Assembly: GCA_949300145.1 (NCBI GenBank)
Contig: CASGDA010000004.1
Span: 62,001-126,000, forward strand
From: an uncultured Treponema sp.
GTDB taxonomy: Bacteria; Spirochaetota; Spirochaetia; Treponematales; Treponemataceae
Length of the DNA stretch: 64,000 nucleotides
Direction of reading: 5' to 3'
Position numbers and translations under genes: made by a program. A model generated the notes under the pieces. That model searched no databases, had not been told where the DNA came from, and saw nothing but the letters and a program-made list of their open reading frames with translations. Shown one piece after another: positions 1 to 64,000 of this stretch; within the stretch, counting starts at the first letter, position 1; the number at the start of each line of letters is the position of its first letter.

Positions 1-372
1 GGCCGCAATCAAAGTATCATAACCAACAACAACCGACTCTTCCAGTCTGCCCTGAACAACAGAACGCATCATGTAGAATATACCCCCTCCGGGTACAATA
101 GGAAGAATGCCGGGAATAAGATATATTATCGCAGGTTTTTTAAAAGCAATGGCAAAGATTTCACTTAAAGAGGCGACAACAAAGGATGAGACAAAAAAAG
201 CTTCCCCCTGGGAAAAATACTTTCCCGCAAAAATATACACAACCCACCCGGCAGAACCGCAGAAACCGCCGAAGAGCATATCCCATTTATTGCCGTTAAA
301 GCAAAAAGCGAAAAAAAAGCTCGCACCGAAACTCCAAACCGCCGGAAAAAGAAAGTCCAGAATGTCCATCAT
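1..372 (-). CDS. Threonine/serine exporter, ThrE_2 (YjjB-like) half, partial
   Basis: This leftward reading frame is cut by the left window edge, so its C-terminus is missing. It starts ATGATG at 372 and overlaps the stop of the preceding exporter gene in an ATGA junction, which implies translational coupling. The visible protein is hydrophobic and has the short glycine/proline stretch 'GILPIVPGGGIFY', typical of the small membrane half (DUF3815/ThrE_2) of the split ThrE family. In that family two separate proteins, YjjP-like and YjjB-like, make up one inner-membrane amino-acid or dicarboxylate exporter. The pairing with the neighbouring ThrE-like gene supports the call. The substrate cannot be told from sequence. 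Confidence 0.8.
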   Translation of the reverse strand, partial: MMDILDFLFPAVWSFGASFFFAFCFNGNKWDMLFGGFCGSAGWVVYIFAGKYFSQGEAFFVSSFVVASLSEIFAIAFKKPAIIYLIPGILPIVPGGGIFYMMRSVVQGRLEESVVVGYDTLIAA

Positions 373-1148
373 AAAAATCCCGTAAGAAACAAACCGGAAA
401 CCGCACCGACGGAAAGACCCGCCGCTATCATAAGAGCCTCGACAAGCCGGGCCGTTCCGCTTACAAGATCCCCGCTGATAATATCACGGATGCTGTTCAC
501 AAGCGCCAATCCGGGAACAACCTGCATTAAAGTCCCGGTCATAATGACAGAGGAATCAACAGGCAGATTGCTTACACTGATAAAATCCACGACTATGGAA
601 ACAACCGCACCGGAAATGAGGGAAACAAGAAATCCGTTCATACGGACTTTTTCAAGAAAAAGAAGGGAAGCCTTCAATAAAAATCCGGAGAAAAAAGCAA
701 TGGCGGCATCAAACAAAGAGCCTCCGAACATAAGCGTGAAAAACATGGAAGTAAGGGAACCTGCCAGCAGCAGGCTCCAGGCGGGATATACAGGGGAAGA
801 GTCTATCCGGTGCAAAAGGAATTTCACCTGCCGGGGATTAGAGGTTTTTCCCCGTTTTTCGAGACGGCGGGACAAATCGTTCACAAGCGCAACTTTCCGT
901 AAATTGGAGGCCCTTGAGAAAATACGGTTCATGAATGTGTGTTTTACGCCGTCTTCGCCGGAAAAAGAAAGAATCACCACTGTCGGGGTGACAAAGGCAC
1001 TGGCATCCGCCGCGCCGAGTGAACGGGCAATTTTCACGACGGTTTCTTCCGTGCGGTATGTTTCTCCCCCGTTTTCAAGCACAATAGTCCCGGCTTTTAC
1101 CGCAATGTCTTGAATCTCCGATTCCAAAATCCGGTCTGAATATCCCAT
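369..1148 (-). CDS. Threonine/serine exporter, ThrE_1 (YjjP-like, DUF1212) half
   Basis: This is a 259-residue membrane protein of the DUF1212/ThrE family, the larger half of a split exporter whose second half follows with an ATGA overlap. The soluble N-terminal part (about residues 1-115) holds the conserved stretch 'AGTIVLENGGETYRTEETV', and hydrophobic helices follow to the C-terminus. I chose ATG at 1148 (MGYSDRILESE) over the longer open frame to 1235. Upstream residues are not family-like, and a -10 hexamer TATACT lies exactly 6 bases before this ATG with TTGTTT 17 bases further up. The transcript is therefore probably leaderless. Known members export threonine/serine (Corynebacterium ThrE) or succinate (YjjPB); specificity here is open. 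Confidence 0.85.
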   Translation of the reverse strand: MGYSDRILESEIQDIAVKAGTIVLENGGETYRTEETVVKIARSLGAADASAFVTPTVVILSFSGEDGVKHTFMNRIFSRASNLRKVALVNDLSRRLEKRGKTSNPRQVKFLLHRIDSSPVYPAWSLLLAGSLTSMFFTLMFGGSLFDAAIAFFSGFLLKASLLFLEKVRMNGFLVSLISGAVVSIVVDFISVSNLPVDSSVIMTGTLMQVVPGLALVNSIRDIISGDLVSGTARLVEALMIAAGLSVGAVSGLFLTGFL

Positions 1149-1154
1149 GCGAAC

Positions 1155-1183
1155 AGTATAAATTCTAAAATGAGAATAAACAA
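1155..1183 (-). promoter_or_regulatory. Promoter of the split ThrE exporter operon (leaderless type)
   Basis: On the minus strand TTGTTT (1183-1178), a 17-base spacer and TATACT (1160-1155) precede the ATG at 1148 by only 6 bases. No Shine-Dalgarno sequence fits between them. Transcription would begin at or next to the start codon. Confidence 0.55.
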
Positions 1184-1248
1184 GCAAAAACAAATATTGT
1201 CTTCCGGCAAAAAGGAAGCCTCCCTTTCTTTTCAATCACAAAATATGT

Positions 1249-1254
1249 TATAAT
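1249..1254 (+). promoter_or_regulatory. -10 hexamer of the first MATE gene
   Basis: A consensus TATAAT ends 8 bases before the ATG at 1263. No ribosome binding site is present, and the -35 region is poor (TTCTTT at 17-base spacing). A very short or absent leader is likely. Confidence 0.45.
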
Positions 1255-1262
1255 CATAACCA

Positions 1263-2663
1263 ATGTCTGTTTCCGTCCAAAAAAACTCCGGCACTGTACT
1301 TGGAAGCGCCTCTATCAACCGGCTCATGCTGAAATTCGCCCTGCCCTCCATCACGGCGCAGGTCGTCAACATCCTTTACAGCATAGTTGACCGCATTTAC
1401 ATAGGGCATTTATCCGAAACGTCATCCCTTGCGCTTACAGGAATCGGAATATGCTATCCGGTAATAACAATCGTATCCGCCTTCAGTCTTTTTGCGGGAG
1501 CGGGAGGCGCGCCTCTGGCGGCGATTGAACTCGGCAAAGCGGAACACGATAAAACGGCGCTCGGCCGCGCGGAAAGCATCCTCGGCAACGCCTTTATAAT
1601 GCTGACAGCATTTTCCGTGCTGCTTACAGCAGGCTTCCTGATATTCAAAAGGCCTGTCCTTTTCGCTTTCGGGGCAAGCCCGGACACAATTCAATATGCG
1701 GAAGATTATCTCACAATCTACCTGACAGGAACTTTTTTTGTCCAGATAAGCGTGGGCCTCAATCCCTTTATCAATGCGCAGGGGCGGGTTCGCACGGCAA
1801 TGCTTTCCACAATCATCGGGGCCGCCGCGAATATTATCCTTGATCCGGTTTTCATTTTTGTATTCGGAATGGGGGTAAAAGGCGCGGCGACAGCGACCGT
1901 GATTTCACAGGCAATGAGCGCCGCATGGATTCTTCTCTTTCTGGCGTCGGCGAAATCCAGAATCAGGCTGAGGATGTCTTCCATCCGTTTTAGAAAAGCC
2001 GTCGCCGCGAAAATTTCAGCGCTGGGAATTTCACCGTTCATCATGTCCGCAACGGAGAGCGCCGTCTTTGTGGTATTCAATTCCGGCCTGCAAAAACACG
2101 GGGGAGATATTTACGTGGGAGCGATGACAATCCTGCAAAGCATAATGCAGATGTGTTACGTCCCGATCCAGGGATTCACTGACGGCGTGCAACCCCTTAT
2201 AAGCTACAATTACGGGGCGGAAAAAACCGGACGGGTTAAACTTTTAATCAAAAGGATGACAATTATTTCGTTTGCGGTTTCGGTTCTGGCGTTCGCCGTT
2301 TTGAATATTTTCCCGCGCTTCTTTGTTTCGGTATTCTCAAAAAACACGGAGCTCGTTGCTTTGACCGTAAAACTTCTTCCCGTGTACTGCGGCGCCGTCT
2401 GGATTTTCGGCATACAAATGAGCGCGCAACGGACTTTTGTCGCACTCGGAAAAGCCGGCACTTCCATCTTTGTCGCCCTGCTGCGCAAGGTCATACTGCT
2501 GATTCCGCTGGCGCTCATCCTTCCCGTTTTTACCGGCGTAAACGGAATTTTCTGGGCGGAACCAATCGCTTCGACCGTCTCGGCGGTGACATCGTTTATA
2601 CTTCTTGCGGTGTGTTACAAAGCGTTGAATTTTCGGCAGAGTTATGATACAAAAGCTTCATGA
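1263..2663 (+). CDS. MATE family multidrug/Na+ antiporter
   Basis: This 466-residue integral membrane protein has about 12 predicted helices and the MATE fold. Family features include the N-terminal 'KFALPSITAQVVNILYSIVD' type opening, the 'NPFINAQGRVRTAM' loop and a repeat of the same topology in the second half ('QGFTDGVQPLISYNYGA'). MATE proteins export cationic drugs or metabolites in exchange for Na+ or H+. The stop codon overlaps the next start (ATGA, 2660-2663), so the downstream PLP enzyme is probably co-translated. The start ATG has a TATAAT 8 bases upstream and no ribosome binding site. The substrate is unknown. Confidence 0.93.
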   Translation: MSVSVQKNSGTVLGSASINRLMLKFALPSITAQVVNILYSIVDRIYIGHLSETSSLALTGIGICYPVITIVSAFSLFAGAGGAPLAAIELGKAEHDKTALGRAESILGNAFIMLTAFSVLLTAGFLIFKRPVLFAFGASPDTIQYAEDYLTIYLTGTFFVQISVGLNPFINAQGRVRTAMLSTIIGAAANIILDPVFIFVFGMGVKGAATATVISQAMSAAWILLFLASAKSRIRLRMSSIRFRKAVAAKISALGISPFIMSATESAVFVVFNSGLQKHGGDIYVGAMTILQSIMQMCYVPIQGFTDGVQPLISYNYGAEKTGRVKLLIKRMTIISFAVSVLAFAVLNIFPRFFVSVFSKNTELVALTVKLLPVYCGAVWIFGIQMSAQRTFVALGKAGTSIFVALLRKVILLIPLALILPVFTGVNGIFWAEPIASTVSAVTSFILLAVCYKALNFRQSYDTKAS

Positions 2664-3694
2664 TTCGTTTTAACAATGACTACAACCGGGGCGCCTGCAC
2701 GGAAATTCTGGAAGCCCTCGGACGGACAAACACCGAAAGTTACTGCGGGTACGGATTGGATGAATGGTGCAAAAAAGGCGGGGAAGAAATAAAAAAATAC
2801 CTCGGAGGAATTGACGCCGACATTCATTTTTTGACAGGCGGAACACAGGCAAATTACACGCTGATAGCAGCCGCGTTGCGCCCCTTCCAGTCGGTAATCA
2901 GCGCGGACTGCGCGCACATAAACGGACACGAAACAGGTGCGGTGGAAAACACCGGACACAAGATACTTGCCCGGAAAAACACGGACGGAAAACTTTCCGT
3001 CGCTTCGATATTGGAAGAAGCGCTGGCATATAAATCAAGCGGTGTCAAAGAGCACATCACACAGCCTAAACTTGTCTTTCTTTCCTTTCCTTCAGAGCTG
3101 GGCACGGTTTACTCAAAAAGCGAACTCGCGGAAATCCGAAGAATATGCGATGAATTCGGGATGTTCCTTTACATAGACGGAGCGCGGCTCGGATACGGAC
3201 TCGGCGCGGAAGGCGGGGACGTCACAATAGAAGATATAGCGCACTACGCCGACGCTTTTTACATCGGCGGAACAAAATGCGGCGCCCTTTTCGGGGAAGC
3301 CATGGTTCTCAAGAATCCGTCCCTCAAAGATAATTTCAGAAGCTATATGAAACAGAACGGCGCTATGCTTGCAAAAGGATGGTTGCCCGGTCTGCAGTTC
3401 TATACTTTATTCAAAGACGGACTGTATTTTTCCATCACAAGAAATGCGGTTGTGCAGGCAATGAAAATAAAGGAAGCCTTCAAAGCGCGGAGTATTCCCC
3501 TGTATTCTGAAAGTCCGACAAACCAGCAGTTCCCTGTCCTGACAAAAGCGCAGATGGACAAACTTTCAGAAAAATATATTTTTGAATACGAAAAGGATTT
3601 GGGAGAAGGTCTGCACTGCGTCCGTTTTTGCACAAGCTGGAGTACCGATGCAAGCGAAGTATCTTCACTTGTCAACGACATAGCCGGACTGTAA
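2660..3694 (+). CDS. Low-specificity L-threonine aldolase family PLP enzyme
   Basis: This 344-residue fold-type-I PLP enzyme belongs to the threonine-aldolase/beta-eliminating lyase family. It opens with a family-like 'FNNDYNRGACTEILEAL'. Later come 'TGGTQANYTLI' for cofactor phosphate binding, 'LYIDGARLGYGL' (Asp facing the PLP nitrogen) and 'FYIGGTKCGALFGEA', whose Lys near residue 205 should form the Schiff base. Known members cleave L-threonine or L-allo-threonine to glycine and acetaldehyde. The gene is coupled to the MATE gene by an ATGA overlap. Its last 30 bases overlap the 3' end of the convergent kinase-like gene. Exact substrate preference is not visible. Confidence 0.88.
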   Translation: MIRFNNDYNRGACTEILEALGRTNTESYCGYGLDEWCKKGGEEIKKYLGGIDADIHFLTGGTQANYTLIAAALRPFQSVISADCAHINGHETGAVENTGHKILARKNTDGKLSVASILEEALAYKSSGVKEHITQPKLVFLSFPSELGTVYSKSELAEIRRICDEFGMFLYIDGARLGYGLGAEGGDVTIEDIAHYADAFYIGGTKCGALFGEAMVLKNPSLKDNFRSYMKQNGAMLAKGWLPGLQFYTLFKDGLYFSITRNAVVQAMKIKEAFKARSIPLYSESPTNQQFPVLTKAQMDKLSEKYIFEYEKDLGEGLHCVRFCTSWSTDASEVSSLVNDIAGL

Positions 3695-4312
3695 TTCCGC
3701 CGGAATCCAATATTTTATGCCCCAGGTCTCGAAGCTCCACTTTTCATCGAAGGGATTGCATTCGTAATCGATATAGAAGACTGCCCCGTCCGTCTTTCGT
3801 ACAATGAAATTCGTGGGATACCAGTCAATATTGATTCCGGAAGCCCTGAGAACAGAGCTCAAATTCCTCACAGCCGTAAGCTGTTCCGCGGTCACGGCGT
3901 TCCGCTCCGCAAGCTGAAGCGCGGTTTCGCCGTCGATATATTCCTTCAGAATAAGCTCGCGTTCCAGGTCGGACGCAATCATCCGCGGCAGCGGCACACC
4001 GAGGGCGCACAGCTTCGCGTAATCATTCATTTCGCTCATGAACTTATCCCCGAAGCTGTAGTATTCGCACGGCTCATGGTGCAGCTGCTTCAGAACGGCG
4101 GAATATTCCGGAGCCGGAGCGGGCTTGTTTTCAGGTGCTTCAGCCTGCCCGACGGGTTTCCGTCCTGTCACAAGCCAGGAATAGCCGCCCTTCCCCCTGC
4201 CCAGAAGCCGTTCAACGCGCCAGCTGCGGCCCGCCATTTCAATAAGAGAGCCGGAAGCAACCTCGCTCTTTTCCGTGACAATCCGGGTATAATCTCCGCC
4301 GAAAGAATCCAT
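3665..4312 (-). CDS. Small protein-kinase-fold protein
   Basis: This 215-residue protein has kinase-fold motifs in order: a glycine-rich loop 'LLGRGKGGYSWLV' (about residues 36-48), a likely ATP-binding Lys in 'AVLKQL', a catalytic-loop equivalent 'DWYPTN' in which Asp and Asn have the canonical D-x4-N spacing, and 'IDYE' where kinases have DFG. It is shorter than Ser/Thr kinases and resembles the aminoglycoside-phosphotransferase/RIO-like group. It follows the GH13 gene by 15 bases and is probably in its operon. A sugar-kinase or protein-kinase role is possible, and the target is unknown. The 3' end overlaps the convergent aldolase-like gene by 30 bases. Confidence 0.7.
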   Translation of the reverse strand: MDSFGGDYTRIVTEKSEVASGSLIEMAGRSWRVERLLGRGKGGYSWLVTGRKPVGQAEAPENKPAPAPEYSAVLKQLHHEPCEYYSFGDKFMSEMNDYAKLCALGVPLPRMIASDLERELILKEYIDGETALQLAERNAVTAEQLTAVRNLSSVLRASGINIDWYPTNFIVRKTDGAVFYIDYECNPFDEKWSFETWGIKYWIPAELQSGYVVDK

Positions 4313-4327
4313 CCGCCGATTCCCTGT

Positions 4328-6133
4328 TTACTTATTCCCCGCAAATCCGAAAACCAGAATACCGCCCGGCTCAAGCAGGCCTTCCTCCGGGGAAAACAGA
4401 CGGCTGTACAGGATTTCCGGCCGCCGGGGTTTTCCGCTCACGGGAGGGAAGTTTCCGTCAACGCGGACTTTTTCCGCCGTCCCGGATGCATTGAGGAACA
4501 CAACCACCGGCGGAAGATCCCCGTAAAGGCGGGCATAAGACACAAGCCTGCTTCCGGCTGTTTCCGGATTCCAGACACACACAGAAGTCCTCAGCTGGGG
4601 CAGGGAATTCCGCAGACCGATGAGTTTCTTTACTTCTCCGGAAAACGGCTGGAAATCGCCCCTGTCCATCCGTTCCCAGGGCATACATTTCCGGCCCTGC
4701 AAATCATCTTCCCCGGTGAGCGGCACTTCCGTCCCGTACAACAGGCAGGGGCTTCCGGGCATGGTCAACAGGAAGGCGAGCTGCTGCAACAACGTGTCAT
4801 TGTTCCCGCAACGGCTGGCAGCCCTCACCGTGTCATGGGTATCAAGGAAGGTGAACAGTGAAGCGGCAAGCCCGTCCCGGTACATGGTCAGGCTGTTGTT
4901 CATGCCGTACATCAAATCCGCCTGAACCCGGCCCGGCGTTGCCCAGAATTCCCACAGGTCTATCAAAAAGGGATAGTGCATCACCGAGTCGTATTCCCCG
5001 CCGGAAAGCCAGTTGAGGGAATCGTGCCATATTTCCCCCAGCAGAAAAATTTCCGGTTTCTGCTTTTTCAGCCTCCGGGAAAGATTCCTGATAAAGTCAT
5101 GGGAAATCTCGTTCCCCACATCAAACCGGATACCGTCAATATTCCACTCTGAAATCCAGGAGGCGCAAACCCGGGTAAAATATTCCTGCACTTCCGGATT
5201 GTCGGTGTTCAGCTTCGGCATTTCGGAGACAAAGGCAAAAGAGTAAAACCGGCCGTCCCGGGTATCCTTCCCGGAATTTTCCACCGGCCAGGAATTAATG
5301 AAAAACCAGTCCTTGTACGGCGATGCCTCCCCCTTTTCCAGCACATCCCGCCAGGCAAAAAACCCGGTGCCGCAGTGGTTGAACACGGCGTCCAGCATAA
5401 CCCGGATTCCCAGGGAATGGGCTTTGTCCACCATTTCCTTCATGTCCTGCCGGGTACCCAAATCCGGGTCAATGGTGTAATAGTCGTCGGTGTTGTAGCG
5501 GTGGTAAGAGCCGGATAAGAACACCGGTGTAAGATATATGCCTGAAAACCCCAGGTCTTTCAGGTATTCCAGCCGGGACGTAATGCCGGGCAGGTCACCG
5601 CCGTAAAAATCAGCGTGGCTCATGCCGTCCTCGCATTTCCAGACCTTTGTCGCCGGGCGTTTCCCGGAAGCGTCCAGCCGGGCACAGAACCGGTCGGGCA
5701 TTATCTGGCACCAGACGGTTTCCTTTACCCACCGGGGCGGCAGATTTATGTCGCTGCTGTTTATCCACGGGAACCGGGAATATTGCCGAAGCCCCCGGTA
5801 TGCGGCGAATTCTTCCGGCGTGTAAAAACCGCTTTCCAGCCGGATAAGGCGTTCCCCGCCCTGCTGAATCTCGAAATAATACTGAAGCCGCCGCCATTCC
5901 GCATGAGCGCAGGCTTTCCACATAAAATGATTCCGCAGCTCCGCCTCAATTTCCATGGGGATGCGCTCCCCGTCCCAGGGGTCAGAGGGCGAAACACCTC
6001 CGGTGAAGGGGTCGGCGGCAACCAGGAAAACAGCCGTAACATCCTTTCCGGTTTTTATCCTGACGCTTACGGTTTTTTCGTCCAGTGCGCTGCAATGCAG
6101 TGCGGTTCTATGTTCAATACATTCGGTTTTCAT
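4328..6133 (-). CDS. GH13 neopullulanase/cyclomaltodextrinase-type alpha-glucosidase
   Basis: This 601-residue glycoside hydrolase has an N-terminal beta-sandwich extension (about 1-120) before a GH13 barrel. The four GH13 motifs are present: I 'DAVFNH', II 'GIRFDVGNE' (nucleophile Asp near 337), III 'LGEIWHD' (acid/base Glu near 366) and IV 'FLDTHDT' (Asp near 434). The extra motif 'MPKLN' marks the neopullulanase/cyclomaltodextrinase subfamily, which cuts maltodextrins, cyclodextrins or pullulan. No signal peptide is visible, so it should act in the cytoplasm on imported oligosaccharides. ATG at 6133 lies 6 bases after TATACT and lacks a ribosome binding site. An AraC regulator is divergently transcribed next door. 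Confidence 0.9.
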   Translation of the reverse strand: MKTECIEHRTALHCSALDEKTVSVRIKTGKDVTAVFLVAADPFTGGVSPSDPWDGERIPMEIEAELRNHFMWKACAHAEWRRLQYYFEIQQGGERLIRLESGFYTPEEFAAYRGLRQYSRFPWINSSDINLPPRWVKETVWCQIMPDRFCARLDASGKRPATKVWKCEDGMSHADFYGGDLPGITSRLEYLKDLGFSGIYLTPVFLSGSYHRYNTDDYYTIDPDLGTRQDMKEMVDKAHSLGIRVMLDAVFNHCGTGFFAWRDVLEKGEASPYKDWFFINSWPVENSGKDTRDGRFYSFAFVSEMPKLNTDNPEVQEYFTRVCASWISEWNIDGIRFDVGNEISHDFIRNLSRRLKKQKPEIFLLGEIWHDSLNWLSGGEYDSVMHYPFLIDLWEFWATPGRVQADLMYGMNNSLTMYRDGLAASLFTFLDTHDTVRAASRCGNNDTLLQQLAFLLTMPGSPCLLYGTEVPLTGEDDLQGRKCMPWERMDRGDFQPFSGEVKKLIGLRNSLPQLRTSVCVWNPETAGSRLVSYARLYGDLPPVVVFLNASGTAEKVRVDGNFPPVSGKPRRPEILYSRLFSPEEGLLEPGGILVFGFAGNK

Positions 6134-6135
6134 AC

Positions 6136-6164
6136 TTGAAGTATACTATCATAAAATCTATAAT
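6136..6164 (+). promoter_or_regulatory. AraC-gene promoter, interleaved with the amylase -10
   Basis: On the plus strand TTGAAG (6136-6141), a 17-base spacer and TATAAT (6159-6164) lie ahead of the AraC ATG at 6179. On the minus strand TATACT (6145-6140) sits 6 bases before the amylase ATG at 6133. The AraC -35 and the amylase -10 share two bases, so polymerase should not occupy both sites at once. Confidence 0.6.
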
Positions 6165-6178
6165 TCTTTACGAAAAAG

Positions 6179-7129
6179 ATGAATTTACTTGCACAAAACT
6201 ATTATCCGGATGAAGCGTTCCACGAAACAAAGCTTCACGGCAGCATCGGGTTTCCCTATACAGTGTACCGCGGCAACATCCCCGGCTACATGCGCTCCTA
6301 TCCGCTGCACTGGCACGATGAGATGGAGATTGTCTTTGCGGTCAAGGGAAGCGCGTCAATCAGGGCAGAAAACCGGGAATATGTAATCGCCGGCGGCGAC
6401 ATGGCGCTCATCACCCCGCAGACGGTCCACGCCATCTCGCGGCACAACACCGACACGCTGGAATATTTCACGATTCTATTTAAATTTAAACTTTTGTGCC
6501 CGGACGAAAAGGATGAAATCTTCCAATCCTTTTTCCTGCCGCTGCAGACCGGCGGCATAAATATACCGGTTCTAATCCCGAAAGACAGCGGCCTTAACAG
6601 GGAAATACGTCCGTATCTCGCAGACTTAATTGAAAACAGAAAAACCGCCGGTTTCAGCATGAAAATAAAGAGCGACCTTTTCGCCGTCATGCATCTTCTG
6701 TATAAAAACGCGGAGCACACGGAATCAAACCGGATATCCGCCGGAAAATCCTATGACCGGCTGAAAAAAATAATTCTCTTTGTCCGGCAGAACTACATGA
6801 ATGCAATCACCGTCCGGGAAGCCGCGGAACACTGCGCGGTCTCGGAGAGCCATTTTATGAAACTCTTCCGTGATATGGCTGGATGCAGTTTCATCAGTTA
6901 CGTAAAGAACTTCCGGCTGGAGACCGTCGCACGTCTGCTGTCGGAAACCGACAGGAAAATCACCGGCATCGCGGCGGAGTGCGGATTCTCCTCAGCATCA
7001 TATTTCACACGGGCTTTTGAACAGAAGTACGGCTGCCCGCCTTCCCGTTTCAGGGAAGAGCGCAGAAACGCTTCCGGCGGGACTGCGGAAGGACAGGAAC
7101 CTGCTTCCAGTAAACAGGTCTCCCGGTAA
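6179..7129 (+). CDS. AraC family transcriptional regulator with cupin sensor domain
   Basis: This 316-residue regulator has an N-terminal cupin/AraC-binding domain (about 15-150; 'YPLHWHDEMEIVFAVKGSA' is the typical first cupin motif) and a C-terminal pair of helix-turn-helix units (about 190-290). The C-terminal unit has the signature 'ITGIAAECGFSSASYFTRAF', with 'KYGCPPSRFRE' following. Members bind a sugar in the cupin and activate neighbouring sugar genes. Divergence from the GH13 gene over a 45-base intergenic region makes that enzyme the natural target. The inducer is not known. Confidence 0.92.
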   Translation: MNLLAQNYYPDEAFHETKLHGSIGFPYTVYRGNIPGYMRSYPLHWHDEMEIVFAVKGSASIRAENREYVIAGGDMALITPQTVHAISRHNTDTLEYFTILFKFKLLCPDEKDEIFQSFFLPLQTGGINIPVLIPKDSGLNREIRPYLADLIENRKTAGFSMKIKSDLFAVMHLLYKNAEHTESNRISAGKSYDRLKKIILFVRQNYMNAITVREAAEHCAVSESHFMKLFRDMAGCSFISYVKNFRLETVARLLSETDRKITGIAAECGFSSASYFTRAFEQKYGCPPSRFREERRNASGGTAEGQEPASSKQVSR

Positions 7130-7152
7130 AAAAGGCTGCACAATGCAGCCTT
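7128..7152 (-). terminator. Intrinsic terminator of the phase-variable lipoprotein gene
   Basis: On the minus strand a 9-base-pair stem AAGGCTGCA/TGCAGCCTT with a 3-base loop is followed by six T. It lies about 20 bases past the lipoprotein stop codon, just beyond the convergent AraC stop. Confidence 0.8.
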
Positions 7153-7173
7153 CAAAGGTTCAACCGGGTTTCA

Positions 7174-8208
7174 TTAAAATTCGCTTTTACATTGCGGACA
7201 GGGACTTTCCACGGATCTCCGCAGCCCTTCAAGAACCTTGTTGAAATACCCTTCCTTTTCAAGATCCTCCCTAAGCGACCTGGGAACCGCCGATTCAAGC
7301 ATTGCAGGACAGCACGTCCACCACAGTTTATTAAATCTTAAATCTGGCTCCTTTTTTTCAGTACTCAAAAAATTAATATCTTCATTATTATTTATAGGTG
7401 TATCTCCGTCATTGTCGTTTGTAAATTGAATATCGATATCTTCTGCTGAACCCGCTTCATCAATCACAACCGACACAATCATTCCGTAGCAATTTTCGGG
7501 AAGCGGCGGATCCGTCCAGCGTTTTCCCCATATTTCCACAACGTATCCATTCGCCGTTCCATTCACATGAGCATTCAAACCCAAACCGGAGGAAGTTTCA
7601 AGAAGCTGCCTGCTGTTATTCCAGGGAACAAACCTGGGATTGTTCAATTCATTAATGAGGGTGTCCAGTACGCCTATCTGATATTGAACGGTCATTTGAT
7701 CAAAACCCGGAATTACATTTTCAATGGTGAATTCACTGCCGTCCCAGTCACCTTTCCGCAGACATACGAAGGTATCGTTCCCGTCTTTCATAACCCACAC
7801 AGAATCATGATCACTGAATTTATGAAGCGGTCCGGTGCGGGGGTTTTCTGTATTTATGCCCCATGTACTATCGGGAGGATTGTCGGTAAAGCCCGTAAAG
7901 TCTTCGTAAGAGTAACTTTTATTCTTGTATCTTAAGTCAATATTCAAACCCTGGGTAAGCCCGTCTGACTGCACAAGTTCTTTTACGCTCTGGGAGACTT
8001 GCGCAACCCTTTCATTGCCCGTACTCCCGGATTCCGATGTAAGAGAAATCGTCTGTGTTCCGATACCACGGAACCGGAAACTGTCCCCCGTATAATCAAA
8101 ATCTCCATTGGAACCGTCAGAACCGTTAGCGGCGTTGGAACAGGAAAAAAGAAAGCAGATAAAAACAAAACCCGCCGCCAAATAAGGCAAAGACTGTTTG
8201 CGCAGCAT
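7174..8208 (-). CDS. Putative phase-variable lipoprotein, function unknown
   Basis: This 344-residue protein has a lipoprotein signal peptide whose lipobox is LFSC with Cys at residue 23. ATG at 8208 is chosen because AAGGAGGT lies just upstream; the open frame to 8271 would begin inside the promoter. After the anchor comes a serine/glycine/aspartate-rich linker, then an acidic region without recognised domains. Near the C-terminus are a CysCys pair ('WWTCCPAM') and a terminal CPQC, which could bind metal or form disulfides. The promoter spacer contains twelve G, so expression is predicted to switch with tract length. A surface or periplasmic role is likely. I do not recognise the family. Confidence 0.75.
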   Translation of the reverse strand: MLRKQSLPYLAAGFVFICFLFSCSNAANGSDGSNGDFDYTGDSFRFRGIGTQTISLTSESGSTGNERVAQVSQSVKELVQSDGLTQGLNIDLRYKNKSYSYEDFTGFTDNPPDSTWGINTENPRTGPLHKFSDHDSVWVMKDGNDTFVCLRKGDWDGSEFTIENVIPGFDQMTVQYQIGVLDTLINELNNPRFVPWNNSRQLLETSSGLGLNAHVNGTANGYVVEIWGKRWTDPPLPENCYGMIVSVVIDEAGSAEDIDIQFTNDNDGDTPINNNEDINFLSTEKKEPDLRFNKLWWTCCPAMLESAVPRSLREDLEKEGYFNKVLEGLRRSVESPCPQCKSEF

Positions 8209-8239
8209 TGTACTGAACCTCCTTATCAGGAATTGGCTA

Positions 8240-8271
8240 ATTATACCCCCCCCCCCCATAAAATTTGTCAA
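8240..8271 (-). promoter_or_regulatory. Promoter with poly-G(12) spacer, predicted phase-variable
   Basis: On the minus strand a consensus TTGACA (8271-8266) and a consensus TATAAT (8245-8240) are separated by 20 bases, of which twelve are an uninterrupted G run (8257-8246). Optimal spacing is 17, which a G9 tract would give. The sequenced G12 state should be weak or off. An AAGGAGGT ribosome binding site and the ATG at 8208 follow. Confidence 0.85.
8246..8257. repeat. Homopolymer tract, C12 on plus / G12 on minus
   Basis: Twelve consecutive C on the plus strand form the longest mononucleotide run noticed in the window. It lies exactly between the -35 and -10 of the lipoprotein promoter. Runs of this length are prone to slipped-strand mispairing. 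Confidence 0.95.
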
Positions 8272-8314
8272 CAGAATTTTTTCCTGTGAATGTCCTGTTT
8301 CTCGTCAAAATTTA

Positions 8315-8323
8315 TGGTATAAT
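8315..8323 (+). promoter_or_regulatory. Extended -10 promoter upstream of the DUF763 gene
   Basis: TGG followed by consensus TATAAT (8318-8323) forms an extended -10 element. It ends 6 bases before an ATG at 8330 and about 190 bases before the DUF763 gene. It may drive either or both. The 303-base gap 8209-8511 holds this, the poly-G promoter and one doubtful small frame, and nothing else I can name. Confidence 0.5.
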
Positions 8324-8329
8324 CACATC

Positions 8330-8500
8330 ATGAACACCGTAACCCGCCGTCTGTTCATCAAATCCGCGCCCTTTGTCGCCGGTTTTTGCAAACAGTATGC
8401 GCAGCCTTTCGGACAGTACCCGGAGTCTTCCATTTCCCTTAAAAAACGGTCACTCTCATGCACATATTACCGCCAAGCACATAGGCAGATGCAAATATAA
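8330..8500 (+). CDS. Doubtful small protein with Tat-like N-terminus
   Basis: This 56-codon frame starts 6 bases after a consensus extended -10, the same geometry as other apparent leaderless genes here. The first residues, MNTVTRRLFIKSAPFVAGF, resemble a twin-arginine signal (RRLFIK) but no hydrophobic domain of proper length or mature protein follows. The remainder is polar and unrecognised. It may be a remnant of a truncated exported protein, a leader peptide for the DUF763 gene, or chance. Confidence 0.25.
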   Translation: MNTVTRRLFIKSAPFVAGFCKQYAQPFGQYPESSISLKKRSLSCTYYRQAHRQMQI

Positions 8501-8511
8501 CGGATTTTCCA

Positions 8512-9816
8512 ATGGCAAGACGCACAGGACATGCTGACCTTCCGCTCCACACCGGAACGGTTCCCCGCTGGCTGGCGGACCGGATGCGGGATATGGGCAC
8601 GCTGATTATCGAATCGCTCCTCATCAACTCGGGGAAACGGGAAGTCCTCCGCAGGCTTGCGGATCCCCTCTGGTTCCAGTCGCTGGGCGCGGTGCTGGGA
8701 ATGGACTGGCATTCCTCCGGCATCACCACCAGCGTCCTGTACGCCCTCAAACGGGGAATCAATCCGCGGGCGAAGGAATTCGGACTGTGCGTTTGCGGCG
8801 GACGGGGCAGATATTCACGGAGGACGCCGGAGGAGCTCGCCTATCTGGGGGAACGCACCGGACTCGACGCGCCGTCCCTCATCCGGGCGAGCCGCCTCTG
8901 CGCGAAAACGGACAACACCGCGGTTCAGGACGGCTTCCAGCTGTACCAGCACAATTTCATCCTTTCGGATGACGGCGACTGGACCGTCGTCCAGCAGGGG
9001 ATGAATCCCGCGGCAAAAACCGCCCGGCGCTACCACTGGTGTTCGCAGAATCTGAAATCCTTTGTGGAGGAGCCGCATTCCGGCGTCACCGGGGAAAACC
9101 GGGGCCCCATCCTGAATCTGACGGACAAAGCCGCCTGCGGCACCCGTTCCGCGGTCCTCTCCCTCACCGGGGAAAGCCCGGAGCGGCTGATGCGGGAAAT
9201 CAAAGCCATCGCCCGGATTGCGGAAAACGGCACGCTCTTCCCGGCGGAAGACGGAGGCGCCGCCGACACGGGCAGCAAAAGCGATGGCACGGACGGATAC
9301 CCGCCGGAGCACGCCCTTCCCTGCGGATGCGGAACGCGCAACCTGTCGATGCCCGCCCGCCACAATATCACCGTGGCCGACATCGACCTGAAGCGTCTGG
9401 GCGGCGTCCTCGCCACGGCATACGAGGCACGGCCCGCCGACTTCGAGTCCCTGCTGCTCACCCCCGGACTGGGAGCGCGAACCATCCAGTCCCTGTGTCT
9501 GGTCAGCGAGGTGATTCACGGAACACCGTCCCGCTTCCGGGATCCCGCCCGGTTCAGCTTCGCCCACGGCGGAAAAGACGGACATCCGTTCCCCGTCCCT
9601 ACACGGATTTACGATGAAAGCATCCGCATTCTGAAGGACGCGATAGAAAAATCCAGGCTGGGCTATACCGACAAATCCGCCTGCATCCGGCGGCTCCATG
9701 AGACGGCCCTCCAGATAGAAGAAAACTGTTCGCCTGAAGCGGATTTCGCCACCGTCCTTGAGCGGGAAAAGCGGAACTCCGCCGCATGGGGCGGACGAAC
9801 CGTGGCAGACCCCTGA
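8512..9816 (+). CDS. DUF763 family protein
   Basis: This 434-residue protein matches the DUF763 family as I remember it. It has an N-terminal 'RRTGHADLPLHTGTVPRWLADRM', a central 'KTARRYHWCS' and a C-terminal 'LLTPGLGARTIQSLCLVSEV' resembling a helix-hairpin-helix, followed by 'FSFAHGGKDGHPFPVP'. A cysteine pair in 'LPCGCGTRN' could bind metal. The helix-hairpin-helix-like piece suggests DNA binding or nuclease activity, but no function is established to my knowledge. The gene is much more GC-rich than the origin-proximal genes, as is the convergent MmcQ gene. No ribosome binding site is evident; TATAAC ends 10 bases before the ATG. Confidence 0.75.
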   Translation: MARRTGHADLPLHTGTVPRWLADRMRDMGTLIIESLLINSGKREVLRRLADPLWFQSLGAVLGMDWHSSGITTSVLYALKRGINPRAKEFGLCVCGGRGRYSRRTPEELAYLGERTGLDAPSLIRASRLCAKTDNTAVQDGFQLYQHNFILSDDGDWTVVQQGMNPAAKTARRYHWCSQNLKSFVEEPHSGVTGENRGPILNLTDKAACGTRSAVLSLTGESPERLMREIKAIARIAENGTLFPAEDGGAADTGSKSDGTDGYPPEHALPCGCGTRNLSMPARHNITVADIDLKRLGGVLATAYEARPADFESLLLTPGLGARTIQSLCLVSEVIHGTPSRFRDPARFSFAHGGKDGHPFPVPTRIYDESIRILKDAIEKSRLGYTDKSACIRRLHETALQIEENCSPEADFATVLEREKRNSAAWGGRTVADP

Positions 9817-9879
9817 CGGCCGGATTCTGCCGGATTATGTGCGGGCGCCGATTCCCGCTTCCAACGCAGGCAAGCGCCG

Positions 9880-10914
9880 TCATTCCTGCCGCGAACTCCC
9901 GTCCTCCCCGGGACCCCTGAAAATCCGCCCGTCAATCCTCCGTGCGCTGCGGACGGAATTGACGCCATGGCGCTTCAAAAACGCGCGGCCGAATTCCCCG
10001 TCGGCGAACGTGCGCAAAAGGCGCATATATTTCACCGTTCCGCCGGTGCCGGGTTCCGGTTCCGTGCGCTCGACGCGCAGTTCATATTTCACACAGGAAA
10101 GCGGCGCGGTCAGATAAAGGAAAACGGTGTCGCCCGGAAAAATCCTGGAGCGGCTTCCCCACGCGACGGAATCCGCGTTCGATTCGATGTAGTCAGGCAC
10201 ATCGAACCATGACACATTGGCCGGCACAATCCAGTCGCGGCGGGCGGCCGCCACACCGCCCGGAAGAACCGCCGCACGGCTTTTCCGCACATAGTCAAAA
10301 ACGGTTTCGTCATCGAGCGTCCCGTCGAGCAGAACGGTCGCCCAGCGCTTTTTATTCATGTGGTACGCCGGAAAAACGCCCTCCGTCCTGCCACGGATTT
10401 CAGCCTTGACATTCACCACGTCGATTTTACCGGACGCGGACAGATTGAGTTTCGAGGCGTCGATGTTCATGACCAGCGCATACCACTTGCCGCCGGGAGA
10501 CACCCGGAACACGCCCGCCGACGCATCATCTTTCCACGGAAAATCCGGCACGTCCCCGAATTCCGCATGAATCCGATGCGCAAGCCGGTTCGCCTGCGCG
10601 GAAACAAACGGCAGGCTCTCAAAACATTCCGCCGCGATATCTTCAAGAAAAGAAATGTACGCCTCCCGGACTTCGCACGCAAAACCGCGGGAACATTCCG
10701 CGCGCAGAAGCAGGTATTCGTCATCAAACGCCGTCTCGAAAACCCGTCCGCTGACAAGGCCGCCGGCACTGACACGGACCTCCGCCTCATAGCCTTCAAG
10801 GGAAAGCGGTGCACGCAACTCGAATCCGCCGCCACCGGACGGCCGGAAGCCGAATCGCTGGAGCCGGTCAAAATCGCATTTCTTTTTCGCAAAAACAGCG
10901 GACTCAATTTCCAT
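9880..10914 (-). CDS. MmcQ/YjbR family protein fused to an EVE/PUA-like domain
   Basis: This 344-residue, two-part protein has an MmcQ/YjbR-type region (about residues 90-215). It contains 'GGKWYALVMNIDASKL', 'VVNVKAEI' and 'FPAYHMNKKRWATVLLDGT', the family's typical lysine-rich DNA-binding-like fold. The C-terminal part (about 230-320) begins 'WIVPANVSWFDVPDYI' and includes 'FPGDTVFLYLTAP', resembling EVE/PUA-like modules that bind modified bases or RNA. The function of this fusion is not established. The start ATG is 6 bases after an extended -10 TGCTATACT with no ribosome binding site. GC content is high like the neighbouring DUF763 gene, so the two may have arrived together. Confidence 0.8.
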   Translation of the reverse strand: MEIESAVFAKKKCDFDRLQRFGFRPSGGGGFELRAPLSLEGYEAEVRVSAGGLVSGRVFETAFDDEYLLLRAECSRGFACEVREAYISFLEDIAAECFESLPFVSAQANRLAHRIHAEFGDVPDFPWKDDASAGVFRVSPGGKWYALVMNIDASKLNLSASGKIDVVNVKAEIRGRTEGVFPAYHMNKKRWATVLLDGTLDDETVFDYVRKSRAAVLPGGVAAARRDWIVPANVSWFDVPDYIESNADSVAWGSRSRIFPGDTVFLYLTAPLSCVKYELRVERTEPEPGTGGTVKYMRLLRTFADGEFGRAFLKRHGVNSVRSARRIDGRIFRGPGEDGSSRQE

Positions 10915-10920
10915 ACGGAA

Positions 10921-10929
10921 AGTATAGCA
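10921..10929 (-). promoter_or_regulatory. Extended -10 of the MmcQ-family gene (leaderless type)
   Basis: On the minus strand TGC plus TATACT ends exactly 6 bases before ATG at 10914, leaving no room for a ribosome binding site. The -35 region is poor, as is usual with extended -10 promoters. Confidence 0.55.
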
Positions 10930-10990
10930 CGATTCGGTATCCGGATGCAGAACTGTTTCCGGAAAACCGTTCGGATGTCACAGGCACCAT

Positions 10991-11019
10991 AAAAAAAGCC
11001 TCCCCGGCCGGGGAGGCTT
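10991..11019 (-). terminator. Intrinsic terminator of the mgl operon
   Basis: A perfect 24-base palindrome (10996-11019; arms AAGCCTCCCCGG and CCGGGGAGGCTT) is followed on the minus strand by a T run. It lies about 25 bases past the mglC stop. The stem is strong and GC-rich. Confidence 0.9.
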
Positions 11020-11044
11020 CCGCATATCCTGCAAAGGAATGGGA

Positions 11045-12727
11045 TTATTTCTTTTTCAGATACTTGATGCTGTCAAGCGCGACAGCGGCGATGATGATGA
11101 ATCCTTTGAACACAAACTGGAGATTCGTGTCGATTCCAAGGAAGGTGAGGCAATATGTCAAACTTGTGAAGATAATTACACCGACAACGGCGCCGCCTAT
11201 TTTACCGATACCACCGTTAAAGGAAATTCCACCCACGACACAGGCTGCGATGGCGTCAAGTTCGTATCCCTGTCCGGTTCCGGCGCTGGCGTTAGCCTTG
11301 AAGGCTTCCAGGAAAGAACCGAATCCATAGAAAATACCGGCCATGATAAACACGCCCATTGTTGTGCGGAACACGCTTATACCGCTGACCGCAGCGGCTT
11401 CGGAGTTGCCGCCGACAGCGTACATGTTCTTTCCGAAGGTCGTCTTATTCCAGATAAACCAGGCTACAATAACCGCAAGGATAGCCGGTATAATCAGTTT
11501 CGGGAATGTTATTGAACTTCCGTTCAGAGTGAACAGGAACCAGCGTCCTCCCAGGGCATCCTTTATACCGCTTTCAATAGAACCTACCGGGGTTCCCGTC
11601 GTACCGAAGAACAGGAAACCGTAAATAATAAGCTGGGTTGCCAAAGTCGAAATAAACGGATGGATTTTCAGCCTGGCGGTGAATACACCGGCAAAAGAAC
11701 TGAAAAGCACGCACAAAATTATGGACAACGCCAAAGCCATGATAACACGGAGAGCCATCGGCATTGCGGAAAAGTCCCAGGGACCCATACCGAAGAACAT
11801 GACAATGTTTTTACCGGGATGAAGAATAAGACCGGTGGTGACAGCACCCAAAGCGACCATACGGCCTATACTCAAGTCGGTTCCGGCAAGAAGAATCAAA
11901 CCGGCGACACCGAGGGCGTAGAACATACGGGTGGAAGCCTGCTCAAAAATCGTGAAAATATTCGGGAGGGACAAGAGAACACCCCTTCCGGAAAGAGGAG
12001 CCAGAATAACGCACACGATGAAAAATACCAGGATGGCAAGATACAATCCGTTTTCGAGGAAGAACTTTTGAGCCGTGAAATTATAAATATAATCACGGAA
12101 GCTCAATCCTATATCCTCGGAGAACTTTGACTTACCGTTACGCAAACTCCTGTTCTTCTGAACATGGTCAACAAAAGCCTGGTTCTTCGCCGCTTTGCAC
12201 CGGGAAACAGCGGACACAAACCGGGATTTCGCATCATAAAGAGAAGAATTCATTTCGTATTTGCGGACGGAAAGCTCCTGTTTTATCACTGAAGGATCTT
12301 TATCCGCAAAATCAACCTTGATTTTCTCACAATCAGCGGCTGCTTCTTCCTTTATTTTTGCCACTTCCGCGCGGTAATTTTCCGTATACCGGGCGATGCT
12401 TTCATCCTCTTCCGCAAGAATACCGGCGATATAACCTTTCGCGATGGAATTGGAATAAGCTACGGCTTCCTTTTCTATGCGGAGCTCTTCGCTGCGGTTT
12501 TCCGCCGCAATCCGCTTTGCCTCCGCAATTTGTTTCATATAAGACGAAATCAGGCGGTCTTTTTCATCAGCATCAATGATTTTATTCTTTTTGATGGCAA
12601 TAATTTCCTGCTGAAGGGTCATTACCTTGTTTACACCGTCTTTCCTCAACTCATACAAAGCGGAGGTGTACTCCTGAAGTTTTGCATCGTTTTCCAAAGA
12701 TTTAACTTCTGCAATTTTTTCACTCAT
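11045..12727 (-). CDS. mglC: Galactose/glucose ABC transporter permease with long helical N-terminal extension
   Basis: The C-terminal part (from about residue 225) is an MglC/RbsC-type permease with many transmembrane helices. Family motifs include 'LAGTDLSIGRMVALGAV', 'GTGQGYELDAIAACVVGG' and 'SFNGGIGKIGGAVVGVI'. The first roughly 210 residues are unusual: hydrophilic, rich in Lys/Glu/Ala and predicted mostly helical or coiled coil, where known MglC proteins begin almost directly with a membrane helix. ATG at 12727 (MSEKIAEVK) has GAGG at good spacing; a GTG at 12742 overlapping the mglA stop is the alternative. It forms the membrane channel of the MglBAC importer. The extension could contact the ATPase or a cytoplasmic partner. 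Confidence 0.9.
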   Translation of the reverse strand: MSEKIAEVKSLENDAKLQEYTSALYELRKDGVNKVMTLQQEIIAIKKNKIIDADEKDRLISSYMKQIAEAKRIAAENRSEELRIEKEAVAYSNSIAKGYIAGILAEEDESIARYTENYRAEVAKIKEEAAADCEKIKVDFADKDPSVIKQELSVRKYEMNSSLYDAKSRFVSAVSRCKAAKNQAFVDHVQKNRSLRNGKSKFSEDIGLSFRDYIYNFTAQKFFLENGLYLAILVFFIVCVILAPLSGRGVLLSLPNIFTIFEQASTRMFYALGVAGLILLAGTDLSIGRMVALGAVTTGLILHPGKNIVMFFGMGPWDFSAMPMALRVIMALALSIILCVLFSSFAGVFTARLKIHPFISTLATQLIIYGFLFFGTTGTPVGSIESGIKDALGGRWFLFTLNGSSITFPKLIIPAILAVIVAWFIWNKTTFGKNMYAVGGNSEAAAVSGISVFRTTMGVFIMAGIFYGFGSFLEAFKANASAGTGQGYELDAIAACVVGGISFNGGIGKIGGAVVGVIIFTSLTYCLTFLGIDTNLQFVFKGFIIIAAVALDSIKYLKKK

Positions 12728-12738
12728 CAGATTCATCC

Positions 12739-14232
12739 TCACAAATTTTCAGCGGCCAGACGCAGGAGTGTTTCCTGGTCTGTTTCTTTTGTATTTACAA
12801 TACCGGTTATCTTATGGTTCGACATAACAGCGATTCTGTTGGTGATACCAAGAATTTCCGGCATTTCACTCGAAACAACAATAATGGTTTTTCCTTCTTT
12901 AGCCATTTTGATAATGAGCTGGTAAATCTCATATTTTGCACCGACATCAATACCACGGGTAGGCTCATCCATAAGGAAAACTTCCGGCTGGCGCTCAAGC
13001 CATTTACCGATAATAACTTTCTGCTGGTTTCCGCCGCTGAGAGCACTTATAAGTTCATCCGCAGAAACACACTTTGTGCGCATAACCTTGATTTCACGGT
13101 TCGCGGCCTCTTTCATTTTCTTGTCAGAAAGAACACCGAATGTCTTGTAACTGGAAAGATTTGTAATTACAGTGTTGAATTGGATTGTGTCTTTCCCGAA
13201 CATTCCGTTCAATTTTCTCTCTTCCGTAACCAAAGCGAACCCGTGATCCATGGCGTCCCTGCTGTTCCTGAACCGCAGCCTTCTGCCGTTCAGAACAATT
13301 TCACCTGATGCGATGGTCCGGACACCGAAAAGAGATTCCAGAAGCTCACTCCGGCCGGCACCGACCAGTCCGTACAATCCGAAAATCTCCCCTTTCCTGA
13401 CAGTGAAGGAAATATTTTCCAGCACAGGGTCAAATTTTGTCGAAAGATTTTTGATTTCAAGAAAATCTTTTCCAGGAACGTTATCAACTTCAGGGAAGCG
13501 TTTATCAAGTGAACGGCCGACCATAGCTGCTATGAGCTCATTCATATCTGTTTCTTTAACAGGCTTGGTCAAAATCATCTTGCCGTCACGTAAAACCGCA
13601 ACTTCGTCACAAATCTGGAATATTTCGTCCATTTTATGGGAAATATAAACGAAGGAAACGCCTTTAGCCCGCAAATCCCTGACAATTGAAAAAAGTTTCT
13701 GGACTTCCCTTTCTGTCAGAGAAGAGGTCGGCTCATCCAAAACTATTATCTTCGCGTCATAGGAAACAGCCTTGGCGATTTCCACCATCTGCCGCTGCGA
13801 AACGGACATCGTCCTCATTACAGTTTTGGGGTTTACATTCATATTCAGTGATGCGAAAAGGTTTATACTTTCCTTCAGCATCTTCACTTCATCAACAACA
13901 CCGGCCCGTGTCGGATAACGCCCCAGAAAAAGATTATCAGTAACAGTTCTATCCAGACACTGGTTCAACTCCTGATGAACCATTGCAACACCACTTTCCA
14001 AAGCTTCTTTCGGATTTTTGAAATTAACAGGTTTATTCAACAAAGAAATATGCCCTTCGTCTTTGGCGTAAATACCGAAAAGGCATTTCATCATTGTGGA
14101 TTTTCCGGCGCCGTTCTCCCCCATAAGGCCGAGAACAGAACCTTTTTTGACTGTCAAATCAATTCCATCCAGAACTTTATTTTTTGCGAACGCTTTAGAA
14201 AGATTTCTTATTTCCAAAACAGAGTCATTCAT
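12739..14232 (-). CDS. mglA: Galactose/glucose ABC transporter ATP-binding protein (two ATPase domains)
   Basis: This 497-residue sugar-type ABC ATPase carries two fused nucleotide-binding domains, as is standard for MglA/RbsA. The first has Walker A 'GENGAGKST' (about residue 38), signature 'MSVSQRQMVEIAKA' and Walker B 'IIVLDEPTSSL'. The second has a relaxed 'GLVGAGRSE', signature 'LSGGNQQKVIIGKWL' and 'VFLMDEPTRGID'. The degenerate second Walker A is normal for this family. Together with mglB and mglC it powers uptake of glucose or galactose, a main carbon route in treponemes. GGAGAA precedes the ATG. The stop overlaps the mglC region in an operon fed from the mglB promoter through an attenuator. 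Confidence 0.95.
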   Translation of the reverse strand: MNDSVLEIRNLSKAFAKNKVLDGIDLTVKKGSVLGLMGENGAGKSTMMKCLFGIYAKDEGHISLLNKPVNFKNPKEALESGVAMVHQELNQCLDRTVTDNLFLGRYPTRAGVVDEVKMLKESINLFASLNMNVNPKTVMRTMSVSQRQMVEIAKAVSYDAKIIVLDEPTSSLTEREVQKLFSIVRDLRAKGVSFVYISHKMDEIFQICDEVAVLRDGKMILTKPVKETDMNELIAAMVGRSLDKRFPEVDNVPGKDFLEIKNLSTKFDPVLENISFTVRKGEIFGLYGLVGAGRSELLESLFGVRTIASGEIVLNGRRLRFRNSRDAMDHGFALVTEERKLNGMFGKDTIQFNTVITNLSSYKTFGVLSDKKMKEAANREIKVMRTKCVSADELISALSGGNQQKVIIGKWLERQPEVFLMDEPTRGIDVGAKYEIYQLIIKMAKEGKTIIVVSSEMPEILGITNRIAVMSNHKITGIVNTKETDQETLLRLAAENL

Positions 14233-14266
14233 ATGCTTCTCCGTTTACTCCTCTAATCTGCATAGC

Positions 14267-14302
14267 AAAAAATCGCCATGCCCCGACAAAGCAAGGCATG
14301 GC
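14267..14302 (-). terminator. Attenuator hairpin between mglB and mglA
   Basis: On the minus strand GCCATGCC, a 12-base loop and GGCATGGC are followed by GA and six T. It lies between the mglB stop and the mglA start. Partial termination here would make more binding protein than transporter, as is common in binding-protein-dependent systems. Confidence 0.7.
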
Positions 14303-14366
14303 TTAGACCGACTAAAACAAACTGTAAGACTTGTCTGAAACAAATCTTAATGTCAATTCTTGACGA

Positions 14367-15587
<1,221 letters not shown>

Positions 15588-15612
15588 TTAAGAAAAATAT
15601 GAATGATAATTT

Positions 15613-15641
15613 ATTATAACCAACAAAAAATGCTAAGTCAA
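15613..15641 (-). promoter_or_regulatory. mglB promoter
   Basis: On the minus strand TTGACT (15641-15636), a 17-base spacer and consensus TATAAT (15618-15613) precede the mglB start at 15572 by about 40 bases. The leader carries GGAGGAAG. This is one of the strongest-looking promoters in the window. Confidence 0.8.
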
Positions 15642-15713
15642 ATAAAAACGCACTTAAAACTGAAAATTTTCAACAGACTTCATAAAGTCTTAATATTTTC
15701 ACCTTTTACAGTA

Positions 15714-16250
15714 TTATTTTACTATGCGGCTCTCCCCTTTTACGGTTTTCGGTCCGGGAACCTCCCCCGGGTATCCAAGCGCCGCACAGCCGTAAACGCC
15801 GTGATTTTCCGGAATTCCAAAGCCGGACAAAACAGCCCGGACTTCAGGATTGTCGAAACAATCCAAAAGCTGGTTAATCCAGACACAACCCAATCCGAGA
15901 GCCTTCGCGGCAAGATAAATATTCTCCATTGCGCAGGCATTATCAACTTCCCTGAAAGGGCTTGATTTTTCATTTGAAGTTATAATAAGAACGGACGGTT
16001 TATACATATCATAGCCTTCCCTTCCCAGGGCTTTCCCCACAGCGGCGCACAAGGCCGCGATTTTTTCCCGATTCATGACGGCGGTGAATTTCCAGGTCTG
16101 CATACCCCTTGCGGAGGGAGCGGCCAGAGCACAGTCAAGGATTGTCCGTACATCCTCTTCCGGAATATCTCCGGCGGAAAAAGAACGGCAGCTTCTGCGG
16201 GTTTTAATAAATTCAATCAATGCGTCTTTTGAAAGATCCGTATCTTTCAT
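15714..16250 (-). CDS. Nitroreductase family flavoprotein
   Basis: This 178-residue FMN enzyme of the nitroreductase superfamily has an N-terminal 'IKTRRSCRSFSAGDIPEEDV', then 'ALAAPSARGMQTWKFTAV' for FMN contacts. It ends with 'LGLGCVWINQLLD' and 'GVYGCAALGYPGE'. ATG at 16250 is chosen because CAGGAGGAA lies upstream; a longer frame to 16316 adds unrelated residues. Members reduce nitro-compounds, quinones or enones with NAD(P)H. It reads toward mglB but is separated from it by the mglB promoter. Physiological substrate unknown. Confidence 0.9.
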   Translation of the reverse strand: MKDTDLSKDALIEFIKTRRSCRSFSAGDIPEEDVRTILDCALAAPSARGMQTWKFTAVMNREKIAALCAAVGKALGREGYDMYKPSVLIITSNEKSSPFREVDNACAMENIYLAAKALGLGCVWINQLLDCFDNPEVRAVLSGFGIPENHGVYGCAALGYPGEVPGPKTVKGESRIVK

Positions 16251-16309
16251 GGTTTCCTCCTGATTCAAGCTGTTGTTTATAGAAAATAATGTACAGAATT
16301 TTATCACGC

Positions 16310-16338
16310 TTGACATCGTTTAAAAAAAATATTTTAGT
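16310..16338 (+). promoter_or_regulatory. Promoter of the second MATE gene (leaderless type)
   Basis: Consensus TTGACA (16310-16315), a 17-base spacer and TTTAGT (16333-16338) end exactly 6 bases before ATG at 16345. There is no ribosome binding site between them. Confidence 0.6.
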
Positions 16339-16344
16339 GAAAAA

Positions 16345-17697
16345 ATGAACAAATTGAGCACCAGAACTTTTTTGCATTCAGCAGCTGTACTGATAATTCC
16401 CGTGGCGGCCCAGAACCTCATAACAACGGCCATAAATTCCCTTGATGTCTTTATGCTGGGGCGGGTAGGTGAAAACGTTCTTTCCGGCGCATCCCTGGGG
16501 AACCAGGTTTATTTCAATATGAGTCTTTTTCTTTTCGGAGTCACATCCGGAGCTTCCGTCCTGACAGCCCAATACTGGGGCAGAAAAAACATGCAGGCAA
16601 TATCAACGATTTTCGGCATCGCGACGAAAATCGGCCTTTTGATAAGTTTTATTTTCACGGCCGCCGCACTGGTCTTTCCCGCCAGGATAATGTCGGTTTT
16701 CACAAAGGAGGAGGAAGTCATCCGGGAAGGCGTAAAGTACCTGCGTTATGTCTGCTTCGCCTATCCTTTCACGGCTTTCAACCTGATTTACCTGAACACA
16801 ATGAGAAGCATGGAAAGGGTAAAAATCGCCACTCTGGCTTACACCTGCTCATTTTTCACGAACCTGGCGGCGAACACCGTTTTAATCTTCGGTTTCCTGT
16901 GGATTCCCCCGCTCGGAATCACAGGAGCCGCACTGGGAACTGTCATCGCCAGGATGGTGGAAACACTTGTCGTTATAATATACGACCGGAAAGTAAACGA
17001 CGTCCTGAAATTCAGCTGGAAATTCCTCACCATAAAAAACCCGCTGCTTTTCAGGGATTTCTGGAAATATTCTTCCCCCGTGATTGCGAATGAGCTTCTC
17101 TGGGGGCTCGGGCTTTCCACGATTACAGGAATACTCGGGCATCTCGGAAAGGCTTCAGTCGCCGCGAACGCCGTGGCGCAGGTAGCCCGCCAGCTTTCCA
17201 TGATTATAGCCTTCGGTGTATCGGTGGCGGCGACAATCGAAATCGGTAAAAAAATCGGGGAAGGGGATATTGAAGGCGCGCGGGATTATGGAAGAAAATA
17301 CGCGATATTGAGTATATTCACGGGCTTATTGGGTTCCATCATTATACTTGCGGCAAGGCCCCTCGTCCTCAATTTTATGGTTCTGTCGGAGCAGGCCGCC
17401 TCTTATCTTTCAGGCATGATGTTTGTCCTGAGTTATTTTGTCATCGGGCAGTCAATAAATTCCACTTTCATCGTCGGAATATTCAGGGCCGGCGGGGACA
17501 CTCGTTTCGGCTTCTTCTTCGATTTGATTTTCATGTGGGGGATAGCGATAACCGGAGGATGGATCGCGGCCTTTATTTTCCACGCTCCGGTCATGGTTGT
17601 GTACGTGATTCTTATGAGCGATGAAATACTAAAGCTGCCCGTCGCCTACGCCCGGTACCGCTCTTTCAAATGGCTCAGGAATATCACCCGGGATTGA
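16345..17697 (+). CDS. MATE family efflux protein (second)
   Basis: This 450-residue, 12-helix membrane protein of the MATE superfamily is only distantly related to the first MATE gene at 1263. Recognisable parts are 'INSLDVFMLGRVGENVLSGASLGNQ' at the N-terminus, split by helices, and 'GVSVAATIEIGKKIGEGD' in the second half, a NorM/DinF-like motif. It stands alone, with a promoter that places transcription start at the ATG. Exports drugs or metabolites by Na+ or H+ antiport; substrate unknown. Confidence 0.92.
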   Translation: MNKLSTRTFLHSAAVLIIPVAAQNLITTAINSLDVFMLGRVGENVLSGASLGNQVYFNMSLFLFGVTSGASVLTAQYWGRKNMQAISTIFGIATKIGLLISFIFTAAALVFPARIMSVFTKEEEVIREGVKYLRYVCFAYPFTAFNLIYLNTMRSMERVKIATLAYTCSFFTNLAANTVLIFGFLWIPPLGITGAALGTVIARMVETLVVIIYDRKVNDVLKFSWKFLTIKNPLLFRDFWKYSSPVIANELLWGLGLSTITGILGHLGKASVAANAVAQVARQLSMIIAFGVSVAATIEIGKKIGEGDIEGARDYGRKYAILSIFTGLLGSIIILAARPLVLNFMVLSEQAASYLSGMMFVLSYFVIGQSINSTFIVGIFRAGGDTRFGFFFDLIFMWGIAITGGWIAAFIFHAPVMVVYVILMSDEILKLPVAYARYRSFKWLRNITRD

Positions 17698-17727
17698 GGG
17701 CGGGGCTTTCCTGAATAAGCCGCGCGC

Positions 17728-18174
17728 TTATCCCCCGTTCTCTCCGGAAGCGGGGGCGGCAGGAGAGGAAGAAAAGCCTAAAAACACAGCCTTTTCCTCT
17801 CCGACAGCCAAATCCATATTCCGGCTGACCTTTTTTATAACGGCGCCGTCCCCGCCCACAGCGGTAACGGTTATGAGCCAGTGACCGGACTCAATATCCT
17901 GAATCACAACGGGTTCTTCGGAGGGTTCACAAACAGTTTCCGCCTCAAATCCCGTGGCGGAAACCATCTCGACTTTGTATACGGAAACGGAAACCGCGTC
18001 CCCTGCTTCCGAAGCACCGGAGGAAACCCCGGAAGGAAGGTCAAAAGTAAACCTGCCCGTTGTATCCTCCCCGGAACCGCCGCCGGTCACCGCCCCGGAA
18101 CATGAAACAAAGGTTAAAACCAGGCAGAAAACGGCCGCAAGAAAAAGCGCTTTTCCACAAGTTGGTTTTTCCAT
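17728..18174 (-). CDS. Small putative lipoprotein, function unknown
   Basis: This 148-residue protein has a lipoprotein signal peptide (lipobox FVSC, Cys at residue 25). A glycine/serine-rich linker leads to a beta-rich mature region of about 100 residues. ATG at 18174 has AAAGGAGG upstream, so it was chosen over the longer frame to 18192. The mature part resembles an Ig-like or carboxypeptidase-regulatory-like fold ('GHWLITVTAVGGDGAVI') but I do not recognise a family. It is last in a leftward cluster behind the thioesterase, 53 bases away. Confidence 0.7.
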   Translation of the reverse strand: MEKPTCGKALFLAAVFCLVLTFVSCSGAVTGGGSGEDTTGRFTFDLPSGVSSGASEAGDAVSVSVYKVEMVSATGFEAETVCEPSEEPVVIQDIESGHWLITVTAVGGDGAVIKKVSRNMDLAVGEEKAVFLGFSSSPAAPASGENGG

Positions 18175-18227
18175 TACGGCCTCCTTTAACAAAATGCCTG
18201 CCCGGCTTTATCAGTACCGGATGAATA

Positions 18228-18989
18228 TCACTTGAAAGTCAATTCACTTTCAAAGCAGACATGTTCCCCGCTTTTCCCAACAACGGTTATCTTGTTTTCC
18301 GTTTCCGCTTCAGGAACACCGGCATATATTGATATTATATCACCCTTCCGGGCTTCTTTGGCGAAATTTATTTTAAAAACATCTATTTCTTTTTTTTGAA
18401 GCTCTTCCGGCAGAAAGTCCATTATGAACGCCGCGTACCGGGAATTATTCATATGGCCGTTGGCGTCCATGTCGGAATACCCGGCTTCCCGTTCACCAAG
18501 CTTCTCCATATTTTCAGGTTCCCGGATTTTTCCGCACGGGGGACAGTCCACAGAAACAACGAAATCAGGTTCTTCCCGAAGCGTGAAAGAAGAAGGCTTT
18601 AACAGCCGCCGTGATTCCGGATTTGCGATGAGCCACAGACTGGTGCCGGAAATGAGTTTTGTTCCGTCCTCTTTTTTCATCTCATATTTTCTTGAAAGAA
18701 GACCGCCGGAGGGTTTGTCCTCCCAGGTTTTCAAAACAAACCTGTCCTCCGCTTTCGGGAAAGAATGGATTTTGAACACCAATCTTGAAAGAAGAAAAAC
18801 CACTCCATTTTCCAGAAGAATATCAAAAGACATCCCCCTCTGGTGAAAATCCTCCACAGCACTGTCCGAAGTTATCAGAAGAAGCTCCGGAAGACTGAGC
18901 CGCTGATTCAAATCGCACTGGCCGAAATGCAGTTTGATTTCACGGAAAAAGATGTTTCCGTTTTCATGCCATTCTCTATAGTTATTCAT
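18228..18989 (-). CDS. Acyl-ACP thioesterase
   Basis: This 253-residue double-hotdog protein of the acyl-ACP thioesterase family has two hotdog halves (about 10-140 and 150-253). The second contains 'DMDANGHMNNSRYAAFIMDFL', the D-x-N-x-H active-site region of plant and bacterial FatA/FatB relatives. It should release fatty acids from acyl carrier protein in the cytoplasm and so affect lipid chain length. It follows the ZIP transporter by 5 bases, probably in the same operon, with GGTGGA as ribosome binding site. Confidence 0.88.
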   Translation of the reverse strand: MNNYREWHENGNIFFREIKLHFGQCDLNQRLSLPELLLITSDSAVEDFHQRGMSFDILLENGVVFLLSRLVFKIHSFPKAEDRFVLKTWEDKPSGGLLSRKYEMKKEDGTKLISGTSLWLIANPESRRLLKPSSFTLREEPDFVVSVDCPPCGKIREPENMEKLGEREAGYSDMDANGHMNNSRYAAFIMDFLPEELQKKEIDVFKINFAKEARKGDIISIYAGVPEAETENKITVVGKSGEHVCFESELTFK

Positions 18990-18994
18990 TCCAC

Positions 18995-19771
18995 CTACCC
19001 CAACGCCACGTCAAGAACCATCATGACGGTGAATCCCAAAGCCGTGCATATCGTCCCTGTATCGGAATGTTTCCCCTGCTGGGAGTCAGGGATAAGTTCC
19101 TCAACAACCACATATATCATGGCTCCGGCGGCAAATGCCAAAAACCCCGGCAAAACAGGCACAAGAAACGGAGACAGCAGCACCGTCAAAAAGGCGGCGA
19201 CCGGCTCGACGGCGCCGGATACAAATCCGAAAAGGAAGGCTTTCATCTTTGAAAACCCGAATTCCTTCATCGGCGCGGAAACTATGGCTCCTTCCGGAAA
19301 ATTCTGTATGGTGATGCCTATTGAAAGCGTCATCGCCCCGACAATGGAAAGGCTTGTATTCTCCGCGAGAAGTCCGGCAAAAACAGCGCCCACCGCCATT
19401 CCTTCCGGAATATTGTGGATTGTCACCGCAAGGAAAAGCATTGTCGCTTTTTTCAGATGGAAGTCCGGTCCTTCCGCCTGTGAATCAGCGGTATGAAAAT
19501 GAGGGATAACTTTGTCCAAAAGCAGAAGAAAGAAAACCCCCGCTAAAAATCCCGCCGCCGCCGGCAGCCACGGAAAAGCATTCCCGGCGGTCATTTCCAT
19601 GGAAGGGATAAGGAGGGACCAGACAGAGGCGGCGATCATCACACCGGAGGCGAATCCATTCAAGGCTTTTTGGGAACGTATTGAAATATTCCCCTTTATG
19701 AAAAAAACCAGGGAGGCGCCCAGGGTTGTGCCTGCGAATGGAATCAAAAGCCCGGCAACTACTTCCCGCAT
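18995..19771 (-). CDS. ZIP family divalent metal transporter
   Basis: This 258-residue, eight-helix membrane protein has the ZIP metal-site helices: 'TIHNIPEGMAVGAVFAGLL' (His, Asn, Pro, Glu) and 'SIGITIQNFPEGAIVSAPM' in the next helix. Family members (ZupT/GufA-like) bring zinc, iron or manganese into the cytoplasm. The start overlaps the cysK 3' end by 13 bases. In Gram-negative-type cells ZIP proteins lie in the inner membrane. Metal preference is not visible. Confidence 0.9.
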   Translation of the reverse strand: MREVVAGLLIPFAGTTLGASLVFFIKGNISIRSQKALNGFASGVMIAASVWSLLIPSMEMTAGNAFPWLPAAAGFLAGVFFLLLLDKVIPHFHTADSQAEGPDFHLKKATMLFLAVTIHNIPEGMAVGAVFAGLLAENTSLSIVGAMTLSIGITIQNFPEGAIVSAPMKEFGFSKMKAFLFGFVSGAVEPVAAFLTVLLSPFLVPVLPGFLAFAAGAMIYVVVEELIPDSQQGKHSDTGTICTALGFTVMMVLDVALG

Positions 19772-20721
19772 ACAGCCGCTCCTTCCGGAGATTCAGAAAA
19801 AAGCCCCGTTGATAAATAGCGCATCCCCGTATCAGGCAAAACCGCGGCGATGTTTTTTCCGGCATTCTCTTTCCGGGAAGCCAGTTCCAGCACAGCGGAA
19901 AAAACCGCCCCGGACGAAACACCGGCAAGAATTCCCTCAGTCGCGGCAAGAAAACGGGTGTTTTTTTTCGCTTCCTCATCCGTTACGGCGATCACTTCAT
20001 CATAAATCTTTGTATTCAAAACATCGGGGACAAAGCCCGCACCTATACCGGAAATACAATGGGGGCCGGGCTTTCCGCCGGAAAGAACCGGAGAGGAAGC
20101 CGGTTCCACCGCAACAATCTTCAGGGCTTTGTTTTTCGATTTCAAAAATTCCCCCGCTCCCGTAAGGGTTCCTCCTGTCCCGACAGAGGCCACAAAGATA
20201 TCAACCTTACCGTCGCTTGCTTCCCAGATTTCCGGCCCGGTGGTTTTGCGGTGGGCCAGGGCGTTGTCCGGATTTTTAAACTGCCCGGGAATAAAGGAAC
20301 AGGGGAAACCGGCGGACAGTTCCTCCGCTTTGGCGACAGCCCCGGACATTCCCTCCGAAGCCGGCGTCAAAACAACCTCCGCGCCGTAAGCGCTCATCAT
20401 CAGCCGTCTTTCCGCAGACATATTTTCCGGCATGACGATTATAACCCTGTAACCCCGCAGAGCTCCGAACAGGGCAAGACCGATTCCCGTATTGCCGGAT
20501 GTCGGCTCGATAACCACAGTCCCCGGCTTGAGCAGCCCTTTTTTTTCCGCTTCTTCCAGCATGAAAAGAGCAGCCCTGTCTTTGGCAGAGCCGGTGGGAT
20601 TAAACATTTCCAGTTTGAGGAAAATTCTGGCGGAAAGTTTTTTTATTTTCCCGGTACGGACACATTCATATAAAGGAGTGTTTCCGACAAGCTGTTCAAT
20701 TGTATTGAATACTTTTTGCAT
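19759..20721 (-). CDS. cysK: Cysteine synthase (O-acetylserine sulfhydrylase)
   Basis: This 320-residue fold-type-II PLP enzyme has the PLP Lys in 'NPTGSAKDR' (Lys 47), substrate loop 'EPTSGNTGIGLA', phosphate loop 'GTGGTLTGAGEFLK' and C-terminal 'VLPDTGMRYLSTGLF'. It makes cysteine from O-acetylserine and sulfide. ATG at 20721 is chosen because homology begins there (MQKVFNTIEQLVGNTPLYE); the open frame to 20784 overlaps ybaK. Preceded by ybaK by 23 bases and followed, with a 13-base overlap, by the ZIP gene. Confidence 0.93.
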   Translation of the reverse strand: MQKVFNTIEQLVGNTPLYECVRTGKIKKLSARIFLKLEMFNPTGSAKDRAALFMLEEAEKKGLLKPGTVVIEPTSGNTGIGLALFGALRGYRVIIVMPENMSAERRLMMSAYGAEVVLTPASEGMSGAVAKAEELSAGFPCSFIPGQFKNPDNALAHRKTTGPEIWEASDGKVDIFVASVGTGGTLTGAGEFLKSKNKALKIVAVEPASSPVLSGGKPGPHCISGIGAGFVPDVLNTKIYDEVIAVTDEEAKKNTRFLAATEGILAGVSSGAVFSAVLELASRKENAGKNIAAVLPDTGMRYLSTGLFSESPEGAAVCGK

Positions 20722-20744
20722 TTTGTAAACCCGGAATAATAAAT

Positions 20745-21224
20745 TTATGATTCTGTACCGGCGGTTTTGCAGACGTCTATCCACTTGCTGCCGGGAGTAA
20801 ATTCCTCTAATTCGGAAGGCGTCACCTCGATGGCGCTGTTGGCGCTTCCACAGGCAGGAAAAACCGTGGGAAACCGCCGGAGGGATTCATCAAGATAAAC
20901 TTCCACACCGGAAACCGCCGCGAAAGGGCAGACTCCTCCCGGCGCAAATCCGGTGCGGTCAACAACCTCTCCGCCACGGAGCATACAGGCTTTCTTTCCG
21001 AAAAAAGTTTTATATTTCTTGTTGTCTATCTTCGTATCTCCGGCGGCCACAATGAGCAGCGTCCTTCCGTCCAAATCGAAAGAAATTGTTTTTGCAATCC
21101 TGGCTTCTTCTGTTCCCAAAGCTTTCGCCGCAAGTTCCACGGTCGCGCTTGAAACCGGAAACTCCCGCACTCTGGAGGAAGAACCGAATCTGTCCAAATA
21201 AGCACGGACATCATTTACATCCAT
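20745..21224 (-). CDS. YbaK/ProX family aminoacyl-tRNA deacylase
   Basis: This 159-residue protein has the YbaK/EbsC fold that hydrolyses mischarged tRNA (commonly Cys-tRNAPro or Ala-tRNAPro). Landmarks are 'ELAAKALGTEEARIAKTI' early, the conserved Lys in 'IAKTISF', 'GDTKIDNKKYKTFFGKKA' and 'GFAPGGVCPFA', the loop that shapes the editing pocket. ATG at 21224 has GAGGT upstream and a consensus promoter. It leads the ybaK-cysK-ZIP-thioesterase cluster; pairing with cysK is suggestive given cysteine mischarging, but that link is inference. Confidence 0.9.
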   Translation of the reverse strand: MDVNDVRAYLDRFGSSSRVREFPVSSATVELAAKALGTEEARIAKTISFDLDGRTLLIVAAGDTKIDNKKYKTFFGKKACMLRGGEVVDRTGFAPGGVCPFAAVSGVEVYLDESLRRFPTVFPACGSANSAIEVTPSELEEFTPGSKWIDVCKTAGTES

Positions 21225-21246
21225 GGGAAAACCTCATATCACGAAA

Positions 21247-21275
21247 ATGATAATCAAAACCAAAAACCAAGTCAA
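21247..21275 (-). promoter_or_regulatory. Promoter of the ybaK-cysK operon
   Basis: On the minus strand TTGACT (21275-21270), a 17-base spacer and TATCAT (21252-21247) precede the ATG at 21224 and its GAGGT ribosome binding site. Confidence 0.65.
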
Positions 21276-21287
21276 CAACGGGGCTTA

Positions 21288-21316
21288 TTGAATTGTTTTC
21301 CGTAATGAAGTAGTAT
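21288..21316 (+). promoter_or_regulatory. Promoter of the DUF362 gene
   Basis: TTGAAT (21288-21293), a 17-base spacer and TAGTAT (21311-21316) lie about 60 bases before the DUF362 ATG, which is preceded by GGGGGT. Confidence 0.5.
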
Positions 21317-21377
21317 CTTCTCCTGAAACATAAATCCAGAAACTAACGGCTGAATTTTATTATTTTGGGGGTACAAA

Positions 21378-22505
21378 ATGAAGTCGGATGTTTATTTTAT
21401 CAATCTCCGGACAAAAATCGGAGACGGTCTTCCCGGAAAATTAAAAAGGCTCATCAAAGCGGCGGGCATAGAAAAACTCGGAATGGACGGTAAATTCGTC
21501 GCGATAAAAATGCATTTCGGGGAATTAGGGAACATCGCCTTTCTCAGACCGAATTACGCGAAAGCTGTCGTTGACGTGGTTAAGGCGGCGGGCGGAAAGC
21601 CGTTCCTCACAGACTGCAATACAATGTATCCGGGAAGCCGGAAAAATGCCATCGAACACCTTTACTGCGCGTGGGAAAACGGATTCACGCCTCTTTCAGC
21701 CGGATGCCCCGTGATTATAGCAGACGGGCTGAAAGGAACAGACGACATAGAAGTTCCTGTAAGAAACGGGGAATTCTGCAAAACCGCAAAGATAGGCCGT
21801 GCCGTCATGGATGCGGATATTTTCATCAGCCTTTCCCATTTCAAAGGACACGAAATGACGGGCTTCGGCGGCGCGATAAAAAACATAGGGATGGGCTGCG
21901 GATCCCGGGCTGGAAAAACAGAACAGCATGCCTCCGGAAAACCCGACGTCATAGAAGAAAAATGCAGGGGCTGCAAAAGGTGTCTCCGGGAATGCGCCAA
22001 CAACGGATTGGAATTCAACGCGGAAACCAAAAAGATGAAAATAAATCTTTCCAACTGCGTGGGTTGCGGACGGTGTCTGGGAGCCTGTAACTTTGACGCC
22101 ATTGTTTTTAATTCCTCCAACGCTGTGGAGGATTTAAACCGCCGTATGGCGGAATATGCGCAGGCGGTTGTTGACGGCAGACCCAATTTCCACATTTCGA
22201 TTGTTATCGATATTTCCCCAAACTGTGACTGTCATTCTGAAAACGACGCGCCCATTCTGCCGGACATAGGCATGTTCGCATCTTTTGATCCGGTTGCCCT
22301 GGACAAAGCCTGCGCCGACGCCTGCCTGAAGCAGAAACCTTTACCGGATTCACAGCTTTCAGACAATATGGCAAAAAACGGGTTTGTCGATAAGCACGAC
22401 CATTTTGTAAACAGTACGCCGGAATCCGAATGGCGGTCCTGCCTTGCGCACGCAGAAAAAATCGGACTTGGAAGCAGCGAGTATACGTTGCACGAAGTGA
22501 AATAA
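21378..22505 (+). CDS. DUF362 domain protein with two [4Fe-4S] clusters
   Basis: This 375-residue protein has a DUF362 domain (about 1-185 and resumed at 280-370) into which a two-cluster ferredoxin unit is inserted at about residues 190-240. Each cluster is bound by C-x2-C-x2-C-x3-C: 'CRGCKRCLREC' and 'CVGCGRCLGAC'. 'SLSHFKGHEMTGFGGAIKNIGMG' is a DUF362 hallmark. The family is widespread in anaerobes and is thought to be an electron-transfer or iron-sulfur enzyme; its reaction is not established. Single gene with its own promoter. Confidence 0.9.
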   Translation: MKSDVYFINLRTKIGDGLPGKLKRLIKAAGIEKLGMDGKFVAIKMHFGELGNIAFLRPNYAKAVVDVVKAAGGKPFLTDCNTMYPGSRKNAIEHLYCAWENGFTPLSAGCPVIIADGLKGTDDIEVPVRNGEFCKTAKIGRAVMDADIFISLSHFKGHEMTGFGGAIKNIGMGCGSRAGKTEQHASGKPDVIEEKCRGCKRCLRECANNGLEFNAETKKMKINLSNCVGCGRCLGACNFDAIVFNSSNAVEDLNRRMAEYAQAVVDGRPNFHISIVIDISPNCDCHSENDAPILPDIGMFASFDPVALDKACADACLKQKPLPDSQLSDNMAKNGFVDKHDHFVNSTPESEWRSCLAHAEKIGLGSSEYTLHEVK

Positions 22506-22522
22506 TTTTCTGGCGGGCAATC

Positions 22523-24004
22523 TCAAATCAGCGTTTTCAGGTTTTTCTTCGGAACAGGCTCACAGGTTATGTCAACCCCAAGCTTTTTGAATATTTTCCT
22601 GTCCACTTCAGAAAGCAGAACGGTTGAATGAGCCTGGCAGCCCCTCAGTTTTAAAAGCTGGCTCATCGCCCGCCGTGCGTTTTCATCGCTGTTTGAAAGC
22701 ATGGCGAGGGCGACGAGAACTTCGTCCGTATGCAGGCGGGGGTTCCGTCCGCTTAAATATCTTGTCTTCATCTCCTGGATAGGTTCAATCGCGCTCGGAG
22801 GAATAAGCCGGATTGAATGATCGATTCCACCCAGATGTTTCACCGCATTAAGAAGAAGGGCCGCCGAGGTTCCAAGCAAATCGGAATTCTTTCCGCACAC
22901 AATAGTGCCGTCCGCAAGCTCTATGGCGGCGGCGGCTGTTCCGGCGGACGCCGCTTTTTCCCTGGCGGCGGTTGTAACGGAACGGAATTCCGGAGTGATT
23001 TTTGCCTGGCTCATCAAAAGCTCCAGTTTATAAATTTCCTTTTCATTCAAATCGAATCCGGAAACCTGCTTTTCAAGGGTGGCATAATACCGGCGGATAA
23101 TTTCATGCTTTGAGGCGTTACTGCAAACCTCGTCATCCGTTATGCAGTAGCCGGCCATATTTACGCCCATATCGGTCGGGGACTTGTATTGGTTTTTCCC
23201 GTAAATCCGTTCAAACAAGGCATTCAATACCGGGAAAGTTTCAATGTCCCGGTTATAATTCACCGCCGTTTTCCCGTAAGCTTCCAGATGAAAGGGGTCT
23301 ATCATATTCACATCATTCAAATCGGCGGTGGCCGCCTCATAAGCCAAATTTATCGGATGCTTCAGCGGCAGATTCCATATGGGGAAGGTTTCGAATTTTG
23401 CATACCCGGATTTTATCCCCCTTTTGTTGTCGTGATAAATCTGGGAAAGACAGGTCGCGAGTTTACCGCTTCCGGGACCGGGCGCGGTAACAATAACCAG
23501 AGGTCTGGTTGTTTCAACATAATCGTTTTTTCCGTAACCTTCATCACTGTCAATGAGGGAAACATTCGCCGGATACCCCTCTATGGTATAGTGGTAATAA
23601 ACTTTTATGCCCAGGGTTTCCAGTTTCGCCCTGAAGCTCACCGCCGCGGACTGACCAAGATATTGGGTAATGACAACGCTTGACACTTTCATTCCGCGGG
23701 AGGAAAATTCCGAAATCAGTCTTATGACATCCATATCATAAGTGATTCCCAAATCAGCGCGTATTTTATTCTTTTCTATATCGACGGCATTTATAACGAT
23801 GACAATTTCAGCATAATCGCTCAGCTGCATCAGCATCTTGAGCTTGCTGTCAGGAAGGAACCCCGGAAGAACGCGGGAAGCATGGAAATCATCAAACAAT
23901 TTCCCGCCGAATTCCAGGTAGAGTTTGTTTTCAAAAAGAGCTATCCTTTCTTTTATATGTTCCGACTGGATTTTCAAATATTTTTCATTATCAAAGCCTA
24001 TCAT
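22523..24004 (-). CDS. DUF1846 family protein
   Basis: This 493-residue protein matches the DUF1846 family along its length ('FGGKLFDDFHASRVLPGF', 'DIEKNKIRADLGITYDMDV', 'VTAPGPGSGKLATCLSQIYHDN'). The last stretch looks like a P-loop (GPGSGK) near residue 180. The family forms a conserved cytoplasmic enzyme of undetermined function, common in Firmicutes and anaerobes. ATG at 24004 (MIGFDNEKYLKIQ) is chosen over a longer frame because homology begins there and AAGGT lies upstream. Last gene of the leftward azlCD cluster; the relation is not clear. Confidence 0.88.
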   Translation of the reverse strand: MIGFDNEKYLKIQSEHIKERIALFENKLYLEFGGKLFDDFHASRVLPGFLPDSKLKMLMQLSDYAEIVIVINAVDIEKNKIRADLGITYDMDVIRLISEFSSRGMKVSSVVITQYLGQSAAVSFRAKLETLGIKVYYHYTIEGYPANVSLIDSDEGYGKNDYVETTRPLVIVTAPGPGSGKLATCLSQIYHDNKRGIKSGYAKFETFPIWNLPLKHPINLAYEAATADLNDVNMIDPFHLEAYGKTAVNYNRDIETFPVLNALFERIYGKNQYKSPTDMGVNMAGYCITDDEVCSNASKHEIIRRYYATLEKQVSGFDLNEKEIYKLELLMSQAKITPEFRSVTTAAREKAASAGTAAAAIELADGTIVCGKNSDLLGTSAALLLNAVKHLGGIDHSIRLIPPSAIEPIQEMKTRYLSGRNPRLHTDEVLVALAMLSNSDENARRAMSQLLKLRGCQAHSTVLLSEVDRKIFKKLGVDITCEPVPKKNLKTLI

Positions 24005-24017
24005 GATGAATACCTTA

Positions 24018-24350
24018 TCACAAAAACATAAAAACTTCGACAAGAAATACCGCCGCGCAGGCGGACGCCGCCACAAAAACAAGGCTTTTGCCTGAAAATC
24101 CGAAAATCAGGGCGACTACACACCCGGCCGCAGCGGAGATAACATCAGCGGTTGAAAAAAACACCGCAGGAAAAGTCATGGCTCCCAAAACACTGTAGGG
24201 AATATAACACAAAAAAGAGCGCAAAAACCGGTTTTTCACTTTTTCCTTGCACAACACCAAAGGCAGCATACGCACCGCATAGGTTACAAGGGACATAACG
24301 AGAAGATATTTTAAGAATATTCCCGGTGAAACAATTTCAGTATTTAACAT
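24018..24350 (-). CDS. Branched-chain amino acid exporter small subunit, AzlD family
   Basis: This 110-residue protein has four hydrophobic segments and the AzlD opening 'YLLVMSLVTYAVRMLPLVL', with 'LRSFLCYIPYSVLGAMTFPAVFF'-type residues following. AzlD works with AzlC as a two-component exporter of branched-chain amino acids. It overlaps the azlC 3' end by 7 bases. Confidence 0.85.
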   Translation of the reverse strand: MLNTEIVSPGIFLKYLLVMSLVTYAVRMLPLVLCKEKVKNRFLRSFLCYIPYSVLGAMTFPAVFFSTADVISAAAGCVVALIFGFSGKSLVFVAASACAAVFLVEVFMFL

Positions 24351-25111
24351 TTTTGATCCTGCCTCTCACCAGCACTGGCATCCCCGGATTCCCTGCCCCG
24401 GACGCCTTCCACGGGAAAAAACAGCGCACCGAAAATGCCGGAAACGCAGGCACAAATTATAACCGCCAATCCTGAGGAAATATTGTTCAATCCCGGTAAA
24501 AACCGAAACAAGCAGCTTAAAACAGCCGCTGATAAAACAACGGTCAGCACCGGAAAACTTTTCCTTGCCGCAGGTGCTATAATCGCAATAAACATCCCGT
24601 AAATCGCAATGCCGAGGGCGTTCGTTATTTTCCCCGGCAGGATATTACCGGCGACAGCACCGAGAAGGGTTCCCGCCGCCCATCCGATATAGGGCAAAAA
24701 TATCAGCCCGTACATATACCGTCTGCCGACAAGCCCGGCCCGGCCGGAGGCGACAGCGAAAACTTCATCGGTATTCATGAAGGAAATGACAAACCGGTCA
24801 AAAAGCCGGATACCGGACCCGAGTTTCTGGGCCAGGGAAATGGACATGAGGGAATAGCGGGAATTTATAACCAGCTGGGAAAGGGCGAGTTCCATCAGGG
24901 AACCTCCGCCGGTAATTATGGGGACGGCGGCCAGTTGGCCGGCGGAAGTCACATTCACAAGGGAAATGACAAGTGTCTGCAAAACGGAAAGCCCGCTCCC
25001 GACCGCAAAAATCCCGAAAGCAAAGGAAACGGATATATAACCCAAAAAAATGGGAAGCCCGTCTTTCAGCCCGAAAAAAAATGAATCCTTTCTGTCATTG
25101 TCAACTTTCAT
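24344..25111 (-). CDS. Branched-chain amino acid exporter large subunit, AzlC family
   Basis: This 255-residue multi-helix membrane protein of the AzlC/YgaZ family has 'FGLKDGLPIFLGYISVSFAFGI' at the N-terminus and 'AGQLAAVPIITGGGSLMELALSQLVINSRYSLMS' in the first half, the second interrupted by a helix turn. It is paired with azlD. YgaZH-type systems export valine and other branched-chain amino acids. The start codon overlaps the tcdA stop (ATGA), which implies coupling. Confidence 0.9.
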   Translation of the reverse strand: MKVDNDRKDSFFFGLKDGLPIFLGYISVSFAFGIFAVGSGLSVLQTLVISLVNVTSAGQLAAVPIITGGGSLMELALSQLVINSRYSLMSISLAQKLGSGIRLFDRFVISFMNTDEVFAVASGRAGLVGRRYMYGLIFLPYIGWAAGTLLGAVAGNILPGKITNALGIAIYGMFIAIIAPAARKSFPVLTVVLSAAVLSCLFRFLPGLNNISSGLAVIICACVSGIFGALFFPVEGVRGRESGDASAGERQDQKC

Positions 25112-25854
25112 TTACAACCACTTCCAGCACTTTCAGATTGAAGTAATTCGCGTATGATTTCACCTGCAAGCATCAGTCCGGCAACAGAGGGAACAAAGGG
25201 AACGCTGCCGATAAATTTCTCCCGCGCTTCCCCGGCGGTATTTTCCGCATCAAGAGAAACAGGCTTTTCCACGGAAAACAAAACCTTCTGCGATTCTATA
25301 TTCCTTTTCCTTAATTCATGCCGGATTATTTTCGCAAGGGGACACACTGAAGTTTCATAAATATCAGCGAACCGGAAGAGCAAAGGGTTTATTTTGTTTC
25401 CCGTTCCCATGCATGAAATCAGCGGAACACCGGCGGCCTTCGCATTCACTATGAGGGATATTTTTGAAGGAACGGAATCAATACAATCCGCTGCAAAAGA
25501 ACATTCCCCCAGATTCACAGGGAAATCAGGAAGCGCGTCAGCCGGATAAAAAACAGGGAAAGATTCGACCTTTGCCTCCGGATTTATATCCTGAATTCTA
25601 GCCGCCGCAACCTCGGTTTTTTTCAATCCAAGCGTACTGTGCAGAGCAAACAACTGCCGGTTTAAATTACTCTCCGCGACCGTATCTGAATCAACGAGCA
25701 GGAAACGGCCTATTCCCGCACGCGCCAAAGCTTCAACAGCAAAAGAACCGACTCCGCCCAGTCCAAAAACAGCGACCGTTTTTTCTGCCAGAATCCTGTC
25801 GGAATCTTTCCCTAAAACTTTCCGCGTCCGGGAAAAAGCCCCGCTGTCAGGCAG
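25108..25854 (-). CDS. tcdA: tRNA threonylcarbamoyladenosine dehydratase (TcdA/CsdL-like), non-standard start
   Basis: This is an E1-like ThiF-fold protein. The ATP-binding motif 'VAVFGLGGVGSFAVEALARAG' and the N-terminal 'FSRTRKVLGKDS' are both encoded, but no ATG, GTG or TTG precedes them after the in-frame stop. The first standard start, TTG at 25728, would remove the nucleotide-binding loop. I therefore propose CTG at 25854, giving 248 residues, close to family length, with coupling to the preceding gene's stop (25847). Later motifs 'DSDTVAESNLNRQLFALHST' and 'AADCIDS' are typical. TcdA cyclises t6A37 in tRNA to ct6A. A sequencing error or decayed start remains possible. Confidence 0.75.
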   Translation of the reverse strand: MPDSGAFSRTRKVLGKDSDRILAEKTVAVFGLGGVGSFAVEALARAGIGRFLLVDSDTVAESNLNRQLFALHSTLGLKKTEVAAARIQDINPEAKVESFPVFYPADALPDFPVNLGECSFAADCIDSVPSKISLIVNAKAAGVPLISCMGTGNKINPLLFRFADIYETSVCPLAKIIRHELRKRNIESQKVLFSVEKPVSLDAENTAGEAREKFIGSVPFVPSVAGLMLAGEIIRELLQSESAGSGCK

Positions 25855-26377
25855 CGTAAGTTTTCCAGCGGTACAAGCCCACGCCGCCCCCGATAATCAC
25901 AACGATGCCCACAATCCTGATAAAGAGAAGTCCTATCTGGAACGGGAATATAAAAAGCAGAAGGGCAAGAACCACGAGCAAAACAATTTCAATTACGAAA
26001 TCCCGCACAGGAACACCTGTTTCCCGCAGCTTGCGGACAACCAAAAATTCCAGCCATGCGGAAACAAGCATTTCCGCACCGAGAATATAAAGCATGATAA
26101 TCCAAACAGTACCCGCCATAAATAAAGGAAGAAAAACAGCAAGCAACCCGACTAAAATTCCAAGGATTCCCCGGATTTTCAAATTACGGCGCAGAACTTC
26201 ATCTTCAAACTCCGGAACCACCGCAAACAGGGTGATGAATCCCTCCAGAATAACGGCGATTCCTATAACAATTGAAAAAAGTTCCGTAAATGTTGTCGGC
26301 GAAATCAACATCACAGCGCCCAACAGAATCATGAGGATTCCGCCAAACAGAAAGATTTTGTCCTTTGACACTTGCAT
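25847..26377 (-). CDS. DUF308/HdeD family membrane protein
   Basis: This 176-residue protein has six hydrophobic helices arranged as short pairs, typical of HdeD (DUF308): 'FGGILMILLGAVMLISP' near the N-terminus, 'RGILGILVGLLAVFLP' in the middle and 'IVGIVVIIGGGVGLYRW' at the end. In enteric bacteria HdeD contributes to acid resistance; elsewhere the role is unknown. GAGGAGG precedes the ATG. The gene lies between yjbQ and tcdA in the same direction. Confidence 0.85.
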   Translation of the reverse strand: MQVSKDKIFLFGGILMILLGAVMLISPTTFTELFSIVIGIAVILEGFITLFAVVPEFEDEVLRRNLKIRGILGILVGLLAVFLPLFMAGTVWIIMLYILGAEMLVSAWLEFLVVRKLRETGVPVRDFVIEIVLLVVLALLLFIFPFQIGLLFIRIVGIVVIIGGGVGLYRWKTYAA

Positions 26378-26417
26378 TTTTCCTCCTCGCTGTCTCCAGC
26401 TTTATTCCATTAATAAA

Positions 26418-26834
26418 TCATTCTCCGATTATTTTTACAAGAACCCTTTTTTTTCTGCACCCGTCGAATTCACCGTAAAATATCTGCTCCCAGGGACCGA
26501 AATGAAGTTTTCCTTCCGTGACGGCGACGACAACTTCCCTTCCCATTATCTGTCTTTTCATATGGGCGTCAGCGTTAATCTCGCCGACATTGTGCCTGTA
26601 AGAGGAAACCGGCTCATGGGGCGCAAGTTTTTCAAGCCAGACATCAAAATCGTGGTGAAGTCCGGATTCATCGTCATTTATGAAAACGCTTGCCGTTATA
26701 TGCATGGCGTTGACAAGACACAATCCTTCCTTTACTCCGGATTCCTGCACAAGATTTTCAATGACAGGCGTTATATTCAAAAATTCACGTTCTTTTTCCG
26801 TGCAAAACCACAATTCACGTGTCAATGTTTTCAT
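26418..26834 (-). CDS. YjbQ/UPF0047 family protein (secondary thiamine-phosphate synthase-like)
   Basis: This 138-residue protein has the UPF0047 signature: '[20 protein letters not shown]' with the metal-binding His, '[13 protein letters not shown]' and '[20 protein letters not shown]', ending with the typical '[13 protein letters not shown]'. Members can replace thiamine-phosphate synthase weakly when overproduced; the natural role is unclear. ATG at 26834 is chosen because CGGAGGT precedes it. Its start overlaps the end of the hydrolase-like gene by 20 bases. Confidence 0.9.
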
Positions 26835-27822
26835 CTGATAAAACCTCCGTTTCTTCGGAATTTTCCCGGGGGACAAAAAAAAGTCTATCACAAATTTTCT
26901 TTTTTTTCTTCAAAAAAAAATTTTTATACAAGGTATATTGGGTTGAAAAAAATTCCCCGGATTTTCCTCCGGATTTGAATGCTGAATTAAAGCACAGGGA
27001 TATACGCGGCGCCGCTTTCTCCGGCCGCTTTTTCCCGGGAATAAATCCGGAAGCCTCACCGGAAAGCTTTTCCACCACACGACAGGGTCTCTGGAAAAAA
27101 ACAGGCCCGCCGGAAAAACAGGAGGCAAAAACAACCCCGCAGAATATCAGCCGCCGCCTTAAAAGACCGGGGAAAACAGCCGCGATTTCTTTTCGCATAA
27201 AATCAGGAACAGAAAAATAAGGGCTGTCAGAAAATATACGCAAAAAACCGGACTTCCCGCACCGTGCTGCGCAAAAAAGGACAGAGGCGGCACCGCAAAA
27301 TCTGCCGTAAAACGAAATTTCCGCCTCCGGATATTTCACCCTGAAAAATTTCTCCCACGCTCTTAACGCCTTTCCTTCTTTTAATCCGAAAGAAAAAGCT
27401 TTTCCGGGGTGAAATTTTTCCACAGGCGCGGGAACAAAAAAAACCATGCCGCCGGAAACCTCCGCCCCGGATTCACTTAATCCGGAAAGGGAAAATCCTT
27501 CCGTCTCCGGATTCCCGTCCGGCGCAATAACCAGTATTCTGGTTTTTATTTTTTCATCAGGAGTGATTCCTTCCGGTAAATAAATATTTCCCGTTAAAAT
27601 TTTCCGGTGGAATTTTATCTTCAATGTCTCTACCCTGAAAGCATCAAAAGGCCGGGGCATTCCGCTTTCCGTAACTTTTTCCGCGCCGGAGGATGGAACA
27701 AGAAGGCTGTATAACTTTTTCACAAGAACGGGATACAGGGAAAACCCGGCTGCAACGGAAAAAATCAAAAATCCCGCTGTAATTAAAGATAAAAAAAATA
27801 CAACACCTGCAGAAAAATCCAT
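26815..27822 (-). CDS. Membrane-anchored alpha/beta-hydrolase-like protein, probably inactive
   Basis: This 335-residue frame has an N-terminal membrane helix (about 5-30), then a region with hydrolase-like order: '[10 protein letters not shown]', '[18 protein letters not shown]' and a nucleophile-elbow position reading GRFCG, with no serine. The last 130 residues match nothing I recognise. They are basic and phenylalanine-rich and pass through T9 and A8 tracts (KKKKK) before overlapping yjbQ. This may be a decaying hydrolase gene with a frameshifted tail, or a pseudoenzyme. No clear ribosome binding site. Confidence 0.5.
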
Positions 27823-27839
27823 TCTATATCTTTTAAACC

Positions 27840-27868
27840 TTGCTTAAAAAATAATTCATAAGTATATT
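27840..27868 (+). promoter_or_regulatory. Promoter of the zinc metallopeptidase gene (leaderless type)
   Basis: TTGCTT (27840-27845), a 17-base spacer and TATATT (27863-27868) end exactly 6 bases before ATG at 27875. No ribosome binding site can fit. Confidence 0.6.
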
Positions 27869-27874
27869 CAAAAT

Positions 27875-28558
27875 ATGTTCATAGACCAATATTACATTAT
27901 TCTTATTGTTCCCACATTAATTCTTTCCATGATAGCGCAGGCTTCCGTTTCATCGGCTTTCTCCCGGTGGTCGAAAGTAAAAACAGCCCGGGGGATTACC
28001 GGAAAAGACGCGGCAAATCTTTTATTACGGGAGAACAATATTTCCGATGTAACTATTGAACCGGTGGACGGAAAGCTCACGGATCATTACAGCCCCACGG
28101 ATAAAAAACTCCGGCTTTCCCAGCCTGTTTACGGCGAAGACACGATAGCGGCGGTGGGCGTCGCCGCACATGAAACAGGCCATGCTATCCAACATAAAAT
28201 CGGCTATCTCCCGCTATGGCTGCGCAGCGCTCTTGTTCCCGTTGCAAACATCGGCTCTTCTCTGGGCCCGTACATCGTCATTGCAGGATTGATTTTCAGC
28301 ATGGAACCGCTTATAAACGTCGGCATAATTATTTTTTCCGCCGCGGTTATGTTTTACGTGATAACCCTGCCGGTTGAATTCAACGCTTCCAAACGGGCAA
28401 TCGCAATTCTGAGGCAAAACGCCGTGCTTTCCGAGGAAGAGCTTAAAGGCGTAAAAAAAGTTTTAACCGCCGCGGCGATGACTTATGTAGCCTCCGCCCT
28501 GACGGCGGTAGCCTCACTCTTCAGGCTGATTCTTATCTCCCGGAACAGACGGAATTAA
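27875..28558 (+). CDS. Membrane zinc metallopeptidase, YugP family
   Basis: This 227-residue membrane protein of the YugP (peptidase_M79-like) family has an N-terminal helix, a soluble segment with the zinc motif 'HETGHAIQH' (HExxH, about residue 99), then two or three helices ('SALVPVANIGSSLGPYIVIAG') and 'LPVEFNASKRAIAIL' with the family's third-ligand Glu. Function is not established; it probably cleaves membrane-associated substrates. The 3' end overlaps the convergent lipoprotein gene by 45 bases, unusually long. ATG is placed 6 bases after a -10. Confidence 0.88.
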   Translation: MFIDQYYIILIVPTLILSMIAQASVSSAFSRWSKVKTARGITGKDAANLLLRENNISDVTIEPVDGKLTDHYSPTDKKLRLSQPVYGEDTIAAVGVAAHETGHAIQHKIGYLPLWLRSALVPVANIGSSLGPYIVIAGLIFSMEPLINVGIIIFSAAVMFYVITLPVEFNASKRAIAILRQNAVLSEEELKGVKKVLTAAAMTYVASALTAVASLFRLILISRNRRN

Positions 28559-31093
28559 CCTGTTTACATCTTTTTCTTCCTCCAACGGGAAAGTTTCCAG
28601 AAGAATTTTCCCGGAGGCTCTGCCTTTCCGCAGCCTTATATTTGTCCCGTCCCATTCAAACACCATCGAAGTGTTCATAAAATCCTGCAGCATATTATAA
28701 GTTTCGGCATTGTCAATTGCGGTCAATAAAAGAATGTGGGTTTTCACATGGAAGGGAGAGCCGTTCAAAATTTCTTTTAAATTCCCGGAAAGCGGCAGGC
28801 AACATATTTTTTCCAGGGAATTTTCAAGCTCCAGAAGAAAAACAACATCCTCCCCGTTTATATTGAAAGCAAGAAAAAATCCCGGGAAGAAAGCGAGCTC
28901 ATCCGAAAAATACAATTTTGCCTCACAATCAAATACAGAAAGCGTTCCGGATGAAATCTGCGGAATCCCGATTGAAGCGAAATATTCCGGGAACGTATCA
29001 AAAACATGGGCATCCGGGAACACAGGGGCTTCCGTTTTTTCAATTTCCTCAATAAGTTTCGTATAATATTCAATCCTTGTCCGGGACAATTCAATGAAAT
29101 GTGTATAAATCCATTCCCGGAGATCAGCCATCTGCCTGAAATTCTGGTTGTTTATCTGTACAATATCACGTCCAAACATTGTCAGTGTTTTTATTTTCGG
29201 AAAATCTATTTTATCCAGAAATGTAATAGTTGTTAATAAATCAAGAAACGAATAACCCCATCTGAAATGGGAACTGTTACGGTGGAAAAAATTGTATACT
29301 TCTATTTCTTCCTCCAGAAATTCGACAACCTCAGTATTCTTCTGAATCTTCTCCTGAATCAAAGCGACATCATCACGGGAAAACCCGTCTTCCTTCTGAG
29401 GTAAAACCAACTCGCCGCTTTCAAAAATTCCGGTGATGTCCTCTTCATAAAACATCGTGCCTTTGGCGATTTCCGGATTCACCGGCGGCATATTGTCCGA
29501 AGTCAGAAAAAAACTGAAATCGTGTTCTTTTCCTTTTATCATCAACTGAAAGTAATCTGTTGTCGCTTCAAGGTAACAGGAAAATAAACTTTTATTTTTA
29601 TCCCCGAATATTTCCTGAAGCATTCCTGAAAATTTTTCACCGCCGGACTCAAGATCCTCCGGATTAAATTCCGGAGTGACAAAAAACTGCCGGGGAGACC
29701 CGTCAAATCCCGGCGCAATCCGGCGTAAATATGTCCAGACTTCCACAAAATGAAGGTCTATCTCAACAGCACCGGCCCTGTCTCCTTTTCCGGAAGAGAG
29801 GGATAAAACAGCTTTCCCCTCGCTTGCAAGGGAGAAATCACGGACAGAACATTCAAACTCAGGAATCATGATGCCGTCTTTTGAGGCGTAGCCTTCATAG
29901 AAAAAATTCGTCGGCTCGCCGCGGAATTTCCCGGTATCCGGCTCCGGCTCCAGAAAAGCCGCTTCCGGAATATAAAGAGGAGCGAAAGCGAAACGCCATT
30001 CATCATCGTCTATCTGTTTCGTGTAATATCCTGTATACCCGTCTTTTGAAAGGCCTGCTATACGCAGCTCCCGTGCGGAATTCCCCTGCCCGTTCTGTAA
30101 AATTGAAATAAATCTGGAAATCCTGGCCTGTCCAGAAAGAGGAACCGGCGGCTGTTTTTTCCAGGGCTCCGCCGGAAGCGCCCAGGGCGTAAAATTCGAC
30201 CTGTAATCGGAGCCGGAATAAGCCTGCTCTTTCTTTTCGTATGTATACTTGAAAAACATCGGGTCACAGCCCATTGTGTCAAAATCAATAAGCCGGGTGT
30301 ACATTTCCCCGTTTTTATTTATCAGGAAAATCGTGGAGCCGCTTACGCTGATATTCTCCGCAATAAAACTGCCTTTCTCCGGCCCCTGAATTAAATGACT
30401 GAAATCCGCAGGCAACCCGGAATCCGTGAAATGGATGGACTGTCCGTCATCCGACAAAAAATAGAGCGTCTCCAGGCCCATAGTCCCGTAGTGGTGCTGG
30501 TTGCCGTAAATATCCTCATACCAAAGGATATCTCCCCGCCTTACACCCATTCCCCAACCGCGTTTATTGGAAACCAGAATATTCTGTTTGAGAACAGAGG
30601 GCACGGGCCAGCCGAAATTCATTATCCATGTATCCAGTTTTTCTGTCCGTATTTTCCTGAAATAATATCTGTATAAAATACCCTCATTTGAAAAAGCGTA
30701 AAGACAGTCTGCATCCGCGGCAATTTCAACTATTTCTTCAGGATGAATAAAAGTAGTATCGGTTTCGGAAAAGGGAAGCCCGGAGGGAGGCATCAGAACC
30801 CAGTCAGTTTCGCCTGATTTTTTATGGTAAATTTTCCCGTCATGCAGACAGAAATCAAAACCAAACGAAGAAACCTGGACGAGAGTGTTTACATGAATTT
30901 TTTCCGGGAAAGCTCCGTTTATATTTTCCGTTCCGGTCCGCGCAGACAGATTTATTTCGGGATAAACAGCATCCACAACAGTCTGTTGGTAAGTCCGTTT
31001 TGTCTGCATACTTGCACAGCCCGCCAGACATAAAAGCGACAAAACCAACAGACCGTAAAGATTTTTCCGAACCGCTTCCAGATTATAACGCAA
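28514..31093 (-). CDS. Large putative lipoprotein, function unknown
   Basis: This 859-residue protein has a lipoprotein signal (lipobox LAGC, Cys 26). The first 350 residues contain repeated short strands with 'DGKIYH', 'GILYRYYF', 'GEMYTRLIDF' spaced like blades of a beta-propeller. The second half is mixed and acidic, with no family I recognise. Start is TTG at 31093, as no ATG precedes the signal peptide. It is read from the metK side; 16 bases separate it from the metK stop, so it may be co-transcribed. Likely periplasmic or outer-membrane facing. It overlaps the convergent peptidase gene by 45 bases. Confidence 0.75.
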   Translation of the reverse strand: MRYNLEAVRKNLYGLLVLSLLCLAGCASMQTKRTYQQTVVDAVYPEINLSARTGTENINGAFPEKIHVNTLVQVSSFGFDFCLHDGKIYHKKSGETDWVLMPPSGLPFSETDTTFIHPEEIVEIAADADCLYAFSNEGILYRYYFRKIRTEKLDTWIMNFGWPVPSVLKQNILVSNKRGWGMGVRRGDILWYEDIYGNQHHYGTMGLETLYFLSDDGQSIHFTDSGLPADFSHLIQGPEKGSFIAENISVSGSTIFLINKNGEMYTRLIDFDTMGCDPMFFKYTYEKKEQAYSGSDYRSNFTPWALPAEPWKKQPPVPLSGQARISRFISILQNGQGNSARELRIAGLSKDGYTGYYTKQIDDDEWRFAFAPLYIPEAAFLEPEPDTGKFRGEPTNFFYEGYASKDGIMIPEFECSVRDFSLASEGKAVLSLSSGKGDRAGAVEIDLHFVEVWTYLRRIAPGFDGSPRQFFVTPEFNPEDLESGGEKFSGMLQEIFGDKNKSLFSCYLEATTDYFQLMIKGKEHDFSFFLTSDNMPPVNPEIAKGTMFYEEDITGIFESGELVLPQKEDGFSRDDVALIQEKIQKNTEVVEFLEEEIEVYNFFHRNSSHFRWGYSFLDLLTTITFLDKIDFPKIKTLTMFGRDIVQINNQNFRQMADLREWIYTHFIELSRTRIEYYTKLIEEIEKTEAPVFPDAHVFDTFPEYFASIGIPQISSGTLSVFDCEAKLYFSDELAFFPGFFLAFNINGEDVVFLLELENSLEKICCLPLSGNLKEILNGSPFHVKTHILLLTAIDNAETYNMLQDFMNTSMVFEWDGTNIRLRKGRASGKILLETFPLEEEKDVNRLIPSVPGDKNQPEE

Positions 31094-31109
31094 AATTCAC
31101 CCTGCAGAA

Positions 31110-32279
31110 TCAATGAATGGCTTTTTTCAAAGCTTCAACTTTATCCGTTTTTTCCCAAGGCAAATCCGGACATCCGAAATGCCCGTAATTTACACATTTC
31201 CTGTAAATCGGACGGCGCAAATCGAGAGCTTTGATAATTCCGGCCGGGGACAGGTCAAAAACTTCGCAGACAGCCTTTGTAAGGCTTTCTTCAGGCACTT
31301 TGGCGGTACCAAAGGTTTCAGTCATGACAGAAACCGGGAACGGAACACCGATTGCATATGCCACCTCAAGTTCACAGCGGTCCGCCAGTCCGGCGGCAAC
31401 AATATTCTTCGCCACATAGCGGGCCATATAAGCGGCGGATCTGTCCACCTTGCTCGGATCCTTGCCGGAAAAAGCACCGCCGCCGTGACGCCCCATTCCT
31501 CCGTAGGTGTCAACAATTATTTTACGCCCTGTAAGACCGGTGTCCCCGAAAGGACCTCCCGTGACAAACCGCCCTGTAGGGTTTATAAAATATTTGGTGC
31601 CGGAATGAAGAAGCCCTGTTGGTTCAAGGGACGGTTTTATGATTTTTTCGATAATTGTTTCTTTTATCTCATCATAAGTCACATCCGGATTATGCTGATG
31701 GGAAACCACAACCGTATCAATTCCCACCGGTTTATGGCCTTCGTATTCAACAGTAACCTGGCTCTTGGCATCAGGCCGCAGCCATGGAATAAGCCCGCTT
31801 TTACGGAGGTTGGCCGCCTCCTGCAGAATTTTATGGGCATAGGTTATGGGGGCCGGCATAAAATTCTGCGTTTCGTTGCAGGCGAAACCGAACATCATTC
31901 CCTGATCTCCGGCACCCTGCTGTCCTTTAAATTCCGAAAGACCTTCCCCCACAACACCCTGGTTTATATCACCGGATTGTGAGTGCATCATATTAAGAAC
32001 AGCCATGGAATTGCAATCCAAACCGAAATCTATATCCGTATACCCTATGTCTCTGGCTACATCCCGCGCTATTCTTTGGACATTAATGGGAGAGACCAAG
32101 GATGTCTCGCCGCCTATAAGAATCAAACCGGTTGAAGCAAAAACTTCACACGCCACATGACAGTCAGGATCCAAAGCGAGGCATTCGTCAAGGACGGCAT
32201 CCGCGATTTGATCACAGACTTTATCCGGATGTCCCTCACTGACAGATTCCGAAGTAAAAACATGACGAGATATACCCAT
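31110..32279 (-). CDS. metK: S-adenosylmethionine synthetase
   Basis: This 389-residue enzyme has family motifs in order: '[20 protein letters not shown]', '[16 protein letters not shown]', '[21 protein letters not shown]' split around the active site, and '[19 protein letters not shown]' with the P-loop-like phosphate-binding segment. It makes S-adenosylmethionine from methionine and ATP. AAGGGAG precedes ATG at 32279. The large lipoprotein gene follows closely. Full length, no missing residues seen. Confidence 0.97.
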
Positions 32280-32392
32280 TTTACACTCCCTTGAAAAATC
32301 TGTTTAAAAGCGTATCATATACCTATCTTTAATAAAATACCAAAATATTGCCGTTTATACTAGAGACAGTTAAACAGGCATTAGGAGGATTT

Positions 32393-32701
32393 ATGGCATT
32401 ACATAAAGCTTATACAAAAACAACGAATAAGTGCAAAGTCACTTTCGAACTTCCGGCACAGGCGACAGAAGGTGTAAAAAAAGTTGCCCTCGTCGGTGAT
32501 TTCAACAACTGGGAAACAAGGGCGACAATGATGAAAAAAAATAAAGACGGCCTTTTCGCAGCGACTGTGACCCTTGAACCCGGACACGAATACCAGTTCA
32601 GGTATTTGATGGACGACTGCCGCTGGGAAAATGACTGGCATGCGGACAAATACGAAAAATCACTTTACGGTGATGTGGACAATTCTGTTGTTATTGTCTG
32701 A
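32393..32701 (+). CDS. Stand-alone glycogen-binding (CBM48/AMPK-type) module protein
   Basis: This 102-residue protein is almost entirely one early-set beta-sandwich of the CBM48/AMPK glycogen-binding type. It reads 'KKVALVGDFNNWETRATMM', 'DGLFAATVTLEPGHEYQFRY' and 'WENDWHADKY', with the tryptophans expected to stack on glucose chains. ATG at 32393 follows AGGAGG; the frame upstream to 32348 is not homologous. No catalytic domain follows, unlike branching enzyme or isoamylase. It could be a glycogen-targeting or sensing subunit, as I have seen in related spirochete annotations. Partner unknown. Confidence 0.85.
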   Translation: MALHKAYTKTTNKCKVTFELPAQATEGVKKVALVGDFNNWETRATMMKKNKDGLFAATVTLEPGHEYQFRYLMDDCRWENDWHADKYEKSLYGDVDNSVVIV

Positions 32702-32779
32702 ATAATTTGAAAACAAAAAGGCGGGGATTTGTGTCAGGACTGAAACAGGTTTCCGCCGGATAGAAATGCTCTCCGAACC

Positions 32780-35074
32780 TCATCTGCTTCCGTCGGGAGA
32801 CTGCAACGCCTTTTTCCTTCGTTTTTCCGCGTAAAGTTTTTCATCACTGGCACGCAGCATTTCTTCAAAAGTAGGCGGAATTCCGTTTTCCCTTGGATCA
32901 AAGTATTCAAATCCCCAACAGGCCGCAAGAATCCATTGCTTTTGCTTTTCCTGATTGAACTTATCTATATGGTTGGAAATACGGCGGAAGATTTCCTGAT
33001 GGGCAGACTTCTGCAAGCCCGTGACAATACCGACAAATTCATCCCCTCCGTACCGGATAAGCAAATCCGTGCTTCGGAAACATTTCTTGAGAATTTCCGC
33101 AAAGGAAAGGATAGCCTGGTCTCCCTCCGCATGGCCGAACGTATCATTTATATATTTCAGCTTATCCATGTCGAGGAAAATCATACAGATAGAGTCTTTT
33201 TTTTCCATGGCGGAATTGAAAATCTCCTTCCCTTTTGTGAGAAGGGCGCGGCGGTTTCCCAGCTGGGTGAATTCATCAACAAAAGAAAGTTTTGACAATT
33301 CGCTGTTTTTAAGCTGCAAAGCCAAAAGCTGGCGTTCCGTATATTCATGCATCATGAGGGACTCAATCATGTGGGAAATAATATGACGGATTTCCGCAAA
33401 ATTCTTAAAATATTTTTCATCCACTGACAGAAGCAGGTATCCGTAATTTACATTACTTTGGGAAATTGAATACACTGCCAGACTTTTCGTTTCGTTTGTA
33501 AGGAATTCCGGATTATTCAAAAAACTGCCGGTTTTTGACGACGCATCGAAAACCGAAAAATCCTTTTCCGGAACAAAAATCATCTTATTTTTCTTGAATC
33601 CCAGTCTGTAATCAACTTCCGGAGAATTTTCTTCCCTATTTAAGAAAATATACATAAACGAAACACCCAAAGAGGGCAGCAGCAATCCTATCTCTTTAAG
33701 CCCGTTCGTCACGGTTTCTTTTTTCGCCATTATTTCATTACAGCACTGGTAAAAATCCAGCAATCCCTTATCGGCCTTTTTTATTTCCAGGGAAACATCC
33801 AGCTGAGTTTTGAATAAAAGTCTGTTCGCGTCTATAAAAGCCGAATTTATAAGCATCTGTTCCTGCGGAATAGGATGTTTTAAGAGTGTGATTATCCACT
33901 GGGTGGAAAACGCATCGATAAAGTCGGAAGAGATGCCTCCCCCTTCTTTAAGCATTGAAACCGTTTTCTTCATGAAAGAACCGATTTCCGAAACATCTGC
34001 CTTTCCCAGACATTCTTCCGCAATAAGATTGAGGGTTTTCTTGAAAGCCGCAACCTGTTTCAACTCCCCGGAGAAAAACCTGTCCTTGTTTTTATTGTTT
34101 CCTGTTATGGTGCTTACAGAAGTTTCATCATCCTCCATTTCCTCCGAAGAAGGAATCTGGGCATTGGTACACCCGCAGGAATTACGGATGATAAAAGCCG
34201 CTTTAAACACCTGTTCGGAGGGAGAGAATTTTGTCTTCCCTGATAAATCAGAAATAATCCTGTTCATCACAAAGGAAACCATTTCCCAAACCGGATAATC
34301 AACCGTGCTTCTGGGCAGATGATCCGAAACCAATTCAATGCTGTCATTAAAGCCGACAAAAGCTACATCATCCGGGACAAAAATCCCCCTGGAGGCGAGA
34401 AGCTCCTGCGCCGCGATACCCACCTCTTCATTCATTGAAATTATAACATCGGGAAAATCTTCTTTTTCACGTACCAGTAAATCCAGCGCCACTGTTTTCC
34501 CGGTCTTTTCCGCCAGCCCTCCACGGAAAATCATCTTAGGCGGAAGGGAAAGTCCGGCGGATTCAAGCTCACGGCTTATTATTGAAAACCGCCTGGAGTT
34601 ACACCCCATACAAAAGTCTGTTCCGCACAGCATGGCAAATTTCTTATATCCATGTTTGTTTATAAGATGCCGCATCATTGTGGTAACAGCTTCGTTTTCA
34701 TCAATAACGGCACAAAAGGCTCCCTCTAAGGGAGAAAATATGGAATAAACCGGAACATCATTCAAACCCGGAAAATTTTCCTTCAGTAAGGACCGGGCTG
34801 CCTCTGACTGAAATTGAAAAGAATGGACAAGATCCGTCAATATAATGAGAGCGTCAAGAGAAGCGTTTTCCGCAAGCCGGAAAACAGAATTTTTGGAATC
34901 TGTTTCGACAGCTTCTTCACCGGAATCCCCGACAAAAAACACCAGAAGAATTCCGTTGTCTTTTGCGGTCTGCATCAAGTCTTTGACAACCCGCCCGAAA
35001 AAAGAACCTGACATACTGCGGAGAAAAACACCTATTTTAAATTCAGGCGTTTTCTGCTCAGTTTTCTGCATCAT
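32780..35074 (-). CDS. Diguanylate cyclase with LacI-type ligand-binding domain
   Basis: This 764-residue cytoplasmic protein has an N-terminal periplasmic-binding-protein-fold domain (about 10-290) of the LacI/GalR sensor type: 'FKIGVFLRSMSGSFFGRVV', 'PDVIISMNEEVGIAAQELL' and 'AFVGFNDSIELVSDHLPR'. It has no DNA-binding helix-turn-helix and no signal peptide. A middle region (GAF-like, about 400-560) leads to a GGDEF domain (GGDEF near residue 673). An inhibitory-site RSTD lies the proper 5 residues upstream, so it should be an active, feedback-controlled cyclase. It would couple a small ligand, plausibly a sugar, to c-di-GMP. It overlaps the aspS 3' end by 17 bases; start may be the second ATG (35071). 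Confidence 0.88.
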   Translation of the reverse strand: MMQKTEQKTPEFKIGVFLRSMSGSFFGRVVKDLMQTAKDNGILLVFFVGDSGEEAVETDSKNSVFRLAENASLDALIILTDLVHSFQFQSEAARSLLKENFPGLNDVPVYSIFSPLEGAFCAVIDENEAVTTMMRHLINKHGYKKFAMLCGTDFCMGCNSRRFSIISRELESAGLSLPPKMIFRGGLAEKTGKTVALDLLVREKEDFPDVIISMNEEVGIAAQELLASRGIFVPDDVAFVGFNDSIELVSDHLPRSTVDYPVWEMVSFVMNRIISDLSGKTKFSPSEQVFKAAFIIRNSCGCTNAQIPSSEEMEDDETSVSTITGNNKNKDRFFSGELKQVAAFKKTLNLIAEECLGKADVSEIGSFMKKTVSMLKEGGGISSDFIDAFSTQWIITLLKHPIPQEQMLINSAFIDANRLLFKTQLDVSLEIKKADKGLLDFYQCCNEIMAKKETVTNGLKEIGLLLPSLGVSFMYIFLNREENSPEVDYRLGFKKNKMIFVPEKDFSVFDASSKTGSFLNNPEFLTNETKSLAVYSISQSNVNYGYLLLSVDEKYFKNFAEIRHIISHMIESLMMHEYTERQLLALQLKNSELSKLSFVDEFTQLGNRRALLTKGKEIFNSAMEKKDSICMIFLDMDKLKYINDTFGHAEGDQAILSFAEILKKCFRSTDLLIRYGGDEFVGIVTGLQKSAHQEIFRRISNHIDKFNQEKQKQWILAACWGFEYFDPRENGIPPTFEEMLRASDEKLYAEKRRKKALQSPDGSR

Positions 35075-36848
35075 TTTCTCCGGTAATCTTCAGATGCAGT
35101 TCTTCCATCTGAAGTGCATCCACATCACCAGGACATCCATCCATCGGGCTTTGAGCAAAACTGTTTTTCGGGAAAGCAATAACCTCTTTTATGGATGTCT
35201 GCCCGCACATAAGCATAATAAGCCGGTCAAGCCCGGGAGCTATTCCTCCGTGGGGAGGCGCCCCGTATTTAAAGGCTTCGGTCAGGAAGCCGAATTTCTG
35301 TTTTCCTTCCTCTTCGCTGAACCCAACGATTTTGAAAATACGCTTTTGAAGCTCTGAATCATGGATACGGATTGAGCCTGAAGCAAGCTCATAACCGTTC
35401 AGCACCAAATCGTACAAATCGCCTTTCACGCTTCCCGGATCAGATTCGAGGGTATCCAGATACTTTTCCTGGGGCATGGAAAACATATGATGGGCGGCTT
35501 CCCACTTGTTCTCATCCTCATTCCATTCAAACAGGGGAAAATCAACAACCCAGACAAACGAAAACTTTTTGGGATCACAGAATCCGCTGTCCCTGCCTAT
35601 TTTGGAGCGAACCGCCCCCAAAGCGGTACAGGCGGTTTTTCCATTGCTGTCAGCAACAAAAAGCAGAAGATCTTTTTCAGACGCATTCAGGGAAGAGCAG
35701 ACCTCATTTTCTTTGCCTTCAAAGAATTTACTTATTCCGCCCTCAAGCTTGTTTCCGGCACCGACTTTCATCCAAGCCAGCCCTTTTGCCTTGTATATCT
35801 TTGCGACGGCCTCAAGCTCCTCGATTTTTTTACGGCTGTACGTTTCCGCGGCGCCTTCCACTTTCAGGGCTTTGATTTTTCCTCCGGCAGCCAAAGCATC
35901 CTTAAAAGCCTGAAAGCTTCCCAACGGAGCCAGGAAGGAACCGTCCTGAAGTTTCATGTCAAAGCGCAGGTCAGGTTTGTCGGTTCCGTACAAATCCATG
36001 GCGTCAGTGTAAGAAATTCTGGGAAACGTTTCCGGCAGAGATACTGAAATCGTTTCAGCGAAAACCCTTCCGAACATCTCCTCAATAAGGGAAAGAATAT
36101 CCTCCCTGGAAACAAAACTCTGCTCAATATCTATCTGGGTGAATTCAGGCTGCCTGTCCCCTCTGGCATCCTCATCCCTGTAACACCGGGCAATTTGAAA
36201 ATACTTGTCAAATCCGGAAACCATGAGAAGCTGCTTGTAAAGCTGGGGGGACTGTGGGAGCGCATAGAATTTGCCCGGATACAACCTGGACGGCACAAGA
36301 TAATCCCGGGCTCCCTCGGGAGTTGACCTGATAAAAGTCGGGGTTTCGATTTCAAAAAAACCTTTTTCGGTAAGAAATTTCCTGACAGAAAAAGTCACCG
36401 CGGATCTCAACGCCAGATTATACTGCATGGAAAAGGAGCGCAAATCCAGATATCTGTGTTTCAAACGCAAATCTTCACTTGCATTTGTCTGTTCGTCAAT
36501 AACAAAAGGAAGCGTTTCTGATTTCGACAGAACCTCTATCTGCTGCGCCGAAACCTCTATTTCACCGGTGGCCATATCAGGATTAACCATATTTTCCGGA
36601 CGGAGACGGACAATTCCCTGAACCGCTATACAATACTCCATGTGAAGGCCGGCCGCGATTTCCGCAAGCCCTGCGGGAGAATCAGAATCCACTACAACCT
36701 GGGTTATCCCGTACCGGTCACGCAGATTGATGAAGAAAATACCTCCATGATTTCTGATTCTGTGAACCCATCCGTTTAAAACAACAGTCCGTCCGTTATC
36801 TTCTTTTCTGGCAGCGCCACAAGTTTCAGTTCGTTTCATTCGTTCCAT
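35058..36848 (-). CDS. aspS: Aspartyl-tRNA synthetase
   Basis: This 596-residue class II bacterial-type enzyme has an N-terminal OB-fold anticodon domain ('LNGWVHRIRNHGGIFFINLRD'), then motif 2 'ARCYRDEDARGDRQPEFTQID', a GAD insertion and motif 3 'GIAPGLDRLIMLMCG'. Charges tRNAAsp. AGGAAG precedes ATG at 36848; ATG at 36839 (MKRTETCG) is an alternative. The downstream diguanylate cyclase overlaps its end. Upstream is an AT-rich palindrome with a T11 run on this strand. Confidence 0.97.
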   Translation of the reverse strand: MERMKRTETCGAARKEDNGRTVVLNGWVHRIRNHGGIFFINLRDRYGITQVVVDSDSPAGLAEIAAGLHMEYCIAVQGIVRLRPENMVNPDMATGEIEVSAQQIEVLSKSETLPFVIDEQTNASEDLRLKHRYLDLRSFSMQYNLALRSAVTFSVRKFLTEKGFFEIETPTFIRSTPEGARDYLVPSRLYPGKFYALPQSPQLYKQLLMVSGFDKYFQIARCYRDEDARGDRQPEFTQIDIEQSFVSREDILSLIEEMFGRVFAETISVSLPETFPRISYTDAMDLYGTDKPDLRFDMKLQDGSFLAPLGSFQAFKDALAAGGKIKALKVEGAAETYSRKKIEELEAVAKIYKAKGLAWMKVGAGNKLEGGISKFFEGKENEVCSSLNASEKDLLLFVADSNGKTACTALGAVRSKIGRDSGFCDPKKFSFVWVVDFPLFEWNEDENKWEAAHHMFSMPQEKYLDTLESDPGSVKGDLYDLVLNGYELASGSIRIHDSELQKRIFKIVGFSEEEGKQKFGFLTEAFKYGAPPHGGIAPGLDRLIMLMCGQTSIKEVIAFPKNSFAQSPMDGCPGDVDALQMEELHLKITGENDAEN

Positions 36849-36894
36849 AAAAGGTCTTCCTAAGATTCAGTTTCAGGACAGTTTATCACACAAT

Positions 36895-36928
36895 AAAAAA
36901 AAAAACGATATAATTCCACCATTATATC
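36895..36928 (-). other. AT-rich palindrome plus T11 run ahead of aspS
   Basis: An 8-base inverted repeat GATATAAT/ATTATATC with a 6-base loop (36907-36928) is followed on the minus strand by eleven T (36905-36895). Each arm contains TATAAT, so it could give divergent -10 elements for aspS and the EAL gene, or act as a weak pause hairpin. No good -35 was found on either side. Confidence 0.35.
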
Positions 36929-36967
36929 ATTTGAAAATTTCGCAAAAATAAGTTATTCTTTTAAACT

Positions 36968-39781
36968 ATGATGGAAAAAAGTCAGTCCGATTTTAAAGTC
37001 ACCGATATACAAAGAAATTTTATGTCGGAACTTTTACAGGTTTCTCTTTTTGAATATGACTTTAAAAGCCAGAAAATTCAGCTGTCTCTGTATTCAGAGA
37101 ATTCATCTTCGGAAAAAACGGATTCCCCGCAGAAAACCCTGGAAATACCCTCCACGTTTACAATGATTCACCCTGACGACCAAATCCGGTCGGATAATTT
37201 TTTCAAGGAACTGAAAAAATCATCCGAAATACATTCAGCCGAAATACGCCTTCTTTCGGATGAGGGGTTTTTCCAGTGGGTGAAAATCTTTGCAAAAACT
37301 TTTTTCAAAAACGGTAGTCCGGAAAAAATATTCGGGTATTTTACAAAAATCGAGGATAAAAGACCCATACAGGAAGAAAAAAAGAAAAAACAGGATCCTC
37401 TGACCAGGTTATTGAATCAAACTGAAATACAGAAACTTATAATTTTCGAGCTCAACACCCGCCTGGAAATCCGCAGGGACGCTCTGGTTGTCCTGAATTT
37501 TGACAACCTGGCGGAAATAAACGAAAATTTGGGACACGTTTTCGGTGATGAAATCCTGATACTTGCAGCTGAAAAAATTTCCAAAGTCTGCGAACAATCA
37601 AACTGCCTCATGGGAAGAATTCTCAGTGATGAATTCCTGCTGTTCTTTAAAGACGTAAAAAACGATTCTGATTTGCAGGAAATTTTTTCCAGGATTCTGG
37701 AGGAACTGAAAAAAATATATGTAGGGGAAGTAGGAATTCCGCAGTTCTCCGTTTATATAGGCGCGGTCATGTCTTCGGGAGAAACAGACCTGAAAAGCCT
37801 TTTGGAAAAGGCGCACAAAACGATATATCTGCAAAAGACTGACAATCAAAAAATTTCCCCGTTTTATTCCCCGGATATTGATGAAAAAATCCTGAATATA
37901 AATAAAAATATTATATCCCGTACAGAAAAACTGAATACGGATATTATTTCTGAAAACAGAATCGCCGATATGCTGCTCGACATTCTTTCCAAAACAAAGG
38001 ATTTGGACAGCGCGGTAAATTTCTCCATAATGAAGATAGGAACCCTTTATAATCTGGCCAGTGTCCGTATTCTGGAATTACTTCAGGATGGAAGAAGCAC
38101 AAAGATACAAAAAACCTACGACTGGGCGAGCAATACGGAATACAAAGACAGAAGTAATCCCATGCGCTTATCCCATGCGGAAATTCTTCAGCTTCAAACA
38201 ACGAATGAAATGTTGCTCTGGCCTTTGGATTCCGACGGACAAGAATCCCGGGAAATTCCCCCTATTTTCCACAAAATATATCCGTGGATATCGAATTTTT
38301 CTTTTGCCCAGAACAAAATATACGGGGAAGGAAAATTTTTCGGCTTTGTTCTTTTCCTGCATAAAGACAAAAATCACAAATGGGTAAAAGAAGAAATAGC
38401 GACACTCCGGACCCTCAGTAAAATCCTTTCCGGTTATATGCCGCAAATCAGAGCTTTCAACCGGGCGGAAATGCTGGTGAAGAAGCTCTTGCAAATCGAT
38501 TCCCTCACCGGATTTTATCATTATGACGATTTTCGTCAAAATGCCATCGAAATCATCGCGACCGACAGGGGAAAAAACAGTTTCATTGTCTCTTCCATAG
38601 ATATACGCGGATTCAAATACATCAATGAATTTTACGGTTATAAAAGCGGGGATTTATTTTTGAAGTCCGTGGCGGATTTTATTTCCCAATCGCCGTATTT
38701 TGAACTCGGCTGCAGAATGCTTTCCGATATATTTTTAATCCTGAGTAAAATTCCGAAAAACACAACTGAAGAAGCAATAAACGATGCGATTCTTAAAAAC
38801 ATCGATATCTTCCTGGAAAAGCAAATCCAAAGATATCCCAGATGCAATCTCCGGATTGTTTCGGGAACCTGTAAAATCATGTTACCTGAAATTGACATAC
38901 AAAAAGCGATGGATAACGCGAACAGCCTCCGGAAGGAATTGAAATCGTTATTCAAAAGCTGTTCCAAAATATATTCCGGCAATATTGCAGATAAACTCGA
39001 ATTTAAAAAATACCTTACCAATTCACTGCCGACGGCTTTTGCCCGCCATGAATTTCTTGTTTATTTCCAACCAAAAATAGACTTGAAAACAGGAACAATT
39101 GCGGGAGCAGAAGCCCTTGTCCGCTGGGGAAAAAACGGGGATATTCTCCAACCAAGAGATTTCATCCCTTCTCTTGAAGAAAACGGATTAATCACCATGA
39201 TAGATTTTTACATCTATGAGAGTGTATGCAGATATATTTCAAACAGAATTGAAGAAGGCAAACCGGTTGTTCCTATTTCAGTAAATGTTTCCGGGCATCA
39301 CCTCTTGTCCTCCGAATTCATATCCAAACTTCTTCCTCTGATAAACCGCTATAAAATTCCATCGGAATTATTGGAATTCGAGCTTACGGAAACAACTTTC
39401 CTGGATAATTTACAGACCGCATCCCAGGTTTTTTCGACGTTGCATCAGGAAGGATTCAAAATATCCATAGATGACTTCGGTTCAGGATATTCTTCCACAA
39501 CACTGTTGAAAGAGCTGCCTTTCGACATCGTGAAGCTGGACAAAAGTTTCCTTGCCAGAAATGAAATGAACAACAAGGATAAAATAGTCCTCACCTGTAT
39601 CATAGACATGGCTAAAAAACTCAACATAAAAGTCCTGTGCGAAGGAGCGGAGACAAAGAAACAGGTTGATTTCCTTAAAAATACCGGCTGCGATATAATC
39701 CAGGGTTTTTATTTCTCCAAACCTATCCCTATAGAAAAATTCAACATGCTGATAGAAGAGAACCATATATTTACAGTATGA
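36968..39781 (+). CDS. Multidomain c-di-GMP phosphodiesterase (EAL) with two degenerate GGDEF domains
   Basis: This 937-residue cytoplasmic protein begins with a PAS-like segment (about 20-125). A first GGDEF-like domain (about 140-295) has the signature changed to LSDEF. A GAF-like section (about 325-490) and a second GGDEF-like domain (about 515-670; signature MLSDIF) follow. The final EAL domain (about 690-925) has 'AEALVRWG', 'NVSGHHL', 'ELTETTF', 'DDFGSGYSS' and 'KLDKSFL', 'EGAE', the metal and catalytic residues of an active phosphodiesterase. It probably degrades c-di-GMP under control of ligand-binding input domains. Start ATG has a TTATTC 9 bases upstream, TTGAAA 16 bases before that, and no ribosome binding site. 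Confidence 0.9.
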   Translation: MMEKSQSDFKVTDIQRNFMSELLQVSLFEYDFKSQKIQLSLYSENSSSEKTDSPQKTLEIPSTFTMIHPDDQIRSDNFFKELKKSSEIHSAEIRLLSDEGFFQWVKIFAKTFFKNGSPEKIFGYFTKIEDKRPIQEEKKKKQDPLTRLLNQTEIQKLIIFELNTRLEIRRDALVVLNFDNLAEINENLGHVFGDEILILAAEKISKVCEQSNCLMGRILSDEFLLFFKDVKNDSDLQEIFSRILEELKKIYVGEVGIPQFSVYIGAVMSSGETDLKSLLEKAHKTIYLQKTDNQKISPFYSPDIDEKILNINKNIISRTEKLNTDIISENRIADMLLDILSKTKDLDSAVNFSIMKIGTLYNLASVRILELLQDGRSTKIQKTYDWASNTEYKDRSNPMRLSHAEILQLQTTNEMLLWPLDSDGQESREIPPIFHKIYPWISNFSFAQNKIYGEGKFFGFVLFLHKDKNHKWVKEEIATLRTLSKILSGYMPQIRAFNRAEMLVKKLLQIDSLTGFYHYDDFRQNAIEIIATDRGKNSFIVSSIDIRGFKYINEFYGYKSGDLFLKSVADFISQSPYFELGCRMLSDIFLILSKIPKNTTEEAINDAILKNIDIFLEKQIQRYPRCNLRIVSGTCKIMLPEIDIQKAMDNANSLRKELKSLFKSCSKIYSGNIADKLEFKKYLTNSLPTAFARHEFLVYFQPKIDLKTGTIAGAEALVRWGKNGDILQPRDFIPSLEENGLITMIDFYIYESVCRYISNRIEEGKPVVPISVNVSGHHLLSSEFISKLLPLINRYKIPSELLEFELTETTFLDNLQTASQVFSTLHQEGFKISIDDFGSGYSSTTLLKELPFDIVKLDKSFLARNEMNNKDKIVLTCIIDMAKKLNIKVLCEGAETKKQVDFLKNTGCDIIQGFYFSKPIPIEKFNMLIEENHIFTV

Positions 39782-39813
39782 CATCCGCTTGATTTACCGG
39801 ATACACGCGAGGT

Positions 39814-40569
39814 ATGATGCACTCTGTTTTTTCCCCGGCCTTATTCCTGTTTCTTCGTCTGTTTCTTTTTCCGGCAGGTTTTACGGAATTACCTGAAATC
39901 CCGGCGACAGAGCATCCTTACGATTCCGTCTATGAATACACGGGATTTACTTTAAAGTATAATGAGGCTCTTAGAATTTCAGATTGGGTTGCATATGAAT
40001 TAACAGAAGAAGAGGCTTCTTCAAAAACAGCGTCAAGAACAAACCGTTTTTACAGCGATATGACCATACCGGAAAAAACCGCGGAAGATTCCGATTACCG
40101 CTATTCCCGCTACGACAGAGGCCATCTTGCCCCCGCCGCAGATATGCGTTTCTCAAAAGAAGCGATGCAGGACAGTTTCTGCCTGACAAACATCACCCCG
40201 CAAAAACCTGAATTCAACCGGGGAATCTGGGCAAAACTGGAACGGGCTGTTAGGGATTGGGTTTCAAGGGATGAAGCATTACTGATAATAACCGGTCCGG
40301 TATTCACTTCGGATGATTTTGCCAGAATAGGAAAAAACGGGGTTGCTGTTCCTGATTTTTTTTATAAGGTGATTCTGGATTACACGTTGCCGGAAAAAAA
40401 GGGTATCGCTTTTATTATTCCGAACAAAAAAACTGAGGATGATTTCTTTTTATTCGCAGTTCCGATTGATGAAGTTGAAAAAATCACCGGCGAGGATTTT
40501 TTCCCCTGGCTTCAGGAGGAAGAAAGCAACCTGGAATCGGAAACAGACGTATCACTCTGGAAAAAATAA
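39814..40569 (+). CDS. Secreted DNA/RNA non-specific endonuclease (NUC1 family)
   Basis: This 251-residue protein has an N-terminal signal peptide (about 1-25) and a beta-beta-alpha metal nuclease domain with the active motif 'DRGHLAPAADM' (catalytic His) and 'NITPQKPEFNRGIWAKLE' (metal-binding Asn). This is the Serratia nuclease/NUC1 family, which degrades DNA and RNA outside the cytoplasm, for nutrient supply or defence. GAGGT precedes an ATGATG; the second ATG (39817) may be used. The parS palindrome follows the stop. Confidence 0.92.
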   Translation: MMHSVFSPALFLFLRLFLFPAGFTELPEIPATEHPYDSVYEYTGFTLKYNEALRISDWVAYELTEEEASSKTASRTNRFYSDMTIPEKTAEDSDYRYSRYDRGHLAPAADMRFSKEAMQDSFCLTNITPQKPEFNRGIWAKLERAVRDWVSRDEALLIITGPVFTSDDFARIGKNGVAVPDFFYKVILDYTLPEKKGIAFIIPNKKTEDDFFLFAVPIDEVEKITGEDFFPWLQEEESNLESETDVSLWKK

Positions 40570-40588
40570 CCCGGCGACCGGCAAACAG

Positions 40589-40620
40589 CCCTAAAATGTT
40601 TCACGTGAAACATTTTAGGG
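40589..40620. other. parS: parS-type centromere site within a 32-base palindrome
   Basis: TGTTTCACGTGAAACA (40597-40612) is a perfect match to the bacterial parS consensus bound by ParB/Spo0J. It sits inside a perfect 32-base palindrome whose arms extend with CCCTAAAA/TTTTAGGG. It lies between the convergent nuclease and gyrA 3' ends, about 6 kb from the predicted origin, so it may also end transcription from both sides. No second copy was noticed in the window. Confidence 0.85.
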
Positions 40621-40621
40621 T

Positions 40622-43216
40622 TTATTCAGAATCTCCCGCATCCTCGATGGAATCCTCGGGCAAATCATCTTCCCCTGAAACAGCTGCGTTTGCATCATCC
40701 TCAAAATCCATGGGTGTCAAATCTTCTTCCGTATCCTGTTCGGCGGAAAGATTCTCCCCTGCATCCCTGTCAATCTCTTCCCGGACAACCTTATCAAGAC
40801 CGACCACCATATCAGGAATATCTATGTTGAACATCCTTATACCGCCGGCGGTACGGCTCCTTGTGGGAATCTTTCCGGCTTTAAGGCGCAGGGTTTTTCC
40901 CTGGCTCGTTATACAGACAACATCGTCCCTGTCAGCAATTGTAATCGCCCCGACAATTTCGCCGGATTTTTCACTGATATTGTAAATCTTCTGTCCGCCG
41001 GTTCCCCGTCCGTGGGGCTCAAATTGAGAGAACTCAACACGTTTACCGTAGCCGAATTCAGTTATCATTATCATCCGGGATTCTTCCTCCATACGCAAAG
41101 CGGCGGCCAGCTCATCATCGGAAGAAAGTTTAATTCCCTTATTCCCGGCTCCGGTCCGTCCCATTACACGGACTTTTTCCTCATTAAACCGCAGAGCCCT
41201 TCCCTTTCTGGTGATAAGAACCACATCATCCCCGCCGTCCGTAAGAATCGCGGAAATAAGCCTGTCCCCGGAATTAAGGGTTATAGCGCGGATTCCCCTG
41301 GCCTTTGCATTCTGGAATTCACCCGTTTTAATGCGTTTTACAATTCCGTTGGCTGTCGCCAGCAAAAGAAACTGGGTATCTGAAAATTGTTTCAGGGAAA
41401 CCACAACCGTTATCTCTTCATTTGGTGAAATATTCAACAAACTCTTTATATGAGTTCCCCGGGCGGTTCTGTTGGACTCCGGAATCTCGAAAACCTTAAG
41501 CCAATAAGCTTTTCCTTCCGTAGTTATAAAAAGAATATACTCATGGGTGGAAGCGATAAATATCTGGTTTATAAAATCGTCTTCCGCAAGCTTCGCACTG
41601 GCGGAGCCTTTCCCGCCCTTACTTTGATTCTTATAGGCGCTGCTGGGGATACGCTTTATATAACCGAGGCTGGAAATCAAAATAACCATCTCTTCTTTTT
41701 TTATCAAATCTTCTATATTAATTTGCTCTATTTCCCCGTCCACTATATCGGTTTTTCTGTCATCCCCGAATTTCTCCGCCAGCTCATTTGTTTCATCTTT
41801 TATCAGGGCAAGTATTTTTTCAGGATGGGAAAGCAAATCCTTGAGATGGGCTATTAAAGTTTCCAGCTCCTTCAGCTCCATTTCGAGCTTTTCAATTTCC
41901 AGACTGGTCAACCTGCGCAAAGGCATATCAAGGACAGCCTGAGCCTGAACATCATCCAGTGAAAACCGTTCCATAAGGGATTTTTTTGCGGTCTCAACAT
42001 CACTTGAAGCCCTGATAACTTTTATGACCTCATCGATATTATTTACGGCTATTATCAGTCCGCGGAGGATGTGGGCCCTTTCCTCAGCCTTTTTCAAGTC
42101 GAATCTGCAGCGGCGCTCCACAACCTCCTGCCGGTGTTTGACAAACTGGGATATCAAATCCTTTAATGTAAGTGTCACGGGCCGGCCGTCAACAAGAGCC
42201 AGGTTAATGACACCGAAGGCCGTTTGAAGTGAAGTTTTGGCGAAAAGCTGATTCAAAACAACCTTCGCAATGGCACCGCGTTTCAGTTCAATGACGATAC
42301 GTAATCCGGTTCTGTCGGAAGATTCATCATTGACACTGGCGATTCCGTCTATAACCTTATCGCGGGCAAGTTCCCCTATTTTGGAAACCAGGACGGTTGT
42401 ATTCACCTGGTACGGGACTTCCGTGAACACAATCGTCTCCCGGCCTTTTTTGTCAACCTCGATGATGAATCTGCCGCGTATTAAAATTTTTCCGCGGCCG
42501 GTTTTATACGCCTGTTTTATCCCCTTCCGTCCGAAGATGATACCGCCTGTGGGAAAATCAGGACCGGTCACGAATTTCATCAACTCGTCTATGCTGATAT
42601 CCGGGTTACCGATATATGCGGAAACCGCCGCGGCTATTTCCCGTAAATTATGGGGAGGCATATTCGTCGCCATTCCGACCGCAATTCCGCTGGAACCATT
42701 TGCAAGAAGGAAAGGAAACTTTGCAGGAAGAACAACCGGTTCTTTGGTGGATTCATCAAAGTTGGGGATAAAATCCACCGTTTCCTTTTTTATATCCTCG
42801 ACCATGGCCTCTGCGAGCCTGGCCATCTTAGCCTCGGTATACCTGTAGGCGGCGGGAGGATCCCCGGCAATTGTTCCGAAATTTCCCTGGGGAGTTATAA
42901 CAGGATACCGCAGGGAAAAATCCTGTCCCAATCTTACAAGCGCATCATAAACAGATGCATCGCCATGGGGATGGTAACTTCCGAGGACATCACCGACAAT
43001 CTTGGCGCATTTTCGTGTAGGCCCGCTGTTCCGCAAGCCCCTTTCTTCCATGGAATAAAGAATCCGCCTGTGAACCGGCTTTAACCCGTCCCTGACATCC
43101 GGAAGAGCCCGGCTGACAATTACCGACATAGAGTAATCGATATAGGCTTTTTTTACCTCAGTATCTATCGGAACGGGTATAAGAGTTCCGCCTTCAGGTG
43201 TTTTTATCTCTTCCAC
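40622..43216 (-). CDS. gyrA: DNA gyrase subunit A
   Basis: This 864-residue protein has the breakage-reunion domain (1-520) and six beta-pinwheel blades ('KRIKTGEFQNAKARGIRAI', 'GRTGAGNKGIKL' as GyrA-box-like repeats). The catalytic Tyr is in 'AAYRYTEAKM' (Tyr 126). The quinolone-determining region reads HPHGDASVYD: Ala stands where E. coli has Ser83, and Asp87 is kept. The acidic C-terminal tail is long. Start is GTG at 43216 with AGGAGA upstream. Follows gyrB by about 24 bases in the same direction; both run away from dnaA. Confidence 0.97.
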   Translation of the reverse strand: MEEIKTPEGGTLIPVPIDTEVKKAYIDYSMSVIVSRALPDVRDGLKPVHRRILYSMEERGLRNSGPTRKCAKIVGDVLGSYHPHGDASVYDALVRLGQDFSLRYPVITPQGNFGTIAGDPPAAYRYTEAKMARLAEAMVEDIKKETVDFIPNFDESTKEPVVLPAKFPFLLANGSSGIAVGMATNMPPHNLREIAAAVSAYIGNPDISIDELMKFVTGPDFPTGGIIFGRKGIKQAYKTGRGKILIRGRFIIEVDKKGRETIVFTEVPYQVNTTVLVSKIGELARDKVIDGIASVNDESSDRTGLRIVIELKRGAIAKVVLNQLFAKTSLQTAFGVINLALVDGRPVTLTLKDLISQFVKHRQEVVERRCRFDLKKAEERAHILRGLIIAVNNIDEVIKVIRASSDVETAKKSLMERFSLDDVQAQAVLDMPLRRLTSLEIEKLEMELKELETLIAHLKDLLSHPEKILALIKDETNELAEKFGDDRKTDIVDGEIEQINIEDLIKKEEMVILISSLGYIKRIPSSAYKNQSKGGKGSASAKLAEDDFINQIFIASTHEYILFITTEGKAYWLKVFEIPESNRTARGTHIKSLLNISPNEEITVVVSLKQFSDTQFLLLATANGIVKRIKTGEFQNAKARGIRAITLNSGDRLISAILTDGGDDVVLITRKGRALRFNEEKVRVMGRTGAGNKGIKLSSDDELAAALRMEEESRMIMITEFGYGKRVEFSQFEPHGRGTGGQKIYNISEKSGEIVGAITIADRDDVVCITSQGKTLRLKAGKIPTRSRTAGGIRMFNIDIPDMVVGLDKVVREEIDRDAGENLSAEQDTEEDLTPMDFEDDANAAVSGEDDLPEDSIEDAGDSE

Positions 43217-43240
43217 AGAAATCTCCTATGCCTTCATTTG

Positions 43241-45157
43241 CTAAACGTCAAGATTCGCATAAACGGCGTTTTCTTCTATGAATTTTCTGCGCGGTTCAAC
43301 CTCTTCCCCCATAAGAGTGCTGAAAATCCTGTCGGCTTCCACTGCATCGGGAAGAGTAACCCTCATCATTTTACGCTGAGCCGGATCCATTGTTGTTTCC
43401 CAAAGCTGGGTTCCATCCATTTCACCAAGACCTTTATAGCGTTGGACAGAAATTTTATCATTGTCGCGTCCTATCTCTTCCAAAACTTTGTCCCTCTCCG
43501 AGTCATCATACACATACCATTCCTTTTTATTGAAGGAAATTTTATAGAGAGGAGGCATGGCAAGATAAACGTATCCTTTTTCAATAATCTGCGGCATATA
43601 ACGGAAGAAAAATGTCAGAAGCAGGGTTCTGATATGGGAACCGTCAACATCGGCATCCGCCATTATTATAATCTTATGATACCTGATTTTATTTATATCA
43701 AAATCCTTCCCGATTCCGGTTCCAAGGGTGGCAATTATAGGCTGAAGCTTTTCGTTGTTAATAACCTTGTCAACCCTGGTTTTTTCCACATTGAGCATTT
43801 TTCCCCACAAAGGAAGGATTGCCTGAGTCCTGCTGTCCCGGCCTTTTTTTGCAGAACCGCCGGCAGAATCACCCTCAACTATATAAACCTCGCATTTTTC
43901 AGGGTCTTTAAGCGAGCAATCGGACAATTTTCCCGGAAGCCCGAAACTGTCCATACCGCTTTTCCGGCGGGTGGCTTCTTTTGCTTTTCTCGCGGCAATC
44001 CTTGCGGAAGCCTCTGAAACAGCTTTTTCAAGAATAAAATCCAGAGTCCTTGGATTCTGCTCAAAATAAAGGGTAAGCTGCTCATTTACAAGAGAATCAA
44101 CCACGCTGCGGGCTTCTGTATTTCCAAGCTTTGTCTTTGTCTGTCCCTCAAACTGCGGTTCAACTACTTTTATGGAAAGAACAGCAGTCAATCCGGCGCG
44201 GACATCCTCGCCTGCAAGCTTCTCTTCTTTTTCCATTTTTTTCTGAAGCTTTTGGTTTTTCTTGAGGAATTCATTCATAACCCTCGTAAGAGCCGCTTTA
44301 TAACCTTCAAGGTGTGTTCCACCTTCTTTAGTATTTATATCATTAACAAAGCTCAGAATATTCTCGTTATATCCGTCATTATACTGCATGGAAAGATCCA
44401 CTTGTATGTCTTCTTTTTCACCGGATATATAAATAGGTTCAGCCGGAACAGCCTGTTTATTTTCATTAAGATAAACAACAAACTGTTTAATCCCCCCTTC
44501 AAATGAAAAAACCGTTTCCTTCGGAGTTGACAGCCGCTCGTCCCTTAAAACAATTGTTATGCCGCTATTCAAAAAGGCAAGCTCCCTGAGCCTGTTTGCA
44601 AGAATCTCATAATTATACGTTGTCGTTTCTGTGAAAATAGAAGGATCGGCCTTCCAACGTATCATGGTTCCCTGCTTTTCGGTAAAGCCGCCTTCTTCGA
44701 CAGGAGAAACGGGAACACCCACTTCATACCGCTGCTGATACATAGTTCCGTCACGGCACACCACAGCTTCCATCCACACCGACAGGGCATTTACGCAGGA
44801 TACACCTACACCGTGCAGACCTCCAGAGACCTTATAAGAGCCTTTATCAAATTTTCCGCCGGCGTGAAGTCTTGTCAAAACAAGTTCAAGGGCGCTGACA
44901 CCTTCCGTTGGATGTATATCAACAGGAATACCGCGGCCATTGTCCTCTATCCGGCATATATCGTCTTTTTCAAGAACAACGAGAATTCTGTCACAAAAAC
45001 CAGCCATAGCCTCATCTATTGAGTTATCAACAACCTCATAGACAAGATGGTGAAGTCCGTCGGGACCTGTGGAACCTATGTACATTCCAGGGCGTTTTCT
45101 TACCGCCTCAAGTCCTTTTAAAACTTGAATATTTGTAGCTGAATATGAAGAACTCAT
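43241..45157 (-). CDS. gyrB: DNA gyrase subunit B
   Basis: This 638-residue protein has the GHKL ATPase domain ('[16 protein letters not shown]', '[15 protein letters not shown]', '[15 protein letters not shown]') and TOPRIM/DNA-cleavage domain ('[19 protein letters not shown]', '[19 protein letters not shown]'). It lacks the gamma-proteobacterial insert, as is typical outside enterics. In the quinolone region '[14 protein letters not shown]', Trp (about residue 451) replaces E. coli Lys447. CGGAGAA precedes ATG. With gyrA it forms the gyrase A2B2 complex that negatively supercoils DNA. Located next to dnaA, as in many bacteria. Confidence 0.97.
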
Positions 45158-45244
45158 CGTCTATTTTCTCCGGTTAAAACATACTTAAATCAAGTGATTT
45201 TTAGTATTGGAAAACGAAAACACGTAAAAGAAAATATACTGTCA

Positions 45245-45274
45245 TTGTCAAAAAAAGTAAAGAAGGTTTATAAT
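45245..45274 (+). promoter_or_regulatory. dnaA promoter (leaderless type)
   Basis: TTGTCA (45245-45250), an 18-base spacer and consensus TATAAT (45269-45274) end exactly 6 bases before the dnaA ATG at 45281. Transcription should start at or very near the ATG. No usable ribosome binding site lies downstream of the -10. Confidence 0.65.
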
Positions 45275-45280
45275 AGGCTC

Positions 45281-46759
45281 ATGTGCACTTTGGATTACAA
45301 TAAGATATGGGAAGAAGTTATAAAAAAACTGGAAAAAACCCTCGAACCGGAAGAATTCACATGGTTTAAAAATATAAAGTACAAAAATTCAAAGGACAAC
45401 ATCATAAATGTTTCCGTTTTCAATTCGTTTTCCAGAGACCAACTCATAACCAGAGGCTATAAAAATTTAATTGAAGAAAATCTGACCGAAATATCGGGAG
45501 AAAAGATAAAACTGAACATTGAAATCAGCACCGACAAAACAGACAAGCAAAAAAATAAGAAACCTGTTTCAATTTCTCCTTCACCTGAAAGCACAGATGA
45601 AAAAGACAAAACAGAAAGCCATGAAATTTCCAAAACGGAAATACAGGCTGATACAAAAAACGAAACAAGTTTCATAAAGGAAGCCAGGAAAAAAAATCCC
45701 CATCCGTCTTTAAAACCGGAATATACTTTTGATAATTTCGTTATAGGTGAAAATAATTCCTTTGCGGCAAACGTGGCTAAATCCGTGGCAGCTAATCCCG
45801 GAAAAGCTTATAATCCCCTGCTCCTTTACGGAGGTTCCGGGCTTGGTAAAACGCATCTTATGGAAGCAATCGGTAATTATGCCTGGGAGAACGGCGATTA
45901 TAAAATAGTTTATATAACAGCTGAAGATTTTCTCAACGAATTCATTGAATTCCTACAGGTACCTTTGGAGAACAAAAGCTCCCACAAAATATCCAATAAA
46001 ATGTCCGAATTCAAAAACAAATACAGAAAGGCTGATATTCTTCTGCTTGACGATATACATTTTTTCCAGGGGAAAGAAGGTATACAGGAAGAACTTTTCC
46101 ACACTTTCAACGCCCTGGACCAGGCGGGGAAGCAGATAGTCTTTACCTGCGACAGACCGGTAAACGAGCTTTCAAAATTCCAGGACAGGCTTAAATCAAG
46201 GTGTGAAAGAGGCCTCAACGTGGATTTACAGCCGCCTAATTTTGAAACGCGCTGCGCAATTCTCAGAAAAAAAACATCCAACCAGGGAATGAATATTTCC
46301 AACGATGTTATTTCTCTTATCGCTGAAAACGTTTCAACGAATATACGTGATCTCGAAGGATGCCTCACAAAGATAATAGCCTATTCAAATTTCAAAAATA
46401 CAGAGATAACAAAAGATATGGCTTATCATCTCCTTAAAGATAATTTCGGCTCCCAGCCTCAAAAAAACATCACGGTGGAAATGATACAAAAAGCTGTGGC
46501 GCAATATTTCAATATCTCTTACATAGATTTGAAAGGCAAAAAAAGAAATCAATCCCTTGTTTTTCCGCGCCATATAGCCATGTATTTATGCAGAAATCTG
46601 ACAGAGTTATCCACAACTGAAATAGGCATTGAATTCGGAGGAAGGGATCATACAACTGTCATGCACGGCTCACAAAAAATAGAGGACAGAATAAAAGCCG
46701 AACCAGCCCTTGAAAAAAGCATAATGGAGATAACCAAAAGCGTAAAAGAGCCCAAATAA
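45281..46759 (+). CDS. dnaA: Chromosomal replication initiator DnaA
   Basis: This 492-residue protein has an N-terminal interaction domain (1-85, 'KIWEEVIKKLEKTLEPEEF'), a lysine/glutamate-rich linker (90-145), an AAA+ domain with Walker A 'GGSGLGKTH' (about residue 184) and Walker B 'ILLLDDIHF' (about 255). A C-terminal DNA-binding domain carries the DnaA signature 'IGIEFGGRDHTTVMHGSQKI'. ATG at 45281 (MCTLDYNKIWEEV) is chosen because homology starts there; the open frame extends to 45194 but runs over the promoter. Initiates replication at the adjacent origin. The start has no ribosome binding site. Confidence 0.96.
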   Translation: MCTLDYNKIWEEVIKKLEKTLEPEEFTWFKNIKYKNSKDNIINVSVFNSFSRDQLITRGYKNLIEENLTEISGEKIKLNIEISTDKTDKQKNKKPVSISPSPESTDEKDKTESHEISKTEIQADTKNETSFIKEARKKNPHPSLKPEYTFDNFVIGENNSFAANVAKSVAANPGKAYNPLLLYGGSGLGKTHLMEAIGNYAWENGDYKIVYITAEDFLNEFIEFLQVPLENKSSHKISNKMSEFKNKYRKADILLLDDIHFFQGKEGIQEELFHTFNALDQAGKQIVFTCDRPVNELSKFQDRLKSRCERGLNVDLQPPNFETRCAILRKKTSNQGMNISNDVISLIAENVSTNIRDLEGCLTKIIAYSNFKNTEITKDMAYHLLKDNFGSQPQKNITVEMIQKAVAQYFNISYIDLKGKKRNQSLVFPRHIAMYLCRNLTELSTTEIGIEFGGRDHTTVMHGSQKIEDRIKAEPALEKSIMEITKSVKEPK

Positions 46760-46782
46760 ATCCAATCCTGATAATCTTTTAT

Positions 46783-46987
46783 TGTGGAATTTTATGTGGA
46801 TTATATGATAAAATACTGTGTAAAATATGTTGAAAAACAAGGATGCTGTTGAAACTGTGTATAAAACTAATTTACAATCCACAGGAAATCTGAGCTTAAA
46901 TTCTTTCAAGATAAAGACTTAAAAAGTTTTTCAGATATTCACAGACTATATATTATTACTATTTATTTATATATATATAATAATAAA
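46783..46987. other. oriC: Predicted replication origin (oriC): DnaA boxes and AT-rich unwinding region
   Basis: The 249-base dnaA-dnaN gap contains TGTGTATAA (46856-46864, exact reverse of TTATACACA) and near matches TGTGGATTA (46795), TGTGTAAAA (46817), CAATCCACA (46875) and ATATTCACA (46935). A nearly pure AT stretch (46947-46986, many TA steps) follows. A perfect TTATCCACA also occurs inside dnaA at 46607. Gene orientation changes here: gyrA-gyrB run left, dnaA-dnaN-recF right. Together this fits a bacterial origin. Confidence 0.7.
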
Positions 46988-47008
46988 GGAAAAGACGGAG
47001 GATAAAAC

Positions 47009-48112
47009 ATGAACTTTAATTTCGATAGAGACGCTCTCTTAAAAGAAATATCAATAGCGCAGGAAATTATTTCAACGAAAAATGCCATATCGATATTATC
47101 GAATGTTTTTCTTGAAGCTTCAAACGGAACCTTGAAAATAAAAGCCACAGACATAAAAATGAATTTTGAAACTTCAATACCTGTTGAAGTAATAGAACCC
47201 GGTTTTGTAACTGTTTTCTGTGACAAATTTTCCAGCATCCTTTCTTCCCTGCCTTCAGGGGAGATAAATTTTTCGCAGGACAATATAAGGGTGAATATAC
47301 GGCCCACCGCTAAAAAGGCGAATTTCCAGCTGAAAAGCATAGCAGGAGATAAATTTCCCGAATCAATTTCCGCTGAAAATGTTTCTTTCTTTGACATACC
47401 TGCCAAAACCCTGAAAAAAATGATAAATCAGACAATCTTCTCTGTTTCCGATGATGATTTGCGTTATTTCATGAATGGCGTTTACATGGAAAAGGATGAA
47501 AAAACCCTGAAAATGGTTGCGACAGACGGAAGGCGTCTTGCCTTTATTTCTTCAGAGCAGGACTATGTGCTTCCAGACTTCAAAGGTTCCATTATTCCCA
47601 CAAAGATACTGAATATAGTTTCAAAGCGTGCTCCTGATGAAGGGCCTGTATCAATAGGAATAACCGATAAAAACATATTTTTCAGATTCGGAAACTATGA
47701 GTTTTCTTCCCTTCTCATAGACGGTCAGTTCCCGAATTACAGCCGCGTAATTCCTGAATCCCAGGCTTATTCTTTCCAGGTTGAAAGAAAAGAGCTGGTT
47801 GAAGCTTTGAAGCGAGTCGCCCTCCTTGTAGAGCAGAAATCAAGGCGTGTTTATCTCAATGTTTCGTCCGGAACCCTTACGATAAGTTCCCAGGAAACGG
47901 AAATAGGTGCCGCCAATGAGGAAATTCCATGCCGTTATGACGGGGAAAACATAACGATTGCAATAAATTATGTTTATCTTGAAGAGCCTATAAAAGTTAT
48001 AGACACAGACACTCTCAAAATAGAATTCACTGAATCCATGAAGGCTATAACTTTGAAGTCTGAACCTGAGGAAAATTTCTTCCACATAATTATGCCGATG
48101 CAAATGGAATAA
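47009..48112 (+). CDS. dnaN: DNA polymerase III sliding clamp (beta)
   Basis: This 367-residue three-domain clamp is full family length. Landmarks are 'FNFDRDALLKEISIAQEIIS' at the start, 'ATDGRRLAFIS' in domain 2, 'LIDGQFPNYSRVIP' and the C-terminal 'EENFFHIIMPMQME', close to the usual 'MPMR' end. The dimeric ring tethers polymerase to DNA. ACGGAGG precedes ATG at 47009. The 8-base gap to recF indicates an operon. Confidence 0.97.
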   Translation: MNFNFDRDALLKEISIAQEIISTKNAISILSNVFLEASNGTLKIKATDIKMNFETSIPVEVIEPGFVTVFCDKFSSILSSLPSGEINFSQDNIRVNIRPTAKKANFQLKSIAGDKFPESISAENVSFFDIPAKTLKKMINQTIFSVSDDDLRYFMNGVYMEKDEKTLKMVATDGRRLAFISSEQDYVLPDFKGSIIPTKILNIVSKRAPDEGPVSIGITDKNIFFRFGNYEFSSLLIDGQFPNYSRVIPESQAYSFQVERKELVEALKRVALLVEQKSRRVYLNVSSGTLTISSQETEIGAANEEIPCRYDGENITIAINYVYLEEPIKVIDTDTLKIEFTESMKAITLKSEPEENFFHIIMPMQME

Positions 48113-48120
48113 TCTGAAAC

Positions 48121-49200
48121 GTGCCCTTTCTTTCTGTTTCTTACACTAATTTCAGGAATATAAAAGACGGTACAATTGATTTCTGTTATCCCGAAATATT
48201 TTTTGTAGGTTCAAACGGACAGGGAAAGAGTAACATCCTTGAGTCGCTGTACATGTCTTCTTACGGATCTTCTTTCAGAACAAGAATGGATGCCGAAATT
48301 TCCCGTTCAGGAACAAGGGAATTTTCAATAAGAACCGTTTTCAGGGACGACAGGGAAAGAAATAATTCCTTTTCTTATTTATTCAGGAATGGAAAAAAAC
48401 GGATAGAAAAGAATTCAAGGGTAATAAATGACAGAAAGGAGCTCATTTCTGATATTCCCTGCGTTCTTTTTAACCATGACGATATGGATTTCGTGAGCGG
48501 AAGCCCCGAGCGCAGAAGGTTTTTTATAGACCAGTCGCTGTCCATGTACGACATTGACTATGTGGATATTCTGCGGAAATATAAAAAAATCCTGAAATCA
48601 CGCAATTTGATTTTGAAAGAAAAGGAGGCTTCAAAAGAAACCCTTGAAATCCTTGATTTTCAGTTTGTTTCTGCGGGACTTGAAGTCATGAATAGGCGGA
48701 AAAAGGCTGTGTGGAATTTCAACTGGATTTTTTCCAAACTGTACGGGGAGGTGAGCGGAATAGAGAACGTTTCGATAAATTATTTTCCTTCCTGGACAGG
48801 CGATTCGGTTGAGCAGATTGTTTCAAATTTACAGAGAAAACGCGGCATGGAATATGCCCTCGGAACCAGTATGTCCGGGCCTCACAGGGATAAAATTATT
48901 TTCATGAAGGATAAGACTGATTTTGTAAGTACTTCATCCATGGGACAAAGAAGACTTTTAGCCCTTCTTTTGAGGGTTTCACAAGCGGTTTTTTACACCG
49001 AACAGACTGAAAAACTTCCCGTGCTTCTCATGGACGACGTTCTTCTGGAACTTGACCCGGAAAAAAGGAAAAAATTCACTTCCGTTCTTCCGGAATATGA
49101 CCAGCTTTTTTGTACGTTTTTGCCGGGAGAGCCTTATGAAAATTACGGAAAAAGCAAAACAAAGATTTATGAAATAAAAGAAGGTTCATGGAATGGATGA
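48121..49200 (+). CDS. recF: DNA repair protein RecF
   Basis: This 359-residue SMC-like ATPase has Walker A 'VGSNGQGKSNILES' (about residue 33), signature region 'TSMSGPHRDKI' with the family 'GPHRDD' equivalent, 'STSSMGQRRLLALLLR' and Walker B 'VLLMDDVLLELDP'. It loads RecA at gaps with RecO/RecR. Start is GTG at 48121 without strong ribosome binding site, 8 bases after dnaN, so translation may be coupled. The end overlaps the dciA start by 8 bases. Confidence 0.95.
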   Translation: MPFLSVSYTNFRNIKDGTIDFCYPEIFFVGSNGQGKSNILESLYMSSYGSSFRTRMDAEISRSGTREFSIRTVFRDDRERNNSFSYLFRNGKKRIEKNSRVINDRKELISDIPCVLFNHDDMDFVSGSPERRRFFIDQSLSMYDIDYVDILRKYKKILKSRNLILKEKEASKETLEILDFQFVSAGLEVMNRRKKAVWNFNWIFSKLYGEVSGIENVSINYFPSWTGDSVEQIVSNLQRKRGMEYALGTSMSGPHRDKIIFMKDKTDFVSTSSMGQRRLLALLLRVSQAVFYTEQTEKLPVLLMDDVLLELDPEKRKKFTSVLPEYDQLFCTFLPGEPYENYGKSKTKIYEIKEGSWNG

Positions 49201-49696
49201 TAAATGCAAAAAAGCATCTGAATTTTTAAAAATCCTTGTGGATAACATGGTCAACGAAAAAATTCTGAAAGCGGATTCCCTTCAAAAAACCTGGAAAAAT
49301 ATAGTCGGCGATAAGATTTTTTCCCATTCAAAGTTGATAGATATTTCTTCAGGAAATCTTGTCATTGAAACAGACCATCCCGGATGGAGCCAGCAGATTC
49401 TTTTCAAAAAAAATAAAATCATACAGTCTGTTAATAACCTTTTTCCTGAATCAAAAGTCCGAAATATTTTCATAAGAGTAAAGTCAAAGGATAAAAATAA
49501 CCTGCTGTCTGACGAGGACGGCAGCAAAGGGGATTTTTCTTCTGAAATCAGTTACATTAAAGAAGAAGATGATGCTTTCAACAGCGAATTATGCGATTCA
49601 GTTGATGAAAAGGAAATTTTGTTTAACCAATTCCAGAAATTAAGGAAAACCCTTGAAATGAATGAATCAGGAAGCAAAAAAGGCTTCAATTCATGA
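49193..49696 (+). CDS. dciA: DUF721/DciA family replicative-helicase loader-like protein
   Basis: This 167-residue protein has the DUF721 core in its first 95 residues ('SLQKTWKNIVGDKIFSHSKLIDISSGNLVIETDHPGW', shown here in two family stretches). An acidic, probably disordered tail follows. DciA proteins help load DnaB helicase in bacteria lacking DnaC/DnaI. Position directly behind recF, overlapping by 8 bases, is the usual spirochete and actinobacterial order. Functional equivalence here is inferred. Confidence 0.85.
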   Translation: MDDKCKKASEFLKILVDNMVNEKILKADSLQKTWKNIVGDKIFSHSKLIDISSGNLVIETDHPGWSQQILFKKNKIIQSVNNLFPESKVRNIFIRVKSKDKNNLLSDEDGSKGDFSSEISYIKEEDDAFNSELCDSVDEKEILFNQFQKLRKTLEMNESGSKKGFNS

Positions 49697-49710
49697 ACCA
49701 AATACCCGTA

Positions 49711-49739
49711 TTGACCTGAACCTAAACTATTTGTATACT
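49711..49739 (+). promoter_or_regulatory. rpmH promoter
   Basis: TTGACC (49711-49716), a 17-base spacer and TATACT (49734-49739) lie about 115 bases before the rpmH ATG. This leader is long for so short a gene; I saw no hairpin in it. Confidence 0.6.
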
Positions 49740-49854
49740 GTATTCCCTGATTTTACGGATTTTTCTTTTTATTATTTTTTATTTTGAAAATACTTGAACC
49801 TGCTTTTGTATCTGGAATATTCAAGCGGGTTCATGCATATAAGGAGTTAATTTC

Positions 49855-50010
49855 ATGAAGAGGACTTATCAGCCCAGTAAGGTAAAACGCACCAGAAAAT
49901 TCGGATTCAGAGCCAGAATGGCGACAAGAGGGGGCAGACTTGTCTTAAAACGCCGCCGGGCAAAAGGACGCTATAAACTCACTGTTTCCGACGAAAAAAA
50001 GCCGTATTGA
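49855..50010 (+). CDS. rpmH: Ribosomal protein L34
   Basis: This 51-residue protein begins [20 protein letters not shown], the universal L34 pattern, continues with '[19 protein letters not shown]' and has a few extra C-terminal residues. AAGGAG precedes the ATG. It is followed by rnpA after 13 bases, the standard arrangement. Part of the large ribosomal subunit. Confidence 0.98.
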
Positions 50011-50023
50011 CACTTTATAAGTC

Positions 50024-50389
50024 TTGAAAAAATTTAGTTTTCCGAAAGCTGAGCATTTGAAAAGCCCAGCTGATATTCAAGCTGTTTTCAGAAAAGGAAA
50101 AAAAATTACTTGCGACGGGGCAAAATTATTTGTTCTGCCGAATGGAATGGAACAAAACAGGATAGTTTTTACTTTTCCCCGGAAATATGGAAGAGCTGTT
50201 GACAGGAACAAATCAAGAAGACTGAGTAGAGAAGTTTTCCGGCTTGTAAAACCCAGGATAAAAACAGGATTTGATATGGCTCTTCTCATTTTCCCCGGAA
50301 AAGATAAATTTTCCGAAAGAGAATTCCAAATTGAAACGCTCTGCAGAAAAGCGGGTCTTTTGGAAGAGGGAATTTCCCCATGGGAATGA
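50024..50389 (+). CDS. rnpA: Ribonuclease P protein component
   Basis: This 121-residue basic protein has the RnpA motif '[19 protein letters not shown]' (RNR region) and closes with a hydrophobic '[16 protein letters not shown]'. It assists the RNA subunit in trimming tRNA 5' ends. Start is TTG at 50024, with no strong ribosome binding site, suggesting low or coupled expression after rpmH. The yidD start lies inside its last codons. Confidence 0.92.
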
Positions 50390-50622
50390 AAAGAGAAAAA
50401 AAATTAAGTTTTATTGGACGCATTTTTTGTCTCATTATAAAATTTTACCGTAATTTCATTTCTCCTCTTTTTCCTCCGTCATGCAGATATTATCCGACCT
50501 GCTCGGAGTATGCTTATGAGGCCATAAGAAAATACGGGGCTGTAAAAGGTTCCTGGCTTGGTATAAAGCGTATTCTGAGATGTCATCCTTTTCATGAAGG
50601 CGGCTGCGACCCAGTACCATGA
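50380..50622 (+). CDS. yidD: YidD membrane insertion efficiency factor
   Basis: This 80-residue protein has family motifs '[20 protein letters not shown]', '[21 protein letters not shown]' and '[13 protein letters not shown]' with the conserved cysteines. An N-terminal amphipathic helix probably places it at the inner face of the cytoplasmic membrane near YidC. It overlaps rnpA by 10 bases. The second ATG (50386) is possible. Confidence 0.93.
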
Positions 50623-50646
50623 CAGGAAAAAAGGAGCTGCCCGGGT

Positions 50647-52470
50647 ATGGAAAAAAACACAATAATCGCCATTATTTTGTCTGCTTTAGTAATAATCGTC
50701 GGATTTTCACTTCAAAGTTATTTGTTTCCTCCGGTTGAAACACCTGCATCTGAAACCGCTTCCGGATCTGTTCAGGAAACTGACGGAAGTTCGGAAATGC
50801 AGACATCGGAAGTCACTTCATTTATAGAAGATGAGGTTGATTCCGGAATCACCGAATCGGAAGAAATTTTGGAAGAGCAGTTATATACAATTGAGACGGA
50901 TCTTGTAAAAGTTGTTTTTACAAACCGCGGAGGGGATATCGTTTCATATCTTCTGAAAGAGGAAAATTCCAACGGGGATAAAACCGATGAAAGCCTTTTT
51001 ATAGAAATGGCTGATTATACAACGGAGAAAAACAGGGCGTTTTCGCTCATGTTCGGGGATGAAAGCGGAGCTCCCGTTGATAAGATTTTCAATGTCAGAG
51101 TAATAAATGATACTTCAATAGGGTTTTATACGACGGTGAAAACAAAAGGCAGTTCCGGCACGGAAAATTCCTTTGTGCTTGCAAAGCAATATACTTTCCA
51201 TCCTGATGATTATATGTTCGAGCTTGTCGTGACAATTGACGGTGATAATAGTTTCAACGGTCTTAATTTTGGAGGCTCGGCATACACTTTAAAAACTTCG
51301 CCGCAGATAGGTCCGGAATGGGATTCAGTCCGCGATAAATATGATTACAGGCGGTTCCATTATATCCAGGACGGAAAACAGAAAAAAATCACGCTGGGGG
51401 ACGGACAGACCAGAACCGTTCAAGGAAATGTTTCCTGGGCAGGCGTTGTAGGGAAATATTTTACGCTCATAGCCGTTCCCGATTTTCCGATTCAAAAAAC
51501 TTCATATTCCACTGTAGTAAAGGGAGAGGGTAAAAACGCCGCCCAGATTTATCTCACCAGACCGGCTGTAAACGCTTCACGCAGCAGTGATGTCTGGTAT
51601 GTTTACATAGGACCGAGGACTGAAAAGGAGCTGGCCGCTTATAATGTCGCTTCAAACAACCCCTATGGTTTGAGCGGCAGGAATTTGAATCAGGCGGTTG
51701 AGAGTTCCGGTATTCTTGCCCCACTTGAAATAGTTTTGAAATGGATAATGGAGATTTTCCACAAGATTATACCCAACTGGGGTGTATCCATTCTCTTGAT
51801 GACCCTTCTTATGAGGGTGATTATATTCCCGCTGACAAGAAAAAGTTCTGAATCCACTTTGAAGATGCAGGAACTGCAGCCGAGGATGAAGGAAATTCAG
51901 GATAAGTATACAGGTAATCCCCAGAAAATGAATGAGGAAATGGCAAAGCTGTACAAAGAAACGGGATATAATCCTCTTTCTGGTTGTCTTCCGCTGTTGA
52001 TTCAGTTTCCGCTGATTTTCGCCATGTATAACCTGTTCAATAATTATTTTGAATTCCGCGGTGCGATGTTTATCCCCGGGTGGATTCCTGATTTATCCCG
52101 CGGTGATTCCGTCTATACACTCGGATTCAACCTTCCTTTCGGTATTGGAAACCAGGTCAGGCTTTTACCGATAATTTATGTGTTTTCCCAGCTGCTTTTC
52201 GGAAAAATCACACAGCCCGGCGGAATGAGCGGACAGCAGGCAAAGTCAATGAAATTCATGATGTATGGAATGCCGCTGATTTTCTTCTTTATCTTTTATA
52301 ACGCTCCGTCAGGGCTGCTTATTTACTGGATTGCCTCCAACCTCCTGACTTTGGTGCAGCAGATTATTATAAACAAGATGATTCACGGGAAAAAGGCTGA
52401 AAGCAACGGAAAGGATTCCGGCGGGAATATTTCCACCAAAGCGCCTGTAAAAAAAGCGCCGAAAAAATAA
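50647..52470 (+). CDS. yidC: Membrane protein insertase YidC
   Basis: This 607-residue protein is of the Gram-negative YidC type. It has an N-terminal membrane anchor (about 5-25), an acidic linker, a large periplasmic beta-supersandwich (about 75-350) and the conserved five-helix insertase core (about 370-560). The core has 'NWGVSILLMTLLMRVIIFPLTRKS', 'GYNPLSGCLPLLIQFPLIFAMYNLF' and 'FFIFYNAPSGLLIYWIASNLL' in order. A lysine-rich tail ends the protein and may bind ribosomes. GGAGC precedes ATG. It inserts membrane proteins alone or with Sec. Confidence 0.96.
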   Translation: MEKNTIIAIILSALVIIVGFSLQSYLFPPVETPASETASGSVQETDGSSEMQTSEVTSFIEDEVDSGITESEEILEEQLYTIETDLVKVVFTNRGGDIVSYLLKEENSNGDKTDESLFIEMADYTTEKNRAFSLMFGDESGAPVDKIFNVRVINDTSIGFYTTVKTKGSSGTENSFVLAKQYTFHPDDYMFELVVTIDGDNSFNGLNFGGSAYTLKTSPQIGPEWDSVRDKYDYRRFHYIQDGKQKKITLGDGQTRTVQGNVSWAGVVGKYFTLIAVPDFPIQKTSYSTVVKGEGKNAAQIYLTRPAVNASRSSDVWYVYIGPRTEKELAAYNVASNNPYGLSGRNLNQAVESSGILAPLEIVLKWIMEIFHKIIPNWGVSILLMTLLMRVIIFPLTRKSSESTLKMQELQPRMKEIQDKYTGNPQKMNEEMAKLYKETGYNPLSGCLPLLIQFPLIFAMYNLFNNYFEFRGAMFIPGWIPDLSRGDSVYTLGFNLPFGIGNQVRLLPIIYVFSQLLFGKITQPGGMSGQQAKSMKFMMYGMPLIFFFIFYNAPSGLLIYWIASNLLTLVQQIIINKMIHGKKAESNGKDSGGNISTKAPVKKAPKK

Positions 52471-52499
52471 AATCGTTTTTAATGACAAGGAGTAATTTT

Positions 52500-53237
52500 A
52501 TGACATACGAATTTGAAGGAAAAACAGACAAAGAAGCAATTGAAAACGCGGAACTTGAATTGGGTCTGGAAAAAGACCAGTTTGACGTAGAGATAATAGA
52601 AGTTCAAAAAAATTCGTTATTCAAGAAAGGTTTTGTGCGTATCCGTGTTCATGTGGAAAACGGCGCGGATGAAAATGCGACCCAGAAAAAATTCCCCGGC
52701 AGCGATAATAAATCTGGAGAAACGGATGTAGATTCCCGTTCTGCCGGTTCCCCAAGAATTTTTGATGATCCCCTCCCAAGGAATGATTTTGAAAAGGCGG
52801 TTGTGGACTTCGTTTCTTCCGTGATTAGAAAAATGGGATATGAAATCACAGTTGAGGTTATTTTCCGCGAAGACAAGAAGCTGGGTCTCCGGCTGGTTTC
52901 CCCCAATTTTTCGATTTTGATAGGCCGGAAGGGTAAAAATCTTGATGCCCTGCAGCTTCTTGCGAACGTTTATGCCGGGAAAATCGGGCAGGTTGATACG
53001 CGGATAATTCTGGATTCAGAAAATTACCGGATACGCAGGGAAGAAACATTGGTCCGGCTGGCTTATAACACCGCGGACAGGGTAAGGACTTCAAAGACTT
53101 CCGTTCTTCTTGAGCCGATGAATCCTTTCGAGCGTCGGCTGATACATACAAGTTTGAATGATATTGCTGATGTTGAAACCAAAAGCGAGGGAGAAGGTTT
53201 ATATAAACAGGTACGTGTCTTATACAAAGGACGCTGA
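52500..53237 (+). CDS. jag: Jag/SpoIIIJ-associated RNA-binding protein (Jag_N-KH-R3H)
   Basis: This 245-residue protein has an N-terminal Jag_N domain (1-50, 'YEFEGKTDKEAIENAELEL'), a serine-rich linker, a KH domain with the loop 'LIGRKGKNLDALQLLANVY' (about 140-160) and a final R3H domain ('RLIHTSLNDIADVETKSEGEG'). ATG at 52500 follows AAGGAG, so the longer frame (52482) is not needed. Jag proteins bind RNA and act with YidC, and affect cell envelope growth in Firmicutes. Confidence 0.93.
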   Translation: MTYEFEGKTDKEAIENAELELGLEKDQFDVEIIEVQKNSLFKKGFVRIRVHVENGADENATQKKFPGSDNKSGETDVDSRSAGSPRIFDDPLPRNDFEKAVVDFVSSVIRKMGYEITVEVIFREDKKLGLRLVSPNFSILIGRKGKNLDALQLLANVYAGKIGQVDTRIILDSENYRIRREETLVRLAYNTADRVRTSKTSVLLEPMNPFERRLIHTSLNDIADVETKSEGEGLYKQVRVLYKGR

Positions 53238-53276
53238 AATTAGGTTTCAATCTGAAAACAATATTTAGGAAGACAA

Positions 53277-54131
53277 ATGCAGAAATTTTTTATTACACTC
53301 TTTTTTGCTGTGGTTTTGTTTTCTGTAGTTGCTGAAGAACCTGTGCAGTCCGTGCAGCAGGCGGAACCACCTGTGCCGGTGGAAACGACAAAAACAAGAC
53401 AGCTGGAGGATATTTTTCCGCCGGATGTATGTGAAATCCTGAGAAAAGAAGGTAGAATTCAAAGAAGTCTTTTCAAACAGAAAGCTTTGGACTATGTGTA
53501 TCTGCCTTCCGGGAATTTGAACGAAAGTATCCGGAATTTCTGGACGGATGAAAAATGTTCATATATAAACGAGACTGTTTTTTTATTTTCCAAACCGGAT
53601 TCCGGAACTGGGGGGCAGAATTCCCCGGAAAATACGGTGGAAATTCTGGAAAATATCCTGAAATCGGTTTCTAAACTTGAAGGAATAACTTATTTTTCCA
53701 ATTCCCGCCAGGCGGAAAGGCTTTTGTACAAAAGGGTTTTTTGCGTTTCTGATGCAGAAACCAGAACCCCAGTTCCGGACCCTGTGGATAAAGATATCAA
53801 CGGACTTTCCGTTCTTGTGCTCCAGGAAGATCTGACATTCGGTGAGAATTTATACAGGTTTTCATATTTGAAAGACGGGAATCAGATAGCCCTTTTTTAT
53901 GAAAACGAGACACCGATGGAACTGATGTTCCTTGATGTTATTGATCCTAATCAGATGAAAAATGTTCTGCTTGTTGAAGATTTAGGGGATGAAATTTTGT
54001 TTTACGGATTAGTCCGTACAAATTATATCTCCTTTCCCGGATTAAAAAATAGAATAAACGCTTCCTTGTCTTCGAGGCTGGATGCCATGTATAAATGGTT
54101 TGTTTCGGCTTACGAGGATAAAGTAAACTGA
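53277..54131 (+). CDS. Exported protein, function unknown
   Basis: This 284-residue protein has a signal peptide (about 1-19, cleavage near 'SVVA|EEP') and an acidic, proline-rich stretch. A globular region of about 200 residues of mixed strands and helices follows, with a conserved-looking 'EGITYFSNSRQAERLLYK'. No lipobox. I do not recognise a domain with confidence. AGGAAG precedes the ATG. It lies between jag and the immunophilin fusion, in the same direction, which hints at envelope biology. Confidence 0.75.
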   Translation: MQKFFITLFFAVVLFSVVAEEPVQSVQQAEPPVPVETTKTRQLEDIFPPDVCEILRKEGRIQRSLFKQKALDYVYLPSGNLNESIRNFWTDEKCSYINETVFLFSKPDSGTGGQNSPENTVEILENILKSVSKLEGITYFSNSRQAERLLYKRVFCVSDAETRTPVPDPVDKDINGLSVLVLQEDLTFGENLYRFSYLKDGNQIALFYENETPMELMFLDVIDPNQMKNVLLVEDLGDEILFYGLVRTNYISFPGLKNRINASLSSRLDAMYKWFVSAYEDKVN

Positions 54132-54150
54132 CGGATAATTTGGAGTTAAT

Positions 54151-55239
54151 ATGGAAAAGCACACAAAAATTATATTGCTTTTAACTGTAATAATTATTAT
54201 TGCCGGAACAGTTTCTGCGGCCGCTATTATTTTTGCTGCCGGACCTGATTCCAGTTTTAGGGGGAATAAAATGGCAGAGATTGCAAAAGAGGTGATTGCC
54301 GGTGCCGGCGACGGAATGTACGCTGTTATGGAAACAGACAAGGGGCTCATTGTTTTAAGGTTATTCTATGAAGAAACCCCGTTGACTGTTTGTAATTTCG
54401 CGGGTCTTGCAGAAGGAACTCTTGACGCCGCACGCGGGGAACCTTTTTACGACGGTTTGACTTTTCATAGAGTTATAGAAAACTTTATGATACAAGGCGG
54501 GGATCCTCTTGGAAACGGAACCGGCGGACCCGGGTACAGTTTCCCGGATGAAATTGTCAGCTCTCTGCGCCATGACGGTCCCGGAGTGCTTTCGATGGCA
54601 AACGCCGGACCGGGAACAAACGGCAGCCAGTTTTTTATAACTCATGTTGAGACTCCCTGGCTTGACGGGAAACATACTGTTTTCGGAGAAGTTATCCATG
54701 GTATGGATACCGTCAATAAAATTAAAAATGGGGATAGGATTCTTTCAGTTAAAATTGAACGCCGGGGGGATTCGGCCAAGGCTTTTACCTGTTCACAATC
54801 TGATTTTGATGAATATCTTGCAAAAGCAGCTGAAAATGAACAAAAACGTAAGGAAAAAGAGAACCAGGAAACCTACAATCTTATCCGGGAGCAATGGCCG
54901 TCTGCTGTCCAGGCAAAAAACGGAGTATTTTTCACGATTCTTAAAGAAGGCGAAGGTTCTGTGCCAAAACACGGGCAGACAATGACGATAAAATACAAGG
55001 GATATTTGCTTAACGGCCAGGTTTTTGATGATTCGGATATGCACAAACCGCTTGAAATGCAGGTCGGCAATGCCCGCCTTATTCCCGGGTTTTACAGTCA
55101 GGTTATAGAGATGAAAAAAGGGGAAAAACGTACCATTGTGATTCCCCCGGAACTGGGTTATGGCGCAGGCGGAATTCCGGGAGTTATCCCCGGAAATTCC
55201 TTTTTGGTTTTTGATTTGGAAATCCTGAATATCCGGTGA
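54151..55239 (+). CDS. Membrane-anchored cyclophilin-FKBP fusion peptidyl-prolyl isomerase
   Basis: This 362-residue protein has an N-terminal membrane helix (about 5-28), a cyclophilin domain (about 50-215) and an FKBP domain (about 270-362). Cyclophilin motifs are '[20 protein letters not shown]' and '[22 protein letters not shown]'. FKBP motifs are '[12 protein letters not shown]', '[20 protein letters not shown]' and '[19 protein letters not shown]'. A charged helix links them. Both domains keep active-site aromatic residues, so two independent prolyl isomerases may act in tandem in the periplasm. GGAG precedes the ATG. A terminator follows. Confidence 0.92.
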
Positions 55240-55278
55240 TTTGTAATAAGAAAACCAACCGCTGTCTGTAAAATTTTT

Positions 55279-55310
55279 AAGGGCTGCCTTGAATGGCAGC
55301 CCTTTGTTTT
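55279..55310 (+). terminator. Intrinsic terminator after the cyclophilin-FKBP gene
   Basis: A 10-base-pair stem AAGGGCTGCC/GGCAGCCCTT with a 6-base loop is followed by TGTTTT. It lies between convergent genes and may also slow the leftward transcript from add. Confidence 0.8.
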
Positions 55311-55319
55311 GGAAACCGG

Positions 55320-56363
55320 TTAAAACCCTGCGGTTGAAACGGCTTTTTCCAATTCTTCAAGGTAAAGGTTTTTTTCTTTTTCCGGAAGGAAAGAAAGACG
55401 GAATCCGTTCGCTATTAAATCCAGAATTTCTTTTATGCTGAAATTTATTTTTGAATACAGAATCCAATATTCATTCAAAAGAGTCGTAAAGAAAAAAGTG
55501 GGATCATCTGTAGCTATGGTGACGGGAATTCCAGCCTCATAAAAAGCTTTTACAGGATGGTCTTCGGCTGAAGAAACCAGTTTTTTTGTGAAAGTGTTAC
55601 TGCTGACGCAAATTTCAAGAGGTATCCTGTGTTCACTGAGATATTCCATCAGTTTTGGATCCCGGATTGAAGAGATTCCGTGCCCTATTCTCTCGGCTTT
55701 CAGCAATTTCACTGTATCCCAGACAGATTCCGGGCCGACGTCCTCTCCGGCATGGGCAACCGCATGAAGTCCTTTTTCCCTGGCCCGTTCAAACAGACGG
55801 ACAAAATCTTTCGCGGGTCCTGAAGCTTCCGTTCCTCCCAGTCCTATCCCGAGGAAATAGTCATTCTTATAACTTGAAACCAAATCAAAGTTATTTTCAG
55901 CGTTTTCTCTTCCGAAGGTTCTGGAAACGTCAAATAAAATCCTGAGTTTTCGCCCGGTTTCTTTTTCTATCTTTTCAATATTTCTGGAAAGGGATTCAGC
56001 TATCTTTTCAAAAGAAAATCCCTTTTTCAAAAAGGCAGAGGGGGAGAAAAACATTTCGCAGTAAACAATATTATTTTCTTCCAGATAATCTGAAATATCG
56101 GAGAACAAAAGGTCAAAATCGGAAACATCGGTGAAATATGACTGTACTTTCAAAAAAGACTGGATAAATCCATTTAAATCTGAAAAAGCGAAAAGCGAGG
56201 CTTCCTCTTCTTCCGGCATTTTAGCGTTAAAATTTTTTTCATAGAGCTTTTTTACTGTTTTAAGTGTGATTACCGCTTCACAATGAATATGCAGTTCAGC
56301 CTTCGGGACAAGCTTTATTTTATCAAAAAATTCTTTTTTAGACAGTTTTTGTGTTTCCGGCAT
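55320..56363 (-). CDS. add: Adenosine deaminase
   Basis: This 347-residue metal-dependent hydrolase of the amidohydrolase superfamily has 'PKAELHIHCEAV' (HxH zinc ligands), 'GLHAVAHAGEDVGPESVWD' (zinc His and catalytic Glu-Asp region), 'ERIGHGISS' and 'VTIATDDPTFF' (Asp pair). It converts adenosine to inosine for purine salvage. AGAGGA precedes ATG. It has its own promoter and lies downstream of pheT. Confidence 0.95.
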   Translation of the reverse strand: MPETQKLSKKEFFDKIKLVPKAELHIHCEAVITLKTVKKLYEKNFNAKMPEEEEASLFAFSDLNGFIQSFLKVQSYFTDVSDFDLLFSDISDYLEENNIVYCEMFFSPSAFLKKGFSFEKIAESLSRNIEKIEKETGRKLRILFDVSRTFGRENAENNFDLVSSYKNDYFLGIGLGGTEASGPAKDFVRLFERAREKGLHAVAHAGEDVGPESVWDTVKLLKAERIGHGISSIRDPKLMEYLSEHRIPLEICVSSNTFTKKLVSSAEDHPVKAFYEAGIPVTIATDDPTFFFTTLLNEYWILYSKINFSIKEILDLIANGFRLSFLPEKEKNLYLEELEKAVSTAGF

Positions 56364-56385
56364 AAAATCCTCTTGATATCTGAAC

Positions 56386-56414
56386 AGTATACATCATGAA
56401 GCTCAAAAAAACAA
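56386..56414 (-). promoter_or_regulatory. add promoter
   Basis: On the minus strand TTGTTT (56414-56409), a 17-base spacer and TATACT (56391-56386) precede the add ATG at 56363 by about 22 bases. Confidence 0.6.
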
Positions 56415-56481
56415 ATCAAAAAAATGTCCTTTGTAAAATTTTAATCCGCTTTTCCGGTTTTCATGGGTTATCCCGGCAATT

Positions 56482-58215
56482 TTATGCTAAAGACATCAAT
56501 GTTTCCAAATCAAGTTCTGCGGCGGAACAGGGGATACCTATGGCCCAGTTTTCCAGCACAGCCGGATGAAGTTCCCCGAAAATGCCTGTGCTTTTATCTT
56601 TTACGATAAGTTCCGCCTGGCGTCCGTGTATAAATCTGGGATCATCCGCTTCCTTTACACAATATTCAAGTCCAAGGTAATAAAGCAGGCTGGAAACCTG
56701 GCTTGCCAGCACATTGAAATTCGCCTCTGCGTCCGCAAGCAGGAACCCCAGCATCTGGCGGGTTCTTGTTCCGGTGTCTTCTTCGTCGCAGAGGAAGGCG
56801 GTTTTTCCGATTTCAAAAATTCTGTGGGGGTAAACCGCGTTTCCGGATGGAGCCTCCGCCGATAAAAGGCTGGGAAGAATCGAAGGCCTTACAAACTGGT
56901 AGTTTTCTGTCATTGGGTTTGAAATCTCGATGACTTTTTTCTCCAAAAGAGTTCCGGTGATATTCATCTTTTCAACGTAATCTTTCTTTGAACCGAGATA
57001 GTTGAAAATCATTTCCTGGTATCCGAGCCCCACCATAAGATTTTTTACTTTTCTGCTGAAAAGTGTTATGGGCGAAAGACGTCCGATTGTGAAATCACAG
57101 GGGTTTTCCGGCGGAAATTCCGTGATTCCCCGGCCAATCATAACGTCTTCGATAATGTCCACTTCATGAAGGAAGTCATTTCTGTAGGCAGGCGGATGAA
57201 TTGTTATTTTCCCCCCGGAAATTTCCGCTGAGATTCCCATCCGATTGAGGGCTTCCTTTATTTCCTCCGCTGATAACCCGGAACCAAGGAGTTTATTGGC
57301 GGCGGATATGGTCGTTTCCGTGTCTTTTTGGAAATAATACGGTGTCGTGATGTTTTTGCCGAACCCCGTTTCATAGGGATGCTCAACCTTTACAGGAAGG
57401 ATTGTATATCCGGCGTCCGCAAAGTCACAGGCGACTATATTTGTGGCAAGCAGAAGTGAAGGCATGTCAGTTCCTGTCATCTCCACCAGCAGATCCGAGT
57501 CCCCGACTTTGACCGCTCCCAGCGTGGCACTGTTGATGATAGGAGCCATTGACATAACTTCGCCGTTGTTATCGGTTAACAGAGGAAATTTCGGTGCGCC
57601 CGTTAGAATCCAGCCGTATTCTTTCCCTTTCGGATGCTCGGAAAGTATCTGCCGGCATGTCATCTCCTCTTCGCAGGCGAGAGGTACAAAGGATGTTTTA
57701 TCAGGATCCACTGCGGAATAATGAACCGGCCAGGTTATTTTGGCTGAACGGTACACGCCCATGGATATGGAACGTCTTTTCCGGCCGAAGTTCCAGCATA
57801 ATTTTTCCTGTGTCTGTATTATATCCAGCAGCATGGGTTCATCAATGGGTTTTCCTGAGATGACAAACGCTGTCATAAACGGGCGGATGTCTTTCAATTC
57901 AGGATCCACAGTTACAATACGGTTTCCGCAATCACAGGTTTTTTCTTTGGATGACATGAAGTGCGGATATTCCGGGCTTTTTCCGCCTTCATGAGTCCGC
58001 AGCTGTCTTGCCAGTCCGGCTGTGGACCAAAGATCAGGGCGGTTTGTGTCATTCAATTCTATTTTTATAATTCTTTCGTCTTCAGGAAGAGATGCGTCCG
58101 GCTTTTCGTCAAGTTCCGCCTTTGCGCAGACAAGTTTTTCTTCAAGAGTTTCATAATCCAACTTTTTTCCGAGGAGTGTGAAAAAAAGTTTTTCGTTTAC
58201 ATCTATCTTTGGCAT
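56482..58215 (-). CDS. pheT: Phenylalanyl-tRNA synthetase beta subunit (archaeal/eukaryal type)
   Basis: This 577-residue protein is shorter than the roughly 800-residue bacterial PheT and lacks the C-terminal ferredoxin-like anticodon domain. It has the B3/4 editing region ('FMTAFVISGKPI', 'KRRSISMGVYRSAKITWPVHY'), B5 ('HPPAYRNDFLHEVDIIEDVMI') and a core domain ending 'GIFGELHPAVLENWAIGIP'. These features are of the archaeal/eukaryal class, known in spirochetes. Forms an alpha2beta2 enzyme with PheS. CTGGAG precedes ATG. Follows pheS by 28 bases. Confidence 0.93.
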   Translation of the reverse strand: MPKIDVNEKLFFTLLGKKLDYETLEEKLVCAKAELDEKPDASLPEDERIIKIELNDTNRPDLWSTAGLARQLRTHEGGKSPEYPHFMSSKEKTCDCGNRIVTVDPELKDIRPFMTAFVISGKPIDEPMLLDIIQTQEKLCWNFGRKRRSISMGVYRSAKITWPVHYSAVDPDKTSFVPLACEEEMTCRQILSEHPKGKEYGWILTGAPKFPLLTDNNGEVMSMAPIINSATLGAVKVGDSDLLVEMTGTDMPSLLLATNIVACDFADAGYTILPVKVEHPYETGFGKNITTPYYFQKDTETTISAANKLLGSGLSAEEIKEALNRMGISAEISGGKITIHPPAYRNDFLHEVDIIEDVMIGRGITEFPPENPCDFTIGRLSPITLFSRKVKNLMVGLGYQEMIFNYLGSKKDYVEKMNITGTLLEKKVIEISNPMTENYQFVRPSILPSLLSAEAPSGNAVYPHRIFEIGKTAFLCDEEDTGTRTRQMLGFLLADAEANFNVLASQVSSLLYYLGLEYCVKEADDPRFIHGRQAELIVKDKSTGIFGELHPAVLENWAIGIPCSAAELDLETLMSLA

Positions 58216-58243
58216 TGTTTTCTCCAGTTATTCATTGCGTAAA

Positions 58244-59803
58244 TCAATATTTTGCACGGCGAAGACGGACACTCTCAATGTCTGTACTGAAAAGCTCCCT
58301 CAAATCGTTGAGACCCAGGGCCATAAGCGCCATCCTGTCTATCCCTATTCCCCAGGCAAGGACAGGTACATCAATTCCCATCGCACTTGTGACTTCCGGC
58401 CGGAAAATTCCCGAACCGCCGAGCTCAAACCAGCCCAACACCGGATGTTTTATGTGCACCTCGATGGAAGGCTCCGTGAATGGGAAATAACCGGGGACGT
58501 ATTTGACTTCCGTGGCTCCGGCGATTTCAACGGCAAACATCTTCAGGAATCCGAGCAATGTCCGGAGATTCACTTCATTTCCGAGGACAATTCCTTCCGT
58601 CTGGTAAAAGTCTGACAGATGGGTCGCGTCAACTTTGTCGTAACGGAAGCAACGGACTATACCGAAATATTTTCCGGGTATCTTCGGATTTGACGCCAAC
58701 TGATGTGCGGAAAGAACGGTTCCCTGGCTCCGGAGAATCAACCGCTTTGTGAATTCCCTGTCGAAAGTATAATTCCAGCCGCGGCTTCCGGATTTGCCTC
58801 CGTTTTCGTGGGTTAATGCCACCTGGGACAGAAACGGCTCGTCTATTTTTTTTGCCTTCTGCGGGTTCTTTACATAATATACGTCATGAATATCCCTGGC
58901 TGCATGGAACTGGGGCATAAAAAGTGCGTCCGAATTCCAGAATTCCGTTTCAACGAGGGGACCGTCAAATTCCTCAAACCCCAGGGAAGAGAGTTTGTCC
59001 TTAACGCTTTCCAGAAAGCTCACATAGGGATTTGTCCGTCCCTGTATGATTCTTGCAGGCGGTACAGCTATGTTGTAACTGCGGAAAACCCCGTTTTTCC
59101 ATGTTCCGTTTTTAAGCATCGGGGAGGTTAAAACCCCGATTTCTTCTCCGGTGATTCCTGCTTTATTCAACGCATCCTTTATTCCGGAAGCCTCCTCCGT
59201 GAGGGAGAAAACGACGGTATCCCTTTCCACAATCCTGAATGGGGAATCGGCGGATCCGCGTTTTTTTGCCAGGGTCTGCATGACCGCGTTTTCCGCATCC
59301 GAGAGGTTTTCTTTTTCCAGTGTTCCCGAGGGATTCTCCATGCATTTTTTCAGAAGGTTTTTTATTGTATCCAGCCGGGACGATTCCGGATATTTCACAA
59401 ATAAAGCTTTTTTTTCACTGTCCATCTGCAGGGCGCCTTCTTTTGAAAGCTGTCCGAAAGCGGATCCCACGTCTTTGTTTTCCAATGATAAAGCCGCGGC
59501 GATTTCCGGCAGGGATTTGGGCCCGGATTCTTTCAGGAAATCAAGAATACGTTCTTCCGGAGTCCCCGACCCAGCAAAAATCCGCCCGGTTTCCGTAATT
59601 TCAAAAAAAGTCCGGGTTTCTCGGCTTACTTCTTTCAGAAGGTTCTTCCCGCTCAGCCAGGAAAACGCCTGATTGGCGTGACCAGGTTTATAATCGAGCT
59701 CTTTCTCTAATTTTTCCGCAGTTAAATTCTCTCCCGGGTTGTATGTCCGCAAAAGACGGATTTCAAGAGGGTGCAGATTTTTTATTATTTGCGCTACATC
59801 CAT
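58244..59803 (-). CDS. pheS: Phenylalanyl-tRNA synthetase alpha subunit (archaeal/eukaryal type)
   Basis: This 519-residue class II subunit has N-terminal winged-helix-like repeats (about 1-170) of the archaeal/eukaryal type instead of the bacterial coiled coil. Motif 2 is near 'YFGIVRCFRYDKVDATHLSDFYQTEG' (split by a turn). Motif 3 is 'SAMGIDVPVLAWGIGIDRMAL'. It binds phenylalanine and ATP. AAGGAAG precedes ATG at 59803. A promoter with TTCACA-16-TATACT lies upstream. First gene of the pheS-pheT pair. Confidence 0.95.
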   Translation of the reverse strand: MDVAQIIKNLHPLEIRLLRTYNPGENLTAEKLEKELDYKPGHANQAFSWLSGKNLLKEVSRETRTFFEITETGRIFAGSGTPEERILDFLKESGPKSLPEIAAALSLENKDVGSAFGQLSKEGALQMDSEKKALFVKYPESSRLDTIKNLLKKCMENPSGTLEKENLSDAENAVMQTLAKKRGSADSPFRIVERDTVVFSLTEEASGIKDALNKAGITGEEIGVLTSPMLKNGTWKNGVFRSYNIAVPPARIIQGRTNPYVSFLESVKDKLSSLGFEEFDGPLVETEFWNSDALFMPQFHAARDIHDVYYVKNPQKAKKIDEPFLSQVALTHENGGKSGSRGWNYTFDREFTKRLILRSQGTVLSAHQLASNPKIPGKYFGIVRCFRYDKVDATHLSDFYQTEGIVLGNEVNLRTLLGFLKMFAVEIAGATEVKYVPGYFPFTEPSIEVHIKHPVLGWFELGGSGIFRPEVTSAMGIDVPVLAWGIGIDRMALMALGLNDLRELFSTDIESVRLRRAKY

Positions 59804-59823
59804 GACAAAACTTCCTTTCGTTT

Positions 59824-59851
59824 AGTATAACGTTTTTGAAAAAAATGTGAA
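59824..59851 (-). promoter_or_regulatory. pheST promoter
   Basis: On the minus strand TTCACA (59851-59846), a 16-base spacer and TATACT (59829-59824) precede the pheS ATG by about 20 bases. No T-box-like leader is present; the leader is too short. Confidence 0.6.
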
Positions 59852-59881
59852 GTACGGCTGATTAAGAATATTTTCCGAATT

Positions 59882-60571
59882 TCAAAAAACCGAGTAAGGA
59901 ATTATTTCCTTTATATTCAGAAGAATATTGACATCTGCAATAACCTGTCCCTGATCAGCGAAAAGCCGCGGTTCATCTTTGAGCTTTATCTCCCCCGTTA
60001 TTATTTTGGGCTTGTTTTTTTCTATTGCCCTGGCGTATTCCCTGACGGCTTGTTTAATTGCATTTGTATAAGCCTGGATGATTCCCGCTGTTTCGTCTTT
60101 TCTGTCTCCGTATCCCCGGCCTCCGCTTGTCTTGAAAACGATGGAACCCCAGTATAGAAAACTTTGTACGGTTGCTTCATCATGGATGAATTCCGCGCGG
60201 CCATAAAGCCTGGGGCCTTTATCCTGTATTTCCGACAGGGAAAAGGAAGGATTGTCCGGAGATATTTCTGCAACAGGTTCCAGCAGGAAATATTCAGAGA
60301 CATTGCGGGCTTTATCCGGTGGAGTATATTCAAACCGCCAGCCGAAAACCATTCCGGAAAGTATAAACAAGGCGGTATTTTCCAGAGCCTCATAAGGTGA
60401 ATATTTCTCGTTTCCGGGGACTTCTTCCGAATACACCCAGACGGTTGCGGAAGAGAATCTTGGAACCGGTGTCGCGTGCTGTGCGGCGAAGAAAGAATTC
60501 TGCCAAAGATTCAATATGAAAAATATGAAAAAAGAAATTCTGAAAGCGTTGCTATATAACCGGGATGTCAT
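59882..60571 (-). CDS. Exported protein, function unknown
   Basis: This 229-residue protein has a hydrophobic N-terminus (about 9-30), probably a signal peptide with cleavage near 'FAAQHA'. The mature protein is mixed alpha/beta. It has 'GRGYGDRKDETAGIIQAYT' and a final 'DVNILLNIKEIIPYSVF' but no recognised domain. It begins one base after the rhomboid gene stop, so it is likely co-transcribed with it. No strong ribosome binding site. Confidence 0.7.
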   Translation of the reverse strand: MTSRLYSNAFRISFFIFFILNLWQNSFFAAQHATPVPRFSSATVWVYSEEVPGNEKYSPYEALENTALFILSGMVFGWRFEYTPPDKARNVSEYFLLEPVAEISPDNPSFSLSEIQDKGPRLYGRAEFIHDEATVQSFLYWGSIVFKTSGGRGYGDRKDETAGIIQAYTNAIKQAVREYARAIEKNKPKIITGEIKLKDEPRLFADQGQVIADVNILLNIKEIIPYSVF

Positions 60572-60572
60572 T

Positions 60573-61202
60573 TTAACGCTTCGGAAACCAAATGTGTAAG
60601 GGATTGATTCCCAGCCGGACTACGGAATAAATCCATGCAACCGCAAACCCTGTCAAATGGGTGCCGTGGGCTATTCCTGCCTGGGATCCCGAAATCATAT
60701 ACACCGTCTCCAGAACCGCATAGCCTATGACCAGAAGCGGCGCAGGGATAGGGATTATTCCCCACAGAAAAATCACTGACCGCGGAAAAAGAACCGCATA
60801 CAGGAGTAACACTGCGAAAACCGCTCCTGAAGCGCCGAGCAAAAACACACGCCACATTCCTGTTGAAATATAAATCAGCAGGGAAATTATTCCGCATAAA
60901 GTTCCGGAAACAAGATAGGCGGAGAGGAATTCCCTAGAACCTATTTTGCGTTCCACCGCCATTCCGAAAAAAAACAATCCCAGCATATTTGAAAAAAGAT
61001 GCATGAAACCGTTGTGTACAAATTGATATGTGAAAACCTGCCAGTAAAATTTATTGTAAACGAATAACGCCGGGTTGAGGGAAAGATAAACTTTTCCCTG
61101 CGGGAAAATCTGCAGCCCCATGTAAACAAGTATATTTATGCCTATGAGAATTAAAGCCACGTTTCGAAAAGTGTATTTGAATGGTTTTGTGATGATACTC
61201 AT
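60573..61202 (-). CDS. Rhomboid family intramembrane serine protease
   Basis: This 209-residue protein has six predicted membrane helices. The catalytic Ser is in 'LLGASGAVFAVLL' (about residue 122) and the His in 'GTHLTGFAVAWIYS' (about 180), forming the rhomboid dyad. 'HNGFMHLFSNMLGLFFFG' supplies the usual oxyanion-region His and Asn. It cleaves membrane proteins within the bilayer; targets are unknown. It sits between the GGDEF cyclase (9-base gap) and an exported protein. Confidence 0.92.
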   Translation of the reverse strand: MSIITKPFKYTFRNVALILIGINILVYMGLQIFPQGKVYLSLNPALFVYNKFYWQVFTYQFVHNGFMHLFSNMLGLFFFGMAVERKIGSREFLSAYLVSGTLCGIISLLIYISTGMWRVFLLGASGAVFAVLLLYAVLFPRSVIFLWGIIPIPAPLLVIGYAVLETVYMISGSQAGIAHGTHLTGFAVAWIYSVVRLGINPLHIWFPKR

Positions 61203-61211
61203 GTTCTGAAA

Positions 61212-62267
61212 TCAAAGACCTCCGGAATTTGCAACGGTAACTCTGTTTCTTCCGTTTTCCTTGGATTGGTATAAAGCTTTGTCGGCCCTGTCAACCAGAA
61301 TTTTCGGGGAAAAGTCAATCTGCGGATTATATTGGGCAATGCCGCCGGAGATGGTTACGGTTAAATGTTGTTCTCCGTAAACGATATCCATGTTTTCTAT
61401 TGAAAAACGGATTCTTTCCGCTATTTTCTCAGCAGTACGGCTGTCCGTATCGCACAATAAGACAACGAATTCCTCTCCGCCGTATCTTGCCGCCAAATCC
61501 TGGATACGGGTATTCTGATGGATAACTTCGGCAACTTTCTGAAGAACCAGGTCACCACAGGCATGTCCGTAGGTATCGTTAAAGCGTTTGAAGAAATCAA
61601 TATCCAGCATCACGACGGATAGAGAAACCCCTTTGTTTTCGCACATTTCCAGTTTTTCCGCCAGAACGGTATAGAAAAAGTGTTTTAGCTTTAAATGAGT
61701 CATCATATCTGTTGTGCTCATTTCAAGAAGCATGGCATTGTTTATTGCTATTGCTGCCAGTGACGCTATCGCCGTCATATGTTCTTTGTCATAGTCTGAA
61801 TAAGGATTCTGGTTTATCTGTTGGCCCAAAACCAGAATGCCGTTTATCCTGCCTTTGACTTTAAGAGGCACAATCAGGGTCGGCTCTAAGGATAACAGGG
61901 CTTTTAAAGCTTTGTCTTTTTTCAGGCCGCTTTCATTTAACTGTTCGATGGTGAGACAGGAAGGATTTTTTGTTAGAAAGTGGATGAATGGATGATCTTC
62001 CTGGAAACTGTAATCTTCATCTTCTTTTATATCAAATCCGTAAAAATTATCCCCCATCTGGAAAGACGTCGCGTCAAAGTCCGTTTTTGTGAACATGGCT
62101 ACGCCGGTTGTCTGGAATTGTCCCATACAGATGTAAAGAAAAGCCTCTATCAGGGCCGAAAAATCCATAGTGGAATTCAAACTTTTGGAAATTTCAAGAA
62201 GCTGCTTTAGGTCGTAGATTTGTTTTTCAAAAAAGCTCTTCTCTTCAGAGACTTTCTTTTTGGACAT
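61212..62267 (-). CDS. GAF-GGDEF diguanylate cyclase
   Basis: This 351-residue cytoplasmic protein begins with a short helical lead and a GAF domain (about 20-175). A GGDEF domain (about 190-345) reads 'RYGGEEFVVLL', active-type. An I-site RIQD lies 5 residues before GGEEF, so product inhibition is expected. It makes c-di-GMP in response to a GAF ligand. GAGGAA precedes ATG. Two other c-di-GMP enzymes are in this window. Confidence 0.92.
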   Translation of the reverse strand: MSKKKVSEEKSFFEKQIYDLKQLLEISKSLNSTMDFSALIEAFLYICMGQFQTTGVAMFTKTDFDATSFQMGDNFYGFDIKEDEDYSFQEDHPFIHFLTKNPSCLTIEQLNESGLKKDKALKALLSLEPTLIVPLKVKGRINGILVLGQQINQNPYSDYDKEHMTAIASLAAIAINNAMLLEMSTTDMMTHLKLKHFFYTVLAEKLEMCENKGVSLSVVMLDIDFFKRFNDTYGHACGDLVLQKVAEVIHQNTRIQDLAARYGGEEFVVLLCDTDSRTAEKIAERIRFSIENMDIVYGEQHLTVTISGGIAQYNPQIDFSPKILVDRADKALYQSKENGRNRVTVANSGGL

Positions 62268-62444
62268 ATTTATTCCTCAAACAAATAGTTTAATATCCGG
62301 CTGCCATCTACTTATAAACCATGAATTTCTTTTAAAAATAAGTTTCTGCTGTATACTCCACCTGTTTTTAAAAAGACTGCAAATTTATGCTTTTTTATTT
62401 TTATACGCTATAAAATTTCCATTCCATAATATTCACAGCAAAAG

Positions 62445-64000
62445 TTAAGATTTCACTAAATTTTCAGGAATTATAGCATATTTTTTCATCAAATCCAAGA
62501 AATTTTTGAAAATTTGTATATTGCTTTCAAGCAACCTGTATGATTCCGCATTTTTTGTGGAACTTGTGAGTGTTTTTATGTTTGTAATTATATCCGGTAC
62601 GGGTTTTTTGTTTTCTTCCAGAACGGTGTCTGCAAAATTAAAGAGGCCGCTGTAATTGACAGCGCATTGCTGTATCAAATTTTTTGCCTGGATGTTTGCG
62701 TTTTCCACCATATTGCGGAGAGGTTTCTCAAAATCCTCTCCGTTTTTTATGCCGGCGACATAGCTGTGCATACCGGGGATGCTGAACGGCTGTTCATTTT
62801 GGAAAAGATTTTCAAATTCCTGGATTTTCTGGGAAATTCCGTTGCAGAAGAAAAAATGAGAGGCGAAGGTTGATTGAAGAACTCTGTTCGCAAAAAAACC
62901 TTCCACAATCACGGCATTCAGTATCTGTTTAAAATACTGTTCAAGGAATTTCTGGGTGAAAGTTTTTATCACTCTGAGAGGCAGAACCCATTCAAATGAA
63001 AACGGTGTATTTTCTGAAATTATTTGGTTGTTTTCATCATTGTATCCTGAAATTGTTTCCAACGGTATATTTCCGAAAATTTTCCTGATAAGCTCTATGG
63101 TTTCGTTTTCCTGGGCATTTTGCATGATTTTTTTTGAATCGTTGTGGAAGATTTCCGTAATCCGTGTTTTGTATAACTGGAGGACATCGATTTTCCGTTC
63201 GGGATTTTCAGGAATGAAAGCCGGATCATTTTTTTCCAGTTTTATGATGTCCAGAATAAAAGACGAGGAAATTTTGTTTTTGATTTGCCAGGAAACCATT
63301 TGCAGAATACGGTTAATCTGTAGATGCATTTCTTCCGTTACCTGTGTATTTAGGATGAAAGCTGACAAAAGTACCAGCGCTTCCGAAATTCTCTGGGATA
63401 AATCTATATTTTGAAGCAGAAAATTGAGGTCCAGAAGCTGGGGTATAAGTTCACTGACAGGAATCGCCTGGAAATTCGACTGATGCCGGGTATTTTTTTC
63501 CTCTGTATTGCCGGATTTTTTGCTGTCACTGTTTTCGTCTCCGGGAAGTAATTCAAAATCGGATTGAAAAGCCGGATCAAATACAATAAAAATACCCTGG
63601 AAATTAAAATCACATAAATCCTTTAACGCATCAAGTTTCTCCAAAATTTCCGCGGAATTTTTGAAAGGTTCGCTTTCCAGCAGTTTCAGATATTGGTTGA
63701 ACTGTTTGCCTTGATTTTCCAAAAGCTTTGAAACATCCGTGTTCCCTTTGAGTTCCGCATTTCTGTTTGTGTAGGAAAGGGAAAGCCTGAGTTTCTTTTC
63801 TTCCGGGGTTAAAGCGGTTTCCAATATGAAATCCCTGCATTTTTCCGATACTCTTTTATCCTGGTTGGCTATGGAGGCGGAAAGGGTTTTTTTGACGGGC
63901 TGCAGAAATTGTTGGAGCTGATAAAGGGCTGTTGCGAATGCGGGCAGAAGGTATCCTCCGTTTCTGTATAAGGGAGGCTGAATCTGTTTTACCCTGCGCA
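62445..64000 (-). CDS. Large conserved-looking cytoplasmic protein, 5' end outside window
   Basis: The leftward frame stays open to the right window edge, so the N-terminus is missing; at least 518 residues are visible. A TTG at 63824 (METALTPEEKK if used as start) is internal, because coding continues upstream with 'PPLYRNGGYLLPAFATALYQ'. The protein is helical, glutamine- and asparagine-rich, with no signal peptide, transmembrane helix or known catalytic motif in view. It may be a treponemal-lineage family. The 177-base gap to the GGDEF gene is AT-rich and I see no clear promoter there. Confidence 0.7.
   Translation of the reverse strand, partial: RRVKQIQPPLYRNGGYLLPAFATALYQLQQFLQPVKKTLSASIANQDKRVSEKCRDFILETALTPEEKKLRLSLSYTNRNAELKGNTDVSKLLENQGKQFNQYLKLLESEPFKNSAEILEKLDALKDLCDFNFQGIFIVFDPAFQSDFELLPGDENSDSKKSGNTEEKNTRHQSNFQAIPVSELIPQLLDLNFLLQNIDLSQRISEALVLLSAFILNTQVTEEMHLQINRILQMVSWQIKNKISSSFILDIIKLEKNDPAFIPENPERKIDVLQLYKTRITEIFHNDSKKIMQNAQENETIELIRKIFGNIPLETISGYNDENNQIISENTPFSFEWVLPLRVIKTFTQKFLEQYFKQILNAVIVEGFFANRVLQSTFASHFFFCNGISQKIQEFENLFQNEQPFSIPGMHSYVAGIKNGEDFEKPLRNMVENANIQAKNLIQQCAVNYSGLFNFADTVLEENKKPVPDIITNIKTLTSSTKNAESYRLLESNIQIFKNFLDLMKKYAIIPENLVKS

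Follow-up and report, generated by a model that had tools for sequence, protein, structure and literature searches.

The 64-kb window, by which we mean the whole stretch of DNA analysed here, belongs to a genome of 2.24 Mb in 20 contigs from a gut-type Treponema relative, an Avitreponema-type spirochaete. The region of interest contains an orphan lipoprotein gene on the minus strand, flanked by two genes on the plus strand, and presents the following features:

6179..7129, plus strand: AraC-family regulator, convergent flanking gene, whose Ca. Avitreponema avistercoris counterpart is 59% identical
7128..7150, minus strand: intrinsic terminator GGCTGCATTGTGCAGCC-TTTTTT (z -3.1), not listed by a simple scan
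7174..8208, minus strand: orphan lipoprotein of 344 aa, ATG at 8208, signal peptide with an LFSC lipobox at Cys23
8224-8218, minus strand: Shine-Dalgarno sequence AAGGAGG
8245-8240, minus strand: -10 hexamer TATAAT, exact consensus
8257-8246, minus strand: G12 homopolymer, directly adjoining the -10 hexamer
8265-8258, minus strand: aattttat, the non-G part of the spacer, which together with G12 makes a 20-bp spacer (8265-8246)
8271-8266, minus strand: -35 hexamer TTGACA, exact consensus
8512..9816, plus strand: conserved open reading frame, divergent flanking gene, presumably DUF763-like

The initial annotation had taken the gene for a lipoprotein, and this call is sound because AAGGAGG at 8224-8218 precedes the ATG at 8208 and is accompanied by MLRKQSLPYLAAGFVFICFLFSC; sequence scoring also detected a lipoprotein signal in the product, which may be an envelope or surface protein. 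The protein has no detectable relative in databases: no NCBIfam family matched it, the single Pfam match (PF22310, E 0.007) was below threshold, and no homologue was found in 273 other genomes of the family or in GTDB 220. Structure prediction from the single sequence did not yield a reliable model (mean pLDDT 39). The unit looks monocistronic, closed by a hairpin with a T tail. In the same gap of the congener Ca. Avitreponema avistercoris (G001), neither a lipoprotein gene nor a poly-G tract was found, and the AraC-family regulator and the conserved flanking gene adjoin within a few bases. Therefore, the lipoprotein, its promoter and its terminator form a lineage-specific cassette, which would reflect either a gain in the lineage of the window or a loss in the congener.

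With respect to the promoter, the exact TTGACA and TATAAT hexamers reported previously on the minus strand, separated by 20 bases of which twelve are G, were confirmed at 8271-8240. This is the only exact pair with a spacer of 14-22 in the window, where 0.04 would be expected from shuffled sequences, and the G12 tract is the only run of G or C of at least 7. The earlier statement that all the other strong promoters have spacers of 16-18 bases is inaccurate, given that the window holds no further exact promoter and that the one-mismatch candidates have spacers from 14 to 21. Genome-wide, 16 exact promoters were found, with spacers of 14 (2), 16 (1), 17 (4), 18 (4), 19 (1), 20 (3) and 22 (1), so that 17-18 is the mode.

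We propose, with a probability of roughly 0.8, that this promoter is a transcriptional phase-variation switch, the deposited form of which would be weakly active or off. Replication slippage would lengthen or shorten the G tract, and each change in the number of Gs would shift the distance between the -35 and the -10 of a sigma-70-type promoter by one base, moving the transcription of the lipoprotein between near-off and high. A homopolymer long enough to slip (at least 8) is present between recognizable hexamers, and the spacer equals 8 + n, so that G9 gives 17 bp, G10 gives 18 bp and the deposited G12 gives 20 bp, a few slips away from 17-18 bp. The promoter is thus predicted to be weak or off at G12 and on at about G9-G10. 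We infer both the slippage in this species and its on/off consequence. What makes this reading the most likely one is the recurrence of the layout before lipoprotein genes, in close to half of the family genomes sampled.

The genome of the window (G000) carries 20 tracts of at least eight Gs, with exact lengths of G8 (1), G9 (4), G10 (10), G11 (2), G12 (2) and G13 (1); thus 19 have at least nine Gs, the promoter G12 among them. The peak at G10 is a second hump of the length distribution, unlike the tail that chance would produce. Promoter-like spacers hold at least six of the tracts, namely the one of the window and those of C2, C18, C6, C16 and C17, the last three being counted as promoter-like even though their hexamers or spacing are less clear. 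The promoters of C2 (TTGACG-gaaataac-G10-a-TAAAAT) and C18 (TTGTCG-gaaataac-G13-TACAAT) have flanks that are almost base-for-base alike, whereas their downstream proteins are unrelated. The difference of three Gs between these sister promoters comes nearer than anything else in this genome to showing slippage directly. Relatives of the two downstream proteins (58% and 43% identical) are encoded in the congener G002 behind G10 spacers, the non-G parts of which are different.

Other G tracts of this genome lie inside coding regions and break the frame at the deposited length; these appear to be ordinary translational contingency loci. One of them, a G10 at L060:1596-1605 (G000:C6:13595-13604), is located right behind DPPY in the gene of an N6/N4 DNA methylase and leaves the frame broken, which makes this a candidate phase-variable methylase (phasevarion). 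In L059, L063, L064 and L055 (G000 C5, C10, C11 and C4), coding-region tracts of G9-G11 split, at the deposited length, an acyltransferase gene (PF01757), two genes without a Pfam match and a signal-peptide region.

The layout recurs widely in the family. Using the pattern TTGAC-N{1,14}-G8-N{0,3}-TANNAT, we found it in 89 of 195 family genomes; the reversed-pattern control gave 0/195, and the poly-C version was present in 8/195. In a sample of the phylum, a hand count of the match table gave 46/85 family genomes with the layout vs 21/307 others. Among the 146 sites listed, the G tract touches the -10 with no base between in 132; once longer abutting tracts are discounted, few sites have the tract nearer to the -35. 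Genome G067 has a whole series of near-identical promoters, TTGACTTTTGA-G12..G15-TATTAT, that are unlike in the number of Gs. A different layout was observed on several contigs of G013, in which the G tract directly follows the -35 (TTGAC-G9), with about 7-8 bases between it and the -10.

The genes downstream of these promoters were scored with a home-made lipoprotein rule. Out of 63 distinct genes from 15 genomes, 47 scored as lipoproteins, compared to 10 of 38 genes behind TTGACA-N17-TATAAT promoters in seven of the same 15 genomes (Fisher P 3e-6); with a strict lipobox, the counts were 37/63 and 3/38 (Fisher P 2e-7). It should be noted that this enrichment may be overestimated, as chance probably accounts for some of the N17 promoters used as controls. 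Among the exceptions that are not lipoproteins is Cas12a, in three genomes: L286:359-4324 (G181), L287:559-4524 (G196) and L288:758-4876 (G138), of about 1321, 1321 and 1372 aa. Their promoters read TTGACA-tttttat(a)-G9-tgt/ca-TATAAT with 19-bp spacers, and two of the three have a second -10-like site downstream. These Cas12a genes are candidates for phase variation, and we found no paper on a phase-variable Cas12a behind a poly-G promoter. A PD-(D/E)XK nuclease-like protein (PF14281), possibly a defence gene, is encoded at L116:572-1801 behind a promoter with a G14 spacer.

Another aspect to consider is whether the length of the tract is balanced by the rest of the spacer. The tract partly offsets the non-G part, since independence of the two would give the total about twice the variance observed. 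Because long spacers are cut off by the search pattern, the compensation was retested with truncation-aware swaps and with one value per genome; the permutation never reached the observed compensation, and the per-genome version gave P ~0.0005. Among the tracts of G11 or shorter alone, there was no negative correlation between tract length and remaining spacer, which indicates that the compensation arises mainly between lineages. Compensation is accordingly claimed here in a tempered form, on account of both the truncation and the lack of the effect among short tracts.

The total spacers of the 146 sites listed peak at 18-19 bp and not at 17, which counts against the proposed switch, as does the lack of a negative correlation among tracts of G11 or shorter. 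The arithmetic by which G9 and G10 were said to restore 17-18 bases is correct, although, with a peak at 18-19 bp, the active range may be G9-G11 instead of strictly G9-G10. Moreover, spacing alone does not account for the preference for G over C on the coding strand (89 vs 8 genomes) or for the contact with the -10. A G tract that touches the -10 could possibly supply the G of an extended -10 position. One may go further and suppose that the tract acts not by spacing but by DNA structure or by a direct contact beside the -10 (an extended -10 G or altered melting), for which the strand bias, the near-constant contact and the precedent of tprL, with a tract overlapping the -10, would speak. We consider this improbable as a full explanation, given that spacer totals are compensated between lineages and that TP0126 has its optimum at 17 nt (both T. 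pallidum precedents as summarised in PMC7864442); such an effect may act together with spacing rather than replace it.

Homopolymers are prone to error, so that 12 may not be the true number of Gs, and the tract could be a sequencing or assembly artefact or a tolerated homopolymer that switches nothing. The enrichment in promoter spacers of 89 genomes, single-contig genomes such as G067, G073 and G119 included, with a reversed control of zero, and the linkage to lipoproteins make this quite unlikely. The frame is also open from the TTG at 8271 through the tract at G12, as it would be if the tract lay within an N-terminal coding extension and translation were switched by frameshift; yet the signal peptide and the lipobox would then be buried, a perfect Shine-Dalgarno sequence stands 9 nt upstream of the ATG at 8208, and the -10 lies about 28-37 nt from the start codon in most family members. 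An extension of this kind is hardly credible. The transcriptional switch proposed initially is supported, at the level of sequence comparison, by the family-wide placement of the tracts, the compensation, the linkage to lipoproteins, the lengths of the sister promoters and the TP0126 precedent.

A broader and more tentative idea is that Treponemataceae possess a standard module, composed of TTGAC, a short AT-rich stretch and a coding-strand G tract touching the -10, with which the whole family would phase-vary many lipoproteins and also some defence genes. Unrelated genes of one genome would have this module in common, and its G strand would add more than spacing, for example a sigma contact beside the -10.

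Up to now, the switching of Treponema promoters by poly-G in the spacer was known for a few genes of T. pallidum. In the open-licence literature we found no paper describing the layout outside this species; within that literature, the family-wide scale and the lipoprotein bias may be new, and the orphan lipoprotein cassette is new. Nearly one in two of the family genomes sampled, most of them from uncultured treponemes, has the layout, and chiefly in front of lipoprotein genes. This suggests that the family as a whole, and not the syphilis agent alone, controls envelope lipoproteins stochastically as one of its basic traits. Tests of the switching would not require T. pallidum if cultivable members carrying such promoters were used.

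The precedents invoked by the initial annotation do exist, according to the summary in PMC7864442 on which this comparison draws. In tprE/G/J of T. pallidum, promoters are active only with eight or fewer Gs, and in vivo the tract of tprL ranges between 7 and 11 Gs; like our locus, both have a poly-G at the promoter, and there it varies in length, the genes encode surface proteins and shorter tracts are more active. The tprL tract, however, overlaps the -10, so that its mechanism is not one of spacing. A closely similar case is TP0126, an OmpW homologue with poly-G between the -35 and the -10, whose expression depends on tract length and whose transcription is best at 17 nt. It differs in being an OmpW-type outer-membrane protein of another genus and not a lipoprotein; in the window, set against it, both hexamers match the consensus and the tract directly abuts an exact TATAAT. 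In porA of Neisseria meningitidis, cited as the model of spacing control, a poly-G in the -35/-10 spacer likewise governs transcription, in an unrelated organism and gene. The position of our tract within the core spacer was described correctly but is not distinctive, as TP0126 and porA are built alike. The mechanism is already known from these two genes, and by the 8 + n arithmetic of its spacer the lipoprotein promoter of the window appears to fit their type.

Follow-up and report, generated by a model that had tools for sequence, protein, structure and literature searches.

ParB binding, CTP clamping, sliding, pulling by ParA and SMC loading are established behaviours of ParABS systems. Reviews (PMC7022226, PMC7333895) treat as normal any number of oriC-proximal parS sites from one to over 20, and the second of them also describes a single parS in Xanthomonas campestris. 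In the literature searched (titles and the openings of abstracts, with most subscription papers outside its reach), we found neither a treponemal parS at gyrA nor a parS within a terminator, and what is said to be the main survey of parS sites, by Livny et al. in 2007, may well list treponemal parS.

We analysed a stretch of 64,000 nucleotides from an uncultured Treponema sp. (hereafter, the window), in which parS forms the centre of a longer palindrome (Table 1). This element is very probably best explained as the chromosomal parS, or centromere, of a treponeme, a role predicted from sequence.

Table 1 Features of the palindrome and its surroundings, in window coordinates.
Feature	Coordinates	Strand	Basis or remark
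DNA/RNA non-specific endonuclease gene (Endonuclease_NS)	39814..40569	+	PF01223, E 2.6e-52; converges on palindrome
32-bp perfect palindrome	40589..40620	.	parS plus 8-bp arms CCCTAAAA / TTTTAGGG
parS, exact 16-bp TGTTTCACGTGAAACA, predicted ParB loading site	40597..40612	.	Sequence match; genome-wide motif count
gyrA	40622..43216	-	PF00521, E 1.8e-163; converges on palindrome
gyrB	43241..45157	-	
dnaA	45194..46759	+	
dnaA-dnaN gap, likely oriC	46760..47008	.	DnaA boxes, inverted repeats, skew minimum; inference

An earlier sequence-only reading had described a perfect 32-base palindrome with the consensus ParB site at its centre, lying 6 kb from oriC between the convergent stops of the nuclease and gyrA genes, and each of these points held. 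An inverted-repeat search returned halves at 40589-40604 and 40605-40620, each of 16 nt, 100% complementary and with zero gap; the arms are fully complementary, and the 16-base core matches the consensus exactly. Zero-gap palindromes with arms of at least 16 are rare: outside parS, the treponemal loci, 805,436 bases in all, contain just one. Allowing up to three mismatches, the window contains two parS-type matches (expected, 0.34), one of them exact; the other, at 52379, has three mismatches and was treated as a chance match rather than a second parS. The 32-mer also matched 48 plasmid records of many taxa, three of which cover at least 80% of the query, and we read these as matches to the parS core.

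Gene calls agree with the convergent arrangement. The nuclease and gyrA stops face each other across 52 bp, with the palindrome starting 19 nt past the former and ending 1 nt from the latter. Past gyrA, the gene order is gyrB, dnaA, dnaN and a RecF-like gene, the name recF being our reading of SMC_N/AAA matches together with gene order. Cumulative GC skew reaches its minimum at 46001-48000, an exact DnaA box lies at 46607, just upstream of the dnaA-dnaN gap, one-mismatch boxes follow at 46795 and 46856, and AT-rich inverted repeats occupy 46956-46991, in or near the gap. Because the skew minimum and DnaA boxes are found there, the dnaA-dnaN gap is the likely oriC, approximately 6 kb from parS.

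The window belongs to a draft genome of 2.24 Mb in 20 contigs, estimated to be 94.65% complete. Consistent with the single copy noticed earlier, a search of the whole draft with up to two mismatches recovered parS only at this position, although further copies could be missing because the genome is a draft. The window had also been said to lack parA and parB, and a family search of the whole genome bears this out, with all three ParB_N matches falling on other contigs. On one of these contigs (G000:C14), a gene for a 251-aa ParA precedes one for a 300-aa ParB, so that the absence of a parB gene, which would have spoken against a parS, does not apply.

This ParB matches known structures of the Spo0J/ParB type (1vz0 at E 5e-58). 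With residue numbers assigned by hand on an alignment that includes Caulobacter ParB (6t1f), it carries R and G at the positions of Caulobacter R173 and G201, and A and K at positions 179 and 184 by hand count. According to PMC7383237, R173 and G201 make contact with parS and are invariant among ParB proteins, while 179 and 184 vary freely. The N-terminus holds an LGRGL motif, identified as ParA-stimulating in PMC9712426, and ScpA is likewise present in the genome. From parS, the parA-parB pair, the parS-reading residues and the LGRGL motif, we conclude that the genome has a complete, ordinary ParABS system as judged by its genes.

Other identities were considered and rejected. The best NCBIfam match of the same ParB is the Noc model, which scored below its cut-off (230.8 versus 315 bits); a Noc/NBS identity was discarded because the site has the parS sequence and the protein has R and G, not the equivalents of Noc Q173 and R201. 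Neither of two other ParB-like genes was taken as that of the chromosomal ParB: one (G000:C2) has a product of 142 aa that contains the N domain, and the other (G000:C6) belongs to a ParA-ParB-SSB set resembling an integrative element. This second ParA-ParB pair, with its single-strand binding protein (L004, G000:C6:88574-91870), is probably part of such an element.

The position of the site is shared widely. Counting that of the window itself, 59 genomes were compared; 48 of them, and 43 of the 46 of good quality, contain parS with at most one mismatch, and the reversed control pattern occurs in 0 of the 59. Across the window and loci L001-L113, a set in which some loci represent other families within the order and some of the 113 lie outside the spirochaetes, deduplication left 287 parS sites with at most two mismatches: 262 within 3.5 kb downstream of the gyrA stop, 12 elsewhere in gyrA loci and 13 where the locus lacks gyrA. 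Those downstream of gyrA are spread over 71 loci, with 1 to 15 per locus. At least one such site was found in 55 of the 70 gyrA loci L034-L103, and in 39 of the 48 that extend at least 2.5 kb past gyrA; no downstream parS was seen in 15, nine of which have more than 2.5 kb available. These locus counts (55/70 and 39/48) identify the gyrA 3' side as the usual predicted centromere region of the family, a position that sequence comparison marks as inherited. GyrA comparison places an uncultured Treponema (locus L034, 96% identity) nearest among the named relatives, and in the sister species G002 (GyrA 96% identical) parS lies 10 nt after the gyrA stop, facing a convergent open reading frame of 250 codons versus 252 in the window. 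Since related treponemes have parS downstream of gyrA, we regard the window's parS as an ordinary chromosomal centromere.

Several further patterns were seen in the post-gyrA stretch. The DnaA-box-like TTATNCACA occurs 83 times per 144,394 bases in the first 2.5 kb after gyrA (L034-L103), compared with seven times in 167,869 bases of gyrA itself and five for the reversed pattern; because the motif is so dense there, many treponemes may have oriC located together with their parS array in this region. Four loci (L076, L096, L100 and L102) have arrays of 9-15 parS-like sites after gyrA whose centre is often TGTTTCATGTGAAACA or TGTTTCACATGAAACA, and these drifted centres suggest, from sequence, a shifted ParB preference. 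At L089:8938-10027, all five post-gyrA sites read TGTTCCACGTGGAACA, which departs from parS symmetrically at two bases.

Unlike the core, the 8-bp arms are not shared by the closest genomes. No symmetric flank surrounds the parS of G002, and the third member of the window's genus (80% complete) gave no match to the site. Because G002 keeps parS in place without arms, the 32-bp form is, as far as sampled, specific to the window's lineage and the arms are recent by sequence comparison. Symmetric extension was zero at 181 of the 262 gyrA-near sites, yet long arms exceed expectation: arms of at least 6 occur at nine of 262 sites and arms of at least 8 at five of 262, against means of 0.56 and 0.07 in 5,000 permutations. 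Sliding one flank, or taking other positions in the same regions (expected 0.28 and 0.06, respectively), gave the same outcome, and chance as the origin of the palindrome was ruled out by the permutation, sliding and background controls. Arms of at least 8 were found at four of the 26 sites that lie no more than 60 nt from the 3' end of a gene versus one of 236 elsewhere (p 3.6e-4), or at three of 25 versus one of 236 with the window excluded (p 0.003); these statistics ignore kinship among loci, follow several cut-offs tried and take gene ends from a simple ORF rule.

A second survey sought parS followed by a T-run in 274 genomes of the family, a design biased towards T-runs, and matched 37, of which 30 loci were analysed. 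It added four genomes (G092, G079, G080 and G035) with arms of 8-11. Over all loci combined, comprising 391 distinct sites and including the T-run bias, arms of at least 8 were present at six of the 42 sites located 60 nt or less from gene ends and four of 349 elsewhere. With compensatory arm changes in view, four genera were considered: the window's (three genomes) and that of G015 (one), both too small for the comparison, that of G033 (seven) and that of G080 (eight). Among the sites seen in the G033 genus, long arms are confined to G033; in the G080 genus, arms of at least 8 occur in G078, G079 and G080, those of G078 being located elsewhere than those of G079 and G080. At the G078 position, five aligned species carry the repeat, imperfect in four and perfect in the fifth. 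The two longest palindromes around parS both lie off called gene ends: a perfect 42-bp palindrome (arms of 13) around the second parS of G033 (L029:2183-2224), and a perfect 40-bp palindrome (arms of 12) around parS in G078 (L164:1489-1528).

In the RNA of either strand, the window's palindrome folds into a hairpin whose 14-16 base pairs are closed by a 4-nt loop, placing a stable hairpin right after each gene stop, at 1 nt for gyrA and 19 nt for the nuclease. The ten bases past the stem contain four T in the gyrA direction and five on the nuclease strand, short of a U-tract in the first case and borderline in the second, and the hairpin is not conserved in close relatives, with G002 lacking arms. 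A terminator scan of the window returned 0 terminator-like matches at the palindrome, and for this reason we do not claim a terminator here. T-runs past the stem in the gyrA direction are richer in several other treponemes (6 to 8 of ten bases in T. parvum, G092, G015 and G080, and 4 in G079). The T. parvum parS hairpin was called terminator-like by the scan. G015 has GGGA-parS-TCCC followed by seven T and was not called by the scan, an outcome that we read as arising because A-T pairs use up the T-run. T. parvum and its relative G092 share the same arms and T-tract despite divergence on the gyrA side, but conservation is also good on the opposite side.

How the arms arose and what they do can be explained in several ways. 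The earlier reading had proposed a single element serving both segregation and two-way transcription termination. Its first half stands as a prediction, with an exact, single and oriC-proximal site, ParA and ParB in the genome, and a gyrA-downstream position in relatives. Its second half is weak, as the scan gave no match, the T-runs are short and the sister species is armless. That the arms were selected so that the centromere would also end transcription of both gyrA and the gene converging on it, right where ParB would load, is possible but doubtful. The perfect hairpin abuts both stops in a region that folds at -27.3 kcal/mol (z -3.88), and long arms are enriched near gene 3' ends whether or not the window is counted. 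The terminator-like hairpin of T. parvum, the arms and seven T of G015, and the retention of arms and T-tract in G092 despite its diverged gyrA side all point the same way. Against these stand the negative scan of the window with just four and five T per ten bases, the armless sister species, the uncalled G015 hairpin, the longest arms of all (13 in L029 and 12 in L164), which neither sit at called gene ends nor have a strong T-run, and L089, which lies at a gene end but also lacks such a run. Two-way termination gains plausibility from the other treponemes in which a parS hairpin and T-tract follow the gyrA stop, so a double role is possible; for the window itself, we hold a terminator role only tentatively. 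It is rather unlikely, though conceivable, that treponemes have repeatedly built their centromere into the gyrA-end terminator, such that one palindrome would load ParB/SMC and stop RNA polymerase from entering the loading zone, with the window a weak or decaying case and T. parvum and G015 the clear examples. The lead of parS in gyrA-end terminator hairpins belongs to some relatives rather than to the window.

Quasi-palindrome correction is a known process of hairpin-templated repair, and there is a real, if less than even, prospect that the arms are its functionless by-product, the 16-bp palindrome seeding repair that occasionally perfects the flanks. Non-parS zero-gap palindromes with arms of at least 8 extend by at least 4, 6 and 8 more bases in five, two and one of 42 cases, and perfect-core parS sites in the same loci do so at a similar rate (seven, three and two of 72). 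An imperfect flanking repeat perfect in one of five species of the G078 genus also fits, as does the window's gyrA-distal arm, which is closer to the G002 flank than is the gyrA-side arm (two sequences). This process predicts neither the greater frequency of arms near gene ends nor the T-tracts that some of them have, and the generic palindromes, few in number, may themselves be selected hairpins. Because generic palindromes extend similarly and the G078 genus shows this pattern, a mutational origin of the arms is as likely as selection; the T. parvum and G092 pair favours selection, though the other flank is also conserved there. It is improbable that the arms form an extended ParB site whose symmetric flanks would strengthen ParB binding or clamp loading. 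At the 262 sites, the first four flank bases favour A to the left of parS (frequency 0.38-0.49) and T to its right (0.44-0.56), falling to about one-third further out, and the window's arms begin AAAA/TTTT. This lean fades by position 5, so that CCCT/AGGG is left unexplained, and the majority of sites (181 of 262) are armless. In its own right, the A-left/T-right lean may mean that the ParB site is slightly longer than 16 bp. That the parS match is a chance one with no centromere role is scarcely credible, given an exact 16-mer, single in the draft, oriC-proximal, in the same place in relatives and accompanied by a cognate ParB.

If the window's parS is the chromosomal centromere, as we consider very probable, dimers of ParB, encoded with ParA on the other contig, would bind the 16-bp core and close into CTP clamps, which would slide outward across the gyrA/oriC region and be pulled apart by ParA, while ParB would also load SMC condensin. 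The 8-bp arms would turn the site into a long hairpin against both gene stops, probably with at most a modest 3'-end function, such as RNA 3' stability or weak two-way termination. A parS of this kind is already known and its place is conserved, leaving the longer hairpin around it as the sole unusual point. Together, these results provide a complete in silico ParABS assignment for an uncultured treponeme and place parS downstream of gyrA as a family-wide arrangement; were the hairpin role true, the locus would illustrate in compact form how a centromere's own sequence can shield it from transcription.

Compared with intrinsic terminators, which combine a hairpin with a U-tract, the window's hairpin is similar in lying directly past two converging stops and differs in its weak U-tract, negative scan and lack of conservation in the sister species. 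Like Borrelia burgdorferi, the window represents a spirochaete with a chromosomal parS near oriC, but parA and parB are close to parS there (PMC9712426), whereas here they are on another contig. Unlike the usual chromosomal parS, the site forms the centre of a perfect palindrome of 32 bp and lies where gyrA ends, with parAB on a separate contig. In common with chromosomal ParABS systems, it is oriC-proximal in a genome that encodes both ParA and ParB, and its core fits exactly the chromosomal parS consensus TGTTNCACGTGAAACA given in PMC7022226.
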